A DNA stretch of 64,000 nucleotides from Actinomycetota bacterium. Lineage in GTDB: Bacteria; Actinomycetota; Acidimicrobiia; Acidimicrobiales; Ilumatobacteraceae. The notes under the pieces are model-generated. The model did not search any database and had not been told where the DNA came from. It saw only the letters and a program-made list of their open reading frames with translations. Shown here piece by piece: positions 1 to 64,000 of the stretch. Numbering within the stretch: the first letter of the stretch is position 1; each line of letters begins with the position of its first letter. Made by a program: the position numbers and the translations under genes. The stretch covers positions 1 through 64,000 of the forward strand of contig WLJO01000001.1 of NCBI GenBank assembly GCA_009701715.1. The letters run 5' to 3'.

Positions 1-319
1 CGGCCTTCCGTGCCGGAGCCTTCTTGGCAACAGCCTTCTTCGGTGCTGCCTTCTTGGCAACAGCCTTCTTCGGTGCTGCCTTCTTGGCGGCGGCCTTGCG
101 TGCCGGAGCCTTCTTGGCAACAGCCTTCTTCGGTGCTGCCTTCTTGGCAACAGCCTTCTTCGGTGCTGCCTTCTTGGCGGCGGCCTTCTTTGCCGGAGCC
201 TTCTTGGCTGCGGCCTTCTTTGCCGGAGCCTTCTTGGCTGCTGCCTTCTTGGCCGGAGCCTTCTTGGCTGCGGCCTTCTTGGCCGGAGCCTTCTTCGCGG
301 CTGCCTTCTTTGCTGCCAT
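1..319 (-). CDS. Lys/Ala/Pro-rich histone H1-like protein (3' end outside window)
   Basis: The frame opens at ATG 319 with [20 protein letters not shown] and continues to the left edge without a stop, so only the N-terminal 106 codons are visible. The protein is built almost entirely from [14 protein letters not shown] and APARKAA repeats. It has no globular domain and is strongly basic, like eukaryotic H1 tails or the C-terminal tail of actinobacterial HupB. It should bind DNA non-specifically and compact the nucleoid. An AGGAAGG ribosome-binding site lies about 8 bases ahead of the ATG. It starts 20 bases after the HU stop codon and is probably co-transcribed with HU. The DNA is also repetitive, with a 30-bp unit recurring, so the length may vary between strains. 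The alternative is the tail half of a split HupB. Confidence 0.75.
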
Positions 320-339
320 GGTGATGTCCTTCCTAAGTA

Positions 340-621
340 TTACTTGGTGGGATTCAGTGCTGCTTTAAGCGTCGAGCTAGCGGAGAACTTCATCCGCGTT
401 GTCGCCGCAATCTTCACCGTCTCGCCGGTGCGCGGGTTACGGCCCATTCGCTCCTCGGATCTGGTTGCACTGAACGAACCGAAGCCCGGCCACGCAACCT
501 TCCCGCCGGCTACCACGTCGGCTGTGACTGTCGCAAAGAACGCTTCCAACACCGACTCGGCATCTGCCTTCGTCGTGCCTGCGGCCTTGGCTACTTCGTC
601 GATCAACTTACTCTTGGTCAT
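340..621 (-). CDS. hup: HU family nucleoid DNA-binding protein
   Basis: This 93-residue protein has the full HU/IHF fold: it begins [15 protein letters not shown], carries the beta-arm region with GRNPRTGE, and ends in the usual Lys-rich helix. HU dimers bend and compact DNA. ATG 621 was chosen over upstream starts because GGAG sits 10 bases ahead of it and it matches the family's N-terminus. Unlike mycobacterial HupB there is no basic tail in the same frame. A Lys/Ala tail protein is encoded separately 20 bases downstream. The upstream region is AT-richer than the surroundings and carries a 16-base imperfect palindrome. Confidence 0.93.
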
Positions 622-674
622 GTCGTCGGTCTCTCCTTGTTGCGAACTAACGCGAGACGGCAATATGAAACAAC

Positions 675-690
675 GTTTCCCGCGAGAAAC
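675..690. promoter_or_regulatory. Imperfect palindrome upstream of hup
   Basis: GTTTCCCGCGAGAAAC has perfect 5-base arms (GTTTC/GAAAC) around a 6-base centre. It lies 54-69 bases upstream of the hup start in the hup/DUF429 divergent region, where an operator or promoter element is expected. No regulator can be named. Confidence 0.3.
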
Positions 691-770
691 CAAGCATTAC
701 CGCAATTGATTATGCAACGATCACTGGCGATGGGTCCGACGACAACCGCACTCCGCGTAGTCTCGGGACC

Positions 771-1427
771 GTGAACGACTCCGAGATCGAGGTTCGGGTC
801 TGCGGTGTCGACGGATGTCGGGGCGGCTGGGTCGTCGCCAGCGCGAACGGCGAGTTCGTGACCCAGGACCTCGCTTACCTCATCCCGATGTTCGACATCA
901 TCGGGATCGACATGCCGATCGGCATGTCCGCGGACGGACGACGCGCGTGCGACACCGAGGCGAGAAAAGCCTTACCCAGTAGGGGTTCCACCGTATTTCC
1001 AGTCCCGCCACGGTCGCTCATCGACATCGACGACTACGCCCGCGCCAATCAGCAGTCCAAGGAACGCTTCGGTCGCGGGGTACCCCGTCAGGCCTTTGCG
1101 ATCTGGCCGAGGATCCGTCTGCTGGACGTCCTCGCGCAGCGTTATCCATCACGGTTTGTCGAGGTTCATCCCGAGTGCTCATTCGCCCGGATGGCCGGCA
1201 GGGTGCTGCCGACGAAGCACGGTGAAGCCGGTAAAAATATTCGCAAAAAGATTCTCGAAAAACACCTCGGTAGGGCTTGCGTGGCCCTCGAAGGAGCCAA
1301 GACGGACGACGTCCTCGACGCTCAGGCGGTGCTGTGGAGCACCCTGCGCTTCGTGCGCGGCGTCCATGAGACGCTCGGCGACGGCAGCGTCGACGAGTGC
1401 GGACTGCCGATGCGGATCGTCGTCTGA
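771..1427 (+). CDS. DUF429 family protein (RNase H-like fold)
   Basis: A 218-residue protein starting at GTG 771, divergent from hup. It opens with a beta strand and VCGVDGCRGGWVVA, which supplies the first acidic residue of the RNase H-like fold. It continues with IGIDMPIGM and has the EVHPECSFARMAG segment typical of DUF429. The C-terminal KTDDVLDAQAVLWSTLR segment supplies further Asp residues. Family members are predicted nucleases of unknown substrate. It is complete and in normal codon usage. The family call is firm, but the function is unknown. Confidence 0.8.
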   Translation: MNDSEIEVRVCGVDGCRGGWVVASANGEFVTQDLAYLIPMFDIIGIDMPIGMSADGRRACDTEARKALPSRGSTVFPVPPRSLIDIDDYARANQQSKERFGRGVPRQAFAIWPRIRLLDVLAQRYPSRFVEVHPECSFARMAGRVLPTKHGEAGKNIRKKILEKHLGRACVALEGAKTDDVLDAQAVLWSTLRFVRGVHETLGDGSVDECGLPMRIVV

Positions 1428-1484
1428 CTCGGGTGTCGCCGCCCGGCCGAGCACGCGAACGCCTCGACGCGGCAGTATGTAACC

Positions 1485-2045
1485 ATGAACGAGACACCCC
1501 GCCTCCCGATCCGCACGCCCGCCGACGATCCGCGTCTGGCCGAGGCCTTCGCCAAGGGCTTGCGCGGCCCCAACGGCGAGATCATCAACATCTTCGGGGC
1601 GCTCGGCAACCACCCCGACATGATGAAGCGCTGGCTGGTGTTCGCCGGTCACGTCATGTCGAAGAACACACTGTCGGCTCGGGACCGCGAGCTTCTGATC
1701 CTGCGCACCGGCTGGAACTGCCGGTCGAGGTACGAGTGGGGCCAGCACGTGCTCATTGCCCTCGAGTGCCAGGTCTCCGCCGAGGAGATCGAGGCGGTCA
1801 AGGCCGGTCCGACCCATCCGCGCTGGTCCGAGTGGGATGCGCTGCTGCTTCGGGCAGCCGACGAACTGAACGTGGACTTTGGCCTGAGCGACGCGACCTG
1901 GGCGGCGCTCGCTGCCCGCAACACCGCCGAGCAGATGCTCGACACGGTTGCGACAGTGGGCCAGTACCACCTGGTGGCCATGTTCCTGAACTCGTTGCGC
2001 GTGCCGCTCGACCCCGGTGTCCCCGACGTCACGTTCCCTTCCTGA
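1485..2045 (+). CDS. Carboxymuconolactone decarboxylase / AhpD-like protein
   Basis: A 186-residue all-helical protein of the CMD superfamily. The segment around residues 64-88 (SARDRELLILRTGWNCRSRY, then EWGQH) matches the family's conserved core. In AhpD the motif is CxxC, giving peroxidase-type disulfide chemistry. Here there is one Cys and the second position is not Cys, so the thiol relay is probably absent and a lactone decarboxylase-like or unknown role is more likely. ATG 1485 gives a normal family N-terminus. A 14-bp tandem duplication (TGACGATTGGATCC twice) lies at the stop codon. Confidence 0.82.
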   Translation: MNETPRLPIRTPADDPRLAEAFAKGLRGPNGEIINIFGALGNHPDMMKRWLVFAGHVMSKNTLSARDRELLILRTGWNCRSRYEWGQHVLIALECQVSAEEIEAVKAGPTHPRWSEWDALLLRAADELNVDFGLSDATWAALAARNTAEQMLDTVATVGQYHLVAMFLNSLRVPLDPGVPDVTFPS

Positions 2046-2092
2046 CGATTGGATCCTGACGATTGGATCCTGAGGCCAGAGGCGCAGGCCGG

Positions 2093-2854
2093 TCAGGTGC
2101 GACGGGGGGGCAGTGGGAAGAACGAGCTCGTTCGGGCGATGTACTCCCGATAACCCTCCCTCCGCCTCACCAATGACTTCTCGAGGAGCGCCACACCCGA
2201 CACCTTGAGGAGCAGCGCGTTCATGACCGCTGCCCCGATCAGACCCCACGCGCCTGCCCCTGTCTCTGCCGCAATAAGCGCGATACCCCACCACACGCAC
2301 GCATCGCCGAAGTAGTTGGGGTGACGCGTGTACCTCCACAGTCCCCGGTCCATCACCTTGCCGGCACTCCCCGGATCTGCCTTGAACCGTGCGAGCTGCA
2401 GGTCACCAACGGTCTCGAACAACAATCCGACCAACCAGATGGCAACGCCGAGGTAAGCGAGTGCCCCGATGCGGGTGCCTCTCGTCTGCGCGAGCTGTAC
2501 CGACAGCGAGACGAGCCACATGAGCGTTCCCTGGAACGCGAACACGGTGAACAGGCTGATCAGCCCGAAGCGCTGTCCCCATCGCTCGCGCATCGCCCGG
2601 TACCGGAAGTCCTCGCCCTTGCCGTGATTCCTCCAGAACAGGTAGCCGGCAAGTCGGAGCCCCCACACGCTCACGAGCGCCGTGAGCAGCCACTGCCGGG
2701 CGGAGTTGCCGTGGGTGGCGATCCGGCCCGCCCACGCAATGGCCACAAAGCCGAGACCCCACGTGACGTCCACGATCGAGGCGTTCCGGAAAATCAGGCT
2801 GAGGAGCCAGGTGCCCACCATCAGGATCGCAATCACTACCGCTGCCCGCGCCAT
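2093..2854 (-). CDS. DUF1295 membrane protein (steroid 5-alpha-reductase-like)
   Basis: A membrane protein of about 253 residues with roughly six hydrophobic segments. The N-terminal segment contains [13 protein letters not shown], and the C-terminal half carries [20 protein letters not shown], the cofactor-binding signature shared by DUF1295, isoprenylcysteine methyltransferases and 5-alpha-reductases. It probably reduces or methylates a lipid or steroid substrate using NADPH or SAM, but the substrate cannot be read from sequence. The start is uncertain: GTG 2869, ATG 2866 and ATG 2854 are all in frame within or next to a heptad repeat that itself resembles a ribosome-binding site. ATG 2854 gives the most typical family N-terminus. 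Confidence 0.8.
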
Positions 2855-2856
2855 CG

Positions 2857-2891
2857 CATCACCCATCACCCATCACCCATCACCCATCACC
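2857..2891. repeat. Five tandem copies of CATCACC at a translation start
   Basis: Five perfect 7-base units span the start region of the DUF1295 gene. Read on the minus strand they are GGTGATG, each unit containing a Shine-Dalgarno-like GGTG and an ATG. Copy-number change would move start codons between frames, so the array could tune translation. It sits between the divergent DUF1295 and PhoH genes. Confidence 0.7.
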
Positions 2892-2944
2892 GCATTCTTG
2901 CCGATGGACCGCCATCCACCGCGCGGACGGGGCGACGCGCTACG

Positions 2945-3002
2945 AAAGGAGGTGATGGCCCACGATCACCCAGCCCTCGAGACCCCAAGGATTACCGAGT
3001 GA
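2945..3002 (+). promoter_or_regulatory. Strong Shine-Dalgarno and possible short leader ORF ahead of PhoH
   Basis: AAAGGAGGTGAT at 2945-2956 is a complete complement of the 16S rRNA 3' end. The frame from ATG 2955 (also open from ATG 2904) encodes [15 protein letters not shown] and stops at 3000-3002, overlapping the GTG start of the PIN-PhoH gene (GTGA). This looks like translational coupling to a leader ORF. However, the SD is only 2 bases from ATG 2955 and 46 bases from GTG 2999, so its exact use is unclear. Confidence 0.35.
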
Positions 3003-4345
3003 CGACACCTCGCTCCCGGCACGCCGTGCCTGCGCCCGCAGATGGAGGTGGCACGGGGCAGCGACGGGTGTACGTGCTCGACACCTCCGTGCTGCTCTCG
3101 GACCCTCGGTCCGTCCAGCGCTTCGAGGAACACCAAGTGGTCATCCCCCTCGTCGTCCTCACCGAACTCGAGGCCAAGCGACACCACCCGGAATTGGGAT
3201 GGGCGGCTCGACAGAGCCTCCGCCTCATCGAGGACCTGCGGATCAAGCACGGATCGCTCACCACCGCGATCCCGGCGAACGAGGTCGGCGGCACGCTGCG
3301 GGTTGAGGTGAACCATCAGGACCGCTCGCTGCTCCCCGACGCGTTCGGCGGCGACAGCAACGACCACCGCATCCTCGCCGTGGCGGTCAACCTCGCTGCC
3401 GAGGGATCCAGCGTGGTCGTCGTCTCCAAGGACCTCCCGCTGCGCCTCAAGGCGAGCGTGCTCGGGCTCGCTGCCGAGGAGTACCGCAACGAGCTCGCCG
3501 TGGACTCCGGCTGGACCGGCATGGCGGAACTGGACGTCGACAGCCGCACTATCGACGAACTCTTCGATGCGAAGGTCATCGACCTGTTGGAGGCCCGGAA
3601 CCTTCCCTGCCACACCGGTCTGGTGCTCCAGGCCGGCAGTCAATCGGCCATCGGGCGCGTCTCTGCAGACAAGCGCGTGCACCTCGTGCGCGCCGACCGC
3701 GAACTGTTCGGCCTGCGCGGTCGCTCCGCCGAGCAGAAGGTCGCTCTCGAACTCCTCGCGGACAACGAAATCGGGATCGTGAGCCTCGGCGGCAACGCCG
3801 GGACGGGCAAGAGTGTGCTCGCCGTCGCGGCCGGGCTCGAAGCCGTCCTCGAGCGGCGCACACACCAGCGCGTCACCGTGTTCCGCCCCCTCTTCGCAGT
3901 CGGCGGACAGGATCTCGGTTATCTACCCGGTTCGGAATCCGACAAGATGGCCCCCTGGGCCGCAGCGGTCTTCGATGCCCTCGAGTCGATCGTCGGCCCG
4001 AACGTCATCGACGAGATCCAGGATCGGGAACTGCTCGAGGTGCTCCCGCTCACCCATATTCGCGGGCGCAGCCTCACGGACAGTTTCGTCATCGTCGACG
4101 AGGCCCAGAACCTCGAGCGCGGTGTCCTGCTCACTGCGCTCTCGCGCCTCGGCCGCGGCAGCAGGGTGGTCCTCACCCACGACGTCGCCCAGCGGGACAA
4201 CCTCCGGGTCGGGCGCCACGACGGTGTCGTTGCGGTGATCGAGGCGCTCAAGGGCCACCCGCTCTTCGCGCACGTGACGCTCACCCGGTCCGAGCGCAGC
4301 GCCATTGCCGCTCTCGTCACCGACCTGCTCGACGGCCTCAATTGA
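2999..4345 (+). CDS. PIN domain-PhoH ATPase fusion (PhoH2-like)
   Basis: A 448-residue protein with an N-terminal PIN ribonuclease domain (about residues 20-160). Its acidic residues lie in [19 protein letters not shown] and [11 protein letters not shown]. It is followed by a PhoH P-loop ATPase domain (about residues 240-448) with Walker [11 protein letters not shown] and Walker [11 protein letters not shown]. PhoH2 proteins are sequence-specific RNA helicase/RNases. In mycobacteria the phoH2 gene follows a small overlapping phoAT antitoxin-like ORF. Here a very short ORF also overlaps the start, although no PhoAT similarity is visible. GTG 2999 was chosen because it just precedes the PIN domain and overlaps that ORF. 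Confidence 0.9.
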
Positions 4346-4362
4346 CATGAGATGATGTCCCC

Positions 4363-4731
4363 ATGACCTCAGGGGACACTGTCACAACCTTTATCCGCGC
4401 ACTCGAGCTCAAGGATTTCGGGACCGCCTGCAGCCTCATCACCGACGACTGCGAGTACCACAACGTCCCATTCGCGAAGGTGCACGGGCCCGAGGGCCTC
4501 CGCAGTGTGCTCGAACCGTTTCTTGACAGGTGCGGCGGTGTGGACTGGGTCGTTCATCACCAGGTCGAGTCGGGCGACGTCGTGATGAACGAGCGCACGG
4601 ATCGGTTCGAGATGTCAGGCCGCTGGGCGGAACTGCGAGTTGCGGGGCTCTTCGTGCTGCGTGACGGGAAGATCGCTGTGTGGCGGGACTACTTCGACCA
4701 GGCCCAGTTCACCCAAGCGGTCTCCGGCTGA
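4363..4731 (+). CDS. Limonene-1,2-epoxide hydrolase-like protein (SnoaL fold)
   Basis: A 122-residue cone-shaped alpha+beta protein. Residues typical of the limonene epoxide hydrolase active site are present: Tyr32 and Asn34 (CEYHNVPF), Arg78 and Asp80 (NERTDRF), and Asp109 (WRDYFD). In LEH the Asp-Arg-Asp triad activates water for one-step epoxide opening. The presence of the whole set favours a real epoxide hydrolase over a generic SnoaL-like protein. The substrate is unknown. It starts 17 bases after the PhoH gene and is followed by the exonuclease gene, so the three may be co-transcribed. Confidence 0.82.
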   Translation: MTSGDTVTTFIRALELKDFGTACSLITDDCEYHNVPFAKVHGPEGLRSVLEPFLDRCGGVDWVVHHQVESGDVVMNERTDRFEMSGRWAELRVAGLFVLRDGKIAVWRDYFDQAQFTQAVSG

Positions 4732-4780
4732 CTGACCTGTCACACCCCTGCCCTAGCGTGATCGTCATGAGGACGCACCC

Positions 4781-5389
4781 GTGACGAGCGGCATCAACGA
4801 CCTCCGGTTCGCCGTGGTGGACATCGAGACCACGGGGCTCGAGCCCAGCGAGAGCCACATCCTCCAGATCGCCGCTGTTCTCTGCGACTCCTCGGGCACG
4901 GTCGAGGGCACGTGGGTCACCTACGTGAAGCCCCCGCGCTGGCCGTTCTCCACGCTCGGCCCGCGGCATGTGCACGGCATCTCGCGCCTCGCCCTGCGGC
5001 GGGCTCCCACCGCGGCCACCGCGCTGCAGGCGCTCGCCCCGTACCTCGAGGGTCGCGTGTTCACCGCCCACAACGTGGAGTTCGACCTCCCGTTCCTCCA
5101 GCACCATGCCGGCCGGCTCGGCGTGCGCCTCCCCACCGGACCGGTGGTGTGCACACTCGCCCTGTCGCGATCGCTCGACCGCTCCGCGTCCCGCTCCCAC
5201 CGCCTTACCGATCTCTGCGACCGCTATGGCGTCGTCCTCGGGCGTGCCCACGATGCCCTCGAGGACGCACGGGCCACCGCCGGCGTCCTTGCTCACCTCA
5301 TCGACGAGTCGCGAGTTGCTTCCCCGGCGGAGCTCTACGCGGCCGCGGCACCCAATGGTCGGCGGAGACCCGCTCAGCGCCGCCCGTAG
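4781..5389 (+). CDS. DnaQ-like 3'-5' exonuclease (Pol III epsilon family)
   Basis: A 202-residue DEDDh exonuclease. ExoI is AVVDIETTG (Asp14, Glu16), ExoII is FTAHNVEFDLPFL, and ExoIII is RAHDALEDARAT with the catalytic His and Asp. It would remove mismatched 3' ends or degrade oligonucleotides. There is no polymerase-binding tail beyond the domain, so it may be a stand-alone exonuclease rather than the replicative proofreading subunit. It starts at GTG 4781. Its 3' end overlaps the convergent pafC gene by 16 bases. Confidence 0.88.
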   Translation: MTSGINDLRFAVVDIETTGLEPSESHILQIAAVLCDSSGTVEGTWVTYVKPPRWPFSTLGPRHVHGISRLALRRAPTAATALQALAPYLEGRVFTAHNVEFDLPFLQHHAGRLGVRLPTGPVVCTLALSRSLDRSASRSHRLTDLCDRYGVVLGRAHDALEDARATAGVLAHLIDESRVASPAELYAAAAPNGRRRPAQRRP

Positions 5390-6321
5390 CGCTCGAGCAA
5401 CCGGCCGGCCGTCTCCGCCCCGAGATGTTCCCAGCGACCGGGCGACACCACCTGTCCGCTGGTCCCCAGACGAAGCAGCAGCCGCGCCAACCACTGCTCG
5501 CTCATCACGATCACCTGCACGTCGCAGCCGCCGTCGTCTCGCTCGGTCACGTTGCGAACGGGGTACCGCTCGGCCACCCAGCGGGCGTCCGGGGCGAGCC
5601 GGATCACCGCTGTCTGCACATCGTTCGCGTCCGCGAACCAGTCACCCTGCCGCGGCGCAACCTCACGCGGGTCCTCGTACTCCCCCGTTGCGGTGAGTGC
5701 CCAGATCCGGTCGATGCGGAAAACGCGCTCCTCCCCGGAGCGCTCGTCGTCCGCAACCACATAGAAGTCACCGTGTTCGGTGAACACCAGACGCGGGATG
5801 ATCCGTCTTGAGGTGAGCTCGTCACGTGACGCCGTCCAGTAACGGATGTCGAGCCTCTCGCAGCGCCTCACCGCGTCCTGCACGGCGTCGGTGAACGGTG
5901 GCGGTGTGGCAACCACCTCCACAGCGCCTCCGAGCTTCTCGCTCACCTTCTGCAGCGCGCGCCCCAATGCCCCCCTGCTGCCCGCCCCCAGCAGCGTCGA
6001 GGCCGCCTCGGCAGCAGCAAGCAGCGCGAATGCCTCGTGACGCAGGAGCCTCAGGGGACGCTGGAAGAACCGGGGCGTACCCGGCACGATCATCCCGTCG
6101 TCGATATACAGCTCGATCTGCTCGTCCGCGTACGGACCGACGCCGCACATCGAAGCCAGCGTCAGGTCGCTCACGAGGTCGGCCTCGGTCACGCCGAAAT
6201 GCGCCGCCATCTCGGCAACCGACACCTCGCCGCGCTCCATGAGCCAGGGAAGCATCACGAGCAGGCGACGGAGGCGCTCCGCTGCGGGCCTCGGACCGCG
6301 CCTCTTCGGGGCTTCAGCCAC
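5374..6321 (-). CDS. pafC: WYL-domain transcriptional regulator PafC
   Basis: A 315-residue protein with an N-terminal winged helix (about residues 15-75), a central WYL domain (about 150-220, including RRIIPRLVFTEHGDFYVVAD and ERVFRIDRI) and a C-terminal WCX extension. It overlaps pafB by 8 bases in the same orientation. In mycobacteria PafB and PafC form a heterodimeric activator of the LexA-independent DNA damage response and are usually encoded with the proteasome-linked pafA. No pafA is present in this window. Assignment rests on the tandem pair of WYL proteins with this architecture. Confidence 0.85.
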   Translation of the reverse strand: MAEAPKRRGPRPAAERLRRLLVMLPWLMERGEVSVAEMAAHFGVTEADLVSDLTLASMCGVGPYADEQIELYIDDGMIVPGTPRFFQRPLRLLRHEAFALLAAAEAASTLLGAGSRGALGRALQKVSEKLGGAVEVVATPPPFTDAVQDAVRRCERLDIRYWTASRDELTSRRIIPRLVFTEHGDFYVVADDERSGEERVFRIDRIWALTATGEYEDPREVAPRQGDWFADANDVQTAVIRLAPDARWVAERYPVRNVTERDDGGCDVQVIVMSEQWLARLLLRLGTSGQVVSPGRWEHLGAETAGRLLERYGRR

Positions 6322-7249
6322 GGGTCACCATCGTCTGCAACCACTCGACGACCTCGGCGCGCACCGACTCCGGAGCGAGCGCCTCGGCATGATCGACGAA
6401 GCCCAGCACCCATGACCGGAAGATGAGCCGGTTCCTGCAGGGAACACGCACCACGATCGACCCGTCCGGACGGGTCTCCTCGAGCGCACCCGGGTCCAGT
6501 TCCACGAGGACTGCGGGTGCACGGTCGGCGTCGATCAGGACCGTCGCGTGCGACGGGCCGTCGTCGTCCCCAATTGACTGGAGACTCTCTGCGAAGGCCG
6601 CCACGGGGTCGTACTCCTCGGGGATCGTGTACCCGCCGGGCTCGCCGCTCTCGACCTCGTCCTCGATGCGGTCTACCCGATAGGTGCGGCGCTCGTTTGC
6701 GTCGACGTCCCGACCGATCACGTACCAGAAGCCATGACGGGACAGGAGACCCCACGGCTCGATCCGGCGCGGCCGGGACCGATAGGTGAAGTAGGCCACC
6801 CGCTGTTCGGTGCTCGCCTCGTAGAGCGCCGGCAGGTTCTCCGACGAGTCCAGGGTTGCGGCCCACAGGTTGGAGGACGCCTCGAGGCTCCCACCCAGCT
6901 TCACCATCGCGTCATCGGCCCAACCCGGACCGAGGTGGACCGCCGCGAGTGCCACCTGCAGCGCCCGGCGTTCGTCATCATCCAGCCCGAGGTCCTGCAA
7001 TTCATACTTCGCTCGGTCGATCCAGTAGCCGGTCTGTCCGGCCTCGTCGCCACCGTGCACCTTCTGCTCGATCAGAATGCCGACCGAGCGGATGACAGCC
7101 TTGTCCCGCTCGAACGACGCTCGACGCGCCTGATCAGCCTCCGGGTACTGACCAGCGAGCTTCTGGTGGATCTGGCGCAGCGTCAGCGGGACGCGTGTCT
7201 CGAGCAGGAGCGCAACCAGACTGGTGAGTCGCTCGAGCTGGTCGGTCAT
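6314..7249 (-). CDS. pafB: WYL-domain transcriptional regulator PafB
   Basis: A 311-residue protein with an N-terminal winged helix (MTDQLERLTSLVALLLET, then a recognition helix with LRQIHQKLAG). A WYL domain follows (about 145-215, with PRRIEPWGLLSRHGFWYVIG and RRTYRVDRIED) and then a WCX domain. It is the upstream half of the pafBC pair. Its ATG overlaps the stop of the B12-binding gene (TGATG), so it is translationally coupled to a metabolic operon rather than to pafA. PafBC responds to single-stranded DNA or other damage signals through the WYL domains. Confidence 0.85.
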   Translation of the reverse strand: MTDQLERLTSLVALLLETRVPLTLRQIHQKLAGQYPEADQARRASFERDKAVIRSVGILIEQKVHGGDEAGQTGYWIDRAKYELQDLGLDDDERRALQVALAAVHLGPGWADDAMVKLGGSLEASSNLWAATLDSSENLPALYEASTEQRVAYFTYRSRPRRIEPWGLLSRHGFWYVIGRDVDANERRTYRVDRIEDEVESGEPGGYTIPEEYDPVAAFAESLQSIGDDDGPSHATVLIDADRAPAVLVELDPGALEETRPDGSIVVRVPCRNRLIFRSWVLGFVDHAEALAPESVRAEVVEWLQTMVTRG

Positions 7250-7653
7250 CAGGCCGAGGCGCGGCTTGCCTCGATGGCGTTGCGGACCGTGGCCACCACA
7301 TCGGCGGCCGTCGCTCCCGGCCCGAGCACGGCGGCAACACCGAGCTCCTTCAGCTTGATGACGTCCTGGTCCGGGATGATCCCACCCACGATGACCGGGA
7401 TCTCGAGCCCACGTGCGCGCACGCGCTCGACGACGAGCGGCGCGAGGGTCATGTGGGCACCCGAGAGCATCGACAGGCCGATTGCGTCAACGTCTTCGTC
7501 CACGGCAGCGGCCGCGACCTTCTCCGGAGTCTGGAAGAGCCCGGTGTAGATCACCTCGAACCCGGCATCGCGCAGGGTCCGCGCGACGATCTTTACCCCA
7601 CGGTCGTGGCCGTCGAGGCCGACCTTGGCGACGAGTACGCGATCAGCGTCCAT
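7249..7653 (-). CDS. Cobalamin-binding subunit of an acyl-CoA mutase
   Basis: A 134-residue stand-alone B12-binding Rossmann domain. It carries KVGLDGHDRG, whose His is the lower axial cobalt ligand, followed by SMLSGAHM and VIVGGIIP, as in the C-terminal domain of methylmalonyl-CoA mutase. The stand-alone form pairs with a separate large catalytic subunit, which is not in this window. It lies 6 bases after the 3-hydroxyacyl-CoA dehydrogenase gene and overlaps pafB by one base. The neighbours suggest a role in butyryl-CoA or ethylmalonyl/methylmalonyl-CoA metabolism. The exact mutase (methylmalonyl, ethylmalonyl or isobutyryl) cannot be fixed. Confidence 0.88.
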   Translation of the reverse strand: MDADRVLVAKVGLDGHDRGVKIVARTLRDAGFEVIYTGLFQTPEKVAAAAVDEDVDAIGLSMLSGAHMTLAPLVVERVRARGLEIPVIVGGIIPDQDVIKLKELGVAAVLGPGATAADVVATVRNAIEASRASA

Positions 7654-7659
7654 TTCTTG

Positions 7660-8523
7660 TCATCCTCCGTACTGGTAGAACCCTCGGCCGGCCTTACGAC
7701 CGAGCAGACCTGCCTCGACCATGCGCGAGAGCAGCGGCGGCGGCGCGTACAGCTGCTCGCGGAACTCCGCGTACAGACTGTCGGCGATCGCCAGACATGT
7801 GTCGAGGCCGATGAGGTCGGCGAGACGCAATGGGCCCATCGGGTGGTTGCAGCCCTCGACCATGCCGGTGTCGATGTCGTCGGCGGTGGCGAACCCGCTC
7901 TCCATCATCCGGATCGCCGAGAGGATGTACGGCACGAGCAACGCGTTCACCACGAAGCCGGCGCGGTCCTGACATCGGATCACCCGCTTGTGCAGGATCT
8001 GGTCGGCAAACTCCGAAGCTGTTGCCACCGTGCTCGGCGCCGTGAGCAGCGAGGGCACCACCTCGACGAGGCGCAGGATGGGGACCGGGTTGAAGAAGTG
8101 GATACCGACCACCTGGCCCGGGCGACTGGTGGACATGCCGAGCTTCATGATCGGGATGGAGCTCGTGTTCGAGGCGAGGATCGCTCCCTCGTCGACGACC
8201 ACCTTGTCGAGGGCATTGAACACCTCGGTCTTCAGGCCCTCGTCCTCGATGACGGCCTCGACGAGAAGCTGACGGTCCGAGAGGTCGTGGAAGTCGGTAG
8301 TGAAGCCGATGCGTGACACCGCACCGTCCCGGTCCTCCTCGGTCAACTTGTTCGCCCGGACGGCACGGTCCAGGGAGTTCAGGATGCGCTTGCGACCCGC
8401 CTCGGCGGCCGCAGCATCCACCTCCCGGACGATCACGTCTAGACCAGCGCGGGCACACACTTCGGCGATACCCGAGCCCATCAGACCGCAGCCAACAACA
8501 CCAACGCGCTCAATCGTGCTCAT
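7660..8523 (-). CDS. 3-hydroxybutyryl-CoA dehydrogenase
   Basis: A 287-residue NAD(P)-dependent enzyme that oxidises or reduces 3-hydroxyacyl-CoA. The N-terminal Rossmann motif is VGVVGCGLMGSGIAEV. The catalytic segment SSIPIMKLG leads to GIHFFNPVP with the active-site His, and a C-terminal helical domain ends FYQYGG. Length and order match the Hbd/PaaH family. ATG 8523 gives MSTIERVGVVG, and longer upstream frames add only low-complexity sequence. It is the first gene of the run that continues into the B12 subunit and pafBC. Confidence 0.92.
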   Translation of the reverse strand: MSTIERVGVVGCGLMGSGIAEVCARAGLDVIVREVDAAAAEAGRKRILNSLDRAVRANKLTEEDRDGAVSRIGFTTDFHDLSDRQLLVEAVIEDEGLKTEVFNALDKVVVDEGAILASNTSSIPIMKLGMSTSRPGQVVGIHFFNPVPILRLVEVVPSLLTAPSTVATASEFADQILHKRVIRCQDRAGFVVNALLVPYILSAIRMMESGFATADDIDTGMVEGCNHPMGPLRLADLIGLDTCLAIADSLYAEFREQLYAPPPLLSRMVEAGLLGRKAGRGFYQYGG

Positions 8524-8636
8524 GATGTCCGAAACGCTACTCGTCAGCGGGGCAGAAGGACACGCCGAGGCATCCGACGGCCGGGCACCTGACAGAGTAT
8601 GAGCCAGCAACGACATCAGCAGCCCCCCGACGACCC

Positions 8637-9839
8637 ATGCACCTCTCCCGACGATCCCTCCTTGCCCTTGGCGTCTCCGTGTTCCTCGGGGCGTGCAGCG
8701 GGTTCGACGGGGAGGATCAGCCAACGGCCACCACCGAGTACGACCCGATTCCCCGGCCACCGCTGTCCGACGCGGTCGAGTACACGGGAACGACGAACCC
8801 CTTCACGCTCGGCGTCGCCGCAGGGGACCCGGGCCCACACCGCGTCGTGATCTGGACACGTCTCGCACCCGTGCCCGGAGCCCCGGGGGGCGGTCTCGAC
8901 GGCCGCTCGTTCATCCTCACGTGGGAGGTGGCACTCGACGAGGAATTCTCCGAGGTGACCTTCAGCGGCGCCACCGTCGCCGAGGCGGGCGCGGCACACA
9001 GCGTTCACGTCGATGTCGCTGAACTCGAGCCGGCTGTGTCGTTCTGGTACCGATTTCGGTGCGGATCGCACACCAGCCCTGTCGGCCGCATGGCCACGCT
9101 CCCGCTGCACACCCTCGCCGAGACCTACACGCTCGCCGACACCTCGTGCCCGATCAACCAGGCACAGGCCGCTGTGCTGTATCGCGACATCGCCGGGAAC
9201 CCGGTCGATCTGCTCGTATTCCACGGGGACTACGTCGACATCGGCACCGACGACAACGACCTCGAGCGCATCCGGGCGCTGTACACCTCTGCGAGAACGA
9301 GCACCGAGGTGCAGGCCGCACACGCCTCGTGCGCCTGGCTCCTGGGCGGCCTCGGTCCCGATGGGGTGTCCGATGCTGCTGCGCGGGCGTGGTGGGAGCA
9401 CATGCCGGTCCGCCTGCCGCCGCCGGAGCCGGGTGAGCCCTTCCCGACGTACCGAAACTGTTCCGTGGGGAGCCTCCTCGACCTCATCGCGCTGCAACCG
9501 CGTGTCGACGGGTCCGGACGCTCCCTGCTCGGACGGGAGCAGGAGCGGTGGCTGCTCCGAGGGCCCGGCCGCACCAATGCGATCTGGCATGCCGTGTCCT
9601 TCCGTGGGGATGCATCCATCGGCGAACGCGCCGAGAAACTGCTCTTGAGTCGACCGATCGACAACATCGTGCTGCTCGGGGCAACCGCCGCAGACGAAAC
9701 CGCCCCCTTGTGGTGGCAACACATCGTCACCCCCGGACGCTGGACCACTGCGTCGCGTTTCGTCGACTCCTCGACCGGGGCAATCACGGTCTCCGACGAG
9801 GTGACCGAGCGGATCGCCCGGAGCGGCGACGCTTCCTGA
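8637..9839 (+). CDS. Degenerate PhoD-like alkaline phosphatase lipoprotein
   Basis: A 400-residue protein with a twin-arginine signal (MHLSRRSLLALGV) that ends in a lipobox (LGAC). A PhoD N-terminal domain follows (FTLGVAAGDPGPHRVVIWTR), then a shortened phosphatase domain. The GDY segment (FHGDYVDIGTDDNDLERIRA) and the AAHASCAWLL and WEHMPVRLP landmarks remain. The WDDHE metal-binding motif expected after AAHA is replaced by LLGGLG, and the GDVH motif near the C-terminus is replaced by LLGATA. Loss of these ligands at intact length suggests an inactive, possibly substrate-binding relative rather than a sequencing error. It probably sits on the outer face of the membrane. Confidence 0.75.
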   Translation: MHLSRRSLLALGVSVFLGACSGFDGEDQPTATTEYDPIPRPPLSDAVEYTGTTNPFTLGVAAGDPGPHRVVIWTRLAPVPGAPGGGLDGRSFILTWEVALDEEFSEVTFSGATVAEAGAAHSVHVDVAELEPAVSFWYRFRCGSHTSPVGRMATLPLHTLAETYTLADTSCPINQAQAAVLYRDIAGNPVDLLVFHGDYVDIGTDDNDLERIRALYTSARTSTEVQAAHASCAWLLGGLGPDGVSDAAARAWWEHMPVRLPPPEPGEPFPTYRNCSVGSLLDLIALQPRVDGSGRSLLGREQERWLLRGPGRTNAIWHAVSFRGDASIGERAEKLLLSRPIDNIVLLGATAADETAPLWWQHIVTPGRWTTASRFVDSSTGAITVSDEVTERIARSGDAS

Positions 9840-9873
9840 CCCTCGCTACGGGGCAGTCTGCTAGACCAGCGAG

Positions 9874-10299
9874 GTGCCCGGTTGGTTGCTCGTCCTCGTG
9901 ATCGTCGCTGCGTCCGTTGCGGTGATTGCCGGTGTCGTCATGCTCCTGTCGTTCCTGCTGGTGCGGCGCTCGAAAGCGGACCCATGGGTGCAGGGCGCCG
10001 GCTTCACGACGCTCGCCAACTGTCTGGGTACCGAGGGGATGGACCGCCAGATGTTGGGCACCGGGACACTCGCTGTTCTCGGCGACGAGATCCGCTTCCT
10101 CATCGCCACACCGAGGCGACAGTTGTCGATCCCACGCCGCAAGCTGAGCGTGACCCTCGAACAGTTCCCGAACCCGGGCGACTACCGGCCGGGCGACGAC
10201 CCCGCCATCGTCATCCGCTGGGCGGAGAACAAGCAGCGCCAGGCGATTGGCTTCAAGGTCCCGGACCCGAAGGCCCTCAAGGACCTGCTCCTGCGCTAA
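9874..10299 (+). CDS. Membrane-anchored protein of unknown function
   Basis: A 141-residue protein with one N-terminal transmembrane helix (residues 4-30, [17 protein letters not shown] onward) and a soluble beta-rich domain of about 105 residues. The layout resembles small actinobacterial DUF2550-type proteins with an anchored PH-like domain, but I cannot confirm that family. It starts at GTG 9874. The 3' end overlaps the convergent pgi gene by 4 bases. Confidence 0.6.
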
Positions 10300-11903
10300 C
10301 CGCTGCGGCGGGCCCGGTACCACGCGATGAGTGCGTTGGTCGACGGGTCGTGGGCTGGCACAGCCGAAGCATCCACGAGTTCAGGGGTGATCCGGTTGGC
10401 GAGTACCTTGCCGAGCTCGACGCCCCACTGGTCGAAGGGATTGATGCCCCAGATGGCGCCCTGCACGAACACGATGTGTTCATACAGCGCAATCAACTCG
10501 CCGAGGACCTTCGGCGACAGCTCGTCGGCCAAGATCATCGTGCTCGGCCGGTTGCCGAGGAACACCCGGTGGTCGATCTGCTGCTCGGGCACACCTTCGG
10601 CAGCGACCTCGGCCGGCGTCCTGCCGAACGCGAGGGCCTCGGCCTGCGCGAACAGATTGCTCATCAGCAGGTCGTGGTGGTGCTGTGGCCCTGCACCGGG
10701 ACGAGCGAACCCGATGAAGTCGCACGGGATGAGCCACGAGCCCTGATGGAGCAGTTGGTAGAACGCGTGCTGGCCATTCGTGCCGGGCTCACCCCACACC
10801 ACGGGGCCGGTGGTAGTTGCCACCGCCCGGCCGTCGAGCCCGACTGTCTTGCCGTTGCTCTCCATGTCGAGCTGTTGCAGGTACGCGGGAAAGCGACGCA
10901 GGTTGTGCGAGTACGGCAGCACCGCCTTGGTCTGCGCGCCGTGGACGTTCGAGTACCACATGCCGAGCAGCGCCATGACGACAGCAGCGTTCTGCGCGTG
11001 CGGCACCGAGACGAAGTCCTTGTCCACCGAATGGAAGCCCGAGAGGAACTGGCCGAACCGGGCGGGACCGATCGCCAGCATCACCGACAGGCCGACCGCC
11101 GAATCGACCGAGTAGCGACCACCGACCCAGTCCCAGAACCCGAACATGTTCTGGGGGTCGATACCGAACGCGCCCACCGCCGCAGCATCAGTGGACACGG
11201 CCACGAAGTGCCGGCTCACCGCTTGATCGTCGCCGAGCCTGCCGACCAGCCAATCCCGCGCCGTCCGCGCGTTGGTCAGTGTCTCGATAGTGGTGAACGT
11301 TTTCGAGCACACCACGAACAGCGTCGTCTCCGGATCGAGGCCTGCGAGCGCGCCCGCAATATCAGCGCCATCGACGTTTGACACGAAGCGGCATCGCGGG
11401 CCGTCAGCGAAGCGGTGTAGCGCGTCGTAGACCATGGCCGGGCCGAGGTCGCTGCCACCGATGCCGATGTTCACCACCACCTCGATCGGCTTTCCGGTGT
11501 GGCCCAGGTGCGTACCGTCACGAACGGCGTCGGCGAAGGCTGACATCCGGTCGAGCACACGGTGGATGTCGGGCACAACGTCGTGCCCATCGACAATGAG
11601 CGAGCTCGCGCGGGGCAGACGCAGGGCAACGTGCAACACCGCACGGTCCTCCGTGGAGTTAATGCGCTCGCCGGCGAACATCGCGGTCCGGCGCTCTGAC
11701 AATGCGCTTGCGTCCGCAACGTCGACGAGTGCGCGCAGTATGTCGTCGGTGAGCCAGTTCTTCGAGAGGTCAACGGTGAGGTCTGCGCACCCGAAGCGGT
11801 AACGCCGTGCACGATCGGGATCCGACGCAAACAGTTCGCGCAGGGGTGGCGGCGTGCCGAGCGCCAACAGGCGTCGCCACTCCGGCGTCGAGGTCAGGTC
11901 CAC
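10296..11903 (-). CDS. pgi: Glucose-6-phosphate isomerase
   Basis: A 535-residue cytoplasmic enzyme that interconverts glucose-6-phosphate and fructose-6-phosphate. Family signatures are present: [22 protein letters not shown] (sugar-phosphate binding), [13 protein letters not shown], the catalytic Glu region [10 protein letters not shown], and [18 protein letters not shown]. Length is normal for the long bacterial form. GTG 11903 was chosen because GAGGAG lies about 10 bases upstream and the frame above it lacks family similarity. It lies downstream of the ilv operon, separated by an inverted repeat that could be a terminator. Confidence 0.95.
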
Positions 11904-11948
11904 GCCCCTATTCTCCTCGGTCAACAAGCACATCGCCCGCACTGTGGC

Positions 11949-11998
11949 CGAAGTTTGAGCTCAGGATGCAGAGAACCGCACTGTGGGTTCAAACTTCG
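11949..11998. repeat. Inverted repeat between ilv operon and pgi
   Basis: CGAAGTTTGA and TCAAACTTCG are perfect 10-base arms separated by 30 bases. Each arm is preceded by the direct repeat GCACTGTGG. It lies 46 bases before the pgi start and 38 bases beyond the end of the ilv-associated hydrolase gene. There is no T-run, so it is either a weak terminator or an operator for pgi. Confidence 0.45.
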
Positions 11999-12035
11999 CG
12001 TTCCACGATCGGGCGATGGGGCCGAGGTTGGGCGA

Positions 12036-12893
12036 TCAGGCCTGGGCGTAGCGGCGGGTGAGGAATTCGGCCACACCAACGGTGAAGGCGTCGTTCTTGT
12101 CGCCCGCCACCATGTGGCCTGCGCCGGCCACGTCCACGTACTCGGCGTGCGGCACGAGCTCGAGGAAGTTGCGGGCGCCGTCCTCGGAGAGCAGATCGCT
12201 CTGGCGACCGCGCACCAGCAGTGCCGGGAAGTTCAGTGCCCTCGCGTACTCCTCGAGGCGGCCATCGTTCCGGGCCGAACGACGGGACTCCACATCCACG
12301 ATCCATGCCGGGTCCCAGTGCCAGCGGTAGCGACCATCCTCGTGGAGGCGCAGGTTCTTGGCGAGTCCGCTGGTGTCTTTGGGTCTCGGCCGGTGCGGCA
12401 GGTACTCGGCGATCACGTCGGCGGCTTCGTCGAGCGACGCGAACCCGTCCGGGCGGGCGGACATGAACCCGAGGATCTTGTCCGACCCCTCCATCTCGAC
12501 CTTCGGCGCGATGTCCACGAGCACGATCGCCCGCATGGCGGGGTGCAGGCCCTCGAGGATTCGACTACCCGCCGTGGTGAGCGCGGCCATTCCGCCGAGC
12601 GAGGCCCCAACAACGGCGGGCGTGTCGAGTTCGTTGCACCAGGCCTCGACATCCAGACGGAACAGGGGCCAGTCATAGCTACCGTCGGGATCCCAACCGC
12701 TGTCGCCGTGACCGCGGTGGTCTGCGCTCACGGCGAAGAACCCGGCATCCGCCAGGTCCCTCGCCGTGTTGCGCCAGGAATGTCGTGTCTGACCGCCGCC
12801 ATGGAGGAGCAGCACGGCTGGTGCGCCGCGGTCCCCATAGGTGTCAGCAATGAGGCGAACCCCGTTGCCACCGATGACGGTCAGTTGGCTCAT
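12036..12893 (-). CDS. Alpha/beta hydrolase
   Basis: A 285-residue alpha/beta-fold hydrolase with the oxyanion segment LLLHGGGQTRHSW, the nucleophile elbow VGASLGGMAA (Ser), an acidic residue after LLVRGRQSD, and the catalytic His in GAGHMVAGD. The substrate is unknown and could be an ester, lactone or epoxide. ATG 12893 follows the ilvC stop by 2 bases, with CGGAGG inside the ilvC end acting as ribosome-binding site. It is therefore translated as the last gene of ilvBNC. Confidence 0.85.
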   Translation of the reverse strand: MSQLTVIGGNGVRLIADTYGDRGAPAVLLLHGGGQTRHSWRNTARDLADAGFFAVSADHRGHGDSGWDPDGSYDWPLFRLDVEAWCNELDTPAVVGASLGGMAALTTAGSRILEGLHPAMRAIVLVDIAPKVEMEGSDKILGFMSARPDGFASLDEAADVIAEYLPHRPRPKDTSGLAKNLRLHEDGRYRWHWDPAWIVDVESRRSARNDGRLEEYARALNFPALLVRGRQSDLLSEDGARNFLELVPHAEYVDVAGAGHMVAGDKNDAFTVGVAEFLTRRYAQA

Positions 12894-12895
12894 CC

Positions 12896-14480
<1,585 letters not shown>

Positions 14481-14484
<4 letters not shown>

Positions 14485-16229
14485 CCGAGGAACCGGCGGG
14501 TTTCGTTCTGGGACGGCGGCAGCAGGAGGTCATCGTTGCTGAAGCCGGCAGGCACCATCGGGAACACCTTCTCGCGCGCATCGACACGGAAGTCGACGAC
14601 CACCGAGCGGTCGTTGATGGAGTTCGCCTTCTCGATCGCGGGCTCAACCTCCTCGGGTGAGTCCACGCGGATACCGACACAACCCATTGCCTCGGCCCAC
14701 TTCACGAAGTCGGGGACCTCCGGAGACAGGTACACCTCGCTGTAGCGCTCCTCGTAGAACATCTCCTGCCACTGGCGGACCATGCCGAGATACGAGTTGT
14801 TGAGGATGGCGACCTTGATCGGGATCCGCTCGACCGAGGCGGTGACGAGCTCCTGGGCGGTCATCTGGAAACAGCCGTCTCCGTCGATGGCCCACACCGT
14901 CTTTTCGGGGTGACCGACCTTGGCACCGATAGCGGCCGGGATCGAGAAGCCCATCGTGCCGAGCCCGCCGGAGTTCACCCAGGTGTAGGGCTCCTCGAAC
15001 TGCCAGTACTGCGATGACCACATCTGGTGCTGGCCCACACCGGACACGAGGATCGTGCCCTTCGGGGCGAGGTCGCGGAGCTTTTCCAGGCAGAACTGCG
15101 GCTTGAGAGCCTCACCGGGCTCGCTCGGCTCGTACGCGAGCGGGAACTGCTCCCGCCAGCCCGAGACCCGGCTGCGCCACGGCCCCACGTCGGCCTGCAC
15201 CTCACCGGCACCGAGCAGGTCCTTGATCACCTTGATGAGTTCCTCGATGACGAGGCGGCAGTCACCGACGATCGGCACGTCCGGGCGACGCACCTTGCCC
15301 TGCTCTGCCGGGTCGATATCGACGTGGATGATCTTGGCCTCGGGGGCAAACGTCGACACCTTGCCGGTGATGCGGTCGTCGAACCGGGCGCCGAGCGCAA
15401 TGAGAAGGTCACTCTTCTGCATCGCGGTGATGGCCGCGGCCGTGCCGTGCATACCGGGCATGCCGAGGTTCAGCGGGTGGCTGTCGGGGAAGGCGCCGCG
15501 CGCCATCAGCGTGGTGACGACCGGAATCTGGGTGAGTTCGGCCAGCTCCCGGAGCGCCTCAGCGGCGCGAGCCTTGAGGATGCCACCACCCACGTAGAGC
15601 ACCGGGCGCTCGCAGGACAGGAGGAGCTTGGCTGCCTCCTTGATCATCTTTGGGTGCCCCTTGGTGACCGGCCGGTAGCCGGGGAGCGAGTCCACCACCT
15701 CGGCGTCCGTGGGCCAGTACCAGTCCATGGTGTTGGTGAGAACGTCCTTGGGGACGTCGACGAGCACCGGGCCGGGGCGACCCGTGCTTGCGAGGTAGAA
15801 GGCCTGACGGATCACCATGGGGAGGTCCTGGGCACTCATCACCAGTTCGTTGTGCTTGGTGACGCTGCGGGTGATGCCGACGGTGTCGCACTCCTGGAAC
15901 GCGTCGGTGCCGATCGCCGTGGTGGGTACCTGACCGGTGATGCAGACCATCGGGATCGAGTCCATGAACGCGTCACACAGGGGCGTAACCATGTTGGTGG
16001 CCGCCGGCCCCGACGTCACCATCGCCACCCCGGGACGGCCCGTGACGTGGGCGTATCCCTCGGCCATGTGTCCGGCACCCTGTTCGTGACGCACGAGGAT
16101 GTGGCGGATCGAGGAATCGAGAAGTGGGTCGTACGCAGGCAGGATGCAGCCGCCGGGCAGGCCGAACATGACCTCGACGTTCTCCATCTCGAGCGCCTTG
16201 ATGAGCGCTTGGGCTCCGGTCAGTTTCAC
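14481..16229 (-). CDS. ilvB: Acetolactate synthase large (catalytic) subunit
   Basis: A 582-residue thiamine diphosphate enzyme that makes acetolactate or acetohydroxybutyrate from pyruvate and 2-ketobutyrate. The catalytic Glu is in [14 protein letters not shown]. The central FAD-binding domain includes [13 protein letters not shown], and the ThDP/Mg motif is [16 protein letters not shown] with NNSYLGMV. It starts at GTG 16229, with TAGGAGG 5 bases upstream. It is the first gene of ilvB-ilvN-ilvC-hydrolase, preceded by an attenuator leader. Confidence 0.97.
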
Positions 16230-16300
16230 GGGACCTCCTACTTCTCTTCTACTCGGGCTTCGGTCGGGGTACGGGTCAGGGTTCTGGATGGTTCGGGTGG

Positions 16301-16331
16301 AAAAAGCAATCGACCTCCCGCCGGGGAGGTC
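16301..16331 (-). terminator. Rho-independent attenuator terminator ahead of ilvB
   Basis: On the minus strand a perfect 8-bp stem (GACCTCCC/GGGAGGTC) with a 4-base loop is followed by GATTGC and five Ts. It lies 32 bases after the stop of the leader peptide and 71 bases upstream of the ilvB start, the position of a transcription attenuator. Confidence 0.8.
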
Positions 16332-16362
16332 AATCAGGCGGTCGCGGCTCCTGCCGGGGCGC

Positions 16363-16410
16363 CTAGATAACGACGACGAGGGCCGTGATCAGCGTTTGGG
16401 CAGGGTACAT
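16363..16410 (-). CDS. ilvB leader peptide (attenuation)
   Basis: A 15-residue peptide, [15 protein letters not shown], whose last nine residues are mainly Leu, Ile and Val, with three consecutive Val codons and Ile before the stop. It lies upstream of ilvB and is followed by a strong intrinsic terminator. Ribosome stalling at these codons when branched-chain aminoacyl-tRNA is scarce would favour an antiterminator. This is the known design of ilv leader attenuation in enteric bacteria and corynebacteria. The ribosome-binding site is weak, and no promoter was assigned. Confidence 0.75.
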
Positions 16411-16569
16411 AAGGGCTGCATTTTGCCATCCCGTTCGGTTTCGCGCAACGTGAACGAGTCCGAGCCCCAGATCTGGCCAAACCCACCCAGACCCCTGCTA
16501 CTGGCTAGCCTTGCGTTGTCCGAAATGGATCTGGGACATCGCCGTCTCCAGGAACCAATAAATGAGGTC

Positions 16570-17901
16570 ATGTTGACGACTCCCCCGACTCCGAAGATCC
16601 AGCCGGCCGACGGCAAGCTCGGTGTGCTTACTGTCGGCCTCGGCGCCGTGGCCTCGACGCTCATCGCCGGTGTGGAACTGGTGAAGCGCGGCCTCGCCGA
16701 GCCGGTCGGCTCACTCACCCAGATGGGGCACATCCGCCTCGGCAAGCGCACCGATGGCCGGTCGCCGCTCATCAAGGACTTCGTGCCGCTCGCCAAGCTC
16801 GAGGACATCGTGTGGGGCGCCTGGGATCCGTTCCCGGACGACTGCTACGTAGCCGCACAGCGCGCCGGCGTGCTCGAGGGCAACAAGCACATCGAGGGCG
16901 TTGCCGACGCGCTGCGGGCCGTGCGCCCGATGCCGGCCGCCTTCGACCGTCACTACTGCAAGAACATCGATGCCGACAACACCATGGGCACCGTGGACAA
17001 GCGCACGATGCTCAACCGCATCCGCGAGGACATCCAGCGCTTCCGGGAGCAGCACGGCCTGTCCCGCGTCGTGATGATGTGGTGTGGATCCACCGAGATC
17101 TTCATCGAGCCAGGCCCGGCGCACATGGATCTCGAGTCCTTCGAGAAGGCCATCGATGCCAACGACCCGACAATCGCCCCCTCGATGCTCTATGCCTACG
17201 CCGCGCTCCTCGAGAACTGCGCGTTCAACAACGGTGCACCGAACCTCGCCGTGGACACGCCGGTGCTGCGCAAGCTCGCAACCGATCTCAACGTGCCGAT
17301 CTCCGGCAAGGACTTCAAGACCGGCCAGACCCTCGTCAAGACCGTCATCGGCCCGATGCTCAAGGTCCGCATGCTCGGACTCGCCGGCTGGTACTCCACC
17401 AACATCCTCGGCAACCGTGACGGCGAGGTGCTCGACGACCCGGAGAACTTCAAGACCAAAGAGGAGTCCAAGCTCGGTGTGCTCGAGAACATCCTCGAGC
17501 CCGAGAAGTACCCCACCCTCTATGGCGACGTGTACCACAAGGTGCGCATCAACTATTACCCGCCCCGCGGTGACAACAAGGAGGGCTGGGACGCGATCGA
17601 TATCTTCGGTTGGCTCGGCTATCCGATGCAGATGAAGATCGACTTCCTCTGCCGAGACTCGATCCTCGCCGCACCGCTTGCGCTCGACCTCATCCTGTTC
17701 GCCGACCTCGCCCACCGCGCTGGCCTCGGTGGCATCCAGGAATGGCTGAGCTTCTACTACAAGGCACCGCAGACCGCTCCGGGCCTGTACCCCGAGCACG
17801 ACCTGTTCATCCAGCACACCAAGTTGAAGAACACACTGCGCTGGATGATGGGCGAGGACCAGATCACACACCTCGGCCGCGAGTACTACGAGGAGGAGTA
17901 G
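16570..17901 (+). CDS. ino1: Inositol-3-phosphate synthase
   Basis: A 443-residue NAD-dependent enzyme that cyclises glucose-6-phosphate to inositol-3-phosphate, the entry to phosphatidylinositol and mycothiol in actinobacteria. Visible features are the N-terminal nucleotide-binding segment LTVGLGAVASTLIAGVE, the MMWCGSTEIF region, CAFNNGAPNL, and the catalytic core SGKDFKTGQTLVKTVIGPML with its lysines, followed by STNILGNRDG. ATG 16570 follows GAGG. It is divergent from the ilv leader and shares 340 bases of upstream DNA with ilvB. Confidence 0.93.
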   Translation: MLTTPPTPKIQPADGKLGVLTVGLGAVASTLIAGVELVKRGLAEPVGSLTQMGHIRLGKRTDGRSPLIKDFVPLAKLEDIVWGAWDPFPDDCYVAAQRAGVLEGNKHIEGVADALRAVRPMPAAFDRHYCKNIDADNTMGTVDKRTMLNRIREDIQRFREQHGLSRVVMMWCGSTEIFIEPGPAHMDLESFEKAIDANDPTIAPSMLYAYAALLENCAFNNGAPNLAVDTPVLRKLATDLNVPISGKDFKTGQTLVKTVIGPMLKVRMLGLAGWYSTNILGNRDGEVLDDPENFKTKEESKLGVLENILEPEKYPTLYGDVYHKVRINYYPPRGDNKEGWDAIDIFGWLGYPMQMKIDFLCRDSILAAPLALDLILFADLAHRAGLGGIQEWLSFYYKAPQTAPGLYPEHDLFIQHTKLKNTLRWMMGEDQITHLGREYYEEE

Positions 17902-18968
17902 GCGCCCACCGCCTCCACCTGCTCGACGGCCGGCAGCCCCTCACCGGGCTCGCCGGCCGTTTCCGTTTTGGCCGCGGAAGTCGCACCCTCACGCCAACCG
18001 ACGTACCGGCGGTTGAGCCACACGGCCAGCCAGGCGAGGAGTCCCCCGACCAAACAGTCCAAGACGTAGTGCTCCCCGCCGTAGACGAGGGTGAACAGCA
18101 TGATTGCCGGGTACGCAACGAGAATTACCCGTAGCCAGGGCCTCGCCCCACGCCAGAAAAACACACCGATCAGCACAGTGAACGCCATGTGCAGCGAGGG
18201 CATCGCGGCGACGAGGTTCACCAAGTTTTGGCCCTTGTTCCACAGTCGATCGGCGTAGTTCAGGTGGATGTACTTGAGCGCCCTCGTGCCCGGACGGACA
18301 GTGCTGCCCATCAGGTTGAACTTGGCAGCCATCCACGGCGGTGCCGTCGGGTAGAGCAGATATCCGGTCACGCCGAGGGCGATGAGCAGGATCAGCGAGC
18401 GAACCCAGTTGAGCCACCGCGCCTTGTCCCGGAACCACATGAACAGGGCGATGAGGTACACCGTGAAGAAGTGTGTGAGGTAGGTGAGACCCGTCAGGAC
18501 CTCCCACTTCGGCGGGTTCTGGTTGCTCGGCAGGTAGAGATGATCCTGCAGCCACTCGGTGGGTAGACGACCGAAGAAGAGTGCCCGCTCGGCCGTGATC
18601 AGCCGCTTCGCGTTGTGAATCGCCTGCACCGGCGCACTGACTGGCGTCTGCGGGATGAACGTGGGGTTTCCCCAGACGTTGTCGATCGCGCCCCGGGTGT
18701 AGTCATAGAGCACGAAGCACGCCGCCAGCGCGCCAAACCCTCCGATGGCGAGCAGGATCTCCCTGCGATCACGGCCGAGGGACCAGATTGAGGCACCCAG
18801 CGCCATCCACGCGATGAATTGTTCGCGCTCGAGCGGGAGTCCCTTGGTGGTCCACGGCATGCCGTGGACGTATTGGTAGACGAACAAGCTGAGGTACAGC
18901 GAGAGTGCTGTCCAGCGAGCAAGTCTCCACCGCTCGGCGGCGAGGGTCTCCCACCGGACTGCCTGCAT
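17886..18968 (-). CDS. PAP2-family membrane phosphatase or phosphoinositol transferase
   Basis: A 360-residue polytopic protein with about six membrane segments. The phosphatidic-acid-phosphatase core is in the C-terminal half: AAMPSLHMAFTVLI supplies the first catalytic His and GGEHYVLDCLVGG supplies the second His and Asp. The arrangement resembles the Aur1/Ipt1-like PAP2_3 branch, which moves phosphoinositol between lipids. It converges on ino1 with a 16-base overlap, and its ATG overlaps the ilvD stop by one base (TGATG). The inositol-linked role is inferred only from the neighbour. A plain lipid phosphatase is the alternative. Confidence 0.8.
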   Translation of the reverse strand: MQAVRWETLAAERWRLARWTALSLYLSLFVYQYVHGMPWTTKGLPLEREQFIAWMALGASIWSLGRDRREILLAIGGFGALAACFVLYDYTRGAIDNVWGNPTFIPQTPVSAPVQAIHNAKRLITAERALFFGRLPTEWLQDHLYLPSNQNPPKWEVLTGLTYLTHFFTVYLIALFMWFRDKARWLNWVRSLILLIALGVTGYLLYPTAPPWMAAKFNLMGSTVRPGTRALKYIHLNYADRLWNKGQNLVNLVAAMPSLHMAFTVLIGVFFWRGARPWLRVILVAYPAIMLFTLVYGGEHYVLDCLVGGLLAWLAVWLNRRYVGWREGATSAAKTETAGEPGEGLPAVEQVEAVGAYSSS

Positions 18969-20674
18969 CAGAGAACGTTGGTGATTGCGCCCGTCTCCGC
19001 GCCCTGCACCAACTTCGCGTACTTTCCGAGCATCCCCGATGTATAGCGCGCCGGGTTGGGGGTCCAGCCGTCACGGCGGCGGGAAAGTTCCGCCTCATCG
19101 ACGAGCAGGTCCAGTCGCTTGGCGTGCACGTCGACGCGGATGCGGTCGCCGTCCTTCACGAATGCAATGGGGCCGCCGTCCGTGGCCTCCGGCGCGACGT
19201 GCCCAATGCAGAAGCCCCAGGTGCCGCCGCTGAAGCGGCCGTCGGTGATGAGCGCACAGTCCGCCCCGCGGCCGGCTCCCTTGAGTGCTCCGGTGATGGC
19301 GAGCATCTCGCGCATGCCCGGGCCACCCTTGGGGCCCTCGTACCGGATGACGAGCACGGTGCCGGGCTGGATCTTGCCGCCAAGGATCTCCGCCATCGCA
19401 AGTTCCTCGCCATCGAACACGCGGGCGGCGCCCTCGAACGTGCGCTGCTCGTGCGAGAGGCCGGCAACCTTGACCACCGAACCCTTCGGCGCGAGCGAGC
19501 CGGTCAGGATGTTGATGCCGCCCTCGACGTCGATGGGGTTGTCGATCGTGTAGACCACAACGCCATCGGGTGCCGGCGGGTCGAGTCGCGCGAGGTTCTC
19601 GGCCATCGTGAGGCCGGTGACGGTGAGAACGTCGCCGTGCAGCAGGCCGGCGTCGAGCAGGTGCTTCAACACGACCGGCACACCACCGATGCGGTCGAGA
19701 TCGCTCATGTGGAACTTGCCGCCCGGCTTCATGTCCGCGATGTGGGGGACACGCGCCGCAACCCGGTTGAAGTCCTCGAGCTCGAGCGCCACGCCGGCCT
19801 CGTTCGCGAGTGCGAGCAGGTGGAGAACGGCGTTGGTCGACCCGCCGAGTGCCGACGTGACAGCGATCGCGTTCTCGAATGCCTGCTTGGTCATGATCTT
19901 GCGCGGTGTGAGACCGAGGCGGAGCATGTTGACAACCGCCTCGCCGGCGAGCCGGGCATCGTCCTCACGACGACGGTCCACGGCCGGCGGCGACGCCGAG
20001 CCTGGCAGACTCATGCCGAGCGCCTCGGCAATCGAGGACATCGTGTTGGCGGTGAACATGCCGCCGCAGGCGCCCTCACCCGGACAGGCCTTGCGCTCGA
20101 TCTCGCCGAGTTCTTCCTCGGTGATGTGGCCGAGCGCACAGGCGCCCACGGCCTCGAAGACGCTCGTGATGTCCAGTGACTTGCCGTTGTGGTTACCCGG
20201 GAGGATCGACCCGTTGTAGACGAACACACTCGGGAGGTCGAGCCGGGCCGCCGCCATAAGCATCGCCGGAATGCTCTTGTCGCAGCCGGCCAGTCCGACG
20301 AACCCGTCCATCCGCTCGGCGTGCACCACGCACTCCACCGAGTCGGTGATGATCTCCCGGCTCACCAACGAGGCGCGCATGCCCTCGTGGCCCATCGAGA
20401 TGCCGTCGGACACCGTGATGGTCCCGAACTCGAGCGGCACGCCGCCAGCGGTGCGGACGCCCTCCTTGGCGCGCTCGGCGAGCTTGCGCAGCGTCATGTT
20501 GCAGGGCGTCACCTCGTTCCAGGCGTTCGCTATTCCGATCTGTGGCTTAGACCAGTCGGCGTCGGTCAGGCCGACAGCGCGCAGCATGGACCTCGCGGGC
20601 GCTTTCTGCATACCGGTCGTCACATCGTGCGACCTGGGCTTCATGTTCACCGGGGTTCCATCGGGCTGAGACAT
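18968..20674 (-). CDS. ilvD: Dihydroxy-acid dehydratase
   Basis: A 568-residue iron-sulfur enzyme for the third common step of valine and isoleucine synthesis. The cluster-binding cysteines are in [26 protein letters not shown] and [18 protein letters not shown]. The C-terminal domain has [22 protein letters not shown] 20674 ([15 protein letters not shown]) was chosen; a GTG six bases upstream is also possible. It lies 2.3 kb from the ilvBNC operon on the same strand and is transcribed separately. The PAP2 gene is coupled to its end. Confidence 0.96.
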
Positions 20675-20832
20675 GGACACGAAGTTACCCCTCAGCACGA
20701 CGCAAGCGGGTAGTGGGCCCACCCGCCGGCCCGCGGCGCACCGTCGGGCGCACCCCGTCCGGGAACGTCGCCCGCGTCCCCAACCGCCACCTGCGCCGAA
20801 TACGGCAGGACGCTGATCTAGCGTTCCCGGTG

Positions 20833-21864
20833 ATGTCCGCGACGCGCCGTGTCTTGCTGCCCATCGCGCTCGCCGTCGGGGCAAGTGCCTGCACGCCCAC
20901 CAATTTGTCCATCGGTCCGGACACCACGATCCCGCAGACGACGCTGATCCGCATCACGCCCGAGACCGCTGCTCCACCCACCACCCCGATGGTCACTGCG
21001 TACCCGACAATCCCGCCAGTGACCGCCGTCGTGCCGTACTGGTCACCGGTCGGCTGGACAATCCCGCAGATCCGTGTCTTCCTGGCGATGGTCGAGTCTG
21101 CGCTGACCGACCTCGGGACCGAACACACCATGGACAGCACAAACGGGATCGCAACGCTCGACAACGGCACGTCGCTGGACCTCACACTGCTCGCGGCTGA
21201 GCTCACGCTCGTGCCAGGGTCGATGTGGCAGAAGACGGTCTCGACCTACCTCGGCACCATGCTCAGCCCCGATCGGGCCGACACGGCATTCACGTTCGAG
21301 ATCGCCCAGTCGCTCCTGCGCGTCCGTGTCGGCACCCTCGGATCGCTCGGGCTCTCGGTGGACCAGGGTGTCGTTCAGCCGATCGCCGATGACCTCGTCG
21401 TAGCCGTCTGTGTGGAGCAGTCCACCTCAACCACGTTCCTCACGCCCGCGCAGGTGGCGGTGTGGGGCAAGAGCCCGGAGGAAATCGTCGCGCTGGCGAT
21501 CTCCCAGACACTCGGCCGCCCGATCAGGACCGAGCAGGCGGGCCCCTTCACCGTTGTCACGGGCGACCAGTTCGCCTCGTCGCGCATCCTCGACCCGAGC
21601 ATGGTGATGAAGTCCTCACCGCCGGATGGGTTCCTCGTCTCCATCCCGAGCATCGACCAGTTCCTCGCCGTCCGTGTAGATGCAGACCTCACGATCGCAA
21701 CGATCAACCTGCTCGTCTCGCGGATCGCCGAGGACTTCAACGACCTGAACAATCCGGCGAGCCCCGACCTGTACTGGTGGAGGAACGGCGGCGTAACAGT
21801 CCTGCACCCGCAGGGGTCCGAGATCGCCATACCGACCGACCTCCAGGCCCTCATCGCGGCCTGA
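20833..21864 (+). CDS. Lipoprotein of unknown function (weak DUF1444 resemblance)
   Basis: A 343-residue protein with signal peptide [20 protein letters not shown] ending in a lipobox Cys, then a Thr/Pro-rich linker of about 50 residues. The globular domain includes [14 protein letters not shown] and [18 protein letters not shown], which loosely recalls the DUF1444 (YtpQ) pattern. No catalytic motif is evident. It should be anchored to the outer face of the membrane. ATG 20833 gives a textbook signal peptide. It is divergent from ilvD. Confidence 0.65.
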
Positions 21865-21929
21865 ACGCGAACGGATCCGCCACCAACGATGTCAACCATC
21901 ACAACTACCAGTACCGCCAAGCGGCCACG

Positions 21930-22427
21930 GTGAGCAGCCCCGAGGACCGTTTCGTCGTGCACCCACCTGCGTGGAGATGGACACACATCGCGCTCCCGTG
22001 CAGCGATATCGACGCCTCCATCGCCTTCTATGAGCGGTACACACCAATGCGCCTCCTCGACAAGCGGGAGGACGCGGACGGTTTCGGCGCCTGGCTCGGC
22101 CAACCAGACAATGCGGACAAGCCGTTCATCTTGGTGCTGGTGTCGTTCCACCGGGATGCCGGGCACGGCCCGCAGCCGACGCTGGCCCCGTTCGCCCACA
22201 TCGGCATTGAGGTCACGAGCCGCGACGAGGTTGATGCCATCGCCGAGCTGGCCGCACACGACGGCTTCCTCCACTGGCCGGCCACGCAGTTGCCTCCGCC
22301 CATCGGTTACATCTGTGCGGTGACGGACCCCGACGGCAACGTGGTCGAGTTCTCCTACGACCAGGGCGTGTACGCCAAGGCCCAAGAGGTCTGGGGCCCC
22401 GCAGGATGGTCGCCCAGCGCTGGGTGA
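21930..22427 (+). CDS. VOC (glyoxalase/bleomycin-resistance) family protein
   Basis: A protein of about 165 residues with the paired beta-alpha-beta modules of the vicinal oxygen chelate fold. It begins RWTHIALPCSDIDASIAFYE, which carries a candidate metal-binding His. It ends AVTDPDGNVVEFSYDQG, with the usual C-terminal metal-binding Glu. A second His lies in FAHIGIEVTS. It could be a dioxygenase, lyase or binding protein. The start is uncertain: GTG 21930 and GTG 21957 are in frame and neither has a good ribosome-binding site. Confidence 0.78.
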   Translation: MSSPEDRFVVHPPAWRWTHIALPCSDIDASIAFYERYTPMRLLDKREDADGFGAWLGQPDNADKPFILVLVSFHRDAGHGPQPTLAPFAHIGIEVTSRDEVDAIAELAAHDGFLHWPATQLPPPIGYICAVTDPDGNVVEFSYDQGVYAKAQEVWGPAGWSPSAG

Positions 22428-22471
22428 CGTACCTCAAGCACGATTCCCGCTTTGGGCCTAATGTCCGGCAC

Positions 22472-23383
22472 ATGAAACTCGAACGTGGTCAAGTCGCTGT
22501 CGTCACCGGTGCAGCCAGCGGCATTGGTTTCGCCCTTGCCGAAGCATTCGCCAAGGAGGGCGTGAACATCGTCCTCGCCGATGTCGAGGAGGGCGCCCTC
22601 GCCGTCGCCGAGGCCAAGATCAAGGCCCATAGTGTTGAGACACTCGCCGTCACCACCGACGTGCGCAAGGTGGAGTCCGTAGAGGCCCTGCTCGCCGCAT
22701 CGGTGGCGAAGTTCGGACGCGTTCACATCGTCTGCAACAACGCAGGAGTCGGCGGTGCAAACGTGGACCCGTGGACTGGGCCGCTCTCGGTGTTGGAGTG
22801 GGTCATCGACGTCAACTTCTGGGGCGTCATGCACGGCATCCGTGCGTTCGTCCCACACTTCGCCGCGAACGGCGGCGGCTACATCGTGAACACAGCATCG
22901 ATCGCCGGCTGCATGACTGGCTTCTCGCCGATCTACGACGCCAGCAAACACGCCGTCGTCGCCATCAGCGACAGCCTCTCCTGGTCGATGAAGGAGGCCG
23001 GCCTGCCCATCGGAGTCAGCTGCCTGTGCCCGGGCTGGGTGCGCACCGGCATCGTCGACTCGGACCGCAACTGGCCCGAGGAACTGGGTGACAAGCCGGT
23101 CAGCGACCCCGCCGCCCAATCAATCCTTGACTACGGCCGCAAGGCGATTAGTGAGGGTATGACCCCCGCTGCCGTTGCGTCGATGGTGCTCGACGCAGTG
23201 CAGGAGGACCAGTTCTGGGTCTTCCCGCACCAGGACTTCCTCGACATCGCGATCGCCCGCTGGGACCGCATCGGCGAGCGCATCAATCCCGAGCCCCCGA
23301 AGCAACTCCCGGGTATGCCTCCCCGCGCCCAGATGATCGCCGAGCTCATGCGGGCGATGGAGCAGGCCGCCAAGAAGGGCTGA
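22472..23383 (+). CDS. Short-chain dehydrogenase/reductase
   Basis: A 303-residue classical SDR. The coenzyme motif TGAASGIGFALA, the NNAGVGG strand motif, the active-site Ser region (NTASIAG) and YDASKHAV (catalytic Tyr and Lys) are all present. A C-terminal extension of about 50 residues ends MRAMEQAAKKG. The cofactor and substrate are not determined. ATG 22472 places the Rossmann motif at residue 12, as usual. It lies upstream of the CoA-transferase gene in the same orientation. Confidence 0.9.
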   Translation: MKLERGQVAVVTGAASGIGFALAEAFAKEGVNIVLADVEEGALAVAEAKIKAHSVETLAVTTDVRKVESVEALLAASVAKFGRVHIVCNNAGVGGANVDPWTGPLSVLEWVIDVNFWGVMHGIRAFVPHFAANGGGYIVNTASIAGCMTGFSPIYDASKHAVVAISDSLSWSMKEAGLPIGVSCLCPGWVRTGIVDSDRNWPEELGDKPVSDPAAQSILDYGRKAISEGMTPAAVASMVLDAVQEDQFWVFPHQDFLDIAIARWDRIGERINPEPPKQLPGMPPRAQMIAELMRAMEQAAKKG

Positions 23384-23399
23384 TTTCCCGCTGGAAATC
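23382..23399 (+). terminator. Hairpin at the end of the SDR gene
   Basis: GATTTCC-CGCT-GGAAATC is a perfect 7-bp stem overlapping the SDR stop codon. No T-run follows, so it may act only as an RNA 3'-end stabiliser or a weak terminator. Confidence 0.35.
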
Positions 23400-23498
23400 T
23401 CCGCGAACGACCTCCCCTTTTGGGGCGCTCACGCCACCCACTACTGTGACTTCCGCCACTCGATTGGGTTGTCGAGCTGGGCACAGGGGGTTACCACC

Positions 23499-25892
23499 AT
23501 GAGTACCGGACCACTGCACGGCCTTCGGGTCGTCGATCTCACCGATGACTCAGGACGCTTTGCTACCAAGCTGCTCGCCGAGACCGGTGCCTCAATTGTG
23601 CGCGCCGGACGGGGAGATTCCGGGCCGCCGATGCGGGACCCCGAGACAGCAGCACGGGGCGGCGTACTCGACTGGTGGTACGACGGCGGGAAGCACCGCC
23701 TCGACCTCGACCTCGATACGGAGGCCGGACGAGATGCCTATCGACGACTCGCAGCGGTGGCAGATCTCATCATCGACACCGAGCCACCCGGACGGCTCGC
23801 AGCGCTCGGCCTCGCCCACGCCGATCTCCAGGTGTCGAACCCAAAACTCGTCCAGATCTCGCTCACCCCCTATGGGCTCACCGGACCGCGCAAGGACTGG
23901 CAGTCGAGCGACCTCGTGGCAGCCGCAATGGGCGGCGTGCTCAGCGTGTCGGGCACTGCCGAGCAGGCCGTGAACCCGTGGGGGCGTCAGAACAACCACT
24001 TCGCCTCGATGATGGCGGCCATCTGTGCGGTTGCCGGCGTGTACAGCGCTCGAGAGACCGGTACCGGCCAGCTTGTCGACCTCTCCATGCACGAGGTGGT
24101 GTCCACCACGGTCGAGCAGATCTTCTTCCAGCACTGGTTCGACGACATCCTCGAGCCGATGCTCGGCATGCCCAAGCACGCGCTACGCATGGCGTCGCGC
24201 CACTGGCTTGGCGCGTACGCGGTCACGCCCGCGAAGACGGGCGCGTGCATGGTGACCGTGTCTCCCCTACCGATCGCGATGTATCAGTGGATGGGAGAGC
24301 AGGGAGACGAGGAAGGCACTGCACTCAGCGCCATGGCCCCGGAGGAATACCTCGCCCAGGTCGAGCGCGGAATGACCGCTTTCAAGAACTTTGCGAAGAC
24401 CGTCGACTCGGGAACGCTGTTCCACAAGGCGCAAGAACTGCATGTCGCTTTCGGCGAGGTGCAGACCGTGGCCCAGGTGGCCGAGAACCCGCAGTACGAA
24501 TTCCGCGGCACGTTCCGGCCCACCGAGGGGCACTCCGAGGTGCGCTCCCCCGGGCCCTACGCAGTGTTCAGCGGTACGAAGGTTCCCGACCAGCAGCCAC
24601 CGGCAGCGGCACCGACGTCCGTCGACGACATTCTGCGCGAGTGGGGCGCGTACCCGACCCTGGAACCGAGCACTCACCCAAAGCGTTCTGGCCCGTACTC
24701 CGGCGGCAAGCCACTCGAGGGAATCCGCGTTGTCGACTTCACGTGGGTGCTCGCCGGACCGATGTGCTGCCGCATCCTCGGTGACCTCGGCGCAGACATC
24801 CTGAAGTTCCAGACCGCCGAGCGGGCGACACTCGTCAACTCCCCGGACTTCCCGTACTACTACGTGTGGAACCGTTCGAAGCGCTCGGCAAGCCTCAACA
24901 TGAAGCACGAACAGGCACTCGCCATCATCAAGCCGATGATCGAGCAGTCCGATGTCATCATCGAGAACTTCTCGGCCGGAGTGCTTGCCCGTTGGGGTAT
25001 CGGCTACGAGCAGGTGAAGGAATGGAACCCGGGCATCATCTACGTGACCATGAGCGGCCCGGGCCACGAGGGTCCGTGGAAGAACATGATCACCTACGCG
25101 CCAACCATCCACGCGCTCTGTGGCCTCACGCACCTCTCGAACCCTGCCGACCGTCTTGACGTCGGCCCAGGTTTCTCGCTGAACGACCACGCTGCAGGAT
25201 TCCTCGGCGCACTCGGTGTGCTGTCGGCGATTGAGGCGCGTCGTTCAAGCGGCACAGGCCAACGAGTCGACATCGCACAGATGGAGACCGGCACGTATCT
25301 CATCGGGTCGGCGATGCTCGATTACCTGAGCAACGGTCGCGAGGCGCAGCCCAATGGCAACGTGGATCCGTTCGGTCACCACTGCCCGAACGAGGTGTAC
25401 CGCTGCGGAGACCTCCGGGAGATTGCTCTCACCGTCCGCACGGACGACGAGTGGCGAAGACTCTGCAACATGGTGGGTCCGCTGCTCTCCACGTTGGCCA
25501 AGGACCCCGAGTGCGACACCGTTGCCGGTCGCTTTGCGCGCCGCCACGAGATCGACGCCGCACTGTGTGAATGGTCTCAGAACCGCATCGCACGCGTTGC
25601 GGTGGATTCCCTGCAGAGCATCGGCATCCCGTCTGGTTATGTGCAGAACGGCGAGGACCTCATGAAGGATCCGCAGCACGTCAGCCGCAACCTGTTCCGT
25701 TCGGGCGAGCACCAGGTGTTTGGTGAGCGACCCTATGACCGCTTCCCCGGACTCTGGAGCGGAACGGACCTCGAGCCGTACTTGCTGTCACCCGGCTATC
25801 TGGGCGAGCACAACTTCGAGATCTTCACCGAGCTATCCGGCATGACCGACGAAGACGTCGCCCTCGGCATGGGTGACGGTCTCTTCGGCTAG
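23499..25892 (+). CDS. Tandem-domain class III CoA-transferase (CaiB/BaiF family)
   Basis: A 797-residue protein made of two CaiB/BaiF domains, about residues 1-390 and 410-797; single-domain enzymes have about 400. Domain 2 has the canonical start GIRVVDFTWVLAGPMCCRIL and the catalytic-Asp segment SLNDHAAGFLGALGV. In domain 1 the equivalent segment reads RQNNHFASMMAAI, so the catalytic Asp appears to be Asn. The enzyme probably moves CoA between carboxylates using domain 2, with domain 1 structural, mimicking the usual dimer. Such double-length forms are known among steroid and fatty-acid catabolic genes. ATG 23499 is preceded by AGGGGG. Confidence 0.88.
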   Translation: MSTGPLHGLRVVDLTDDSGRFATKLLAETGASIVRAGRGDSGPPMRDPETAARGGVLDWWYDGGKHRLDLDLDTEAGRDAYRRLAAVADLIIDTEPPGRLAALGLAHADLQVSNPKLVQISLTPYGLTGPRKDWQSSDLVAAAMGGVLSVSGTAEQAVNPWGRQNNHFASMMAAICAVAGVYSARETGTGQLVDLSMHEVVSTTVEQIFFQHWFDDILEPMLGMPKHALRMASRHWLGAYAVTPAKTGACMVTVSPLPIAMYQWMGEQGDEEGTALSAMAPEEYLAQVERGMTAFKNFAKTVDSGTLFHKAQELHVAFGEVQTVAQVAENPQYEFRGTFRPTEGHSEVRSPGPYAVFSGTKVPDQQPPAAAPTSVDDILREWGAYPTLEPSTHPKRSGPYSGGKPLEGIRVVDFTWVLAGPMCCRILGDLGADILKFQTAERATLVNSPDFPYYYVWNRSKRSASLNMKHEQALAIIKPMIEQSDVIIENFSAGVLARWGIGYEQVKEWNPGIIYVTMSGPGHEGPWKNMITYAPTIHALCGLTHLSNPADRLDVGPGFSLNDHAAGFLGALGVLSAIEARRSSGTGQRVDIAQMETGTYLIGSAMLDYLSNGREAQPNGNVDPFGHHCPNEVYRCGDLREIALTVRTDDEWRRLCNMVGPLLSTLAKDPECDTVAGRFARRHEIDAALCEWSQNRIARVAVDSLQSIGIPSGYVQNGEDLMKDPQHVSRNLFRSGEHQVFGERPYDRFPGLWSGTDLEPYLLSPGYLGEHNFEIFTELSGMTDEDVALGMGDGLFG

Positions 25893-25894
25893 CG

Positions 25895-26533
25895 CTAGAC
25901 GTTGGTGCGCTCAATGAAGATCGCGCGAGCCGTGGCCGTACGCGTCTCACCGTCGAGGATCTCGCCGGTCATGAAGATCTTGCGACCCTCCTTGCGCTCC
26001 ATTCGGGCACGCAGTTGCAGCGGACGGCCGATCGGCGTTCCCGCCTCATAGCGAACGGTCAGTTCGCCCGTGAAGCCCATCACGTGGTTGAGCTGCAGCA
26101 CGAAGCCGAACACGTCATCGATCACGGCCGACACGATGCCACCGTGGCTGCGGGTGGGCGCACCCTCGTGCGCCGCACGCAGTTCGAAGTACGCCACCAC
26201 CTCGTCGCCGTCGCGAACCACGCGCAGGTCGAGACCCAACGGGCTCGCCGTTCCCGAGTAGGGCCGGTCGGGATACGTGGTGAACGTACCACCGTCCTGC
26301 ACCTGCGCTTCGTTGTTGCGCTGCTGAAAGTTTTCCGACGCACGCGTGCGGGGCGTGAGACCGGTGAGCCGCGAGGACAACGCGTTGAGCGACTCTGCAA
26401 CCTCGTCGAGCAGCGCATCAGGAGCGTGGCGGCCCACCACCGCGTGGCTGATGTCCCGGATGGCGCGTCCGGCGCGTATGCGTGCCTCGGAGATGGCAAA
26501 TGGATCGTCGTGCTGGGTGACTTCTTGGGTCAT
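25895..26533 (-). CDS. PaaI-like hotdog-fold thioesterase
   Basis: A 212-residue protein. The N-terminal 75 residues are helical, and the rest is a hotdog fold with APTRSHGGIVSAVIDDVFGFVL carrying the helix and the acidic catalytic residue of PaaI/YbgC-type acyl-CoA thioesterases. LTVRYEAGTPIGRPLQLRA follows as the central strands. It probably hydrolyses an acyl-CoA. It converges on the CoA-transferase gene with a 2-base gap, which supports involvement in acyl-CoA metabolism. Confidence 0.82.
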   Translation of the reverse strand: MTQEVTQHDDPFAISEARIRAGRAIRDISHAVVGRHAPDALLDEVAESLNALSSRLTGLTPRTRASENFQQRNNEAQVQDGGTFTTYPDRPYSGTASPLGLDLRVVRDGDEVVAYFELRAAHEGAPTRSHGGIVSAVIDDVFGFVLQLNHVMGFTGELTVRYEAGTPIGRPLQLRARMERKEGRKIFMTGEILDGETRTATARAIFIERTNV

Positions 26534-26608
26534 CGTGAGTCAACCGTACGGTCTGCGCAATGCTGACTCCTAACCAACGGCCGGCCCCGGACGCACCGCT
26601 CTGCACCG

Positions 26609-28495
26609 TCACATGGACGGTTGCTTGGAGATCTCCTCAAGGAAGTGGTCGTTCGTGCGGAAGGTCTTGAGGCGATCGATGAGCAACTCGAGCCCAGGGG
26701 CAGCGTTGCCGTCGGCCGCCAGTCCGGAAAGGACACGGCGAAGCTTCCAGACCATCTGCAACTGCTTACGGTCGAAAAGCAGTTCCTCGTGGCGTGTGCT
26801 CGAGGTATCAACGTCGATTGCCGGATAGATACGGCGCTCGGCGAGCCTGCGGTCGAGGCGAAGCTCCATGTTGCCCGTGCCCTTGAACTCCTCGAAGATC
26901 GCCTCGTCCATCCGGCTGTTCGTCTCGACGAGTGCCGTGGCGAGGATGGTGAGCGAGCCACCCTCCTCGACGTTGCGCGCGGCGCCGAAGAACTTCTTCG
27001 GCGGGTACAGCGCACCGGCGTCGATACCACCGGACATGATGCGACCGGTTGCGGGGGCGGCCAGGTTGTAGGCACGCGAGAGCCGGGTGATGCCGTCAAG
27101 GATGATGACAACGTCCTCACCCATTTCCACGAGACGCTTCGCCTTCTCGATGACCAGTTCGGCGACGTGCGTGTGCTCGTCGCTCGGGCGGTCGAATGTG
27201 GAGGCAATGACTTCGCCCTTGACCGTCCGCCTGAAGTCCGTAACCTCCTCGGGACGCTCGTCAATCAACAGCACGATGAGCTTCACGTTCGGGTTGTTTT
27301 TCTCGATCGAGTTGGCGATCGTCTTCATGACCGTGGTCTTGCCCGCCTTGGGGGGTGACACGATGATGCCGCGCTGGCCCATACCGATCGGCGAGATGAG
27401 GTCGATGATCCGAGCCGTCATGTTCGTCGGGTCGCTCGGGTCTTCGAGGCGCAGTTTGGTGTCCGGGAACAGCGGGGTGAGGTCCTCGAAACGGGGACGA
27501 CCCTTCAGCTGATCGGGGTCCTTGCCGTTGATCGTGTAGATCTCGGCCAGCCCGGGGTTCTTCTCGTTGCGACCGGCCGGGCGCGACATCCCTTCGACGA
27601 AGTCACCCTTGCGCAGACCGTACTGGCGTGTCTGGCGAACCGAGATGTAGGCATCCTCGCGTGTGGCAAGGTAACCGCCGACGCGCAGGAAGCCGTAGCC
27701 CTGATCGTGAAGGTCCAGGTAACCGGACACCCGCACGGGCTCGGTGGACAACGGGGCCTCGGTCTCCACACCGGCATCGGCGTCGCGCGGCCCGAAACGG
27801 TCGCGCTCACCGCGTTCGCCGCGGCGTCCGCGGTCGCGATCCCGGTCGCGATCCCGGTCCTTGCCCCGGTGATCACGCTGTTGCGGACCCTCGCCCTGAC
27901 GCTGACGGTCGCCGACGGGCTGACGGTCGCCGCCACCCTGACGCTCACCAGCAGGCTGGCGCTCCGCTCCGGCCTGGCGCTCTTCCCCTGCGCCGGCCTC
28001 ACCACCCTCACCCGCGCCACCGTCGTCACCGCGGTTGCGGTTGCGGTTGCGGCGTCGACGGCGCTTGCGCCCCGCCCCACCCTCACCCTGTGAGGACGAG
28101 CCGTCGTCGCCATCGTCACCGTCGTCGCCATCGGAATCATCGCCGTCCGCGTCGGTGCGAGCGGCCGGCGCTGCGGTCTCGCCTGACTTCATGAGGTCGA
28201 TCTCCCAATCGGCGAGCGGCTCACCGTCGGGCCCGAGTACGACCCTATTGTTGGTGGGCGCGGCAGCTCTGGACGCCCTTGCCGGTGTTGCCCTCTGCCC
28301 TGCGGGGGACGTCGCTGCTGCGGCCGGAGCGGCATCGGGCCCATCGTTGGGGCCCGTCTGCTCCAGAATCCTGTCGACCAGTTCGGCCTTCTTGAGGCGG
28401 GACACGGACTTGATGCCGAGCGCCTGGGCGATCGTCACCAGTTGCTCTTTGTCCTTGTTCTCCAGCACGTCTCGACCCATCGTCTGACTGCTCAC
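26609..28495 (-). CDS. rho: Transcription termination factor Rho
   Basis: A 628-residue hexameric RNA-dependent ATPase. A Rho N-terminal helical domain (residues about 8-48) is followed by an unusually long insertion (about 50-250) with acidic [14 protein letters not shown], basic [15 protein letters not shown] and [20 protein letters not shown] stretches. The cold-shock RNA-binding domain follows (about 255-325), then the ATPase with Walker [10 protein letters not shown] near residue 385, [16 protein letters not shown] and the C-terminal Q/R-loop region. Such insertions are typical of actinobacterial Rho and extend RNA binding. It starts at GTG 28495 after GAGAGGGG. A 233-base leader with a candidate promoter and a CCGGCA/TGCCGG hairpin precedes it. 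Confidence 0.96.
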
Positions 28496-28686
28496 TCGAT
28501 ACCCCTCTCACGACCGGCATGGTGCCGGCCGGGTGGTTCGGTCACCGGGGGATGGACACGTGTCCGAGACGGCTGCGCTGCACTGACGAAGCGGAGCCCC
28601 ACCACCGGTGAGATTGGATCCCCGTGTGCGCAAGCCTGTGAGGCGGCGTTTCCACTGGGAAGGACCTGGAACCCCAGGCAGCACGT

Positions 28687-28715
28687 ACCCTAGCGAGCGA
28701 ATGACAGGCGTGCAA
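28687..28715 (-). promoter_or_regulatory. Candidate sigma-70-type promoter for rho
   Basis: TTGCAC (28710-28715) and TAGGGT (28687-28692) are separated by 17 bases on the minus strand, about 190 bases upstream of the rho start. This would give rho its own transcript with a long untranslated leader, as is usual for autoregulated rho genes. Confidence 0.5.
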
Positions 28716-28728
28716 CGTTGCCAACCGT

Positions 28729-30105
28729 TCAGCGCGCAACGGACTCCACGAATCGCTGCACCGCGCCGAGATCGTTCGGGAGGGTCTGGGTGCGTTCCGG
28801 CCGTTCGAGCAGGTCAGCGAGGTGCGGGGGCAGCGCAGGGCGACTGCCAGTGGCCTGCTCGACCGCGTCGGGAAACTTTGCCGCGTGGGCCGTCAGGGTG
28901 GTGACCATCGGGATACCCGGCGAGCGGTGGAGTCGCGCCGCACCGATGCCGACGGCAGTGTGCGGATCGATGATCTCTCCCGTTGCCGAGCGAACCTCAC
29001 CGATGATGCGCAGTGTCTCGCTGTCGTCGAAACGGGCGGCCCGGAACACCGGGGCAATCCATCGCTCGAACTGGTCGGTTTCGACGTCCAGTCGACCCAC
29101 CGACCTGAACCGCTGCAGTTGCTCCGCAGTCACTCCCCCGTCACGATTGTTCATCTCGAACAACAGTCGCTCGAAGTTCGACGAGACCTGAATGTCCATG
29201 CTGGGGCTCAGCGTCGGCACCACGGTGTCGGCGACCATCGAACGGGTCTCGAAGAACCGGGTGAGGATGTCGTTCTGGTTCGAGCCCACGACGAGCGAAC
29301 GGATCGGCGCACCCATCCGCCGCGCGATCCAGCCTGCCAGCACGTTGCCAAAGTTTCCCGTCGGCACGCTGAACGAGGTTGGCCGCCAGCCCAGTTGCTG
29401 CGTGGCGTACACGTAGTAGACGGTCTGGGCCATGACGCGTGCCCAGTTGATGGAGTTGACTGCCGACAGCCGCATCCGATCACGGAACGGCGCGTCGTTG
29501 AACATTGCCTTCACGAGGTCCTGACAGTCGTCGAACGTTCCCTCGACGGCCACGGCGTGGACGTTTGGGGAGTCAACGGTCGTCATCTGCTTGCGTTGGA
29601 CGTCGCTGGTCCGCCCGTGCGGGTAGAGGATCACGATGTCGACGTTGGAGCAGGACTTCACGCCATCGATCGCGGCGCTGCCCGTGTCGCCCGACGTGGC
29701 GCCGACGATCATCACGCGCTCGTTGCGCACCCCAAGGACGTAGTCGAACATCCTGCCCACCAACTGCAGCGCGACATCTTTGAACGCAAGGGTCGGGCCC
29801 TGGGAGAGATCGAGCAGCCAATCGTCGGCTGCCAACTGGCGCAGTGGGGTGACGGCCTCGTGCCGGAACGACGCGTACGCCTCGTCGACGAGTCGAGCGA
29901 AGACGTCTGCCGGGATGTCATCACCGACGAACGGGGCCATGACCACCGTCGCGAGTTCCTGGTACGACCCGGAAGGGAGGTGCTCCGGAAGGCTGGGCCA
30001 GTCGACCGGCACGTAGAGGCCGCCGTCCGGGGCGAGACCGGCGAGCAGAACATCGGCAAAACCCAGCTCGGGGGCGCGACCGCGGGTAGAGACGTAACGC
30101 ATCAA
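28729..30105 (-). CDS. thrC: Threonine synthase
   Basis: A 458-residue PLP enzyme that converts O-phosphohomoserine to threonine. It begins MRYVSTRGRAPELGFADVLL as in the long (E. coli-type) threonine synthases. The PLP lysine is in GPTLAFKDVALQLVG, and the phosphate-binding loop region includes GATSGDTGSAAIDG. It follows hom by 6 bases. thrB (homoserine kinase), which commonly follows thrC in actinobacteria, is not present between thrC and rho. Confidence 0.95.
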   Translation of the reverse strand: MMRYVSTRGRAPELGFADVLLAGLAPDGGLYVPVDWPSLPEHLPSGSYQELATVVMAPFVGDDIPADVFARLVDEAYASFRHEAVTPLRQLAADDWLLDLSQGPTLAFKDVALQLVGRMFDYVLGVRNERVMIVGATSGDTGSAAIDGVKSCSNVDIVILYPHGRTSDVQRKQMTTVDSPNVHAVAVEGTFDDCQDLVKAMFNDAPFRDRMRLSAVNSINWARVMAQTVYYVYATQQLGWRPTSFSVPTGNFGNVLAGWIARRMGAPIRSLVVGSNQNDILTRFFETRSMVADTVVPTLSPSMDIQVSSNFERLLFEMNNRDGGVTAEQLQRFRSVGRLDVETDQFERWIAPVFRAARFDDSETLRIIGEVRSATGEIIDPHTAVGIGAARLHRSPGIPMVTTLTAHAAKFPDAVEQATGSRPALPPHLADLLERPERTQTLPNDLGAVQRFVESVAR

Positions 30106-30111
30106 CAGTCC

Positions 30112-31404
30112 TTATGCACCGATGACGCGCAGCAGGCCGCCGACCTTGCGCACCGAATCGAGTTCCTTGAGCTCGCGCAGCGTGGACCGCACCGACGCCT
30201 CTTTTGCCACGTGGGTGATGAACACCAGTCGTGCATCGTCGCCGATGCCCTCCTGCTCGGCGGCGCGAATACTCACGTTGTTCCTCGCGAACACGCCGGT
30301 GACCGCATGCAGCACGCCCGGACGGTCGGTGACCTCCATGCTCACGAGGTACTCGGCACTCGTCTCGTCAATCGGGCGGATCTGCGCCTTCCCAAGCGTG
30401 CCGATCGTGCCGTGCGTTCCCATCTTGAGGTTGACCGCCGCGTCGATTACGTCGCCGAGCACCGAGCTAGCGGTGGGATACCCACCCGCGCCACGTCCGT
30501 AGAACATTAACGAACCGACCGAATCGCCCTCGACGAACACGGCGTTGTACGAGTCCCGCACGCTGGCAAGCGGGTGGTGCACCGGCACCATAGCCGGGTG
30601 AACACGCACGCTGACCGACCCGTCGCTCGGCTCGACCTCGGCGATCGCAAGCAACTTGATTACGTACCCGAGACGCCGCGCCATCTTGATGTCGGACGCC
30701 GAGATGTTGCGGATGCCCTCGTGATACACGTCGCCCGCCACCACGCGCACGCCGAAGGCAATGCTTGCGATGATTGCGGCCTTCGCGCCCGCATCGAACC
30801 CGTCGACGTCCGCCGTTGGGTCCCGTTCTGCGTAGCCGAGTCGCTGCGCCTCGGCGAGGGCGACGGCGTACTCCTGTCCGTCCTCGGTCATCCTCGTGAG
30901 GATGAAGTTCGTGGTGCCGTTGACGATGCCGAGCACCCGGACGATCGGCTCGCCGCGCAGGCTCTCGCGCAGGGGTCGGATGAACGGGATGCCACCGGCA
31001 ACCGCTGCCTCGAACAGGAGGTCCACGCCGTTCGCGTCCGCTTTCGCGAACAGTTCTGCGCCAACGTTCGCGAGCAACTCCTTGTTCGCAGTGACCACCG
31101 GCTTGCCCGCGTCGAGCGCCGTGGTGATGAGTTCCCGCGCCGGCTCGATGCCGCCGATGACCTCGACGACGAGGTCGATCTCCGGGTCCGCGACGAGTGC
31201 CTGTGCATCCCGGGTGAGCACTCCGTCGGGAAGGTGCACCGTGCGGTCCCCCGAGAGGTTCCGCACCGCCACCCTCGTGACCTCGAGACGCACGCCCGTG
31301 CGCATCTCGATGGTGTCAGCCTGACGGCCGACCAGTTCGATAAATGCCGCACCGACGTTGCCGCACCCCAGGACCCCGATTCGGACGCGCTTGCCGTTGC
31401 TCAC
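30112..31404 (-). CDS. hom: Homoserine dehydrogenase
   Basis: A 430-residue enzyme that reduces aspartate semialdehyde to homoserine. It has an N-terminal NAD(P) domain (IGVLGCGNVGAAFIELV), a catalytic domain including LLFEAAVAGGIPFIRPL and NGTTNFIL, and a C-terminal ACT domain (SMEVTDRPGVLHAVTG, then VSIRAAEQEG) for threonine feedback. It lies directly upstream of thrC and is probably co-transcribed with it. Confidence 0.95.
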   Translation of the reverse strand: MSNGKRVRIGVLGCGNVGAAFIELVGRQADTIEMRTGVRLEVTRVAVRNLSGDRTVHLPDGVLTRDAQALVADPEIDLVVEVIGGIEPARELITTALDAGKPVVTANKELLANVGAELFAKADANGVDLLFEAAVAGGIPFIRPLRESLRGEPIVRVLGIVNGTTNFILTRMTEDGQEYAVALAEAQRLGYAERDPTADVDGFDAGAKAAIIASIAFGVRVVAGDVYHEGIRNISASDIKMARRLGYVIKLLAIAEVEPSDGSVSVRVHPAMVPVHHPLASVRDSYNAVFVEGDSVGSLMFYGRGAGGYPTASSVLGDVIDAAVNLKMGTHGTIGTLGKAQIRPIDETSAEYLVSMEVTDRPGVLHAVTGVFARNNVSIRAAEQEGIGDDARLVFITHVAKEASVRSTLRELKELDSVRKVGGLLRVIGA

Positions 31405-31452
31405 AGTGATGGGAGGCTAACTGCTCACCCCTTGACCTCACCGGACTTTCGG

Positions 31453-32055
31453 TCAGGCCAGAGCGGGGAGGCGGTCGCCGGACCACCGCGACAACGCCCC
31501 GGCGAGAGCAGTGACCCCAGGGCGGCCCTGTCGCCGTTCCCTCCCGAGCATGTCGTGCACGGCGTCGATGCCGAAGCATCCGGCCCCCACCAACTCTGCC
31601 AGCACGGCGTCGAGCCGCGTGGGGTTCCACGCCGCCACGTCGAGCACCGAGCGCAGCGGGTCACACGTGCGCAACCCGCTGACGGTGCAGGACCGCGGGT
31701 ACGGGACCGCCGTCGGCCGGTGGAATTCCACCCCATCGAGCCGCCCGGGATGCCGGTACGGCGGAGCGAGCAGTTCGACAACGGGCCCGGCCGCCGAGGG
31801 GGATCCCCACAACCACGCTGCCGTCAGCCCACCGGCGATTGATCCCGGCATGGACGCGGCGATCGCAGCCTCGATCCGCAGCCTCGGCGTGGGTTGCGTG
31901 CCGGCGAGGCGCGCCACCCCCGGGTGCAGGCGCACGAGCCTTCCCGACGAGTGCGCGCGGTACCAGGCGGCGAGGCTCATGCGGGAAGGGACCACGCTGT
32001 CGCGGACGAGCGACCCGTGTCGGAGGGCGAGATCGGTGAGTGAGGAGTGCTGCAT
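31453..32055 (-). CDS. Orphan AbiEi-antitoxin-like winged-helix protein
   Basis: A 200-residue protein. The N-terminal ~75 residues resemble the helix-turn-helix domain of AbiEi-type proteins (RMSLAAWYRAHSSGRLVRLH, then GVARLAG), followed by GGLTAAWLWG and a C-terminal region of unknown fold. No AbiEii-like toxin is adjacent, so this is an orphan or a regulator that uses the same fold. It is inserted between lysA and hom in an otherwise housekeeping amino-acid operon. ATG 32055 follows TGAGTGAGGAG. Confidence 0.6.
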   Translation of the reverse strand: MQHSSLTDLALRHGSLVRDSVVPSRMSLAAWYRAHSSGRLVRLHPGVARLAGTQPTPRLRIEAAIAASMPGSIAGGLTAAWLWGSPSAAGPVVELLAPPYRHPGRLDGVEFHRPTAVPYPRSCTVSGLRTCDPLRSVLDVAAWNPTRLDAVLAELVGAGCFGIDAVHDMLGRERRQGRPGVTALAGALSRWSGDRLPALA

Positions 32056-32120
32056 GCCCCTACTGGGTGCACGACAGGAACGGATCGGAAAGCGGATCCC
32101 GCCTCTTTGGGTCCTGCGAC

Positions 32121-33395
32121 TCAGTCGAGGTCGAGGGTTACGAGGTCCTCGAGCACCTGGCGACGGACCACCAGCCTGCTCTCGCCGTTGCGCACGAAGA
32201 CGACCGGCGGCCTCGTGACCATGTTGTAGTTCGATGACATTGAGTAGCCGTACGCCCCGGTGACCGGCGTCGCGAGCACGTCGCCAACATGGAGGTCCTC
32301 GGGGACCTGTGCGTCGTTGATGAGGACGTCGCCACTCTCGCAGTGCTTGCCCACGAGCCGCACACGACGGTTCCGCTCGGCCTGCAGTGCCCGTGGCAGG
32401 AAGGCCTCGTAGCCGCTGCCGTACATGATCGGCCTCGGGTTGTCGCTCATGCCGCCGTCCACCGCAACGTAGGTGCGCACCCCCGGGATGTCCTTCACGG
32501 TGCCGACCGTGTACAGCGTCACGGCCGCACCCGCGACGATCGAGCGACCGGGCTCCACGTTCACCGCACTGCGCACCCCGAGCGAGCGGCAGGCATCGAG
32601 CAGCACCCGTGCCCACTCCGCGATCGGCGGCGCCTCCTCGCCAGCGACATAGGCCACGCCGAGACCGCCCCCGAGTGTGAGCTCGGGAAGATCGAACGGT
32701 GCGGCAAAGCCCGCCATCACCTCGGCGGCCCGGGCGAACGACGAGGCGGCGAACACGTTTGACCCGATGTGGCAGTGGAGACCGATCAGCTCGACAGCAG
32801 CGGACCGCTGCGCCCGGGACACGGCACGGAGTGCGTCCCCGTTGCCGAGGTTGAAGCCGAACTTCGAGTCATCCTGGCCGGTGGCGATGAACTCGTGCGT
32901 GTGTGCCTCGACACCGGGCGTGATGCGCAGCGCCACCTTCGGGGTTGCGAGGCCCTCGGCAGAAAGCGCCTCGAGTCGGTCGAGTTCGTCGAAGCTGTCC
33001 ACGTTGATGTGGTGAACGCCGGCGGTGATCGCGTAACGCAGTTCCTCGAGCGACTTGTTGTTCCCGTGGAGGACACAGCGGTCTGCCGGCACCCCCGCCG
33101 ACAGCGCGACGAACAGCTCCCCCGAGGTGGCAACGTCCAGCATGAGCCCCTCCTCGTGCACGAGCCGCGCCATCGCTCTGCAGAGGAACGCCTTGGTTGC
33201 GTACACGACGCGGTTCGCTCCGAAGGAGTCCACTGCCTCGCGACAGCGGTTGCGCAGGTGCTGCTCGTCGTACACGAACACGGGGGTGCCGTAGCGGGAG
33301 GCCAGTTCGAGCAGCGGCACACCGCCGATGGCGACCGAGCCATCGGCGAGTTCCGTGGCGGTGTCGGGCAGGAGATGGAGGGGCAGCTTGCTCAT
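32121..33395 (-). CDS. lysA: Diaminopimelate decarboxylase
   Basis: A 424-residue PLP enzyme that makes lysine from meso-diaminopimelate. The alanine-racemase-type barrel has the PLP Lys in VVYATKAFLCRAMARL. HGNNKSLEELRYA, LHCHIGSNVF and the glycine-rich GGGLGVAY loop follow. The C-terminal barrel contains GKHCESGDVL, where Cys and Glu complete the active site across the dimer. It follows argS by 6 bases. Confidence 0.95.
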   Translation of the reverse strand: MSKLPLHLLPDTATELADGSVAIGGVPLLELASRYGTPVFVYDEQHLRNRCREAVDSFGANRVVYATKAFLCRAMARLVHEEGLMLDVATSGELFVALSAGVPADRCVLHGNNKSLEELRYAITAGVHHINVDSFDELDRLEALSAEGLATPKVALRITPGVEAHTHEFIATGQDDSKFGFNLGNGDALRAVSRAQRSAAVELIGLHCHIGSNVFAASSFARAAEVMAGFAAPFDLPELTLGGGLGVAYVAGEEAPPIAEWARVLLDACRSLGVRSAVNVEPGRSIVAGAAVTLYTVGTVKDIPGVRTYVAVDGGMSDNPRPIMYGSGYEAFLPRALQAERNRRVRLVGKHCESGDVLINDAQVPEDLHVGDVLATPVTGAYGYSMSSNYNMVTRPPVVFVRNGESRLVVRRQVLEDLVTLDLD

Positions 33396-33401
33396 CGGGG
33401 C

Positions 33402-35132
33402 CTACATCCGGTCGGGAACGTCGATACCGAGGAGCCCGAGCCCGCGGTCGAGGACCTGCGCAGTGAGGTCGCAGAGCGCAAGCCGGCTCTGGCGCACACG
33501 CTCGTCCTCGGCGCGCAGCACGGGACAGGCCTCGTAGAAGCCCGTGAAGTCCTGTGCGAGGTCGAAGAGATAGGTACACAGGCGGTGCGGGACGAAGCGC
33601 TCGAGCGACTCGTTCACGGCTTGGTCGAACCCGAGCAGGCGCAGTGCGAGCGCCCGTTCCTTGGGATCACCGAGGATGACCTCCCCGAGGTGCGTCTGGC
33701 CGTCGACACCCACCCGGCGGAAGATCGAGCGGATCCTTGCGTGGGCGTACTGCAGGTACGGGGCAGTGTTCCCGTCGAAGGACAGCATCCGGTCCCAGTC
33801 GAAGACGTAATCCTTGATCCGGTCGGTCGACAGGTCCGCGTACTTGACGGCGCCGATCCCGATCATCCTGCCGACGGAATCCTGTTCCGCTGGCGACAGT
33901 TCGGGGCTGCGCTCACGCACCTGGGCAATGCCGCGCTCCACCGCCTCGTCGATCAGTTCGACCAGCTTGACGGTGTCCCCGCTCCGGGTCTTGAACATCT
34001 TGCGATCCGAGCCGAGCACCGACCCGAACTGCACGTGCACGCACCGGGCAGGCGGAGGGAGCCAGCCGGCCATCTCGCACACCTTCCAGACCATCTCGAA
34101 GTGCTGGGCCTGCGGGGCGCCGACCACGTAGAGCATGAGCGTGGCCCGGAGGCGCTCGACGCGGTCGACCACGCAGGCGAGGTCGCTCGTTGCGTAGTTG
34201 AACCCGCCGTTGCCCTTGCGGACGATGAGTGGCAGGGGCTCGCCCTCGCGGTTCACGAAGCCGGGCGCGAACACCACGTCGGCGCCGTCGGATTGCTGCA
34301 GCAACCCGGAGCGGTCGAGTCGCTGGATCACCTCGTCAAGCAGGCCGTGGTAACTCGACTCGCCCGCGAGGTCCGCGCTCGTGAGCAGCACACCGAGCTT
34401 GCGGTAGACGATATTGAAGTAGGCGGCGCTCGCGTCCACCAGCTCCTGCCAGAGGCGGAGCGTCTCGCCGTCGCCGGACTGGAGCGCCACGACGCGCAAC
34501 CGGCTGCGCTGCTTGAACTCGTCGTCGCTATCGAACTTGACGCGCGCCTGGCGGTAGAAGCCGTCGAGGTCGCCGACGGAGAGCTCGTTAGCCGCTTCGG
34601 TCTCGCCGAGGTCCAGCAGGTGCTCGATGAGCATGCCGAACGGGGTTCCCCAATCACCGATGTGGTTCTCGCGGATCACCTCGTGGCCGACGAACTCCAG
34701 CATGCGGACGAGCGCGTCACCGATGATTGTGGTGCGCAGGTGCCCGACGTGCATCTCCTTCGCGACATTCGGGGCCGAGTAGTCGACAATGATGCGCTCA
34801 GCAGCGGGGGTCGGTCGCACACCGAGGTGGGGATCGCGCGCGGCGCTGGCGAGTTCGCCAGCGACGAACGAGTCGGAGAAGGTGAGATTGATGAAGCCCG
34901 GACCGGCGATCTCCATGGTGGCCACCCCCCGGAGCGGCTCTGCAGCAGCGGCAACAATCTCCGCCGCCACCTCACGGGGGTTGCGGCCCACCTGCTTGGC
35001 CGCGGCAAGCGCGCCGTTCACCTGCGCATCTGCCCGGTCGCTCGCTCGCACCACCGGATCGGCATCGACCCCGGTCACGGCGCGGAATACCGGCTCGAGA
35101 AGCGCGGAAACGGTATGCAGCGGATCGGCCAT
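33402..35132 (-). CDS. argS: Arginyl-tRNA synthetase
   Basis: A 576-residue class I synthetase. It has the N-terminal Add-1 domain (residues 1-100), a HIGH-type motif in NVAKEMHVGHLRTT, and a KMSKS-equivalent loop around FKTRSGDTVKL, which is degenerate as usual in ArgRS. The C-terminal anticodon-binding DALR domain follows, with APYLQYAHARIRSI. It is the first gene of argS-lysA-(AbiEi-like)-hom-thrC. A tRNA-Arg gene lies 74 bases upstream on the opposite strand. Confidence 0.96.
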   Translation of the reverse strand: MADPLHTVSALLEPVFRAVTGVDADPVVRASDRADAQVNGALAAAKQVGRNPREVAAEIVAAAAEPLRGVATMEIAGPGFINLTFSDSFVAGELASAARDPHLGVRPTPAAERIIVDYSAPNVAKEMHVGHLRTTIIGDALVRMLEFVGHEVIRENHIGDWGTPFGMLIEHLLDLGETEAANELSVGDLDGFYRQARVKFDSDDEFKQRSRLRVVALQSGDGETLRLWQELVDASAAYFNIVYRKLGVLLTSADLAGESSYHGLLDEVIQRLDRSGLLQQSDGADVVFAPGFVNREGEPLPLIVRKGNGGFNYATSDLACVVDRVERLRATLMLYVVGAPQAQHFEMVWKVCEMAGWLPPPARCVHVQFGSVLGSDRKMFKTRSGDTVKLVELIDEAVERGIAQVRERSPELSPAEQDSVGRMIGIGAVKYADLSTDRIKDYVFDWDRMLSFDGNTAPYLQYAHARIRSIFRRVGVDGQTHLGEVILGDPKERALALRLLGFDQAVNESLERFVPHRLCTYLFDLAQDFTGFYEACPVLRAEDERVRQSRLALCDLTAQVLDRGLGLLGIDVPDRM

Positions 35133-35205
35133 TGGGGAAAGGGTAACCGTCAGACCCCCTCCGCCCGGCTGTCATTCCCCCAGCCGCGGTATCATTGCTC
35201 CGCCC

Positions 35206-35278
35206 GCCTTCGTAGCTCAGGGGATAGAGCAACTGCCTCCGGCGCAGTAGGCCGCAGGTTCGAATCCTGCCGAGGGCA
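35206..35278 (+). tRNA. tRNA-Arg (anticodon CCG)
   Basis: The 73-base cloverleaf has acceptor GCCTTCG/CGAGGGC, D-stem GCTC/GAGC, anticodon stem ACTGC/GCAGT around loop CTCCGGC (anticodon CCG, reads CGG), T-arm GCAGG-TTCGAAT-CCTGC and discriminator A. CCA is not encoded. It is divergent from argS, whose product charges it. Confidence 0.95.
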
Positions 35279-35290
35279 CTGACCCGTTCG

Positions 35291-36187
35291 TCATTCGGGC
35301 CCGCGGCCGAAGGTTGACGGTACGGGAATCCAGGCCAGAGGCTTGGGCGCTGATGTGAGGCCCGCCTTGAACTGCCTCTTGCGGTTCCACGGCTCGGGGA
35401 CGAACACCGTCCGGCCAGGTCGAACCTCGACATCGCCGGCGGTGACGCCCCACCAGCAGAACGACGAGTTCGACATGATGACCGAACCTGCACCGGCGAG
35501 CACTGCGAGATCGGTGATCCCCGGCGAGCCCTCGAACGACGGCACTCGCTGTGCCGCGATGCCGCGGCTCACCAGCCAGTGACGGGCGAAGTCGAGGAAC
35601 AGCGAGTCGTCGCCCACCACAAAGCAGGGCGCGTCGGTGGCGCCGAGTCGGTCGAGGGCATTCTCGTAATACCCGGACGAGAGATCCATGCCCCAGCGGA
35701 CGAAGTCGCCACGGCGAAACGAGATCACCGTTGCGTTGTCGGTCGACGCAAGTCGGTACGCCGGGTGTTCTCGAAGGCGCTCGAGCAGTTGCGCACCCAC
35801 CGCGCCCATGGTGTTCGCGTACCAAGAGGGATGCATGAACCAGCCAATGAGGAGACACCTCCCGCTGGATGGGCCGTCGTGATGGAGACCCGATCCGGGG
35901 CGCTCGCGCATGATGGTAAGGCGGCCGAGCCGGGTGGCCCACTCACGCTGGAGTCGGATGGCGATCCTCGCAGGGGCAGCATCCGAGCCGGCGGACAGCC
36001 CAAACGAGCGACGAACACGGGTTGATGCAAAGGCAATCGTGTCCGGCGCGAGGACGTCGGCGAGGGACACGCCCTCCGGGGCAGAGGAGTCGATGTAGAG
36101 GCGGCCGCCAGTCTCGCTCGCCACCTGGAGACCCGCCGTGTACTGGAACAGCTGATTGCCCAGACCGCCCATGAGATGGACCAGCAC
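35291..36187 (-). CDS. GT11-family glycosyltransferase (alpha-1,2-fucosyltransferase-like)
   Basis: A 298-residue enzyme with the GT11 motifs: HLMGGLGNQLFQYTAGLQVA at the N-terminus, VISFRRGDFVRWG (donor-binding motif of fucosyltransferases) and MSNSSFCWWGVTAGD. It probably adds fucose from GDP-fucose to a surface glycan. GTG 36187 was chosen because AGGGG lies 8 bases upstream and the glycine motif must be near the N-terminus. It is divergent from an exported SGNH protein and close to a membrane glycoside hydrolase. Confidence 0.88.
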   Translation of the reverse strand: MLVHLMGGLGNQLFQYTAGLQVASETGGRLYIDSSAPEGVSLADVLAPDTIAFASTRVRRSFGLSAGSDAAPARIAIRLQREWATRLGRLTIMRERPGSGLHHDGPSSGRCLLIGWFMHPSWYANTMGAVGAQLLERLREHPAYRLASTDNATVISFRRGDFVRWGMDLSSGYYENALDRLGATDAPCFVVGDDSLFLDFARHWLVSRGIAAQRVPSFEGSPGITDLAVLAGAGSVIMSNSSFCWWGVTAGDVEVRPGRTVFVPEPWNRKRQFKAGLTSAPKPLAWIPVPSTFGRGPE

Positions 36188-36356
36188 ATCGTTTCCCCTG
36201 TTGAACACCGAAACCCACCTCCGCGTGCGACGACGTCCTCGAAGTGTCCAGACTACGACGGGGAACCCCGCTGAACGCGCCAGTTCGCGTCCGCTGGTGC
36301 ACCGATCGGTACGGATCGTGGTCGACTCGGACGACCCGCACCGGCATACTTCTGCC

Positions 36357-37109
36357 GTGCTCTCGCGTCGGCAATTGCTGCTTGCTGCTGCCGTCGTACC
36401 GGCGGCTGCACTCATCGACGTGAACTCGGCCGACGCTCGGCCGTTCGTGCTCGCCGACTCTCGAGTGCGCGGCTGGGGCCCCGTCATGCAGATCGGCGAC
36501 TCGACGTCGGGGGGATACCTCAATGGGCTCCGGCGAACCCTCCGGTCCAAGGACATCGGACCGTTCCGCTGCGACATCCAGGGCGCCCGCTCGATCAATC
36601 GCGTCTCCAAGCGTTTCCCCTCGGCAATCTCTGCGATTCGCACCGCGCGGGCCGCTGGGTTCGACCCCCCGTGCTATCTGCTTGCGCTCGGCAGCAACGA
36701 CCTCTGGGTGGTCAAACGGAAGAAGAACTCCGCCCCGGCGATGATCGACGCGATCATGAACGAGATCGGCCCGGACCGAACGGTTGGCTTCCTCACGCTC
36801 TACACCGTGCACCAGAGTTCGGCACCCAAGTTCAACGCAGCCCTGCGCGATGCGACCAAGCACTGGCCGAACCTCCACATCATGGACTGGGCAGCCGTGG
36901 CCCGCCGCAACGTGCGCTGGCACAACAAGGGCGGGGTCCACTACACGATGAAGGGCGCCATCGCCCGGAATCGCTACCTCGCTGATGCCATGGTACGAAC
37001 CGTGAAGATCGCCCGGTCCCAGCCGCCGGTTACCACGACACCGACGACGTCATCGACCACCACGTCATCGACGACAACGCCGCCGACGACGACAGCGACG
37101 ATCGCCTAG
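36357..37109 (+). CDS. Secreted SGNH/GDSL-type hydrolase with Thr-rich tail
   Basis: A 250-residue protein with a twin-arginine-like signal (VLSRRQLLLAAAVVPAAALI, with alanines to about residue 30). The SGNH block I motif is in MQIGDSTSGGYLNG, block III in LALGSNDLWVV, and a His candidate is in NKGGVHYTMKG. The C-terminal 25 residues are nearly all Thr, Pro and Ser, suitable for O-glycosylation or wall spanning. It may deacylate a surface polysaccharide or lipid. It starts at GTG 36357 and overlaps the convergent glycoside hydrolase gene by 4 bases. Confidence 0.78.
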   Translation: MLSRRQLLLAAAVVPAAALIDVNSADARPFVLADSRVRGWGPVMQIGDSTSGGYLNGLRRTLRSKDIGPFRCDIQGARSINRVSKRFPSAISAIRTARAAGFDPPCYLLALGSNDLWVVKRKKNSAPAMIDAIMNEIGPDRTVGFLTLYTVHQSSAPKFNAALRDATKHWPNLHIMDWAAVARRNVRWHNKGGVHYTMKGAIARNRYLADAMVRTVKIARSQPPVTTTPTTSSTTTSSTTTPPTTTATIA

Positions 37110-38971
37110 CCCTTCGACTTCTTCGGCGTGGTGTTCCGCACCGCGGTGACGTTGCTGCCGGCCTCGTCCTCGAGGTTGTAGGTGCCAACCGGCTCAAAGG
37201 CCTCGAGGTGGTACTCGACCTTCGAGTTCCACATGAAGAAGCCCGATGCCTTCGACCGATAGCCACCCTCGATCTGCGCGAGCACTTGGGGTGTGCCGTA
37301 CTGGTAGCTCTTGGCCCCGAAGTCCTGCAGCCACGGCACGGTGTATGCGCCGCCTGTGGATGCCTGGCGCACGAATTCGGCCACCGACCGTTCCACGATG
37401 GTGCCCGGCTCGGCAATCGGCAACGGCACCTTGAACTCGCCCTCCACCCAGTGCGACGGGTACACCATCGGGGCGATGTAGTCGACGAGCGGCGCAAGGA
37501 GCCGGATGTCCTGGCCGACGAGGTACGGCCTCGAGGCTGACACGCCGAACACCGCTACCCCGAGTGTGGTGCCGGGCGGAAGTGCCTGGCGGGCCTCACG
37601 AACGAAATTGGCGATGCCGACAGCGGGCGAGGTGGTGAGCCCGGGGAAGTGCAGGTTCTCCATGAGCCCCTCAGGACGGCGCACGTAGTCGAACATGATG
37701 TCGTCGAACCCGAGCTTGGCCGCCTCGACGGCGAGCTGGATGTTGTACTGACGCACCTGCTCGTTCGCAAAGTTGGTGAACACAGCCGTGCCGTACGCGG
37801 TGCGGATGGCATCGCCATTCTTGTCCTGCACGATCATGTCGGTCTGACCGTTCTTCAGCGCCCACTCGGCGAGCTGCGGGTCGAGGAAGCAGGTGATGCG
37901 ACCAATCGCCTTGAGGCCGAGCTCGTGCAAGCGATCGATCGCCTGACGCGCTTCGTAGAAGCCCACGGTGAGCTCGCCATTCTTCACGCGCCAGTCCTTG
38001 CCGACCGCACCGATGCGCTTGGCGAGCGGCACCCCGGTGTCGTACCCGATGATGCCGTTCTCGTCCTTGATGGTCAGCACGACTGCGTTGATCTTCTTCT
38101 CCCTGGCCAAGCGGGCCAGGGTCTTGTCGAGATTGGCATACCGCCAAGCAGGTTCGGTGATGTGGAACGCCTGAATCGGCTCGGCGACCACCGGAGTCGA
38201 ATCGAACTTGACGACAGCCTTCGTAAGCGATCCGTCCGGCGCAGTAGCGATCACGGTGGCGTCCCTCGACCCGAAGGGGACGTACGCCTGGAACATGCCG
38301 GACTCCCGTGAGGCAGGCTTGCCGTTCACCGTCACAATGACGTCGTCGTCCGCCAGACCGCGGATGAGGGCCGCACGTTTCGCGGTGGGCGGCGGCACGG
38401 CACGCGGCAGGCTCAGCGTCGGGCCGAAGCGCACGGTGAAACTCACCTGGCCGGTCTTGTCCCTCGCCCACGGGTACTTGCTTTTCACCCGATAGTTGAT
38501 CCGGTTGTCACCGGGCGCGGCATTCGTGAGCGACGCGACGAGGGTGCCGTCGGCCTCGGTCTCGGTGGAGACCTCCATGCCGTTGAACATGACCATGACC
38601 TTGCCCGCCGCGGGGCCGGCGGACTTGATGCGGAACGCAAGCCGCGATGCCTGGTCACCTCGGATGACGTCCCCGTCCTGGACTCCGCTGGTCGCAACAG
38701 CGATCCAGGCTGTCTGCGTAACGATGAGCACCGCAGTGACGAGCAGGAGCACGAGGACGACGAGGGCCACGAGCCAGCGTCCCGGTCCACCGGAGCGCAC
38801 CGATCCTATGAACCCATTGCCACCGAACCGGCGTGAACGGCGGGGACGACTCACGCGAATGGGCCCGAAGCCGCGTGACTTCTTCGGCGGCGCGTACAGC
38901 GCGGCAAGTCGCTCGACGACCGAGGACTGGGTACCTCGGGCACCACCGAGCGAGGACTGGCTCCTGGACAC
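37106..38971 (-). CDS. Membrane-anchored putative glycoside hydrolase (DUF4015 family)
   Basis: A 621-residue protein with a basic cytoplasmic N-terminus of about 65 residues, one transmembrane helix (GRWLVALVVLVLLLVTAVLI), two Ig-like or beta-rich segments (about 95-260) and a C-terminal TIM-barrel. The barrel has DUF4015 landmarks: AVVLTIKDENGIIGYDTGVP, LKAIGRITCFLDPQLAEWA, GFDDIMFDYVRRPEG and IAPMVYPSHW. It should act outside the membrane on a polysaccharide. It lies downstream of the sugar transferase region. GTG 38971 fits, but an internal start is possible. Confidence 0.85.
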   Translation of the reverse strand: MSRSQSSLGGARGTQSSVVERLAALYAPPKKSRGFGPIRVSRPRRSRRFGGNGFIGSVRSGGPGRWLVALVVLVLLLVTAVLIVTQTAWIAVATSGVQDGDVIRGDQASRLAFRIKSAGPAAGKVMVMFNGMEVSTETEADGTLVASLTNAAPGDNRINYRVKSKYPWARDKTGQVSFTVRFGPTLSLPRAVPPPTAKRAALIRGLADDDVIVTVNGKPASRESGMFQAYVPFGSRDATVIATAPDGSLTKAVVKFDSTPVVAEPIQAFHITEPAWRYANLDKTLARLAREKKINAVVLTIKDENGIIGYDTGVPLAKRIGAVGKDWRVKNGELTVGFYEARQAIDRLHELGLKAIGRITCFLDPQLAEWALKNGQTDMIVQDKNGDAIRTAYGTAVFTNFANEQVRQYNIQLAVEAAKLGFDDIMFDYVRRPEGLMENLHFPGLTTSPAVGIANFVREARQALPPGTTLGVAVFGVSASRPYLVGQDIRLLAPLVDYIAPMVYPSHWVEGEFKVPLPIAEPGTIVERSVAEFVRQASTGGAYTVPWLQDFGAKSYQYGTPQVLAQIEGGYRSKASGFFMWNSKVEYHLEAFEPVGTYNLEDEAGSNVTAVRNTTPKKSKG

Positions 38972-39021
38972 GCACTGAGCGTATCGGTTGCCCGGATTTC
39001 ATTACGGGCAGGTGACAGTTT

Positions 39022-39519
39022 CTATCCGGCGGCGACTTGTCGCTCGTGGGAGAGCAACCATGCTTTCACGTCTACACCGCCGCCAAACCCCGTCAGCGAG
39101 CCGTCCGCCCCGATCACGCGGTGGCACGGCACGATAATCCCGACCGGATTCCTCCCGTTCGCACCACCCACGGCGCGCACCGCACGCGGATTCCCCACGC
39201 GGCGTGCCTGCTCGCCGTAGGTGATCGTCTCGCCATAGGGGATCTGGCGTAGCACCCCCCAGGCCGACTGCTGGAACCCGGTTCCCGCTGCGATCACGGG
39301 AACCCCGAACGACCGCCGCTCGCCGGCGAAGTACTCCTCAAGCTCTCGCGTCGCCCGGACGACGACCGGGTGCAATGCGTCCGGCACCGAGACGGCGGCG
39401 AGAGAACCCCGGGTGGCGGGGCGGTCCCCGGCCCACGACAGTTCGCACAGGGCCTCTCCTGTCGCCACGAGCGTGAGCGGCCCGACGGGCGATGCGACCG
39501 TGGCGGTGTACGTAGTCAT
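39022..39519 (-). CDS. ogt: Methylated-DNA--protein-cysteine methyltransferase
   Basis: A 165-residue DNA repair protein that transfers methyl groups from O6-methylguanine to its own Cys. The active site is VGIIVPCHRVIGADGSLTGF, preceded by the helix-turn-helix region RAVRAVGGANGRNP. The N-terminal ribonuclease-like domain is short, as in Ogt. ATG 39519 gives MTTYTATVASPVGPL, a typical start. It lies 62 bases from the divergent beta-lactamase-fold gene. Confidence 0.93.
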   Translation of the reverse strand: MTTYTATVASPVGPLTLVATGEALCELSWAGDRPATRGSLAAVSVPDALHPVVVRATRELEEYFAGERRSFGVPVIAAGTGFQQSAWGVLRQIPYGETITYGEQARRVGNPRAVRAVGGANGRNPVGIIVPCHRVIGADGSLTGFGGGVDVKAWLLSHERQVAAG

Positions 39520-39581
39520 ACGTCCCACCGTGTCACATCGACGGGCCCGCAGTGGCCCGGCATTGCGCATAAGGTCCATCT

Positions 39582-40688
39582 ATGGGACTCGACCAGACAG
39601 CGATCGACCGGCTCCGAACACGCGCCCGGCGCGAGATCGACGAGGGTCTGCTGCCGTCGTGCCAGTTCGCGCTGGCCTACCAGGGTGAGCTCGTGGCCTT
39701 CGAGACCTACGGCGACGCCACCGACGACACCCGGTACGTCGTCTACTCCGCGACGAAGACCTTCGTTGCTGGCGCGATGTGGGCGCTGATCGGCGATGGG
39801 CTCATCGACGTCTCGAAGCGGGTGGCTGACTACATCCCCGAGTTCGCAGGCAACGGCAAGGACCTCATCACCGTGGAGCAGGTGATGCTCCACACCTCGG
39901 GCTTCCCCTCAGCGCCGCTCAAGGCCCTAGACGGTGGCACCTCGGCCGGACGCCGCGCGGCGTTCTTGAAGTGGCGCACCAGTTGGGCGCCTGGCACGAG
40001 GTTCGAGTACCACCCCACGTCGGCGCACTGGGTGCTCGCCGAACTCATCGAGACCCTGACGGGCACCGACTTCCGCGACGTGGTCGAGCAGCGGGTCACC
40101 GCGCCCGCTGGGCTGCCCAAGGTGCTCGGTCTCCTCCCGTTCCGGGCGGCAGCGCTCCAGGTGACCGGTAGCCCGGCCACATCCCCCGAGATCCAGTCCG
40201 TCTTCGGTGTTCCCGAACTACCGGCCACCGAGGTCACGATCGAGGCGCTGACGGCGTTCGACTCCCCCGGTGTCCAAGACGTTGGCGTTCCCGGTGGCGG
40301 CGGGGTGATGCGGGCCTGCGACCTTGCCCTCTACTACCAGGCGGTGCTGAACAACCCGGGCGACATGTGGCGCCCGGACGTGATCGCCGATGCAAGGAAC
40401 AACGTTCGCAACGCGTTCCCCGATCCGCTGACCGGCGTACCCGCCAACCGCACGCTTGGACTCGTCCGGGCCGCAGGCGACGGCAAGGACCACTTCCGCG
40501 GGTTCGGTCGCACGGCGCATGTAGGCACGGTCGGCCACAACGGAGCGAAGGGCCAGATCGCGTGGGGCGACCCCGTGACCGGTCTCTCCTTCGGGTACTG
40601 CACGAACGGTCTGGATCAGCACGAGATCCGGGAGCCGCGGCGCACGACCGCACTCGGCAGCCTCGCCGCCGAGTGCGCCACGCTCTGA
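39582..40688 (+). CDS. Beta-lactamase/class C-fold serine hydrolase
   Basis: A 368-residue cytoplasmic protein, with no signal peptide. The nucleophile motif SxxK is SATKTFVAGA. A Tyr at the YxN position lies in FEYHPTSAHW, and a late HVGTVGHNGAKG segment stands in for the KTG box. Such proteins are usually esterases or peptidases (EstB/LACTB-like) rather than antibiotic lactamases. The stop codon abuts an 82-bp tandem repeat. Confidence 0.88.
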   Translation: MGLDQTAIDRLRTRARREIDEGLLPSCQFALAYQGELVAFETYGDATDDTRYVVYSATKTFVAGAMWALIGDGLIDVSKRVADYIPEFAGNGKDLITVEQVMLHTSGFPSAPLKALDGGTSAGRRAAFLKWRTSWAPGTRFEYHPTSAHWVLAELIETLTGTDFRDVVEQRVTAPAGLPKVLGLLPFRAAALQVTGSPATSPEIQSVFGVPELPATEVTIEALTAFDSPGVQDVGVPGGGGVMRACDLALYYQAVLNNPGDMWRPDVIADARNNVRNAFPDPLTGVPANRTLGLVRAAGDGKDHFRGFGRTAHVGTVGHNGAKGQIAWGDPVTGLSFGYCTNGLDQHEIREPRRTTALGSLAAECATL

Positions 40689-40910
40689 GCTACACGCCGA
40701 ACTATGCCGAAGCGAAGCGGCGGCTATGTCGGCGAAATCAGGACGGTAGCGAGGGAAGCGCCAGCGACGAGCTACACGCCGAACTATGCCGAAGCGAAGC
40801 GGCGGCTATGTCGGCGAAAACAGGACGGTAGCGAGGGAAGCGCCAGCGACGAGCTACACGCCGAACTATGCCGAAGCGAAGCGGCGGCTATGTCGGCGAA
40901 ATCAGGACGG
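40687..40910. repeat. 82-bp intergenic tandem repeat, about 2.7 copies
   Basis: Units begin GAGCTACACGCCGAAC at 40687, 40769 and 40851. The first two are full length and the third stops after about 60 bases. Copies are nearly identical; one difference is AAATC versus AAAAC. The array fills the gap between two convergent genes and touches both stop codons. Each unit has interrupted dyad symmetry: GCCGA...GCCG, then AAGCGAAG, then CGGC...TCGGC. 82 is not a multiple of 3, so it is not coding. It may provide hairpins for bidirectional termination, or be a REP-like element. Confidence 0.9.
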
Positions 40911-42131
40911 CTCCTTGGGCAGGCCGAGCACGCGCTCGCCAACGATGTTGCGCTGGATCTGGGAGGTTCCGCCCCAGATCGTCTCCGAGCGGCTGAAGAA
41001 GAACGCCGAGAGCATTGCGCTCACCGGGTACCCCTCGCGGCGCTTGTCACGACCCGTTCCCGGCCACGACCCGGCGGAGGGTCCCGTGTTGATCAACATC
41101 GAGTCCGCGCCGTAGATGTCGAGGCAGAGTTCCATGGCCTCTTTGTGCATCTCGGTCCAGAACATCTTGTTCGTGGCACCGAGTGCGGCAACACCGGGGT
41201 CTTTTGTCTTGTTGAGCGTCGACGTGAGCGAGCGCAGTCCGTTCACCCGGAGCAACTGGATCTTCGTGTAGTACTTCATGAGGCGCTGACGGATCACGAG
41301 GTCGCAGAGCAGGCCCCGTTCCCCGGCCTCGGCGACCAGCAGGTGATACTCGTCTTCGAAGCGCCGATAGCTCGTGGTGGCGCTCATCCCACGCTCGAAC
41401 GCGAGCGTGGAGTTGGCCACCTTCCAACCCTCGTTGACCCCGCCGACCACGTTGTCCTTCGGGCAACGGGCGTTGTCGAAGAACACCTCACAGAACTCCG
41501 CAGTGCCGTCGGGCTGCACGATGCCGCGCACCTCGACCCCCGGCTGGCGCATCGGCACGAGCAGGTACGAGATGCCCTTGTGCTTGGGCGAGTCGGGATC
41601 GGTGCGCGTGAGCAGGAAGCAGTAGTCGGCGTGGTGGCCCTGGGTGGTCCACACCTTCTGGCCATTGATCACCCATTCGTCGCCGTCGAGGACCGCAGTC
41701 GTCTTCAGCGAGGCGAGGTCGGATCCAGAGTTCGGTTCGCTGAACCCCTGGCACCAGCGAACCTCACCCTTGAGGATCTGCGGAAGGAACGTCTTCTTCT
41801 GCTCCTCAGTGCCCCACTGCAGGATCGTCGGCCCGACGAGCGTGTCGCCGAAGAAGTCGGCGCGCAGGGGTGCCTTGGCACGAGCGAACTCCTCGGAGAG
41901 CACCACGCCTTGCATCACGGAAAGACCACGGCCGCCGTACTCCTGGGGCCACGTCGCACAGATCCACCCGCCCTCGTACAGCTTGGTCGGCCAGGTCTCG
42001 TTGAACGCCCGGCGCTCCTCGCCAGACAGTTCGAAACCGGGCTCGAACCAGCCCTTCGGGAGGTTGTTGCCGAGCCAGGCCCGGATCTCGGAGCGGAAGG
42101 CTTCCGCATCGGCGGGGTACGACATGTCCAT
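40902..42131 (-). CDS. Acyl-CoA dehydrogenase
   Basis: A 409-residue FAD enzyme of the FadE type that introduces an alpha-beta double bond into acyl-CoA. Signatures are QGFSEPNSGSDLASLKT, INGQKVWTTQGHHADYCFLL and the C-terminal ETIWGGTSQIQRNIVGERVLG. Actinobacteria often use such enzymes in steroid or fatty-acid catabolism. Its stop codon lies in the third unit of the 82-bp repeat. A perfect 14-base palindrome 13 bases before its ATG is a likely repressor site. Confidence 0.93.
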   Translation of the reverse strand: MDMSYPADAEAFRSEIRAWLGNNLPKGWFEPGFELSGEERRAFNETWPTKLYEGGWICATWPQEYGGRGLSVMQGVVLSEEFARAKAPLRADFFGDTLVGPTILQWGTEEQKKTFLPQILKGEVRWCQGFSEPNSGSDLASLKTTAVLDGDEWVINGQKVWTTQGHHADYCFLLTRTDPDSPKHKGISYLLVPMRQPGVEVRGIVQPDGTAEFCEVFFDNARCPKDNVVGGVNEGWKVANSTLAFERGMSATTSYRRFEDEYHLLVAEAGERGLLCDLVIRQRLMKYYTKIQLLRVNGLRSLTSTLNKTKDPGVAALGATNKMFWTEMHKEAMELCLDIYGADSMLINTGPSAGSWPGTGRDKRREGYPVSAMLSAFFFSRSETIWGGTSQIQRNIVGERVLGLPKEPS

Positions 42132-42143
42132 GGTCGGGGAGTA

Positions 42144-42157
42144 TTACCGGCCGGTAA
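42144..42157. promoter_or_regulatory. Palindromic operator upstream of acyl-CoA dehydrogenase
   Basis: TTACCGGCCGGTAA is a perfect palindrome located 13 bases upstream of the acyl-CoA dehydrogenase ATG, between divergent genes. Sites of this size and position are typical of TetR-type repressors of lipid catabolism. The regulator is not in the window. Confidence 0.6.
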
Positions 42158-42177
42158 CCCGACGACAACGTGACCTG

Positions 42178-42215
42178 TTTACAGCCCGTTCACAGAGCCA
42201 GAACAGGACCGAAAC
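42178..42215 (+). promoter_or_regulatory. GlnR/OmpR-like half-site array ahead of the wHTH-antiporter operon
   Basis: Four 5-base elements spaced every 11 bases are visible: TTTAC (42178), TTCAC (42189), AGAAC (42200) and GAAAC (42211). The actinobacterial GlnR box is gTnAc-n6-GaAAc repeated with the same 11-base step. The second and third sites are poor matches. Similar arrays precede both amt genes in this cluster. Confidence 0.5.
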
Positions 42216-42238
42216 TGGCCACACCTACCGTCTGGTTC

Positions 42239-42517
42239 ATGGCAACCACCGTCGTTCCCGACACGGTCCGCCCGAACTACCTGAACGAACAGGAACTTGC
42301 AGTACTCCGGGTTCTCGTCGGGTTCTCGGGGCGGGTAGTGAGCCGAGCCGAGCTTGCGCGCCAGAGCGGCCTCGGCGACCGGAGCGCTCGCCGGTGCGAC
42401 GCGATCCTCGTGGAGATCCGCAGAAGGCTGGGGCCCGAGTCGATCCGCACCGTGCGGTCGCGGGGATGGATGCTCATCGCGGAAGCGGCTGACACTGCCA
42501 GAACCCTCGTCACCTAA
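42239..42517 (+). CDS. Lone OmpR/PhoB-type DNA-binding domain protein
   Basis: A 92-residue protein consisting of a winged-helix effector domain only. LNEQELAVLRVLVGFSGRVV begins it, then SRAELARQ, a recognition helix with RSARRCDAILVEIRRRLG, and the wing TVRSRGWML. There is no receiver domain. This is the same effector-domain type as GlnR. ATG 42239 gives an N-terminal arm of about 15 residues. The stop overlaps the antiporter fusion start (TAATG), so the two are translationally coupled. It may regulate the nitrogen cluster or itself. Confidence 0.75.
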   Translation: MATTVVPDTVRPNYLNEQELAVLRVLVGFSGRVVSRAELARQSGLGDRSARRCDAILVEIRRRLGPESIRTVRSRGWMLIAEAADTARTLVT

Positions 42518-45240
42518 TGCAGGCCGCAATATCGCTGCTTGCGGCAACGGAGGGCACCGACGGATTCGACATCGGGACGATCCTGTTCCACGTGTTCATC
42601 GTGCTGGCGGCCGCAAAACTGGTCGCTGAGCTTGCCGAACGAGTGAAGGTACCCGCCGTTCTCGGCGAGATCCTCGCCGGGATCCTGATCGGCCCGTCCG
42701 TACTGAACCTCGTGCAGGCTGATGACGCCCTGCGCCTGCTCGGAGAGATCGGCGTGATCCTCCTGCTCCTCAACGTCGGGCTCGAAATGGACGTGAGAGA
42801 GCTGGCTAGAGTGGGCAGGGCTTCTTTTGCTGTCGCAGTGCTCGGCGTGGCCGCCCCCTTCCTCGGCGGGATCGGTGCCGGTCTGGCGCTCGGACGGGAC
42901 GTGAAGACGTCCGTGTTCCTCGGCGCAGCACTAACCGCAACGAGCGTCGGCATCACCGCACGCGTCTTCGGCGACCTCGGCGTGCTGTCGTCCACCGAGT
43001 CGCGCATCGTCCTCGGCGCCGCTGTTGCCGACGACGTGCTCGGTCTCATCATCCTCACGATCGTGACGCGCGTCGTCGTGGACGGCAGCGTGAGCGCAGC
43101 ATCGATCCTCGGGACCACCGGGCTCGCCGTCGGGTTCCTCCTCATCACCGGGGTCATCGGCGCCAAGATCGTCCCACCATTCCTCGGTGCCGTCTCCAGG
43201 TTCTCGAAGTCCTCGGCCACCCTCGTTGCCGTTGCCTTCGCCATCGCGATGGGCTTCTCGTCCCTCGCGGACGTCGCTCGACTTGCTCCCATCATCGGCG
43301 CATTCATGGCCGGGCTGGCACTCAACCGGAGCAAGCAGGCCAAGCGAATCGAGCGCGAACTCACGCCGATCGGTCACGTGTTCATCCCGGTCTTCTTTTT
43401 GTCGATCGGAATCAAGACCGATATCGCTGCCATCGCTCGCCCCGCCGTGCTCGGCACTGCAGCGGTGCTGACCGTCATCGCAATCGCCGGCAAGTTGGTT
43501 GCAGCAGTCGGCGCGTTCGGAACGCGCAGCGACAAATGGACGATCGGTATCGGCATGATCCCCCGTGGCGAGGTGGGCTTGATCTTCGCGACGCTCGGGC
43601 TGAGTACCGGTGTATTGGACGCCGATCTCTATGCAGCCCTCATCGTCGTGGTGCTCGTGACCACAGTGATGACACCGCCTCTGCTGCGCTGGAAGGCAAC
43701 CCGTACGAAGACCGCCCCCTCCCCGATCGCCGCGCAAGTGCCCACCGTCGCCCCCGAGGGCGGTTGGTTCGTTGTCCGCAACGGATCAGTCGACCTGAGC
43801 GCAGAACCCCCAGTGAGCGACTTGTTGGCACTCGCGCTCGAGGCGGCAGCACTCGCCGCCGAGAATCGACCGAGCGAGCGCCTGCTCGAGTGGTTCTCCC
43901 TGCACCGAACACAACCGGTTGCGTGGGACTCGCCGAGCACGCAACGCTTCATTGCGCTGCTCCGAGCCGGGAACCCACGGTCCTGGAGGTTCCTCGAGAC
44001 GCTCGGCATCCTCGAGCGAGCGATCCCCGAGGTCTCCGCAGCCCTCCGGGCCAGACGTGCGGACCCCTCCGAGCTCGACCCCCTGCGGGTCCTGCGCTTC
44101 CCCACCGTCGACAGACTCATCGAACTGGCTCCGGGCGGTGCAGATGACGAGTTCGCCGGCGAGTGGGGCCTGCTCGAGCGCGTGGACCCCCTGCTGCTCG
44201 GTGCGCTGGTCCTCGACCTAGTTGACCTCTCGGGCGACAACAACGACGTAGCCCGGTCTGTGCTGGACCAACTCTCGATCCCCTCCGATGACGAACGCGA
44301 AACGGCGGCGCTCGTTCAGGACGCTTCGCTTCTCCTCGCCTCGCTACACGACCCCGATGCCCTCGACTCGCTGATGATCAAGCAGCTAGCCACACACATC
44401 GGGTCCGAGGACCGACGCCGACGGCTGTACCTGCTGTCCATCGCGAGCACCGATCTCGATGCGTTCGAGCGGGCGGTACTCGACGAACTGAACGACCGCA
44501 TCGGAGCCGAACTGGGTGGCCGTGACGGGACCGACCTCTGTGATGCGAGACGGGACACCGCGCAGCGGCTCGCTGGCGATGAACCGGCTTCGGAGCGGAT
44601 TGCGCACGCGCCACGCTCGTACATCCTCGCCAACGAACCCGAGGAACTCGTCCGCCAGGCCCGCCTCGCCGAGCCCCCGCCGCGTTCGGGGACCGCCCGC
44701 GTTGCCGTCACCGGCCACGAACTCGCCCGGCACTGGCAGGTCGATGTCGCGAGCCGTGACCAGCAGGGACTCCTCGCAACGATCACGCGTGTGCTCACCG
44801 ACGCGAGGATGGACATCCTCAATGCCTCGGTCGCCACGTGGGCAGACGGCGTGGTGGTCGACAGCTTCGTTGTAGTGAGCAACACCCGCCCGGCCGCGAG
44901 GGATCTCTCCACCGCGATCGAGGCGGGTCTGCGCCAATCGGTCCCACCGGTGGCCGTTGCCGGCGCGAGCGCGCGGTTCGACAACGACGTGCTCCCCTGG
45001 TTCACGGCCTGCACCGTCGAGGCTGACGACGCCCCGGGGGTGCTTGCGGGTATCACCGCTGCGTTTGCCCTCGCCGGTGTGGAGGTCCACTCGGCACGCA
45101 TCGCCACGCTTCGCGGCGCCGTGGTAGACCGCTTCTCGCTGACCGATACCGACGGGCGCAAGCTCGACGAGGCAGCGCAGGAGAGGATCCGCAAGGCACT
45201 CGCCGGCGGGTCACTGCGGGGACGACGCGGGACGCGTTGA
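42517..45240 (+). CDS. CPA2-type cation/proton antiporter fused to a catalytically dead GlnD-like HD-ACT-ACT module
   Basis: A 907-residue fusion. Residues about 18-392 form a Kef/NapA-like exchanger with about 12 membrane segments, including the ion-binding Asp pair in GAAVADDVLGLI (Asp172/173). Residues about 450-665 align by pattern with the region after the nucleotidyltransferase in GlnD: RFIALLRAGNPRSWRFLETL, ILERAIPE, then FPTVDRL, where GlnD has FTVDRH. LVLDLVDL stands where GlnD has LLHDIGKG, and RLYLLSIASTD stands where GlnD has its LYLLT.AD segment. Catalytic His/Asp residues are lost. Two ACT domains follow (about 738-805, DQQGLLATITRVL; and 829-898, DAPGVLAGITAAF). No GlnD nucleotidyltransferase domain is present. 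The upstream neighbour is a coupled DNA-binding protein, and amt-glnK follows. The role is inferred: ion exchange gated by glutamine or PII status. Confidence 0.85.
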   Translation: MQAAISLLAATEGTDGFDIGTILFHVFIVLAAAKLVAELAERVKVPAVLGEILAGILIGPSVLNLVQADDALRLLGEIGVILLLLNVGLEMDVRELARVGRASFAVAVLGVAAPFLGGIGAGLALGRDVKTSVFLGAALTATSVGITARVFGDLGVLSSTESRIVLGAAVADDVLGLIILTIVTRVVVDGSVSAASILGTTGLAVGFLLITGVIGAKIVPPFLGAVSRFSKSSATLVAVAFAIAMGFSSLADVARLAPIIGAFMAGLALNRSKQAKRIERELTPIGHVFIPVFFLSIGIKTDIAAIARPAVLGTAAVLTVIAIAGKLVAAVGAFGTRSDKWTIGIGMIPRGEVGLIFATLGLSTGVLDADLYAALIVVVLVTTVMTPPLLRWKATRTKTAPSPIAAQVPTVAPEGGWFVVRNGSVDLSAEPPVSDLLALALEAAALAAENRPSERLLEWFSLHRTQPVAWDSPSTQRFIALLRAGNPRSWRFLETLGILERAIPEVSAALRARRADPSELDPLRVLRFPTVDRLIELAPGGADDEFAGEWGLLERVDPLLLGALVLDLVDLSGDNNDVARSVLDQLSIPSDDERETAALVQDASLLLASLHDPDALDSLMIKQLATHIGSEDRRRRLYLLSIASTDLDAFERAVLDELNDRIGAELGGRDGTDLCDARRDTAQRLAGDEPASERIAHAPRSYILANEPEELVRQARLAEPPPRSGTARVAVTGHELARHWQVDVASRDQQGLLATITRVLTDARMDILNASVATWADGVVVDSFVVVSNTRPAARDLSTAIEAGLRQSVPPVAVAGASARFDNDVLPWFTACTVEADDAPGVLAGITAAFALAGVEVHSARIATLRGAVVDRFSLTDTDGRKLDEAAQERIRKALAGGSLRGRRGTR

Positions 45241-45261
45241 GGCGCTCCCCCGAACCATCGC

Positions 45262-45299
45262 TTCACGTACTGGAAACAGAGCCAAGACCTCGGGGAAAT
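45262..45299 (+). promoter_or_regulatory. GlnR-like box upstream of first amt
   Basis: TTCAC (45262), GAAAC (45273), AAGAC (45284) and GAAAT (45295) are spaced by exactly 6 bases each. They match the alternating gTnAc/GaAAc GlnR pattern well, apart from the third element. It lies 85-122 bases upstream of the amt start. Confidence 0.6.
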
Positions 45300-45383
45300 A
45301 CCCCCCACGTACCTTGTTCATCGGGCGGTCCAGCGTTGTGCCGGCCCACAACAACTGCCCCTACGTGAGAAAGGTTCCGCACC

Positions 45384-47196
<1,813 letters not shown>

Positions 47197-47204
47197 ACCA
47201 CTCG

Positions 47205-47230
47205 GGAGACCTCGCACCGGCGAGGTCTCC
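47205..47230 (+). terminator. Hairpin after first glnK
   Basis: GGAGACCTCGC-ACCG-GCGAGGTCTCC is a perfect 11-bp stem starting 8 bases after the glnK stop. It is followed by Cs rather than Ts, so it is probably an RNA 3'-end stabiliser acting with the next terminator. Confidence 0.6.
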
Positions 47231-47265
47231 CCCCAGTCCTCCGGAAGCATTCCGGTAGGGGCAGG

Positions 47266-47313
47266 TCACCGGGTTGCCAGACAAAGCGTCAGGCAACCCG
47301 GTGATTCATTTTT
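47266..47313 (+). terminator. Rho-independent terminator between the two amt-glnK units
   Basis: A perfect 13-bp stem (TCACCGGGTTGCC/GGCAACCCGGTGA) with a 13-base loop is followed by TTCATTTTT. It ends the first amt-glnK transcript, so the second amt must have its own promoter. Confidence 0.85.
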
Positions 47314-47342
47314 CGCACACGTTCCCGAAACAACCCGGAAAC
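47305..47342 (+). promoter_or_regulatory. GlnR-like half-site array upstream of second amt
   Basis: TTCAT (47305), CACAC (47316), GAAAC (47327) and GAAAC (47338) follow the same 11-base step as the other two arrays. The first element overlaps the terminator T-run. It lies 52-89 bases upstream of the amt start. Confidence 0.45.
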
Positions 47343-47393
47343 ACTTCCTTCGTAGTTTGCCGTTGCCCCTTCCCCCGCACCTCGAGGATCGAC

Positions 47394-48641
47394 ATGGACA
47401 TCAATGCTGGAGCCACCGCCTGGGTGCTGATCTCGGCAGGACTCGTACTCTTCATGACACCAGGTCTGGCGTTCTTCTACGCCGGCATGGTCCGCTCGAA
47501 GAACGTGCTCGGAATGCTGATGCAGAACGTGTTCGCCATGGGCCTCATCAGCATCCTCTGGGTGTTCGTGGGCTTCAGCCTCGCCTTCGGCGGGACGAAC
47601 CGGTACATCGGCAACTTCGACTTCGCATTCCTCCGCGGTGTCGTCGGTGACGTGACGAAGGCGGCTGATCTGCCCGGCTACGCAGGAACGCTCGTGGTCC
47701 CGGGCCTTGCCTTCATGGCCTTTCAGATGATGTTCGCCGTCATCACGCCGGCCCTCATCAGTGGGGCGACAGCGGACCGGCTGAAGTTCGGTTCGTACGC
47801 CGTGTTCATCGGCCTGTGGTCGGTACTCGTCTACAGCCCGGTTGCGCACTGGGTGTTCAGCCCGACCGGCTGGCTGTTCCGCCGAGGCGCCCTCGACTTC
47901 GCCGGCGGTTCTGCAATTCACATCAACGCGGGCATTGCGGCACTCGTGCTCACGATGGTGCTCGGGCCGCGTCGTGGGTGGATGAAGGAAGCGATGCCAC
48001 CCCACAACCTCCCGTACACGGTGCTCGGTATGGGCATCCTGTGGTTCGGCTGGTTCGGGTTCAATGCCGGCTCCGCACTCACTGCGGACGGCCTGCCCGC
48101 ACAGGCGCTCGTCAACACCCACCTCGCGGCTGCAGCGGCGATGCTCACGTGGCTCCTCGTCGAGAGACTGATGGCGAAACACGCGACCACCCTCGGAGCC
48201 GCATCCGGTGCTGTTGCCGGTCTCGTGGCAATCACCCCCTGCGCCGGGTACGTCAACTCGATGTCCGCCGTGGCGATCGGGGCGATCGCCGGGATCGTCT
48301 GCTTCCTCTGCCTGAAGCTCAAGTTCGCGCTGAAACTCGACGACAGCCTCGACGTCATCGCCGTCCACCTCGTAGGTGGGCTGCTGGGCTCCCTGCTGCT
48401 CGGATTCTTCGGCGACAAGTCGGCCACCGGGTTCGGCACGGACGGCGTGTTCTTCGGCGGTGGCTGGGGCCTCCTCGCCGATCAGGCCGTAGCAGCTGCC
48501 GCCGTGATCGTGTTCTCCGGTGTGGTGACGTGGATCATCGCCTTCGGCATCGACAAGACGATCGGGCTGCGGGTCTCGGTAGAGGACGAGTTGGTGGGGC
48601 TCGACCAGTCCCAGCACGCCGAAGCCGCATACCAGTCCTGA
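47394..48641 (+). CDS. amt: Ammonium transporter (AmtB-type), second copy
   Basis: A 415-residue ammonium channel without an N-terminal signal extension, closer to E. coli AmtB. FQMMFAVITPALISGATADR carries the Phe gate region, ALDFAGGSAIHINAGIAALV the conserved Asp and first His, and IAVHLVGGLLGSLLLGFFGD the second His. ATG 47394 follows GAGG. It has its own control region and is followed by a second glnK 47 bases downstream. Its divergence from the first Amt suggests separate acquisition or old duplication with different affinity. Confidence 0.95.
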   Translation: MDINAGATAWVLISAGLVLFMTPGLAFFYAGMVRSKNVLGMLMQNVFAMGLISILWVFVGFSLAFGGTNRYIGNFDFAFLRGVVGDVTKAADLPGYAGTLVVPGLAFMAFQMMFAVITPALISGATADRLKFGSYAVFIGLWSVLVYSPVAHWVFSPTGWLFRRGALDFAGGSAIHINAGIAALVLTMVLGPRRGWMKEAMPPHNLPYTVLGMGILWFGWFGFNAGSALTADGLPAQALVNTHLAAAAAMLTWLLVERLMAKHATTLGAASGAVAGLVAITPCAGYVNSMSAVAIGAIAGIVCFLCLKLKFALKLDDSLDVIAVHLVGGLLGSLLLGFFGDKSATGFGTDGVFFGGGWGLLADQAVAAAAVIVFSGVVTWIIAFGIDKTIGLRVSVEDELVGLDQSQHAEAAYQS

Positions 48642-48676
48642 CCACACCGAAATCCTGTCCCACCAATCCTCAGTAG

Positions 48677-49027
<351 letters not shown>

Positions 49028-49041
49028 GTAGAGTTCCGTTC

Positions 49042-50229
49042 ATGACGACGACGGAAACCGCCGCACCCAAGGCCGAGCGCTGGACTGCCCAGTGGAAAGA
49101 ACTGTACGCAGAGGTCATCACGACCGGGTTGTGCACCGGGTGCGCAGGGTGTGTGGTCACCTGTCCGCACGACGTCATCGGCTACGAGCACGAGGAGGGC
49201 AAATACATTCCCTTCCACCTCGAGGAAGAACTCGGCTTCGACAACTGCATCCACGGCGAGAAGGGCTGCACCACGTGCACCCGTGCGTGCCCCCGCTTCC
49301 GCGCGTGGGAGCCGGCGGCGGACATGCACCTGTACGGGCGTCTTCGTGAGCCCGACGAGATGGCGGGCATCTGGCGCCAACTGCTGCTTACCAAGGCGGC
49401 CGACGACAGCGTGAACGAGGTCGGCCAAGACGGCGGCTTCGTCTCCGCAATGCTTCTGTGGCTCATGAAGAACGACTACATCGACGGAGCGCTCGTGAGC
49501 GGCGTGGAAGCCGACGATGCGTGGAAGGCCAAGCCGGTGCTTGCCCGCACCCCCGAGGACGTGATGGCAACGGCAGGCAGTCGCTACACCTACTGCGCCA
49601 ACCCGCTTGCGCTCCGGGAAGCCAAGGAGGCCGGGCTGAACCGCCTCGCCCTGGTGGGTATGGGCTGCCAGACCTCGTCGCCGCCGACGATGTGGGACCG
49701 CAAGGCCGGCAAGGTGTCCAAGCCATTCCACTTCACCATCGGCCTGCTCTGCTCGAAGACCTTCGACGATGCGATCTTCCCCGAGCTCTTCGAGGCCAAG
49801 TACGGCCTGAAGAAGCAGGACATGGTGAAGATGAACATCAAGGGCGCCTTCCAGATCTGGATGAAAGACGGCTCGTTCCACGAGATTGACCTCAAGGAGT
49901 GCCACAAGTGGACGCGGGAGGGCTGCAAGAGTTGCCCGGACTTCGCCGCCGAGCATTCCGACATCGCAACGGGTGGCATCGGCAAGGACAACAACTGGAC
50001 GCTCACGATCGTGCGCACCGAACTCGGCGAGGAAGTCATCAACCGGATGATCGCCGACGGGGTCATCATCGCGAAGCCCGCCCAGGAGGACGAGGTGGCG
50101 ATGAAACTGCTGCGCACCCTGTCGATCGTGAGCCGCCGCCGCTGGCCCGAGTGGGCCGACAAGGCACCGTCGGTCGGCGTCCCGCCGCCGAAGAAGAAGG
50201 CAGACGGCACGGCGCCCGCCGCTCACTGA
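49042..50229 (+). CDS. FrhB-family iron-sulfur protein (F420 hydrogenase/dehydrogenase beta-subunit-like)
   Basis: A 395-residue protein. A Cys-rich ferredoxin-like region lies at residues about 30-85 (GLCTGCAGCVVTCP and GCTTCTRACPR). The FrhB N- and C-terminal domains follow, with NEVGQDGGFVSAML, LVGMGCQTSSP, the conserved Cys in IGLLCSKTF, and CKSCPDFAAEHSDIATGGIG. Family members couple F420 or FAD to iron-sulfur electron transfer in hydrogenases, sulfite reductases and archaeal glutamate synthase. Position directly after glnK suggests a nitrogen-linked redox role such as reductant supply for glutamate synthesis. That link is inference. Confidence 0.85.
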   Translation: MTTTETAAPKAERWTAQWKELYAEVITTGLCTGCAGCVVTCPHDVIGYEHEEGKYIPFHLEEELGFDNCIHGEKGCTTCTRACPRFRAWEPAADMHLYGRLREPDEMAGIWRQLLLTKAADDSVNEVGQDGGFVSAMLLWLMKNDYIDGALVSGVEADDAWKAKPVLARTPEDVMATAGSRYTYCANPLALREAKEAGLNRLALVGMGCQTSSPPTMWDRKAGKVSKPFHFTIGLLCSKTFDDAIFPELFEAKYGLKKQDMVKMNIKGAFQIWMKDGSFHEIDLKECHKWTREGCKSCPDFAAEHSDIATGGIGKDNNWTLTIVRTELGEEVINRMIADGVIIAKPAQEDEVAMKLLRTLSIVSRRRWPEWADKAPSVGVPPPKKKADGTAPAAH

Positions 50230-50265
50230 CGCATCGGGCCCGGTGTGTGCCCGCCCGGAATCCGT

Positions 50266-50574
50266 TCAGGCCGAGGATGTAGTCGGCTGGGCGGTGCGTC
50301 CGACACCACAGGCAATGGCGATCTCGCCCACCCGCGCGGCCTGGGCGTCACTCAACTCGTTTCCTCTCGTCAGCGGTTCGAGTGCATCGTCACTCAGTTC
50401 GCCGAAGAACCGGTCGATGACACAGCCAGCCTCCCGCTGCGTGAGCCCGAGTTCGCTGACATACGTGCGCACCCATCGATCCCGCGTCTGGTCCCGGGTG
50501 TTCCGCACCGCACCGCAGGAGCAGAGCGCTGCAACGAGCGCTACTGCCAGGAGGGGGTTGCGACATCGGGCCAC
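50266..50574 (-). CDS. Small lipoprotein of unknown function
   Basis: A 102-residue protein. Signal peptide VARCRNPLLAVALVAALCSC ends in a lipobox (ALCSC). The remainder is helical with SELGLTQREAGCVIDRFFGE and ends in a short Ala/Thr tail. It starts at GTG 50574. It follows the polysaccharide deacetylase gene by 37 bases on the same strand. Confidence 0.6.
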   Translation of the reverse strand: MARCRNPLLAVALVAALCSCGAVRNTRDQTRDRWVRTYVSELGLTQREAGCVIDRFFGELSDDALEPLTRGNELSDAQAARVGEIAIACGVGRTAQPTTSSA

Positions 50575-50611
50575 CCGGCGCAGCGTACCGGCGGGTGATC
50601 GCCCCGATTCC

Positions 50612-51496
50612 CTACGGCGCCACCGATGTGGTTGTGGTTGTGGTTGTGGTCGTCGTTGTGGTCGTCGTGGTGGTGGTCGTCGTGGTCGTGGGCAACGGGG
50701 GCAGTGCCGTACGCGTCCGCCGGCTGTTCGGCACATTCGTGAGCGCGGAGAGCGGCACGATGCGGTACCCGTGCGCGAGCAGGATCGGAATCGCCTCTCG
50801 CAGTGCCTGCAACGTGGTCCTGCGCTGCAGGTGCCCGATCCCGATTGCTGAGCCCCTCGTGCGCGCGGTCTTGGCCAGCCCGAGGATGCGACCCCGGGTG
50901 TACTTCACGTCTGCGGTGCTGTCGAGGAAACTGTTGTTGATGCGCGAAGGCATCCCTGCCTCGAGCGCAGCGGCGTAGCCCACAGTGTCCGGCACGGTGA
51001 TGCTGTCCATGAAGAAGAGTCGGTGGAGGTTCAGCCGGGCCATCACTGCCCTCATCGCCCGCACGTTGGTGGTGCTGCCCATATGGTTATTCGCGCCGAC
51101 TGCGCCGGGCACCGACGCCACCGCGCGGTCCACCCAGTCATCCATCTGTTCCTGCTTCCACCCCGGGGAGAGGAACCAACCCCCGGGCCGCGATCGCCGG
51201 ACACGGATCGGCAGATGGATGATCGACTCCCCACCTGCTGCGATCACCTTCGCCGACGCGCGCGCACTGCCGTCGGAGAACGGGAAAACCGCATAGGTGA
51301 TCGGTGCATCCAGCAACCTTAGGAACGCCTCGAGATTCCTGCCGTCCACGACGTCGTCGATCACGATGGCGATCACGGCACCGTTCCCGTCGGGGATCGC
51401 CGCAGCCTCGACAACGTTCGGTGCAACCGGGATAACCATCCCGACGAGCGCCCCGAGGAGACCGAGGCGGCTGAGTGTCCGGGCACTGCGCTTCAT
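50612..51496 (-). CDS. Divergent polysaccharide deacetylase family protein with poly-Thr tail
   Basis: A 294-residue secreted or anchored protein. The signal sequence MKRSARTLSRLGLLGALVGM leads to an Ala-rich cleavage region. The NodB-like fold of the YibQ/divergent branch follows, with IAIVIDDVVDGRN, IIHLPIRVRR, GANNHMGSTTN and GIGHLQ. The canonical metal triad is only partly recognisable. The C-terminus carries 21 consecutive threonines, a likely disordered or O-glycosylated wall spacer. It probably acts on cell-wall or exopolysaccharide N-acetyl groups or binds them. ATG 51496 was chosen for the signal peptide. Confidence 0.82.
   Translation of the reverse strand: MKRSARTLSRLGLLGALVGMVIPVAPNVVEAAAIPDGNGAVIAIVIDDVVDGRNLEAFLRLLDAPITYAVFPFSDGSARASAKVIAAGGESIIHLPIRVRRSRPGGWFLSPGWKQEQMDDWVDRAVASVPGAVGANNHMGSTTNVRAMRAVMARLNLHRLFFMDSITVPDTVGYAAALEAGMPSRINNSFLDSTADVKYTRGRILGLAKTARTRGSAIGIGHLQRRTTLQALREAIPILLAHGYRIVPLSALTNVPNSRRTRTALPPLPTTTTTTTTTTTTTTTTTTTTTSVAP
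50628..50690. repeat. GTN triplet microsatellite encoding 21 Thr
   Basis: Twenty-one consecutive GTG/GTT/GTC triplets on the plus strand encode the poly-Thr end of the deacetylase on the minus strand. Mixed codons suggest selection for the residue rather than pure slippage, although the length could vary. Confidence 0.9.
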
Positions 51497-51547
51497 GATC
51501 GGGCACTGTACCGGGGGCATCACGACGCTCTCGGTACGCTCGGATGG

Positions 51548-52309
51548 GTGACCGACGACGATCTGAGCCTCGACAGGCTCACCGCAGACGTCTCGGTTTT
51601 CCAGCGCAAGAAAGGTCATCGCTTCTCGTCGGACGACATGGTGACGGCGTGGACCGCCCTGCAGGTGTGCCCGACACCTGCCCGCGCGCTGGACCTCGGG
51701 TGCGGGCTCGGCTCGGTGCTTCTGCACCTTGCGTGGTCGGTGCCAGCCGCGACCCTCGTGGGCATCGAGGCACAGGAGGTGTCGTTCGATTTACTCGAGC
51801 GCAACGTGGCCCACAACTCACTCGCACATCGCGTCACAGTGCACCTCGGTGACTTCCAGGACCCAACCGTGCGGCTCGCTGCGGGCAGTGGGTTCGGGCT
51901 CGTCACCGGAACCCCGCCGTATTTCCCGGCGGGCACGGCGAGCGACGCTGCCGACGAGCAGCGCATGCGCGCCCGAATGGAAACACGCGGCGGCATCGAG
52001 GCGTACGTGGGGGCGGGGGCGGCGTTGATGGCCGACGACGGTTGGCTGGTGCTGTGTGGCGACTCGGACGCGGATACTCGGCTGCACGGCGCAGCGGTGG
52101 AGCACGGGCTGTACCTCTGGGGAAGGGTGGTCTTCGTCCCCCGCTCGGGCCGACCGCCGCTGTTCTCCGTGTGGTGTCTGCGCAAGACGCCAACCGAGTT
52201 GCTGGTGCTCGACCGAGTGCTCACACCGAGGGACCTGGCGGGAAACCGCACTGCCGACGCACGGATGTTGCGGGCATTCTCCGGCTTCCCGGAGGCGGGC
52301 ACGGCCTAG
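51548..52309 (+). CDS. TrmN6-like adenine-N6 methyltransferase
   Basis: A 253-residue Rossmann-fold methyltransferase. The lead-in FQRKKGHRFSSDDMVTAW is characteristic of the YfiC/TrmN6 group. Motif I is LDLGCGLGSVLLHLAW, and motif IV is VTGTPPYFPAG, an NPPY-type signature for amino-group methylation. The expected target is A37 of tRNA1(Val), although related enzymes methylate other RNA or protein sites. It starts at GTG 51548. Its 3' end overlaps the convergent sulfotransferase by 4 bases. Confidence 0.82.
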   Translation: MTDDDLSLDRLTADVSVFQRKKGHRFSSDDMVTAWTALQVCPTPARALDLGCGLGSVLLHLAWSVPAATLVGIEAQEVSFDLLERNVAHNSLAHRVTVHLGDFQDPTVRLAAGSGFGLVTGTPPYFPAGTASDAADEQRMRARMETRGGIEAYVGAGAALMADDGWLVLCGDSDADTRLHGAAVEHGLYLWGRVVFVPRSGRPPLFSVWCLRKTPTELLVLDRVLTPRDLAGNRTADARMLRAFSGFPEAGTA

Positions 52310-53235
52310 CGAACGGGGCGAATCTGCTTCACCCGTCGTACTGCGGCAGCAGCGAGTTGCCCGGCGCCGTATCGTCCGCCGCGCTGCAGTGAGATCTGCC
52401 GGTGCTGCTGGTCAACGAGGCAGAACACGTCCGAGAATCGGTCCGCCCGGTCACGCATCATCTCGATCAGGCTGAACTCGTTCGGTGCGATCGGGTAAGG
52501 CGGTGCAACGTCGGCGAACACCCTGGCGGGGTACGAGAAGCGCCGGAAGTCGCTTGTGTATACGCGGTCAACGATCGCGGCAGTCTCGCTGTCGTACAAC
52601 CGCTCCGCGTCGAGTCGAGGGCTCGAGTTCCGTGACCGACCGAGGACAATGCGTTCGCGGTGTGGCCCGCTGGACCGGAGGAACACGAGGAAGTCGTTGA
52701 GGCCGGCAAGGTCCAGCACGTGCGTGTAGGGCATCGTGTCGATCTCCAGCACGTCACCCTGCGCGCTGAAGTGCAGGTCCGCCAGCACCGCCGGGTCGTC
52801 CTCCAACCGCCGCACGAAACGCCGGAACGCACTTCCGTAGTCCCGATCGCTGCCGAACTGCTCATCAAGAATGGGGCTCAGGGCACTCGGCATGCCGAAC
52901 ACCACCCGGTTCAGCCACGCACTCACGATTCGTTCGTAGGGGGACCGGGTCACGCAGAAGCGGATCCAGTCCGGGCTCGTCAACGCCTCGCGGCGCTCGT
53001 CCTCACTCACGAGCCCGAGCACGCCCAGACCGTGGACGCTCGGGTCGTGAATCGTCAGGTCCGTAGTCGGCTCGGGGGACACGGAGATCCCGCTCGACAA
53101 GGTCGACTCGGCCGACGCCAGCGCCCACTTAATCGTCGTACAGGCCACCTTGGGTGTCGGCACGAAGAGCACCTTGGCCCTCCGGGCGAGCACCGCGTTC
53201 CAGTAGGCGAAATCGCCGAGTTCCTTCGCTGACAT
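52306..53235 (-). CDS. Sulfotransferase family 2 protein
   Basis: A 309-residue enzyme with PAPS-binding motifs: the 5'-phosphosulfate loop VPTPKVACTTIKWAL near residue 30 and the 3'-phosphate motif FCVTRSPYERIVSAWLNRV near residue 95. The C-terminal half is typical of carbohydrate sulfotransferases of this family. It would add sulfate to a glycan or glycolipid. ATG 53235 is adopted. A short tandem duplication of GCTTCCTTGCTCACT lies just upstream, at 53271-53300. Confidence 0.87.
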   Translation of the reverse strand: MSAKELGDFAYWNAVLARRAKVLFVPTPKVACTTIKWALASAESTLSSGISVSPEPTTDLTIHDPSVHGLGVLGLVSEDERREALTSPDWIRFCVTRSPYERIVSAWLNRVVFGMPSALSPILDEQFGSDRDYGSAFRRFVRRLEDDPAVLADLHFSAQGDVLEIDTMPYTHVLDLAGLNDFLVFLRSSGPHRERIVLGRSRNSSPRLDAERLYDSETAAIVDRVYTSDFRRFSYPARVFADVAPPYPIAPNEFSLIEMMRDRADRFSDVFCLVDQQHRQISLQRGGRYGAGQLAAAAVRRVKQIRPVR

Positions 53236-53368
53236 CTCGTCCAGACTATGCGGGAGGCACCCGTCAGCCTGCTTCCTTGCTCACTGCTTCCTTGCTCACT
53301 GCACGGCTGTAGGTCAGCGTTGAGTGCCGCTCAGCACGCCACCGCTGGCGAAGTGAACCGGCCATGTT

Positions 53369-54233
53369 CTACTCCTCGCCGCTCGCGTCGTGATCGACGG
53401 CAGCTGCGACGACGTCGAGGAGGAGCCGCTCGACCGGAAGAGCTGACTGAGCGTCACGGGGAAGGTCGGCCAAGGTGTAGCCGGCGACCGCCATCGGTGT
53501 GGCGACGCCCGACAGCGCGTATCTCACCACGACATCGCTTCGCGTTCGGCACAGCAACAGCCCGATCGTGGCCGCCTCGTGCTCCGTGCGAAGTTGGTCG
53601 TCTACGACGTTGACGTAGAAGTTCAGCTTGCCGGCTGCCTCCGGCGTGAACACCGAACGCTTCAACTTGACCACCACGTATCGCTTCGTCGGGATGTGGA
53701 AGAAGAGCAGGTCGATGAAGAAGTCGTCGTCGCCGACGAGGAGCGCGTACTGGCGTCCGACAAATGCAAACCCCTGTCCGAGCTCGAGGAGGAAGCGCTC
53801 GACCTGTTCGATCAACGCGTTCTCCAACATCCGCTCCGTCGCCTGGGTCGACAGGTCGAAGGGGCTGCACCACTGCGAAGGTGCAACTTCGACATGATCT
53901 GGGCAGCGAGCACGTTGCGCGACCATCCATAGGTGATCGCCTGGTCTGCGTACCAGACCCGGTCAGACGGAGCGTCGAGGGCCGAGAGCAACTCCACGTT
54001 GTGACCCCACGGAAGTTGTGCAATGAGTCGTTGCACAACCTCGACGTCAGGCCACGCCTCGGCGAACGAGCGCATGTAGTGCAGATTCCGCCGGCCGTGC
54101 CCGCCAGTACAGCTCCACCAATTCTCGGTTGACCGCAAGCGCGGCTCGCGTCCGCGCCGATTGCACTTCCACCGTAGTTCCGGTTCACTCGTTCGAGCAG
54201 AACGGCGTAGCCACGCATCTCAAGTTCCGACAT
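53369..54233 (-). pseudogene. Decayed DUF1016 (YhcG-type PD-(D/E)XK) nuclease gene
   Basis: Pieces of one gene lie in order but in different frames. The start is MSELEMRGYAVLLERV at 54233. ARTRAALAVNRELVELYW follows in a shifted frame. Next comes an apparent deletion of the segment that normally links to RNLHYMRSFAEAWPDVEVVQ (54.08 kb), then QLPWGHNVELLSALD and YGWSRNVLAAQIMSKLH. Another shift near 53.88 kb leads to the C-terminal nuclease frame with GFAFVGRQYALLVGDDDFFI. The nuclease strand reads VVVKLKR where active relatives have an E-x-K. It is non-functional as a whole, although the last 185 codons form an intact frame. Confidence 0.82.
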
Positions 54234-54380
54234 GTCGCAACGCTCCTGAGTCCAGGGGACTTCGAGGAGCGCCAAGCGGGCACTCGATCGCCGCGCCAAA
54301 CCACTGCACCAACAGACTCGATAACCCGGCACCGGACAGATGTCCATCCTCGGGTAGTGGGCTGCACCCTTGGAAACCTA

Positions 54381-55253
54381 TTGCGCATCCAACATAGCGA
54401 ACCGGGCTATCCTGAGCGCATCGTAGGAGCACCTCGGACAACCGACAAACGTAGGTCGACGGTTCCGCGGGATCTGCCGGACTGGTTGATCTCGCACGGC
54501 AGACACTGGATCACGACCGATGAGATCGCGGCGACCCTCGCGATCGCGGTGGAACAGGTTCCACCCATCGTCGCGCGGCTACGACGTGCCGGCCGGATGT
54601 TCTCTCCTACGCGTGGTGGGTACGTACCGATCCCGGCCGAGTACCGGTCGTGGCGTGCGGTGCCGGCGAGCCACTTCATCGATTCGATGATGCGGTACCT
54701 CGGCCACGAGTACTACGTCGGGTATCTGTCCGCTGCCGAGGTCCACGGCGCAGCCCACCAACGACCGCAGGTCTTCCAGGTGATCACCGACGCCCGTCTG
54801 AACGACCGCAGCTTCGACCGAGTGACCATTGAGTTCACAACATCAGCGAAAACCGGCACGCGCCCGACCACCACCGTCAACACACCGACCGGCACGATAA
54901 AGGTCTCTGTCCCTGAGATCACGGTGCTCGACCTCGTGGCCAGCCCCGCGCATGGCGGTGGCCTGTCCAACATCGCCACAGTTCTGGGTGGACTGCTCGG
55001 TGATGGACTGCTCGACGTTGCACGCCTTGCCCAGCTCGCCACGGACTACCCGGCCGCCGTGTCACAGCGCACTGGGTGGCTAGTCGAGCGCGTCGCAACT
55101 GAAGTCGGCGTCGAGGTCGATCTTGCTCCGCTCGACGCCATCGCACGGGCCCGTCTCAAGCCGACGCCGTTGGCGGCCGCCGGCTCACGGACCGGACCGT
55201 TCAACGAGCGCTGGAACATTGTTGTCAACACCGACGTCGAGCCCGACCTGTGA
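54381..55253 (+). CDS. abiEi: Type IV antitoxin, AbiEi family
   Basis: A protein of about 290 residues. The N-terminal winged helix (PRDLPDWLISHGRHWITTDE, then IVARLRRAGRMFSPTRGGYV) and the C-terminal AbiEi domain are intact, with YVGYLSAAEVHGAAHQRPQV and VSVPEITVLDLVASP. It neutralises AbiEii and represses the operon. No ATG or GTG lies just before the PRDLPDWL start. In-frame options are GTG 54357, TTG 54381 and TTG 54486; TTG 54381 is a compromise. It overlaps abiEii by 4 bases (GTGA). Confidence 0.82.
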   Translation: MRIQHSEPGYPERIVGAPRTTDKRRSTVPRDLPDWLISHGRHWITTDEIAATLAIAVEQVPPIVARLRRAGRMFSPTRGGYVPIPAEYRSWRAVPASHFIDSMMRYLGHEYYVGYLSAAEVHGAAHQRPQVFQVITDARLNDRSFDRVTIEFTTSAKTGTRPTTTVNTPTGTIKVSVPEITVLDLVASPAHGGGLSNIATVLGGLLGDGLLDVARLAQLATDYPAAVSQRTGWLVERVATEVGVEVDLAPLDAIARARLKPTPLAAAGSRTGPFNERWNIVVNTDVEPDL

Positions 55254-56029
55254 TCCCCGCCGCGTACGTCACCGAGTGGGGCAACACGGTTGGTTGGCCG
55301 ACCGTCGATCAGGTCGAGCAAGACCTTGTGCTCTCCCGGCTGATCATCGAAATCGCCAACGACGCCTACCTCGGCAACGAGTTGATGTTCAGAGGCGGCA
55401 CATGCCTCCACAAACTGCATCTCAACCGGGCGCGGCGTTACAGCGAGGACCTCGACTACGTACGCCGCAGCGAGGGCGGCATCGGCGTGCTCCTCGACGC
55501 CGTCCGAGCGATCGCCGACCGTCTCGACATGAGCGTCACGACGAACATCACGTCGTTTCCCAAGCTTCGACTGCGCGCCCCGTTCACATCAGGCAACGGG
55601 ACGATGAGCGTGAAGATCGAGGTGAACACCTACGAACGCTCGCCGGCGCGTGAACTCGTTCAGGTGCCGTACACGGTGAACAGCCAGTGGTACCAAGGAA
55701 GCGCCGAAGTGCAGACCTTTGCCGTCGCCGAACTCGTCGCAACCAAGATCCGTGCGCTGTTCCAACGATCCAAAGGCCGCGACCTCTTCGACCTCTGGCT
55801 CGCGCTGACCGAACTCGCCGTTCCACCAGCCGACATCATCGAGTGCTTCGCCCCGTACCGACCCGACAAGCACACAGCAGCGCTCGCCGAACAGAACCTT
55901 CGGGCCAAACTCGCCGACCTCAGCTTCCGCCACGACCTCGACCAACTCAGTAGCACACGCCAGTTCGCGTATGACATCGACGACGCAGCTGAACTCGTCA
56001 TCGACCAACTTCTCCGACGACTCGCCTGA
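55250..56029 (+). CDS. abiEii: AbiEii toxin (nucleotidyltransferase fold)
   Basis: A 259-residue toxin of the AbiEii/AbiGii family. Nucleotidyltransferase motifs are present: LMFRGGTCLHKLHL, RRYSEDLDYVRR (catalytic Asp pair), then VAELVATKIRALFQRSKGRD and LFDLWLALTEL. Family members block growth or phage production by modifying tRNA or another substrate with nucleotides. It starts at GTG 55250, overlapping the antitoxin stop. The pair sits 215 bases from tRNA-Arg, a common place for defence genes. Confidence 0.9.
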   Translation: MIPAAYVTEWGNTVGWPTVDQVEQDLVLSRLIIEIANDAYLGNELMFRGGTCLHKLHLNRARRYSEDLDYVRRSEGGIGVLLDAVRAIADRLDMSVTTNITSFPKLRLRAPFTSGNGTMSVKIEVNTYERSPARELVQVPYTVNSQWYQGSAEVQTFAVAELVATKIRALFQRSKGRDLFDLWLALTELAVPPADIIECFAPYRPDKHTAALAEQNLRAKLADLSFRHDLDQLSSTRQFAYDIDDAAELVIDQLLRRLA

Positions 56030-56244
56030 TTGCTCTCTGGTGCCACCGGCGGCGCGTCGGTCCGCCCTCTCCAGTTGAGGACCCCGTCAGTGCCTCGAGT
56101 TGGCTGAGGCGATCGTCATCCTTGGCGGCCCTCTTCCCCAGCCTTCCCAATCAGGGCGAGGAATGGCCGTCAATCAAACCACACGGTCCCGATGAGAATC
56201 TATCCGAGATACTTCATATTGCCTGCTCAAGACTACTTTCTTGG

Positions 56245-56317
56245 CGCCCCCGGTAGGAATCGAACCTACGACCTGCGGTTTAGGAAACCGTTGCTCTATC
56301 CACTGAGCTACGGAGGC
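56245..56317 (-). tRNA. tRNA-Arg (anticodon CCU)
   Basis: A 73-base cloverleaf on the minus strand. It has acceptor GCCTCCG/CGGGGGC, D-stem GCTC/GAGC, anticodon loop TTCCTAA (anticodon CCT, reads AGG), T-arm CGTAGG...CCTACC with TTCGATT, and discriminator G. One A-C mismatch closes the anticodon stem. Its 5' end directly abuts the end of a transposon, so its natural upstream promoter region has been replaced. Confidence 0.94.
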
Positions 56318-56508
56318 GGGGAGTGTTCCGAATCCCCTTCCGAAATGGTCGGGGAGGGTCAGTGCACTCGGTGAGAGAGGGTATCGGCACGCTCCGGTGG
56401 CTGGCGAGGCCGGTCGAGGGGACTCGGGGCGGCTCGAGGGTGTTGAGGTCCGCGGCGGGCCGGCGTGGTGTCGGCTGATCAGGTCAGGCGTCGAGCGGTT
56501 TGCGCTGT
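56310..56508. repeat. Transposon end, copy A of a ~200-bp imperfect direct repeat
   Basis: This stretch runs from the tRNA-Arg 5' end through the 3' end of the 531-residue transposase. It recurs at 63213-63430 with the same order of features. The first 22 bases are identical, and a block of about 45 bases beginning GCACTCGGTGAGAGAGGG is also identical. It is interpreted as the terminus of a transposon family. Confidence 0.8.
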
Positions 56509-58079
56509 GGCGGCGGTTTCCATTCGCCGAACCATTCACTGATGTCTCCACCGGTGCGGTAGTGCCACGCGATGAGCGCGGTGCGATTCAGTCGGGTCTG
56601 GTAGGTGTGCAGCCAGATCCGCAGGCTGCGGTCACCGACGGTCGACACCCGGTCGTTGAACATCAGGTCCTTCAGGTGGCGGTGCATCGACTCGATGTCG
56701 TTTCGCTTCGGGAAGATCGCGTTGTAGCCCGGTGAGCCCTCGGGGAACAGACGGAGCACCTGGCTGCGCGACTCGTCGCTGTCCTCTTTGGCCGAGTACG
56801 AGTGTCGGATGTGCACGACTGCGCCGCGCAGGCTCCGGTCGATCTCGGGCAGATCGCGCACCGCCCAGTACTGCCACCAACGCCAACTGTTGTCTTTGTT
56901 GCGCGCGTTGCGTACCTGCACCGGCTCGAGCGCCACCCATTTCTTACCGTCAACGGTTGCGATGGTGATTCCGGGCCATCCGTCGACCACGAGGACCGGG
57001 TGCTGCTGCTTTGCGCCGTCGACCAGGTTGAACGTGTGCTCACCGAGTTGCAGCGACTTCGGTTGGCCCTTCGCGTTGCGATGGGTCTTGCCGACCGACG
57101 CTGTCCCGCCCGCCATCAGCCGGTCATGATTCGCCGCGTAGAGGGCCATGTCATACGCGGCGACCGGGACTGGATACCCGAGCACCTCGTTGAGCTCCAG
57201 CACCATGTCGGTGAACCGTGTGCCGTCGCTGCCTTCGGTCACATGCATCGTGGTCACGTCGAGCATCACGCGTTCGTTGACGTAGTCACTGCGCGTCGTC
57301 ACCGACACCATCCGCCGGCCGGTGCGCTTGTCACCCTTGTGGTAGGTGTCCATGTCGGGGTCGTGGCGGCGGGTGCTCGGCAAGCCGGTCTCGGGGTCGG
57401 TCGGTGGGGTGTTGAACATGCCGTTGAGCACCTTCCCGTCGCCGACGCCGACGTTGTCCCGCGACGGGTTCGTGAGCGACCCGTTCTCAGGGTCGAGCAG
57501 ACCCATATGTCGTGCGACCTTGATCGCTTCGGCGCGCTTGGCGAACCGCAAGTTCTCGATGTCGCCGAGGTACTCCTTGCGGAACCGCCACCACTGCTTG
57601 TATGTCGGCGGCTTCGGGTTGAGGCGACGTGTCGGGTCGTTCGGGTACGCGAGTTCGACCGCACGGCACAGACGCGACCAGTTCGCCGGATCGGCAAGCT
57701 CGTGTTCGGCCTTCAATGCCCGGCTTCCGCACTCGAGGATCGCTTCCCCAAACACGATCATCGACATCGCGTTCGTTTCCATGCGCCGACCCGGGCCGTC
57801 GTGCTGCATCTGCACATCGATCGCGGCGGCGCGTTCCCAGTCCGGCCCCCACACCGCGGCAGCCTCGAGGTTCTGAAGCGACGAAGCGGTGAACGGCCGC
57901 TTGGTCTTGCGACCCGGACGCAATGCCGACACCTGGCCCACACCCTTGATCCCGTCCTCGCGCTCTTCGACCGTGCTGTCGCTGCCAAGCGAGCCGAGGT
58001 CGGACAGCAAGATTGGCTGCGACACGTCAAGCGCGACACGTTCGCGCCGTTCCTTGATCCGGCCCTTCGACGCGCCCAT
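56484..58079 (-). CDS. Putative DDE-type transposase of an unclassified transposon
   Basis: A 531-residue protein. The middle of the protein has VMLDVTTMHVTEG, PVAAYDMALYAANH and, near the end, FPKRNDIESMHRHLKDLMFN, which could supply the Asp-Asp-Glu catalytic residues of an RNase H-fold transposase. Basic N- and C-terminal segments flank it. I cannot assign it to a named IS family. Its ATG overlaps the stop of an upstream coding fragment (TGATG), suggesting a two-gene element. Relic C-terminal codons of a second copy lie at 63.39-63.43 kb. Confidence 0.6.
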   Translation of the reverse strand: MGASKGRIKERRERVALDVSQPILLSDLGSLGSDSTVEEREDGIKGVGQVSALRPGRKTKRPFTASSLQNLEAAAVWGPDWERAAAIDVQMQHDGPGRRMETNAMSMIVFGEAILECGSRALKAEHELADPANWSRLCRAVELAYPNDPTRRLNPKPPTYKQWWRFRKEYLGDIENLRFAKRAEAIKVARHMGLLDPENGSLTNPSRDNVGVGDGKVLNGMFNTPPTDPETGLPSTRRHDPDMDTYHKGDKRTGRRMVSVTTRSDYVNERVMLDVTTMHVTEGSDGTRFTDMVLELNEVLGYPVPVAAYDMALYAANHDRLMAGGTASVGKTHRNAKGQPKSLQLGEHTFNLVDGAKQQHPVLVVDGWPGITIATVDGKKWVALEPVQVRNARNKDNSWRWWQYWAVRDLPEIDRSLRGAVVHIRHSYSAKEDSDESRSQVLRLFPEGSPGYNAIFPKRNDIESMHRHLKDLMFNDRVSTVGDRSLRIWLHTYQTRLNRTALIAWHYRTGGDISEWFGEWKPPPQRKPLDA

Positions 58080-58467
58080 CAGTCGGCCTGCCAGTCGAAA
58101 CCCAACGATGCAGCCGTCGCGTCGAGCGAGTTCGATCCGAGGAAACGGGTAGCAGCAACGATGCCTTCGCGCTCGAACACCTGGACGGCGGAGGCCAACG
58201 CGATCGAGCGGGCCGTCACCCGCGGGCGACCGGCAATGCGGGCAGCGACGAGTGCTTCTCGCAGGCTGACGGTCACCGCATGCGCGAGCCGGTGGGCAGG
58301 TTTACCGCCGATCACACAAAGCAGGTCGTGCGGCCCCGGACGCTTGGCTGTGAGGTACTCGCCGACCACCTCGATTCCCCACGGGGTCAGCGGGTTCGTA
58401 CGGCGGTGCCGCAAGCCCAGGGTGACCGTGCCTGAATCCCCCTGGCCTTTGTAGAAGCTCGGGTTAT
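58079..58467 (-). pseudogene. 3' fragment of the transposon's first gene, cut by IS3
   Basis: About 125 codons ending at 58079 remain in frame: SGTVTLGLRHRRTNPLTPWG through VTARSIALASAVQVFERE to ATRFLGSNSLDATAASLGFD. The 5' part is missing because an IS3-family element adjoins at about 58465. It overlaps the transposase start by one base, so it was probably the partner ORF of the same transposon. The last segment faintly recalls tyrosine-recombinase C-termini, but no catalytic Tyr is visible. Confidence 0.6.
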
Positions 58468-59399
58468 TGGATTCCAACCAGTTGGTCGGGGTGTGGTGCA
58501 GCATAGAACGCTGCTTCGAATTCGGCGGGTGGGACGTCGCCGCAGTGGCCGTGGAGGCGTGTCGTGTTGTGCCAGTGGACCCAGGCGAGGGTGCCCAGTT
58601 CGACGTCCTCGACCGTCTCCCATGGGCCTTGCTGGGGGCCGCGGATGAGTTCGGTTTTGTAGTAGCCGTTGACCGTCTCGGCCAGCGCGTTGTCATACGA
58701 ATCGCCGACGGTGCCGATCGACGGAACCGCGCCGAGCTCCGCGAGTCGTTCACCGAAACGCACGCTGGTGAATTGCGACCCGGCGTCGGAATGTGTCACC
58801 AACCCTTCGAGTCGGGTGCCGCGTGACCATGACGCCATCGACAGTGCGTCGAGGACCATGTCGGTGCGCATGTGCGCCGCGACGCGCCAACCGACGATCA
58901 TCCGGCTGTAGGCGTCGGTGATGAAACAGACGTACGCGACACCCGACCAGGTCGCCACGTAGGTGATGTCGGTGAGCCACAGACGGTTCGGGCGATCCGC
59001 GGTGAAGTCACGTTTCACCAGATCCGGTGCCCGCGCCGCGCTGTCGTCGCGGATCGTGGTCCGCACCCGACGCATCCTCGTGGCACCCTTGATCTGCATG
59101 GCCCGCATCAGGCGGGCGACCTGATCCCGGCCGATCTGATGGCCGTCGCGCAGCGCGGCCTTCCACAGTTTGTGCGCCCCGTAGACCCGGTAGTTGACCG
59201 TCCACAACGCGAGCAGGACCGGCTGCCACACGGCGTCCTGGATCGCTCTCGCGGACAGTGGACGGGTCTTGCGTGCGTAGTAGGTGGAAGGGGCGATCTT
59301 GCAGTCATGCGCGGTGAGCACACGACAGATCGGCTCGACCCCGAACCGTTCCTTGTTGACGTCGATGAACTCGACTATCGCTTCGAGCGGCGGTCGAGC
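58464..59399 (-). CDS. IS3-family transposase OrfB
   Basis: The catalytic part of the IS3 transposase. It has RFGVEPICRVLTAHDCKIAP, then the DDE core: RLWLTDITYV (Asp), GLVTHSDAGSQFTS (Asp) and GDSYDNALAETVNGYYKTEL (Glu). The frame is open further upstream, but the protein is expected to be made by -1 frameshifting from OrfA near 59.38 kb, where OrfA ends ELDRRSKR and OrfB continues with AIVEFID. It is full length. Confidence 0.9.
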   Translation of the reverse strand, partial: ARPPLEAIVEFIDVNKERFGVEPICRVLTAHDCKIAPSTYYARKTRPLSARAIQDAVWQPVLLALWTVNYRVYGAHKLWKAALRDGHQIGRDQVARLMRAMQIKGATRMRRVRTTIRDDSAARAPDLVKRDFTADRPNRLWLTDITYVATWSGVAYVCFITDAYSRMIVGWRVAAHMRTDMVLDALSMASWSRGTRLEGLVTHSDAGSQFTSVRFGERLAELGAVPSIGTVGDSYDNALAETVNGYYKTELIRGPQQGPWETVEDVELGTLAWVHWHNTTRLHGHCGDVPPAEFEAAFYAAPHPDQLVGIQ

Positions 59400-59710
59400 T
59401 CCGCCCCGAAGAAAGACGCTGCGGCTTCCAAGATCCCGTTCACCCGTCGCAACTCGCGGTTCTCGGCCTCCAGCTCGCGCATCCGCTGCCGGTCCTCGGT
59501 CGTCAGGCCGGCCTTCTCGCCGGCGTCGATGTCGGCCTGGCGCACCCACTGGCGAACCGACTCGACCCCGTAGCCCAACTGGTCCGCGATCCGTTGCACC
59601 GCCGCGTATCCGCGGCCCTCCTCGCGAGCCAACAGGACCAACCGCACAGCCTGTTCCTTCTGCTGCTGCGTGTACCGCCGATTCTTCAGCAGAACCTTCT
59701 TCGATGACAT
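59375..59710 (-). CDS. IS3-family transposase OrfA
   Basis: A 111-residue DNA-binding protein with a helix-turn-helix (YTQQQKEQAVRLVLLAREEG, then GYGVESVRQWVRQADIDAGE) and a leucine-zipper-like segment (MRELEAENRELRRVNGILEA). It overlaps OrfB and supplies the N-terminus of the frameshifted transposase. ATG 59710 follows GAGGAGAGTGCC. Confidence 0.9.
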   Translation of the reverse strand: MSSKKVLLKNRRYTQQQKEQAVRLVLLAREEGRGYAAVQRIADQLGYGVESVRQWVRQADIDAGEKAGLTTEDRQRMRELEAENRELRRVNGILEAAASFFGAELDRRSKR

Positions 59711-59765
59711 GGCACTCTCCTCACTTCAAAGGTAGAGAACCTCCATCAAAGCCAGTGGGATTCAG

Positions 59766-60029
59766 ATGCGCCAGGCCGACATCGATGACGGCATCAAGGA
59801 CGGGCTCACCACGGCCGAGCAGTCCGAGGTCGTCCAGCTGCGTCGTGACAAGCGGCGCCTGGAGATGAAAGTCGAGATCCTTCGGCGGGCGACAGCGTTC
59901 TTCGCCCGCGATCACCTCCCAAAATGAGTTACCCGCTGGTCCGTGAACTGGCCGCCGAAGCAATCCCGGTGCGGTTGACCTGTGGGGTGCTCGGCTTCTC
60001 TACCCAGGCGTTCTACAAGTGGCGCAAAC
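59766..60029 (+). pseudogene. Remnant of a second IS3-family element
   Basis: On the plus strand the 3' part of an OrfA (MRQADIDDGIKDGLTTAEQS, then EVVQLRRDKRRLEMKVEILR to FFARDHLPK, stop at 59927) overlaps the start of an OrfB (ATG 59924, MSYPLVRELAAEAIPVRLTC). OrfB is cut off at 60029 by an IS6 inverted repeat. The 5' side is cut by the intact IS3 element. It differs in sequence and orientation from that element. Confidence 0.85.
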
Positions 60030-60853
60030 GGCTCTGTTGCGTTGGCGGATCGCGAGGCGCGCTGAGCGACCGGTGGTGGCTCCGTCGAGTTCAGACCGCT
60101 CTGAGAAGCTCGTCGAACGCTGCCGCGACGATCACCTTCGGTTAGGCGTGAACGCCGAGTTCGTAGTGGTCCCGCCGCAGGTTCTGGAAGAACGCGTGAC
60201 CGCGGATCACAACAGTCGCCGTCCGATCCTGTTTCAAACCGCGCATCGGCCTCAGCCGCGCCTTGAGGCGTACATGGTCGGCTTCCACCCGGTTGTTCGC
60301 GTACTGGGTGGTGTCGTGCGCGGCATCGGGCACCACCTCGACGATCGCTCGCCCCAACGCTGGCGACCGATCCGTCGTCACCACCCCCGGTACGCCATGG
60401 GCACCGATCGCCGCCGTGAAGAACCGCTTCGCAGCCTGGGTGTCGCGCCTGGATGACACCAACACGTCGATGACCTGGCGGTGTTGGTCCACGGCGCGGT
60501 ACACGTAGCGCCACACACCGGCGACCTTGACGTAGGTCTCGTCAACGAACCAGCGGTAACCCACCGCGTGCCGACACGGCCGGGCCGCGTCGATGACCAC
60601 CGGCGTGAACCGTTGCACCCACCGGAACAAGGTGACGTGATCAACGTCGATCCCGCGTTCAGCGAGCAGTTCCTCGAGATCGCGGTACGAGAGGCCGTAC
60701 CGCAGATACCAGCGCACCGCCAGCAGGATCACCTCGGGCGGGAATTGGAACCCGACGAACGACACACTCGCCTGACGACACACCGGGAAACGACGACGCC
60801 TCATCCCCACAGACTCCCCCAGGTGTGGGTGCCGCAGCCAACGCAACAGACCC
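60030..60853 (-). mobile_element. IS6-family insertion sequence
   Basis: 824 bases bounded by inverted repeats GGCTCTGTTGCGTTGGC (60030) and GGGTCTGTTGCGTTGGC (reverse from 60853), typical of IS6/IS26-type ends. It contains one transposase gene. The 8-base flanks (GCGCAAAC and CCTAGGTG) do not match, so it lacks a target duplication and probably marks a rearrangement or cointegrate. Confidence 0.9.
60142..60804 (-). CDS. IS6-family transposase
   Basis: A 220-residue DDE transposase. An N-terminal helix-turn-helix region (VRWYLRYGLSYRDLEELLAE, then VDHVTLFRWVQRF) leads to the catalytic residues in YRWFVDETYVKVAGVWRYVY (Asp), VVTTDRSPALGRA (Asp) and YANNRVEADHVRLKARLRPM (Glu). ATG 60804 lies inside the inverted repeats. 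The frame is intact, so the element may still be active. Confidence 0.93.
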   Translation of the reverse strand: MRRRRFPVCRQASVSFVGFQFPPEVILLAVRWYLRYGLSYRDLEELLAERGIDVDHVTLFRWVQRFTPVVIDAARPCRHAVGYRWFVDETYVKVAGVWRYVYRAVDQHRQVIDVLVSSRRDTQAAKRFFTAAIGAHGVPGVVTTDRSPALGRAIVEVVPDAAHDTTQYANNRVEADHVRLKARLRPMRGLKQDRTATVVIRGHAFFQNLRRDHYELGVHA

Positions 60854-60952
60854 CCTAGGTGTAGGTCAAAAGGTCTCGCCCTGCGGCCAACTTTTCTGAC
60901 CGCGCCCTCGGGGGGCCTTGATCGGGCGGCTCGCGCGCGAATGATCGCGGTG

Positions 60953-62797
60953 CTACAACACGTTCCTGTATTTCGATCCCGTGAACCCACCTGTTCCGGC
61001 AGCGTTGGTGGCCGCGACCCGGATGTAGTAGCGCCGTCCGGAGGTGAGTCCGGTACACGTGTAGGTCAGGCTCGTTGACACTCCGTCGGCGATTGTCGAC
61101 CAGGCCTTGCCGTCGGTGGAGATCTGAATGACGTAGTCGGTGATTGGAGCACCGCCGTTGCTCGTCGGGGTCTTCCACGTCGCGACGATCTTCCCGACCT
61201 GAGCGGTCAGCGCGAGCGATGACGGGGATCCGGGGGGCCTCGCTGAGATCGCCGTTGCCTGACTGCTGAATGAACTTCTGCCTTCGCCGTTCACAGCTGC
61301 AACTCTGAAGGTGTACGTCGTTCCCTGCTTCAGGCCGGTCACCGTTGCACGAGTTGAGGTCGAGGTACCGTCGGCGAACGTTGTCCAAGTGGTACCACCG
61401 ATTGAGCTTTGGACGACGTAGTCGACGATTGGCCGACCGCCGTCCGCTGGGGCCGTCCAAGTGATTCCGATCGTTGCGTCGGGGTTCGAGGTCGCAGCGA
61501 GCTGTGTCGGGGCTAGCGGAACTGTTGCCGGCACGACGGCGATTGACACTGGCCTAAGGCGATCTGTGGTTGTTCCGTCGCCGAGCTGGCCCCACTGGTT
61601 CTCACCCCAGCAGCCGAGGGTGCCGGTCGCGGACACAGCGCATGCATGGTCGTATCCCGCTGCCAAGGCCGAAATGGTTTCGGACCCAAACATCTGGTCG
61701 TCAACGCTCACGGGGAGTGTTCGGCTAGTCGTCGTGTTGTCACCTAGCTGGCCTGACGTGTTGCGGCCCCAGCATGCGACATTGCCCGAACCTGTGAGGA
61801 CGCAAGTGAATGCGTTCCCTGCCGATACCGCGACAACAGTCTGGCCGGCCAAGGCCCCACCGGTGACTGCCACGGGAACGCTGCGATTCGTCGTGGTGCC
61901 ATCGCCGAGCTGCCCATCAGTGTTCCCCCCCCAACACGCAAGCGTTTGGACGATGGTGATGGCGCACGTGTGATTGAGCCCGGCGCTGATCGCAACTACC
62001 TGGGTGCCCGCAAGAGCGCCGCCTGTGATGAGTACCGGCGTCGCCCGGTTGGTTGTCGAGCTGTCACCGACTTGACCGACGCTGTTGTAGCCCCAGCACG
62101 AGGTGAGCTTCGTTGTGGTGATGGCACAGGTGTGCATTTCGCCCGCTTCGATCGAGGTGTAGCCCTGCGTTGCTACCCAACGAGGGCTGGTGATCGCGTT
62201 GTCGGTGGAACCGTCTCCAACTTGGCCGGTGTTATTGAAGCCCCAGCACGATGCCCAGCTTGTAGCAGCGATGACGCAGCCGTGCGCTGCGCCAACTGAG
62301 ACTTGCGATGAGGTCTGTCCCGTCAGAACGCCGCCGGATGCTGACACGAACGTGTTTCGAAACGTCTGGGTGCCATCGCCCAACTGGCCCCAGTAGTTGC
62401 TCCCACTGCAGGCGACAGCGCCGGCGGTGGTTAGGGCGCACGTGTGGTCCTGGCCTGCTGAGACCTGGCGAACCGATGCTCCGGACAGAGCGCCACCCAG
62501 CACGAGAACGGGAATTGAACGGTTCGTGTTCGAGCCATCGCCGAGTTGGCCATATGTATTGGCGCCCCAGCAGGCGAGGCGTCCGTCGAGAGTGACAGCA
62601 CAAGTGAAGCTCCGACCCGCAGTCACTGTCGTCACCGCTTGGCCAGCTGGCGAAGCTGAGGCTTGCCGTGCCGGACTTCCTGCTACGACGAGAGTAAGGA
62701 GGCACATCACCAACATCATCACCGTCGGGCGCACGCCTCGTCGAATTGGGGTTGAAGGCGACGCACCTAGTCGCTCATGAGACGTATTTAGAGCCAT
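60953..62797 (-). CDS. Secreted RCC1-repeat/fibronectin type III protein
   Basis: A 614-residue protein. A signal peptide (about residues 1-50, with VMMLVMCLLTLVVAG) precedes seven RCC1-like repeats with the recurring pattern C-W-G-x-N-x-x-G-Q-L-G-D-G, each about 50 residues (about 55-410). Two fibronectin type III domains follow (about 425-515 and 515-605). It probably forms a beta-propeller adhesin or binding protein on the cell surface. ATG 62797 has GGAGGG 6 bases upstream. It ends abruptly after the second FN3 domain. Base composition is less GC-biased than in the flanking genes, and it sits between mobile elements, suggesting transfer. Confidence 0.88.
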   Translation of the reverse strand: MALNTSHERLGASPSTPIRRGVRPTVMMLVMCLLTLVVAGSPARQASASPAGQAVTTVTAGRSFTCAVTLDGRLACWGANTYGQLGDGSNTNRSIPVLVLGGALSGASVRQVSAGQDHTCALTTAGAVACSGSNYWGQLGDGTQTFRNTFVSASGGVLTGQTSSQVSVGAAHGCVIAATSWASCWGFNNTGQVGDGSTDNAITSPRWVATQGYTSIEAGEMHTCAITTTKLTSCWGYNSVGQVGDSSTTNRATPVLITGGALAGTQVVAISAGLNHTCAITIVQTLACWGGNTDGQLGDGTTTNRSVPVAVTGGALAGQTVVAVSAGNAFTCVLTGSGNVACWGRNTSGQLGDNTTTSRTLPVSVDDQMFGSETISALAAGYDHACAVSATGTLGCWGENQWGQLGDGTTTDRLRPVSIAVVPATVPLAPTQLAATSNPDATIGITWTAPADGGRPIVDYVVQSSIGGTTWTTFADGTSTSTRATVTGLKQGTTYTFRVAAVNGEGRSSFSSQATAISARPPGSPSSLALTAQVGKIVATWKTPTSNGGAPITDYVIQISTDGKAWSTIADGVSTSLTYTCTGLTSGRRYYIRVAATNAAGTGGFTGSKYRNVL

Positions 62798-63195
62798 ATT
62801 GCGCCCTCCTTGGGAGCGAAATTCCATTAGGAAATCACATTGAAGAGTCTGCTCAGGGGCGTGGAAAGTGTTGACGCCTCGCTTGGTCTTTACTGGTAAT
62901 GACGTTACTCGGTGCCAATCGTATCTGTTCACTTGGGGCAGACCCGGGTTCCGTGGAGGCTCTTCTGTGCCCTAAGGACGACCGATGATTGACAGCAAAT
63001 CATCTCACCTCGGACTGCGTTAACTGTCGCAAGCTCCACGCATCGTCCGTCGATCGCCGTGAAGAACTCGCTTTAGCCCTAGCCGGGCCGAATCGGCAGA
63101 TGGCTCGCCAGGGCAGAGTTGGCGTTGCATTCCAGGAATCGGCGTTTCGCATTCCAAACCGCCGCTGGCACGCCTACCGAGAGCAGGGCGGGAGC

Positions 63196-63249
63196 ATTTC
63201 GGAAGACTCCCCACGGAGGCGGGGAGTGTTCCGATTCCTCTTCCGAAAT
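63196..63249. repeat. Terminal hairpin of the relic transposon end
   Basis: Outer arms ATTTCGGAAGA (63196) and TCTTCCGAAAT (63239) and inner arms ACTCCCC (63206) and GGGGAGT (63221) form a nested hairpin. Its 8-base loop is ACGGAGGC (63213-63220), identical to the first eight bases of tRNA-Arg(CCU) read on this strand. At copy A only the right half of this structure remains, joined to the tRNA. Confidence 0.75.
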
Positions 63250-63430
63250 GGTTGGGCCATGTCAGCGAAGGGCTCGTCGCACTCGGTGAGAGAGGGTATC
63301 GGCACGCTCCGGTGGCTGGCGAGGACGGTCGAGGGGGCTCGGGGCGGCTCAGGTGCGTGCCGGGCAGGCGTTGTGGCGGCTGATCAAGTCAGGCGGCGGA
63401 CGTTCGGCGTTGTGGGAGTGGTCGTTGCTT
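63213..63430. repeat. Transposon end, copy B of the direct repeat
   Basis: This matches 56310-56508. It includes the equivalent of the transposase C-terminus on the minus strand (LPQRRTSAA then stop at 63389, compared with PPQRKPLDA in the intact gene). The rest of the transposase is absent, so this is a relic of a related copy. Confidence 0.78.
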
Positions 63431-63530
63431 CGGCTCTGTCAGCAGTTACACGCGCCGCCTCCAATGTCAGTTCTGAACCACCACGAAGGGGCCGGTACGA
63501 CCGCAGGTGCTCGCCATGGCACAGTGACGT

Positions 63531-64000
63531 ATGGAAATCGCCCGTATCTCGGCAGCAGTTGCCAGCACGGTTCTGGTTGTCGGCTACGCCGTCGCCTCGG
63601 GCCTGTGGGTGACCACGGGCGATGTCTGGTACCGCTCGCTCGAGCAACCGCCCTGGCAACCACCCAGCGCCGTGTTCGGCATCATCTGGCCGTACAACTT
63701 CGCCGCGCTCATCGCCGCCGGTATCGCCGTGGCACTCAGCGGATCGGCCGCTGCCCGAACGGTGTGGCTGGTGGGCCTGGCGCTCAGCGTCGCCGCGGCG
63801 CTCGCCTGGGCGCGCCTGTTCTTCGTCGGCCATTCGTTGTGGCCGGCCGCCATCGCCCTCATCGCCGCAGCCGTGTTGACCGCGCCCATCGTGGTGGCCG
63901 CCTGGAACACTCGCACCTGGGCGGGCGCGATCCTGCTGCCGTACAACGTGTGGGTGGCGTTGGCCGCCTCGGTGTCGGTCGGCTACGCACTCCGGAACTG
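63531..64000 (+). CDS. tspO: TspO/MBR family protein (end at window edge)
   Basis: 156 codons are visible, essentially the whole protein, since the last bases after YALRN are TG and probably begin the stop. Five membrane helices are present with family landmarks: WYRSLEQPPWQPPSAVFGII, then WPYNF, WARLFFVGHSLWPAAIAL and LLPYNVWVALAASVS. TspO binds porphyrins and other hydrophobic ligands and takes part in tetrapyrrole or stress control. ATG 63531 starts the frame. Confidence 0.92.
   Translation, partial: MEIARISAAVASTVLVVGYAVASGLWVTTGDVWYRSLEQPPWQPPSAVFGIIWPYNFAALIAAGIAVALSGSAAARTVWLVGLALSVAAALAWARLFFVGHSLWPAAIALIAAAVLTAPIVVAAWNTRTWAGAILLPYNVWVALAASVSVGYALRN

Follow-up and report, generated by a model that had tools for sequence, protein, structure and literature searches.

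In the trp, ilv and leu attenuators of Escherichia coli, the 2:3 antiterminator and the 3:4 terminator have bases in common, and the leader is furnished with a Shine-Dalgarno (SD) sequence. Leaderless polycysteine leaders of mycobacteria were reportedly described by Canestrari in 2020. Among the Actinomycetota, leader peptides followed by terminators were predicted upstream of ilvB in Corynebacterium, Mycobacterium and Streptomyces in the relevant part of an analysis from 2005 (Seliverstov et al. 2005, PMC1262725). In the portions of the later papers on which we draw here, the ilvB-II motif of Corynebacterium has reporter support (PMC10272879), and the C. glutamicum attenuator, whose leader starts one nucleotide from the transcript start, is supported by mutations (PMC11857589). 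For M. tuberculosis ilvB1, replacement of the leader residues LVVI by AAAA resulted in low, inhibitor-independent reporter expression, while disruption of the terminator eased the vulnerability of ilvB1 (PMC13236596, in the part considered). Counting against attenuation is a statement in the 2005 paper that replacing the possible regulatory codons of S. coelicolor ilvBNC had no effect (PMC1262725, same part). We found no report in the open-access literature of such leaders in the Acidimicrobiia, the class to which the DNA described here belongs.

The window analysed is a stretch of 64,000 nucleotides from a member of the Ilumatobacteraceae (order Acidimicrobiales; contig WLJO01000001.1). The original prediction placed a 15-codon ORF ending in LITALVVVI ahead of ilvBNC, and this ORF is indeed present at 16410-16363, although on the minus strand, which had been left unstated; direct reading places the leader ORF and hairpins (16301-16410) and the downstream ilvBNC genes all on that strand. 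The ORF starts with ATG at 16410 and ends with TAG (16365-16363); its final nine codons read LITALVVVI, the L/I/V run occupies codons 11-15, and leucine, isoleucine and valine account for seven of the 15 codons. An extended -10 promoter-like motif, ATGGCAAAAT (16420-16429), ends 9 nt before the ATG.

Two hairpins follow. The first, P2, is predicted at 16335-16365 from its fold and from covariation in relatives; it opens on the stop codon itself, pairing TAGGCG with CGCCTG around an inner CGGC/GCCG helix. The second (16307-16336) is a putative intrinsic terminator with the core GACCTCCC/GGGAGGTC, which covaries in relatives and is followed by the T-run CTTTTT (16301-16306). The perfect 8-bp stem with a T-run noted originally was recovered (16331-16324 with 16319-16312), but it begins 31 rather than 32 bases after the leader stop, and wobbles extend the hairpin to 13 pairs. 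The SD sequence of ilvB, AGGAGG, lies at 16234-16239, and the terminator hairpin ends 77 nt before the gene (median of 76 nt in relatives).

The genes downstream were assigned by NCBIfam models. They are ilvB, encoding the acetolactate synthase large subunit from a GTG start at 16229 (14481-16229; NF005860, 911.5 bits, cut-off 881), ilvN, encoding the small subunit (13957-14484; NF008864, 188.3 bits, cut-off 119), and ilvC, encoding ketol-acid reductoisomerase (12896-13924; NF004017, 568.9 bits, cut-off 336). Elsewhere in the window, an ilvD-like gene was seen by eye at 18968-20884 on the minus strand, and the covariance model described below finds no leader ahead of it. Rfam furthermore matches an ALIL pseudoknot at 59289-59420 on the same strand (69.1 bits, gathering score 50), a structure familiar from IS3-type transposase frameshifting; this suggests an insertion element there.

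In order to judge how far chance could account for this arrangement, both strands of the window were scanned for a short ORF with at least six L/I/V among its last nine codons together with a stem of at least 8 bp and a T-run. The combination occurs once in the 64 kb and in none of 20 simulated first-order Markov windows of the same length. A terminator-like site at laxer criteria is, by itself, not rare (one found against 0.6 expected in 1.5 kb), and the fold of 16290-16420 has a modest z-score of -1.75; it is conservation that carries the case.

In all, 131 ilvB loci were gathered (80 named, 31 whole-genome and 20 upstream regions), a set that holds the window twice (L001 and L082) and some species from both collections. 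Three loci with too little upstream sequence were dropped, leaving 128 upstream regions from the Acidimicrobiales, and 115 of these possess both a short ORF whose last seven codons include four or more L/I/V and a T-run hairpin no more than 60 nt from the stop of that ORF. Among the other 13, ten match a covariance model, R1, although five of these ten were in its training set; only three of the 128 (L043, L063 and L065) show neither. The original prediction named the loss of the codon run or of the terminator in close relatives as grounds for abandoning it, and the pattern found is one of retention. The nearest relative, G001 of the same genus (IlvB 93-95% identical over two pieces), has the leader MSTAKAFPTALVVVL and an identical terminator core. 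Codon identity and choice are kept there along with the terminator, and the reading of a leader peptide with a terminator is well supported. Leaders in the relatives have a median length of 15 codons, and the distance from stop to terminator ranges from 27 to 49 nt, with the stop hairpin absorbing most of this variation.

R1 and its alignment were built from 98 of 99 representatives (L068 was left out). The covariance search in related genomes that had been proposed as a check returned matches in 240 of the 248 genomes of the order. Across the phylum, matches were obtained in 79 of 296 genomes, a tally that includes some weaker matches located before an unrelated gene or lacking a leader (for example L182, L187, L188, L191, L195, L203 and L204). 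The small genomes of one family (L196, L197 and L198, from G331, G271 and G263) keep a terminator before ilvB while no leader ORF was called at the stop position of the model; leader decay or a shifted frame is possible in these. Several public MAG records that bear the title Bifidobacterium breve or Ferrithrix thermotolerans (L014, L018, L032, L034 and L009) encode an IlvB 81-86% identical to that of the window behind leaders of the Acidimicrobiales type; these titles look wrong.

The leaders display a distinctive codon choice. In a structural set of 109 unique regions, obtained by omitting seven of the 128 that have no called terminator within 60 nt and collapsing identical regions, GTA makes up 198 of the 306 valine codons found among the final seven codons of the leaders; it is rare in the ilvB genes themselves, at 2.0% of 4546 valine codons (91 loci). 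GTA occupies position -4 from the leader stop in 89 of the 109 regions and position -3 in 65. The leader in the window is devoid of it, its valines being encoded by GTC GTC GTT, and the leader of the sister species has one.

An unsupervised search, covering for each leader a stretch of 115 bases whose end lies 15 bases ahead of the stop, recovered, upstream of 107 leaders, the motif T-G-n-C-A-n-A-C/A-T (likelihood 332, against 15-24 for shuffled sequences). In 91 of the 107, a distance of 6-10 nt separates this extended -10 motif from the first in-frame start codon downstream. The usual distance between a -10 element and its start site would have transcription begin at, or a few bases from, the start codon of the leader. 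The leader mRNA is thus probably leaderless, i.e. devoid of a 5' UTR.

The two hairpins are also conserved. The best contiguous helix of the stop hairpin has a mean length of 8.5 bp compared to 5.0 bp in shuffled sequences, reaching at least 6 bp in 95% of regions (30% when shuffled), and it begins a median of 1 nt from the first base of the stop codon. With folding confined to the segment between stop and terminator, the gap between the two hairpins measured 0-5 nt in 109 of 109 regions; shuffled controls scattered up to 36 nt, yet 57% of them (301 of 529) also fell within 0-5 nt. In the contiguous-helix search, the gap was zero or more in 99 of the 109 and negative in ten. Covariation is extensive, as both sides change in 16 of the 19 pairs of the stop hairpin and terminator, with 198 double-change cells compared to 65 in shuffled alignments and 29-53 in controls that slide the partner by 1-3 columns, and with 88% paired cells against 33-56% in slid controls. 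In the window, the stop hairpin and terminator share 2 nt, and the stop hairpin is weaker than that of the sister species (-16.3 versus -23.2 kcal/mol).

Of 30 ilvB loci examined from another class of the phylum, 19 have a best helix whose end is -1 to 2 nt from the terminator, compared to 65 of 300 shuffled controls. Abutment is therefore not special to the Acidimicrobiales. By eye, the 5' arm of the helix comes after a CTCGTA-type codon run in many of these 30 loci. Two loci outside the order (L163 and L164, from G313 and G109) have, again by eye, a terminator-like hairpin with no gap to the stop hairpin and, within about 10 nt after it, a GGAGG; control at these loci could act on translation.

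The original prediction also proposed checking for an alternative antiterminator between the leader stop and the terminator (16331 to 16363). The hairpin at 16365-16335, which it missed, does occupy this interval; however, we found no conserved antiterminator sharing bases with the terminator arms when duplexes between segments were compared in native form and with partners permuted among species. The segments comprised the leader, its last seven codons, both P2 arms, both terminator arms and the T-run tail. Only P2 with itself (z of about -30) and the terminator with itself (about -35) rose above background, while all other pairings lay within about 1.2 standard deviations of it or were weaker, and a classical overlapping antiterminator is accordingly not supported. 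Consensus folding likewise revealed no further conserved pairing, with nothing paired in the last 33 bases of the leader. With a ribosome positioned either on the L/I/V codons or on the stop, the terminator has a predicted probability of about 0.99, and a switch is thus not expected from equilibrium folding.

Two further candidates for a regulatory element were set aside. A register-slip antiterminator, in which GGGCG would pair with either CGCCC, was seen by eye in several leuA leaders but not in those of ilvB; it was not counted. A second leader ORF within the terminator (31 aa, 16333-16238) does not have its start codons kept in the relatives inspected by eye.

Within the genome of the window, R1 gives three convincing matches, of which the window itself ranks second. 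The best precedes a citramalate synthase gene (TIGR00977, 603.5 bits, cut-off 450), whose leader MTSLFSSIIIIP contains isoleucine codons, and the third precedes leuA (NF002991, 771.9 bits, cut-off 455), whose leader reads MRNLLGLLLLT. Relatives repeat this pattern: citramalate synthase is preceded by leaders with III or IIII, leuA by leaders with runs of leucine and, in some relatives, leuB by leaders that mix V and I (the identity of leuB was verified for two). In 21 of 22 sister leaders the stop hairpin lies 0-5 nt from the terminator; the remaining one (leuA, L184, gap of 19 nt) is a mis-called hairpin. The citramalate synthase leaders have the stem core GCCGCCC, and we found no report of leaders of this kind before that gene in the open-access literature. 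Rfam searches of six sister loci returned no relevant family. Close behind one leuB leader, on the opposite strand, lies a cobalamin riboswitch (L166:1670-1810, plus strand; 37.8 bits, gathering score 31.5).

Taken from sequence comparison, an attenuation role for this region is very likely, and we hold it highly probable that the leader is a transcription attenuator controlling ilvBNC by sensing charged leucyl-, valyl- and isoleucyl-tRNA. The transcript would begin with the leader ATG or only a few bases away from it, and a ribosome would load onto its 5' end while it is still being synthesised. Counted from the first base of the P-site codon, the leading edge of a ribosome is about 15 nt ahead. 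With CTC-GTA-GTA in the A site, this footprint would bring the edge to -3 to +3 relative to the stop; with the stop codon in the A site, the edge would be at +12. The stop hairpin is free in the first position and has its 5' arm covered in the second, and it is thus the element whose formation would report starvation. When branched-chain amino acids are plentiful, a ribosome at the TAG would cover about 12 nt downstream and, with them, the hairpin's 5' arm; the stop hairpin could then not form, the terminator would fold and transcription would stop. When they are scarce, the ribosome would wait at the L/V/I codons and the stop hairpin would form directly behind RNA polymerase, whereupon the terminator would fail and ilvBNC would be transcribed. 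Several observations count against attenuation, namely the flat terminator probability of about 0.99, the lack of specific complementarity between the leader or P2 arms and the terminator arms, the weaker stop hairpin in the window, the lack of GTA in its leader and the three relatives that do not match.

As to how the stop hairpin acts, our preferred reading is that what would count is its position next to the terminator base (0-5 nt away), and not any bases that the two have in common. In a bolder and rather doubtful form of this reading, its helix might, for example, not fit into the RNA exit channel as the base of the terminator closes. A somewhat unlikely alternative is a competition between the hairpin near the stop and the terminator for a few boundary bases, with the ribosome deciding between them. 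As a precedent, mutations support an overlap at the trinucleotide GCC in the C. glutamicum ilvBNC attenuator, in the part of the report considered (PMC11857589), and the 2 nt shared in the window together with the ten negative gaps among 109 relatives would fit such a competition. The other 99 relatives, however, have no overlap, the arms of P2 and the terminator show no specific complementarity, and loss of the few contested wobble pairs in the window would still leave a terminator of 11 pairs.

Pause hairpins belong to classical attenuators, and the stop hairpin might be one, holding RNA polymerase for the ribosome while a separate antiterminator switches. A hairpin just upstream would indeed put the pause inside the 5' arm of the terminator, but neither consensus folding nor the native-versus-permuted duplex energies reveal any other conserved pairing that could do the switching, and we consider this account improbable.

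Control at the level of translation, in which the hairpin with its GGGAGG arm would alter ribosome access to ilvB and transcription would not be ended, appears very unlikely. The 5' arm of the terminator, GACCTCC, could pair with the SD region of ilvB (AGGAGGTC), and at L163 and L164 GGAGG stands only about 10 nt past the hairpin. Nevertheless, the hairpin in the window has a T-run and ends at a distance from ilvB that is typical of the relatives, and the citramalate synthase leaders employ another stem core. The related idea that the CCTCCC of the terminator is an anti-SD element was dropped, since citramalate synthase and leuA sister leaders have different cores and these genomes contain comparable CCTCCC/GGGAGG hairpins at other sites (e.g. 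after a tRNA-like sequence, L135, by eye). Finally, a chance ORF before an ordinary constitutive terminator or a riboswitch is extremely improbable: short ORFs are common and a lax terminator-like match is not rare, but conservation, codon bias and pathway-matched paralogues all speak against it, and an Rfam search of the window leader found no riboswitch, T-box or ppGpp family at gathering score, the sole match being a chance one to a lncRNA (E of 3.2).

The probable attenuator has implications beyond this locus. It would bring attenuation to an entire, mostly uncultured order of the Actinomycetota, in which one leader architecture is reused at different steps of a pathway with its codons retuned to the product (L/I/V, Ile, Leu or Val/Ile). 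Since the helices abut rather than overlap, the antiterminator and the terminator can be told apart in hundreds of genomes. Should abutment by itself prevent termination, this would constitute a different physical rule for the switching of terminators; such a switch, acting without shared bases and with a geometry common to branched-chain leaders across the Actinomycetota, is a tentative and rather doubtful proposal.

Compared with the systems described previously, the actinobacterial ilvB, leuS and leuA leaders of Seliverstov et al. likewise have I/V/L runs and terminators before ilvB and Leu-rich leaders before leuA (PMC1262725, in the part considered). Their LEU element of leuA is a pseudoknot in which the Leu codon run pairs with the leuA SD; in the leuA leader here, a stop hairpin and a terminator are predicted. 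Furthermore, the results section of that paper describes no citramalate synthase or leuB leader, both of which were found here, the latter in some relatives. The closest likeness in the portions considered is to Corynebacterium ilvB-II and the C. glutamicum attenuator, which share with this locus a leader of 15-17 codons rich in L/I/V, a terminator with a U-run and an adjoining hairpin (PMC10272879, PMC11857589). The leader described here, with 15 codons and a predicted start 9 nt past the -10 motif, has the L/I/V-enriched uORF and probably also the leaderless start of ilvB-II. P1 of ilvB-II spans most of the uORF, while no conserved leader-internal pairing was found here, and the C. glutamicum antiterminator shares GCC with its terminator, while the hairpin here opens at the stop and mostly does not overlap in relatives.

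The ilvB1NC leader of M. tuberculosis, compared by description only, resembles the present one in its L/V/V/I codons (including GUA), in the terminator upstream of ilvB and in the distinction between a ribosome at the stop and one at a regulatory codon; it is a 166-nt leader RNA with mutually exclusive predicted hairpins (PMC13236596, in the part considered). The mycobacterial polycysteine leaders are likewise leaderless short-ORF attenuators, but they employ cysteine codons and are described as attenuating translation (PMC13236596, same part). With the trp, ilv and leu attenuators of E. coli, this locus would have in common the stalling of a ribosome at regulatory codons before a terminator. 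The original prediction called the layout classic, a description that suits the leader codons and the terminator; the stop hairpin, in contrast, abuts the terminator, no conserved base-sharing antiterminator was found, and the probable lack of a 5' UTR and of a leader SD departs from the enterobacterial classic. What is new here, in our reading, is a predicted leaderless attenuator in which a stop-codon hairpin abuts the terminator and which belongs to a codon-matched set of leaders.

Follow-up and report, generated by a model that had tools for sequence, protein, structure and literature searches.

A family of two-gene cargo transposons that very probably insert in one orientation before nucleotide 1 of bacterial tRNA genes, with a proposed mechanism

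Introduction

How did the eight bases that begin a tRNA-Arg(CCU) gene come to lie also at the centre of a nested inverted repeat elsewhere in the same 64,000-nucleotide stretch of Actinomycetota DNA (the window)? An earlier interpretation, made from the sequence alone (the sequence-only reading), took the repeat for the hairpin end of a transposon, whose loop had been joined to a matching core in the tRNA gene. Here, we compared the locus with its relatives in other genomes. The arrangement is very probably the product of a family of cargo transposons with two genes of its own, which inserts in one orientation before tRNA nucleotide 1, and for which we propose a mechanism.

The tRNA-Arg(CCU) locus

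By direct reading, positions 63195-63250 form the nested inverted repeat CATTTCGGAAG-ACTCCCC-ACGGAGGC-GGGGAGT-...-CTTCCGAAATG, in which ACGGAGGC occupies 63213-63220. ACGGAGGC is also found at 56310-56317, where it is the reverse complement of nucleotides 1-8 of tRNA-Arg(CCU) (GCCTCCGT), the match that the sequence-only reading had correctly picked out. The sequence from 56318 is 78% identical over ≈200 bp to that at 63221-63415, including the 3' end of a transposase gene. On the minus strand, the order on the far side is the right end of an older copy (...CATTTCGGAAGAGGAATCGGAACACTCCCC), then GCCTCCGT, then the left end of a younger copy (GGGGAGTCTTCCGAAATG...); on the tRNA side, the right end of the younger copy (...CATTTCGGAAGGGGATTCGGAACACTCCCC) is followed by GCCTCCGTAGCTCAG..., the tRNA-Arg(CCU) itself. 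The younger element (element 1) therefore extends from 56318 to 63212 (6,895 bp), with tRNA nucleotides 1-8 present at both of its ends as an 8-bp duplication. The features of the locus are:

56242-56317, minus: tRNA-Arg(CCU), the target gene, 5' end at 56317 (ARAGORN)
56310-56317, minus: target duplication, copy on the tRNA side, GCCTCCGT, tRNA nucleotides 1-8
56318-56483, minus: right end (RE) of element 1, with two repeats of the TTCCGAA / TTCGGAA type
56484-58079, minus: ORF of the 531-aa DDE transposase (D214, D310, E463; predicted Tn5-like fold)
58079-58431, minus: C-terminal remnant of the partner gene (catalytically dead tyrosine-recombinase fold)
58432-59765, minus: IS3-family insertion inside the partner gene, inverted repeats 58432-58460 and 59737-59765
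60142-60990, minus: IS6/IS240-type transposase gene, a secondary insertion
60953-62932, minus: probable cargo, a 659-aa RCC1-repeat / fibronectin-III protein
63174-63212, minus: left end (LE) of element 1, GGGGAGTCTTCCGAAATG..., inverted repeat of the RE
63213-63220, minus: target duplication, far copy (GCCTCCGT), the "loop" of the supposed hairpin
63221-63415, minus: older element 2, right end and transposase 3' remnant, 78% identical to the RE of element 1

The terminal CCCC of the RE of element 1 abuts tRNA nucleotide 1, and a -10-like hexamer, TACCCT, is located at -66. The partner remnant overlaps the start of the transposase gene (TGATG). Because the IS3 insertion breaks the partner gene, the window copy has probably lost its autonomy, even though its transposase frame remains open; the N-terminal part of the partner is absent from 59767-60141. 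This interval, between the IS3 element and the IS6-type gene, contains what appears by eye to be a second IS3-type orfA fragment. Outside the element, directly past the 3' end of tRNA-Arg(CCU), an AbiEi/AbiEii-type pair (type IV toxin-antitoxin family) lies at 54129-56029.

As read from these junctions, what looks like a hairpin is a pair of inverted ends, one from each of two tandem copies, that meet across the 8-bp duplication. Such hairpins were present only where two copies abut, so the view of the hairpin as a transposon end was rejected, and a terminator or a single-strand recombination site was ruled out on the same observation.

Insertion site, duplication and tandem arrays

An empty counterpart of an occupied site was found in one clean pair, at tRNA-Lys(UUU). 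The pair comes from two relatives in another genus of the family. In G949, the site is free and reads ...GTTTCCTCGCGCGCCC/GCCCCTCTAGCTCAATGG (slashes mark boundaries), whereas in G948 it is occupied and reads ...GTTTCCTCGCGCGCCC/GCCCCTCT/GGGGGCGGCGCGAAACCC ... GGGTTCTGCACCGCCCCCC/GCCCCTCTAGCTCAATGG. The two flanks are 98.6% and 99.3% identical, the insert is 1,861 bp long and GCCCCTCT is duplicated. The insert encodes two small proteins (219 and 188 aa) that matched nothing in Pfam. Of the transposase gene it retains a stub of the 3' end, and it is thus a non-autonomous cargo unit. A second candidate pair, at tRNA-Arg (G797/G752), was set aside because it differs by more than a simple insertion. 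No same-genus empty site was found at tRNA-Arg or tRNA-Thr, where congeners were occupied wherever readable, with different upstream content.

The duplicated eight bases follow the local tRNA, being GCCCCTCT at tRNA-Lys, GGGGACGT at tRNA-Ala and GCCCGTGT at tRNA-Thr; ACGGAGGC, previously regarded as a fixed core or loop, is therefore neither, as elements elsewhere carry the first eight bases of their own tRNA. End alignment gave a duplication of 8 bp at the window, L036 and L109, and of 8 or 9 bp at L249, L112 and L142. The elements begin with GGG(G) or AGGG and end in short inverted repeats (GGG(G).../...CCCC), and the RE carries TTTTC-type repeats spaced by 12 bp. Left ends were located at a minority of loci.

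Thirteen tandem junctions of the form RE/tRNA-prefix/LE were identified, counting that of the window and leaving aside the G949/G948 pair; a few are degenerate. At L110, L126 (two junctions), L143, L146, L147 and L037, the RE is followed by the first 7-8 bases of a tRNA-like sequence and then by another left end, and these loci look like inner members of tandem arrays. The junctions at L146, L147 and L037 are less regular; at L037, the eight bases are those of a tRNA-Phe ≈5 kb further on. The second junction at L126, GCCCGCGCCCGCGT, has 14 bases rather than 8, with a 6-base addition beside the duplication. Recurring in 46 loci (see below) and in these 13 tandem junctions, the coincidence of eight bases seen in the window is real and far beyond chance. 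Comparison of the loci shows precise insertion before tRNA nucleotide 1 with an 8-bp duplication, in one orientation, with tandem stacking and with cargo.

Distribution and target tRNA genes

In whole-genome searches, the 531-aa protein had matches in 23 of 396 genomes sampled across the phylum; the same-order set gave 43 of 397 and the same-family set 22 of 221, counting the genome of the window. A scan of ≈85,000 species genomes yielded 13 loci, nearly all in Actinomycetota and mostly in Acidimicrobiia where classified. Plasmids, annotated phages and viral contigs were also searched as carriers, with no match.

At 46 of the loci with a readable transposase 3' end, a tRNA gene lies on the same strand, usually 160-190 bp past the stop codon, with the terminal CCC of the element abutting tRNA nucleotide 1, always in one orientation. 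By our estimate, a tRNA gene would start on the same strand within 250 bp by chance in ≈0.2% of cases (44 tRNAs, 2.8-Mb genome). The loci include some mutual close relatives, most of the genomes are draft MAGs, and nearly all come from one order of Actinomycetota. The safer count is 45, since L039, a sister-clade member, shows no end motif; its link to a tRNA may be due to chance. The targets are tRNA-Arg (CCU, UCU, CCG), Lys-UUU, Thr (UGU, CGU, GGU), Phe-GAA and Ala-UGC. Both the suggestion of a site-specific element joining at the tRNA 5' end and the expectation that other copies would adjoin tRNA-Arg or other tRNAs were thus borne out.

All 46 targets contain T8-AGCTCA-14, compared to 22 of the 44 tRNAs in the window's genome. 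Because this sequence is constant while the eight bases vary between tRNAs, the family uses no fixed 8-base core; what the targets have in common sits just downstream of the eight bases. Only two of the 44 tRNAs in the window's genome, Arg-CCU and Thr-UGU, carry an RE, in both cases with transposase sequence behind it. On the transposase tree, the target isoacceptor changes at least 10 times, compared to 12.3 times with shuffled labels. From these changes, we conclude that lineages switch tRNA; strict inheritance of the target by transposase lineage was rejected, as the clustering is weak.

Most loci that lack an adjacent tRNA also fit this pattern, as the apparent inner array members listed above do. 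L131 runs into a tRNA truncated by the contig end. At L034, an exception, the RE is followed by non-tRNA sequence. L035, L117 and L121, from the sister clade, have two transposase-like genes with one or two dead-recombinase partners between them and no tRNA nearby, possibly representing a larger system with another target. L044 (CAMDCC010000086.1) is on a contig labelled as a Bifidobacterium breve MAG; its element is very close to those of Acidimicrobiia-type MAGs, and the contig is probably misbinned. In one MAG with 7% contamination (G956), two different tRNA-Arg(CCU) genes each carry an RE (L160 and L159), which may reflect contamination or two copies.

The transposase and its partner

Searches of Pfam, NCBIfam and PHROGs gave no confident match to the transposase, in keeping with its earlier description as unclassified; Pfam and NCBIfam scores stayed below the cut-off. 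An AlphaFold2 model made from a 30-sequence alignment was confident (pLDDT = 85.8), and the best Foldseek match was the Tn5 transposase, with Z = 16.6 over 289 residues upon re-alignment, followed by piggyBac (Z = 12.1); the best TnsB chain reached Z = 9.5. The DDE triad, D214-D310-E463, is conserved in 27, 29 and 30 of the 30 sequences, respectively. Its spacers are 95 and 152 residues, the second slightly above the D(60-110)D(100-150)E range of the IS4 family, whose triad sits in an RNase H fold with an insert. A motif of the Y(2)R(3)E(6)K type surrounds E463, with Y or F in 28/30, R in 30/30 and E in 30/30 sequences, while the K position is K in 14/30 and D or E in 16/30; in the window transposase, the motif is complete save for a change of Y to F. 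We infer that the transposase is a DDE enzyme of Tn5-like fold that cuts and joins.

At the intact loci examined, a partner gene (≈325 aa) is located directly upstream of the transposase gene, often overlapping its start. The partner matched XerD in a profile search (E = 3.9e-15), and its fold matches Xer, lambda integrase and Cre. The catalytic Tyr and the box-II His were present in none of 23 aligned partners, Arg-I in 9/23 and Arg-II in 12/23. L030 has an intact pair, with the partner at 8225-9205 and the transposase at 9209-10618; in its partner, no zinc-finger pattern was seen by eye, and the N-terminal 41 residues were modelled at low confidence. Having a tyrosine-recombinase fold without the catalytic tyrosine, the partner is probably the target reader, a role to which conservation and analogy point.

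A promoter carried by the right end

In the window's genome, 25 of 40 free tRNAs are preceded by a TANNNT hexamer whose first base lies between -16 and -25. None of the 46 occupied tRNAs has one there; instead, 37 of 46 have TANNNT at -56 to -75 (≈-65), where ≈4 would be expected from shuffles of both intervals. We infer that the RE brings a promoter-like element to a fixed place, substituting for the displaced native tRNA promoter. The sequence-only reading had the promoter region of the tRNA replaced. The native region is indeed displaced, but it is not simply lost, since the RE comes with a conserved -10-like hexamer. The essential tRNA thus appears to survive by means of a brought-in promoter while foreign genes accumulate beside it.

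Proposed mechanism and alternatives

In the mechanism that we propose, the Tn5-like DDE transposase would carry out both cutting and joining. The dead tyrosine-recombinase partner would recognise T8-AGCTCA-14, in the D-arm region of the tRNA gene, and set the transposase 8 bp upstream. Insertion duplicates tRNA nucleotides 1-8, by which the tRNA is rebuilt intact, and the RE would provide a promoter, so that tRNA expression could be maintained. Repeated insertion at one tRNA generates tandem arrays of the form RE/8 bp/LE, as in the window, and cargo elements with ends and only a transposase 3' stub would be moved in trans. A more far-reaching view, to which we give a probability of roughly 0.55, is that of a bacterial class of programmed-site transposon in which a Tn5-type transposase is recruited by a dead tyrosine recombinase reading a shared D-arm sequence, with a replacement promoter at each insertion and integron-like stacking of non-autonomous cargo at tRNA 5' ends.

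Of the alternatives, the one that survives best keeps the same DDE transposition and duplication, but assigns target reading to the transposase or to a host factor acting at tRNA genes, leaving the dead recombinase a part in end pairing or regulation. The assignment of target reading to the partner was, after all, drawn from conservation and analogy, and the IS1202-family transposase targets dif-like sites alone, possibly via bound XerC (PMC10132070). However, at those intact loci that were examined the partner sits immediately upstream of the transposase, often overlapping it, and it retains the DNA-binding fold of a recombinase without the catalytic residues; moreover, target selection by a dead tyrosine recombinase has been proven for TnsF in Tn6022 (PMC10293859). 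We consider reading by the transposase or a host factor possible, if rather unlikely. With two proteins, the question of what reads the tRNA gene becomes directly testable.

A classical tyrosine-recombinase island, in which the 8 bp would be the crossover core, the inverted repeats the recombinase arms (as in loxP) and the partner the integrase, would account for the 8-bp core between inverted repeats at tandem junctions; the fold of the partner also fits, and tRNA genes are the usual targets of integrases. However, the nucleophilic Tyr and the box-II His are lacking in 23 of 23 partners, and a DDE transposase with conserved catalytic residues shares the operon. The 8 bp, furthermore, differ between tRNA-Arg, Lys, Ala and Thr loci, even among close relatives, and this disfavours an integrase island, because duplications follow the local tRNA and fixed cores do not. 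Such an island is therefore very improbable. A terminal hairpin whose loop was joined to a matching core in the tRNA, as initially proposed, is scarcely tenable: inverted repeats do flank ACGGAGGC, but single ends abut tRNAs without any hairpin, other elements have other eight-base sequences, and the G949/G948 pair contradicts it. Draft MAG assemblies and the abundance of GC-rich hairpins might suggest a chance hairpin resembling a terminator, or repeats wrongly joined at tRNA genes during assembly, but we give this next to no credence, as the same anatomy is seen at 46 loci, one of them in a genome assembled as a single contig (G550, L127), and again in the empty/occupied pair, whose flanks match.

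Relation to known systems

Parts of what we propose have each been described on their own, namely IS4-type enzymes, dead recombinases that act as selectors, and eukaryotic tRNA-specific DNA transposons (Dada). The IS4 family is marked by the DDE triad and the Y(2)R(3)E(6)K motif, and its IS50 subgroup makes duplications of 8-9 bp (PMC2266710). The window family resembles the IS50/Tn5 subgroup in its Tn5-like fold, DDE triad and 8(-9)-bp duplication, about one helix turn long, and in part in its YREK-type motif, where D or E replaces the K in 16/30 sequences. It differs in having GGG(G) ends, where IS4 elements have 5'-CA/CT, and in possessing a second gene, a tRNA target and cargo, while IS4 elements have a single gene.

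Tn6022 and its Tn7-like relatives are likewise DDE transposons with an inactivated tyrosine-recombinase partner, conserved-gene insertion and cargo, and the dead recombinase of Tn6022, TnsF, is its target selector (PMC10293859). TnsF, which carries N-terminal zinc fingers, acts with TniQ, TnsC and TnsAB at comM, whereas the window family has two genes, a Tn5-like rather than TnsB-like transposase and tRNA targets; within the two-gene operon, neither a TnsC AAA+ regulator nor TniQ/TnsD was seen. The 5-bp duplication and 5'-TGT ends of Tn7-like elements also contrast with the 8 bp and GGG(G) ends found here. With this partner, a dead tyrosine recombinase would be serving as target reader for a second time, alongside a transposase of quite another type.

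Dada elements are DDE transposons of eukaryotes with specificity for tRNA/snRNA genes; where they insert in tandem, the duplication lies between the copies (PMC3706591). The window family shares the tRNA specificity and the tandem copies split by a duplication, but Dada inserts inside multicopy tRNA genes with 6-7 bp duplications, whereas here the tRNA gene is left whole. The IS1202 family (ISAjo2) combines target-specific, one-orientation DDE insertion with a fixed spacing from a site bound by protein (PMC10132070), as here, but at dif sites, with a TnsB-like transposase, a 5-bp duplication, TGT ends and no second gene.

The window family resembles tRNA-targeting integrase islands in keeping the tRNA gene whole through a duplicated stretch and in forming a cargo hot spot. 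These islands (ICEs, prophages) usually enter the 3' half of the tRNA via an active tyrosine recombinase, whereas the window family uses the 5' end and a DDE enzyme. A search of the open-access literature revealed no DDE transposon of bacteria that targets the 5' ends of tRNAs; the tRNA-aimed DDE transposons described there are eukaryotic, and the window family would be their bacterial, 5'-side counterpart. It would also represent a simple two-protein system for writing DNA beside essential, conserved sites that are kept working.

Cargo

The elements reach 13 kb in size, and cargo is often found in those that retain only the transposase 3' end. Among the bounded elements, L109 carries a restriction-modification system, L112 a sulfatase together with GH10 and GH1 glycosidases, L037 an RTX-repeat protein, L142 an alpha/beta hydrolase and L036 lipoprotein-like genes. 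Overall, the cargo is varied and includes secreted proteins. In a congener (G957), the same RE at tRNA-Arg(CCU) is preceded by a glycosyltransferase and a GH130-like gene (left end not located), and another RE is found at tRNA-Thr. The 5' flank of the tRNA behaves as a cargo hot spot, and the proposed transposon would explain such hot spots (restriction-modification, glycosidases) upstream of tRNAs in this little-studied group of Actinomycetota.

At a separate locus (L280; G794:C20:60717-60764), nucleotides 31-78 of tRNA-Arg(CCU) are repeated without a mismatch 10.5 kb downstream of the tRNA. This copy resembles the trace of a classical 3'-side integrase island, and the tRNA looks like a hot spot on both sides.
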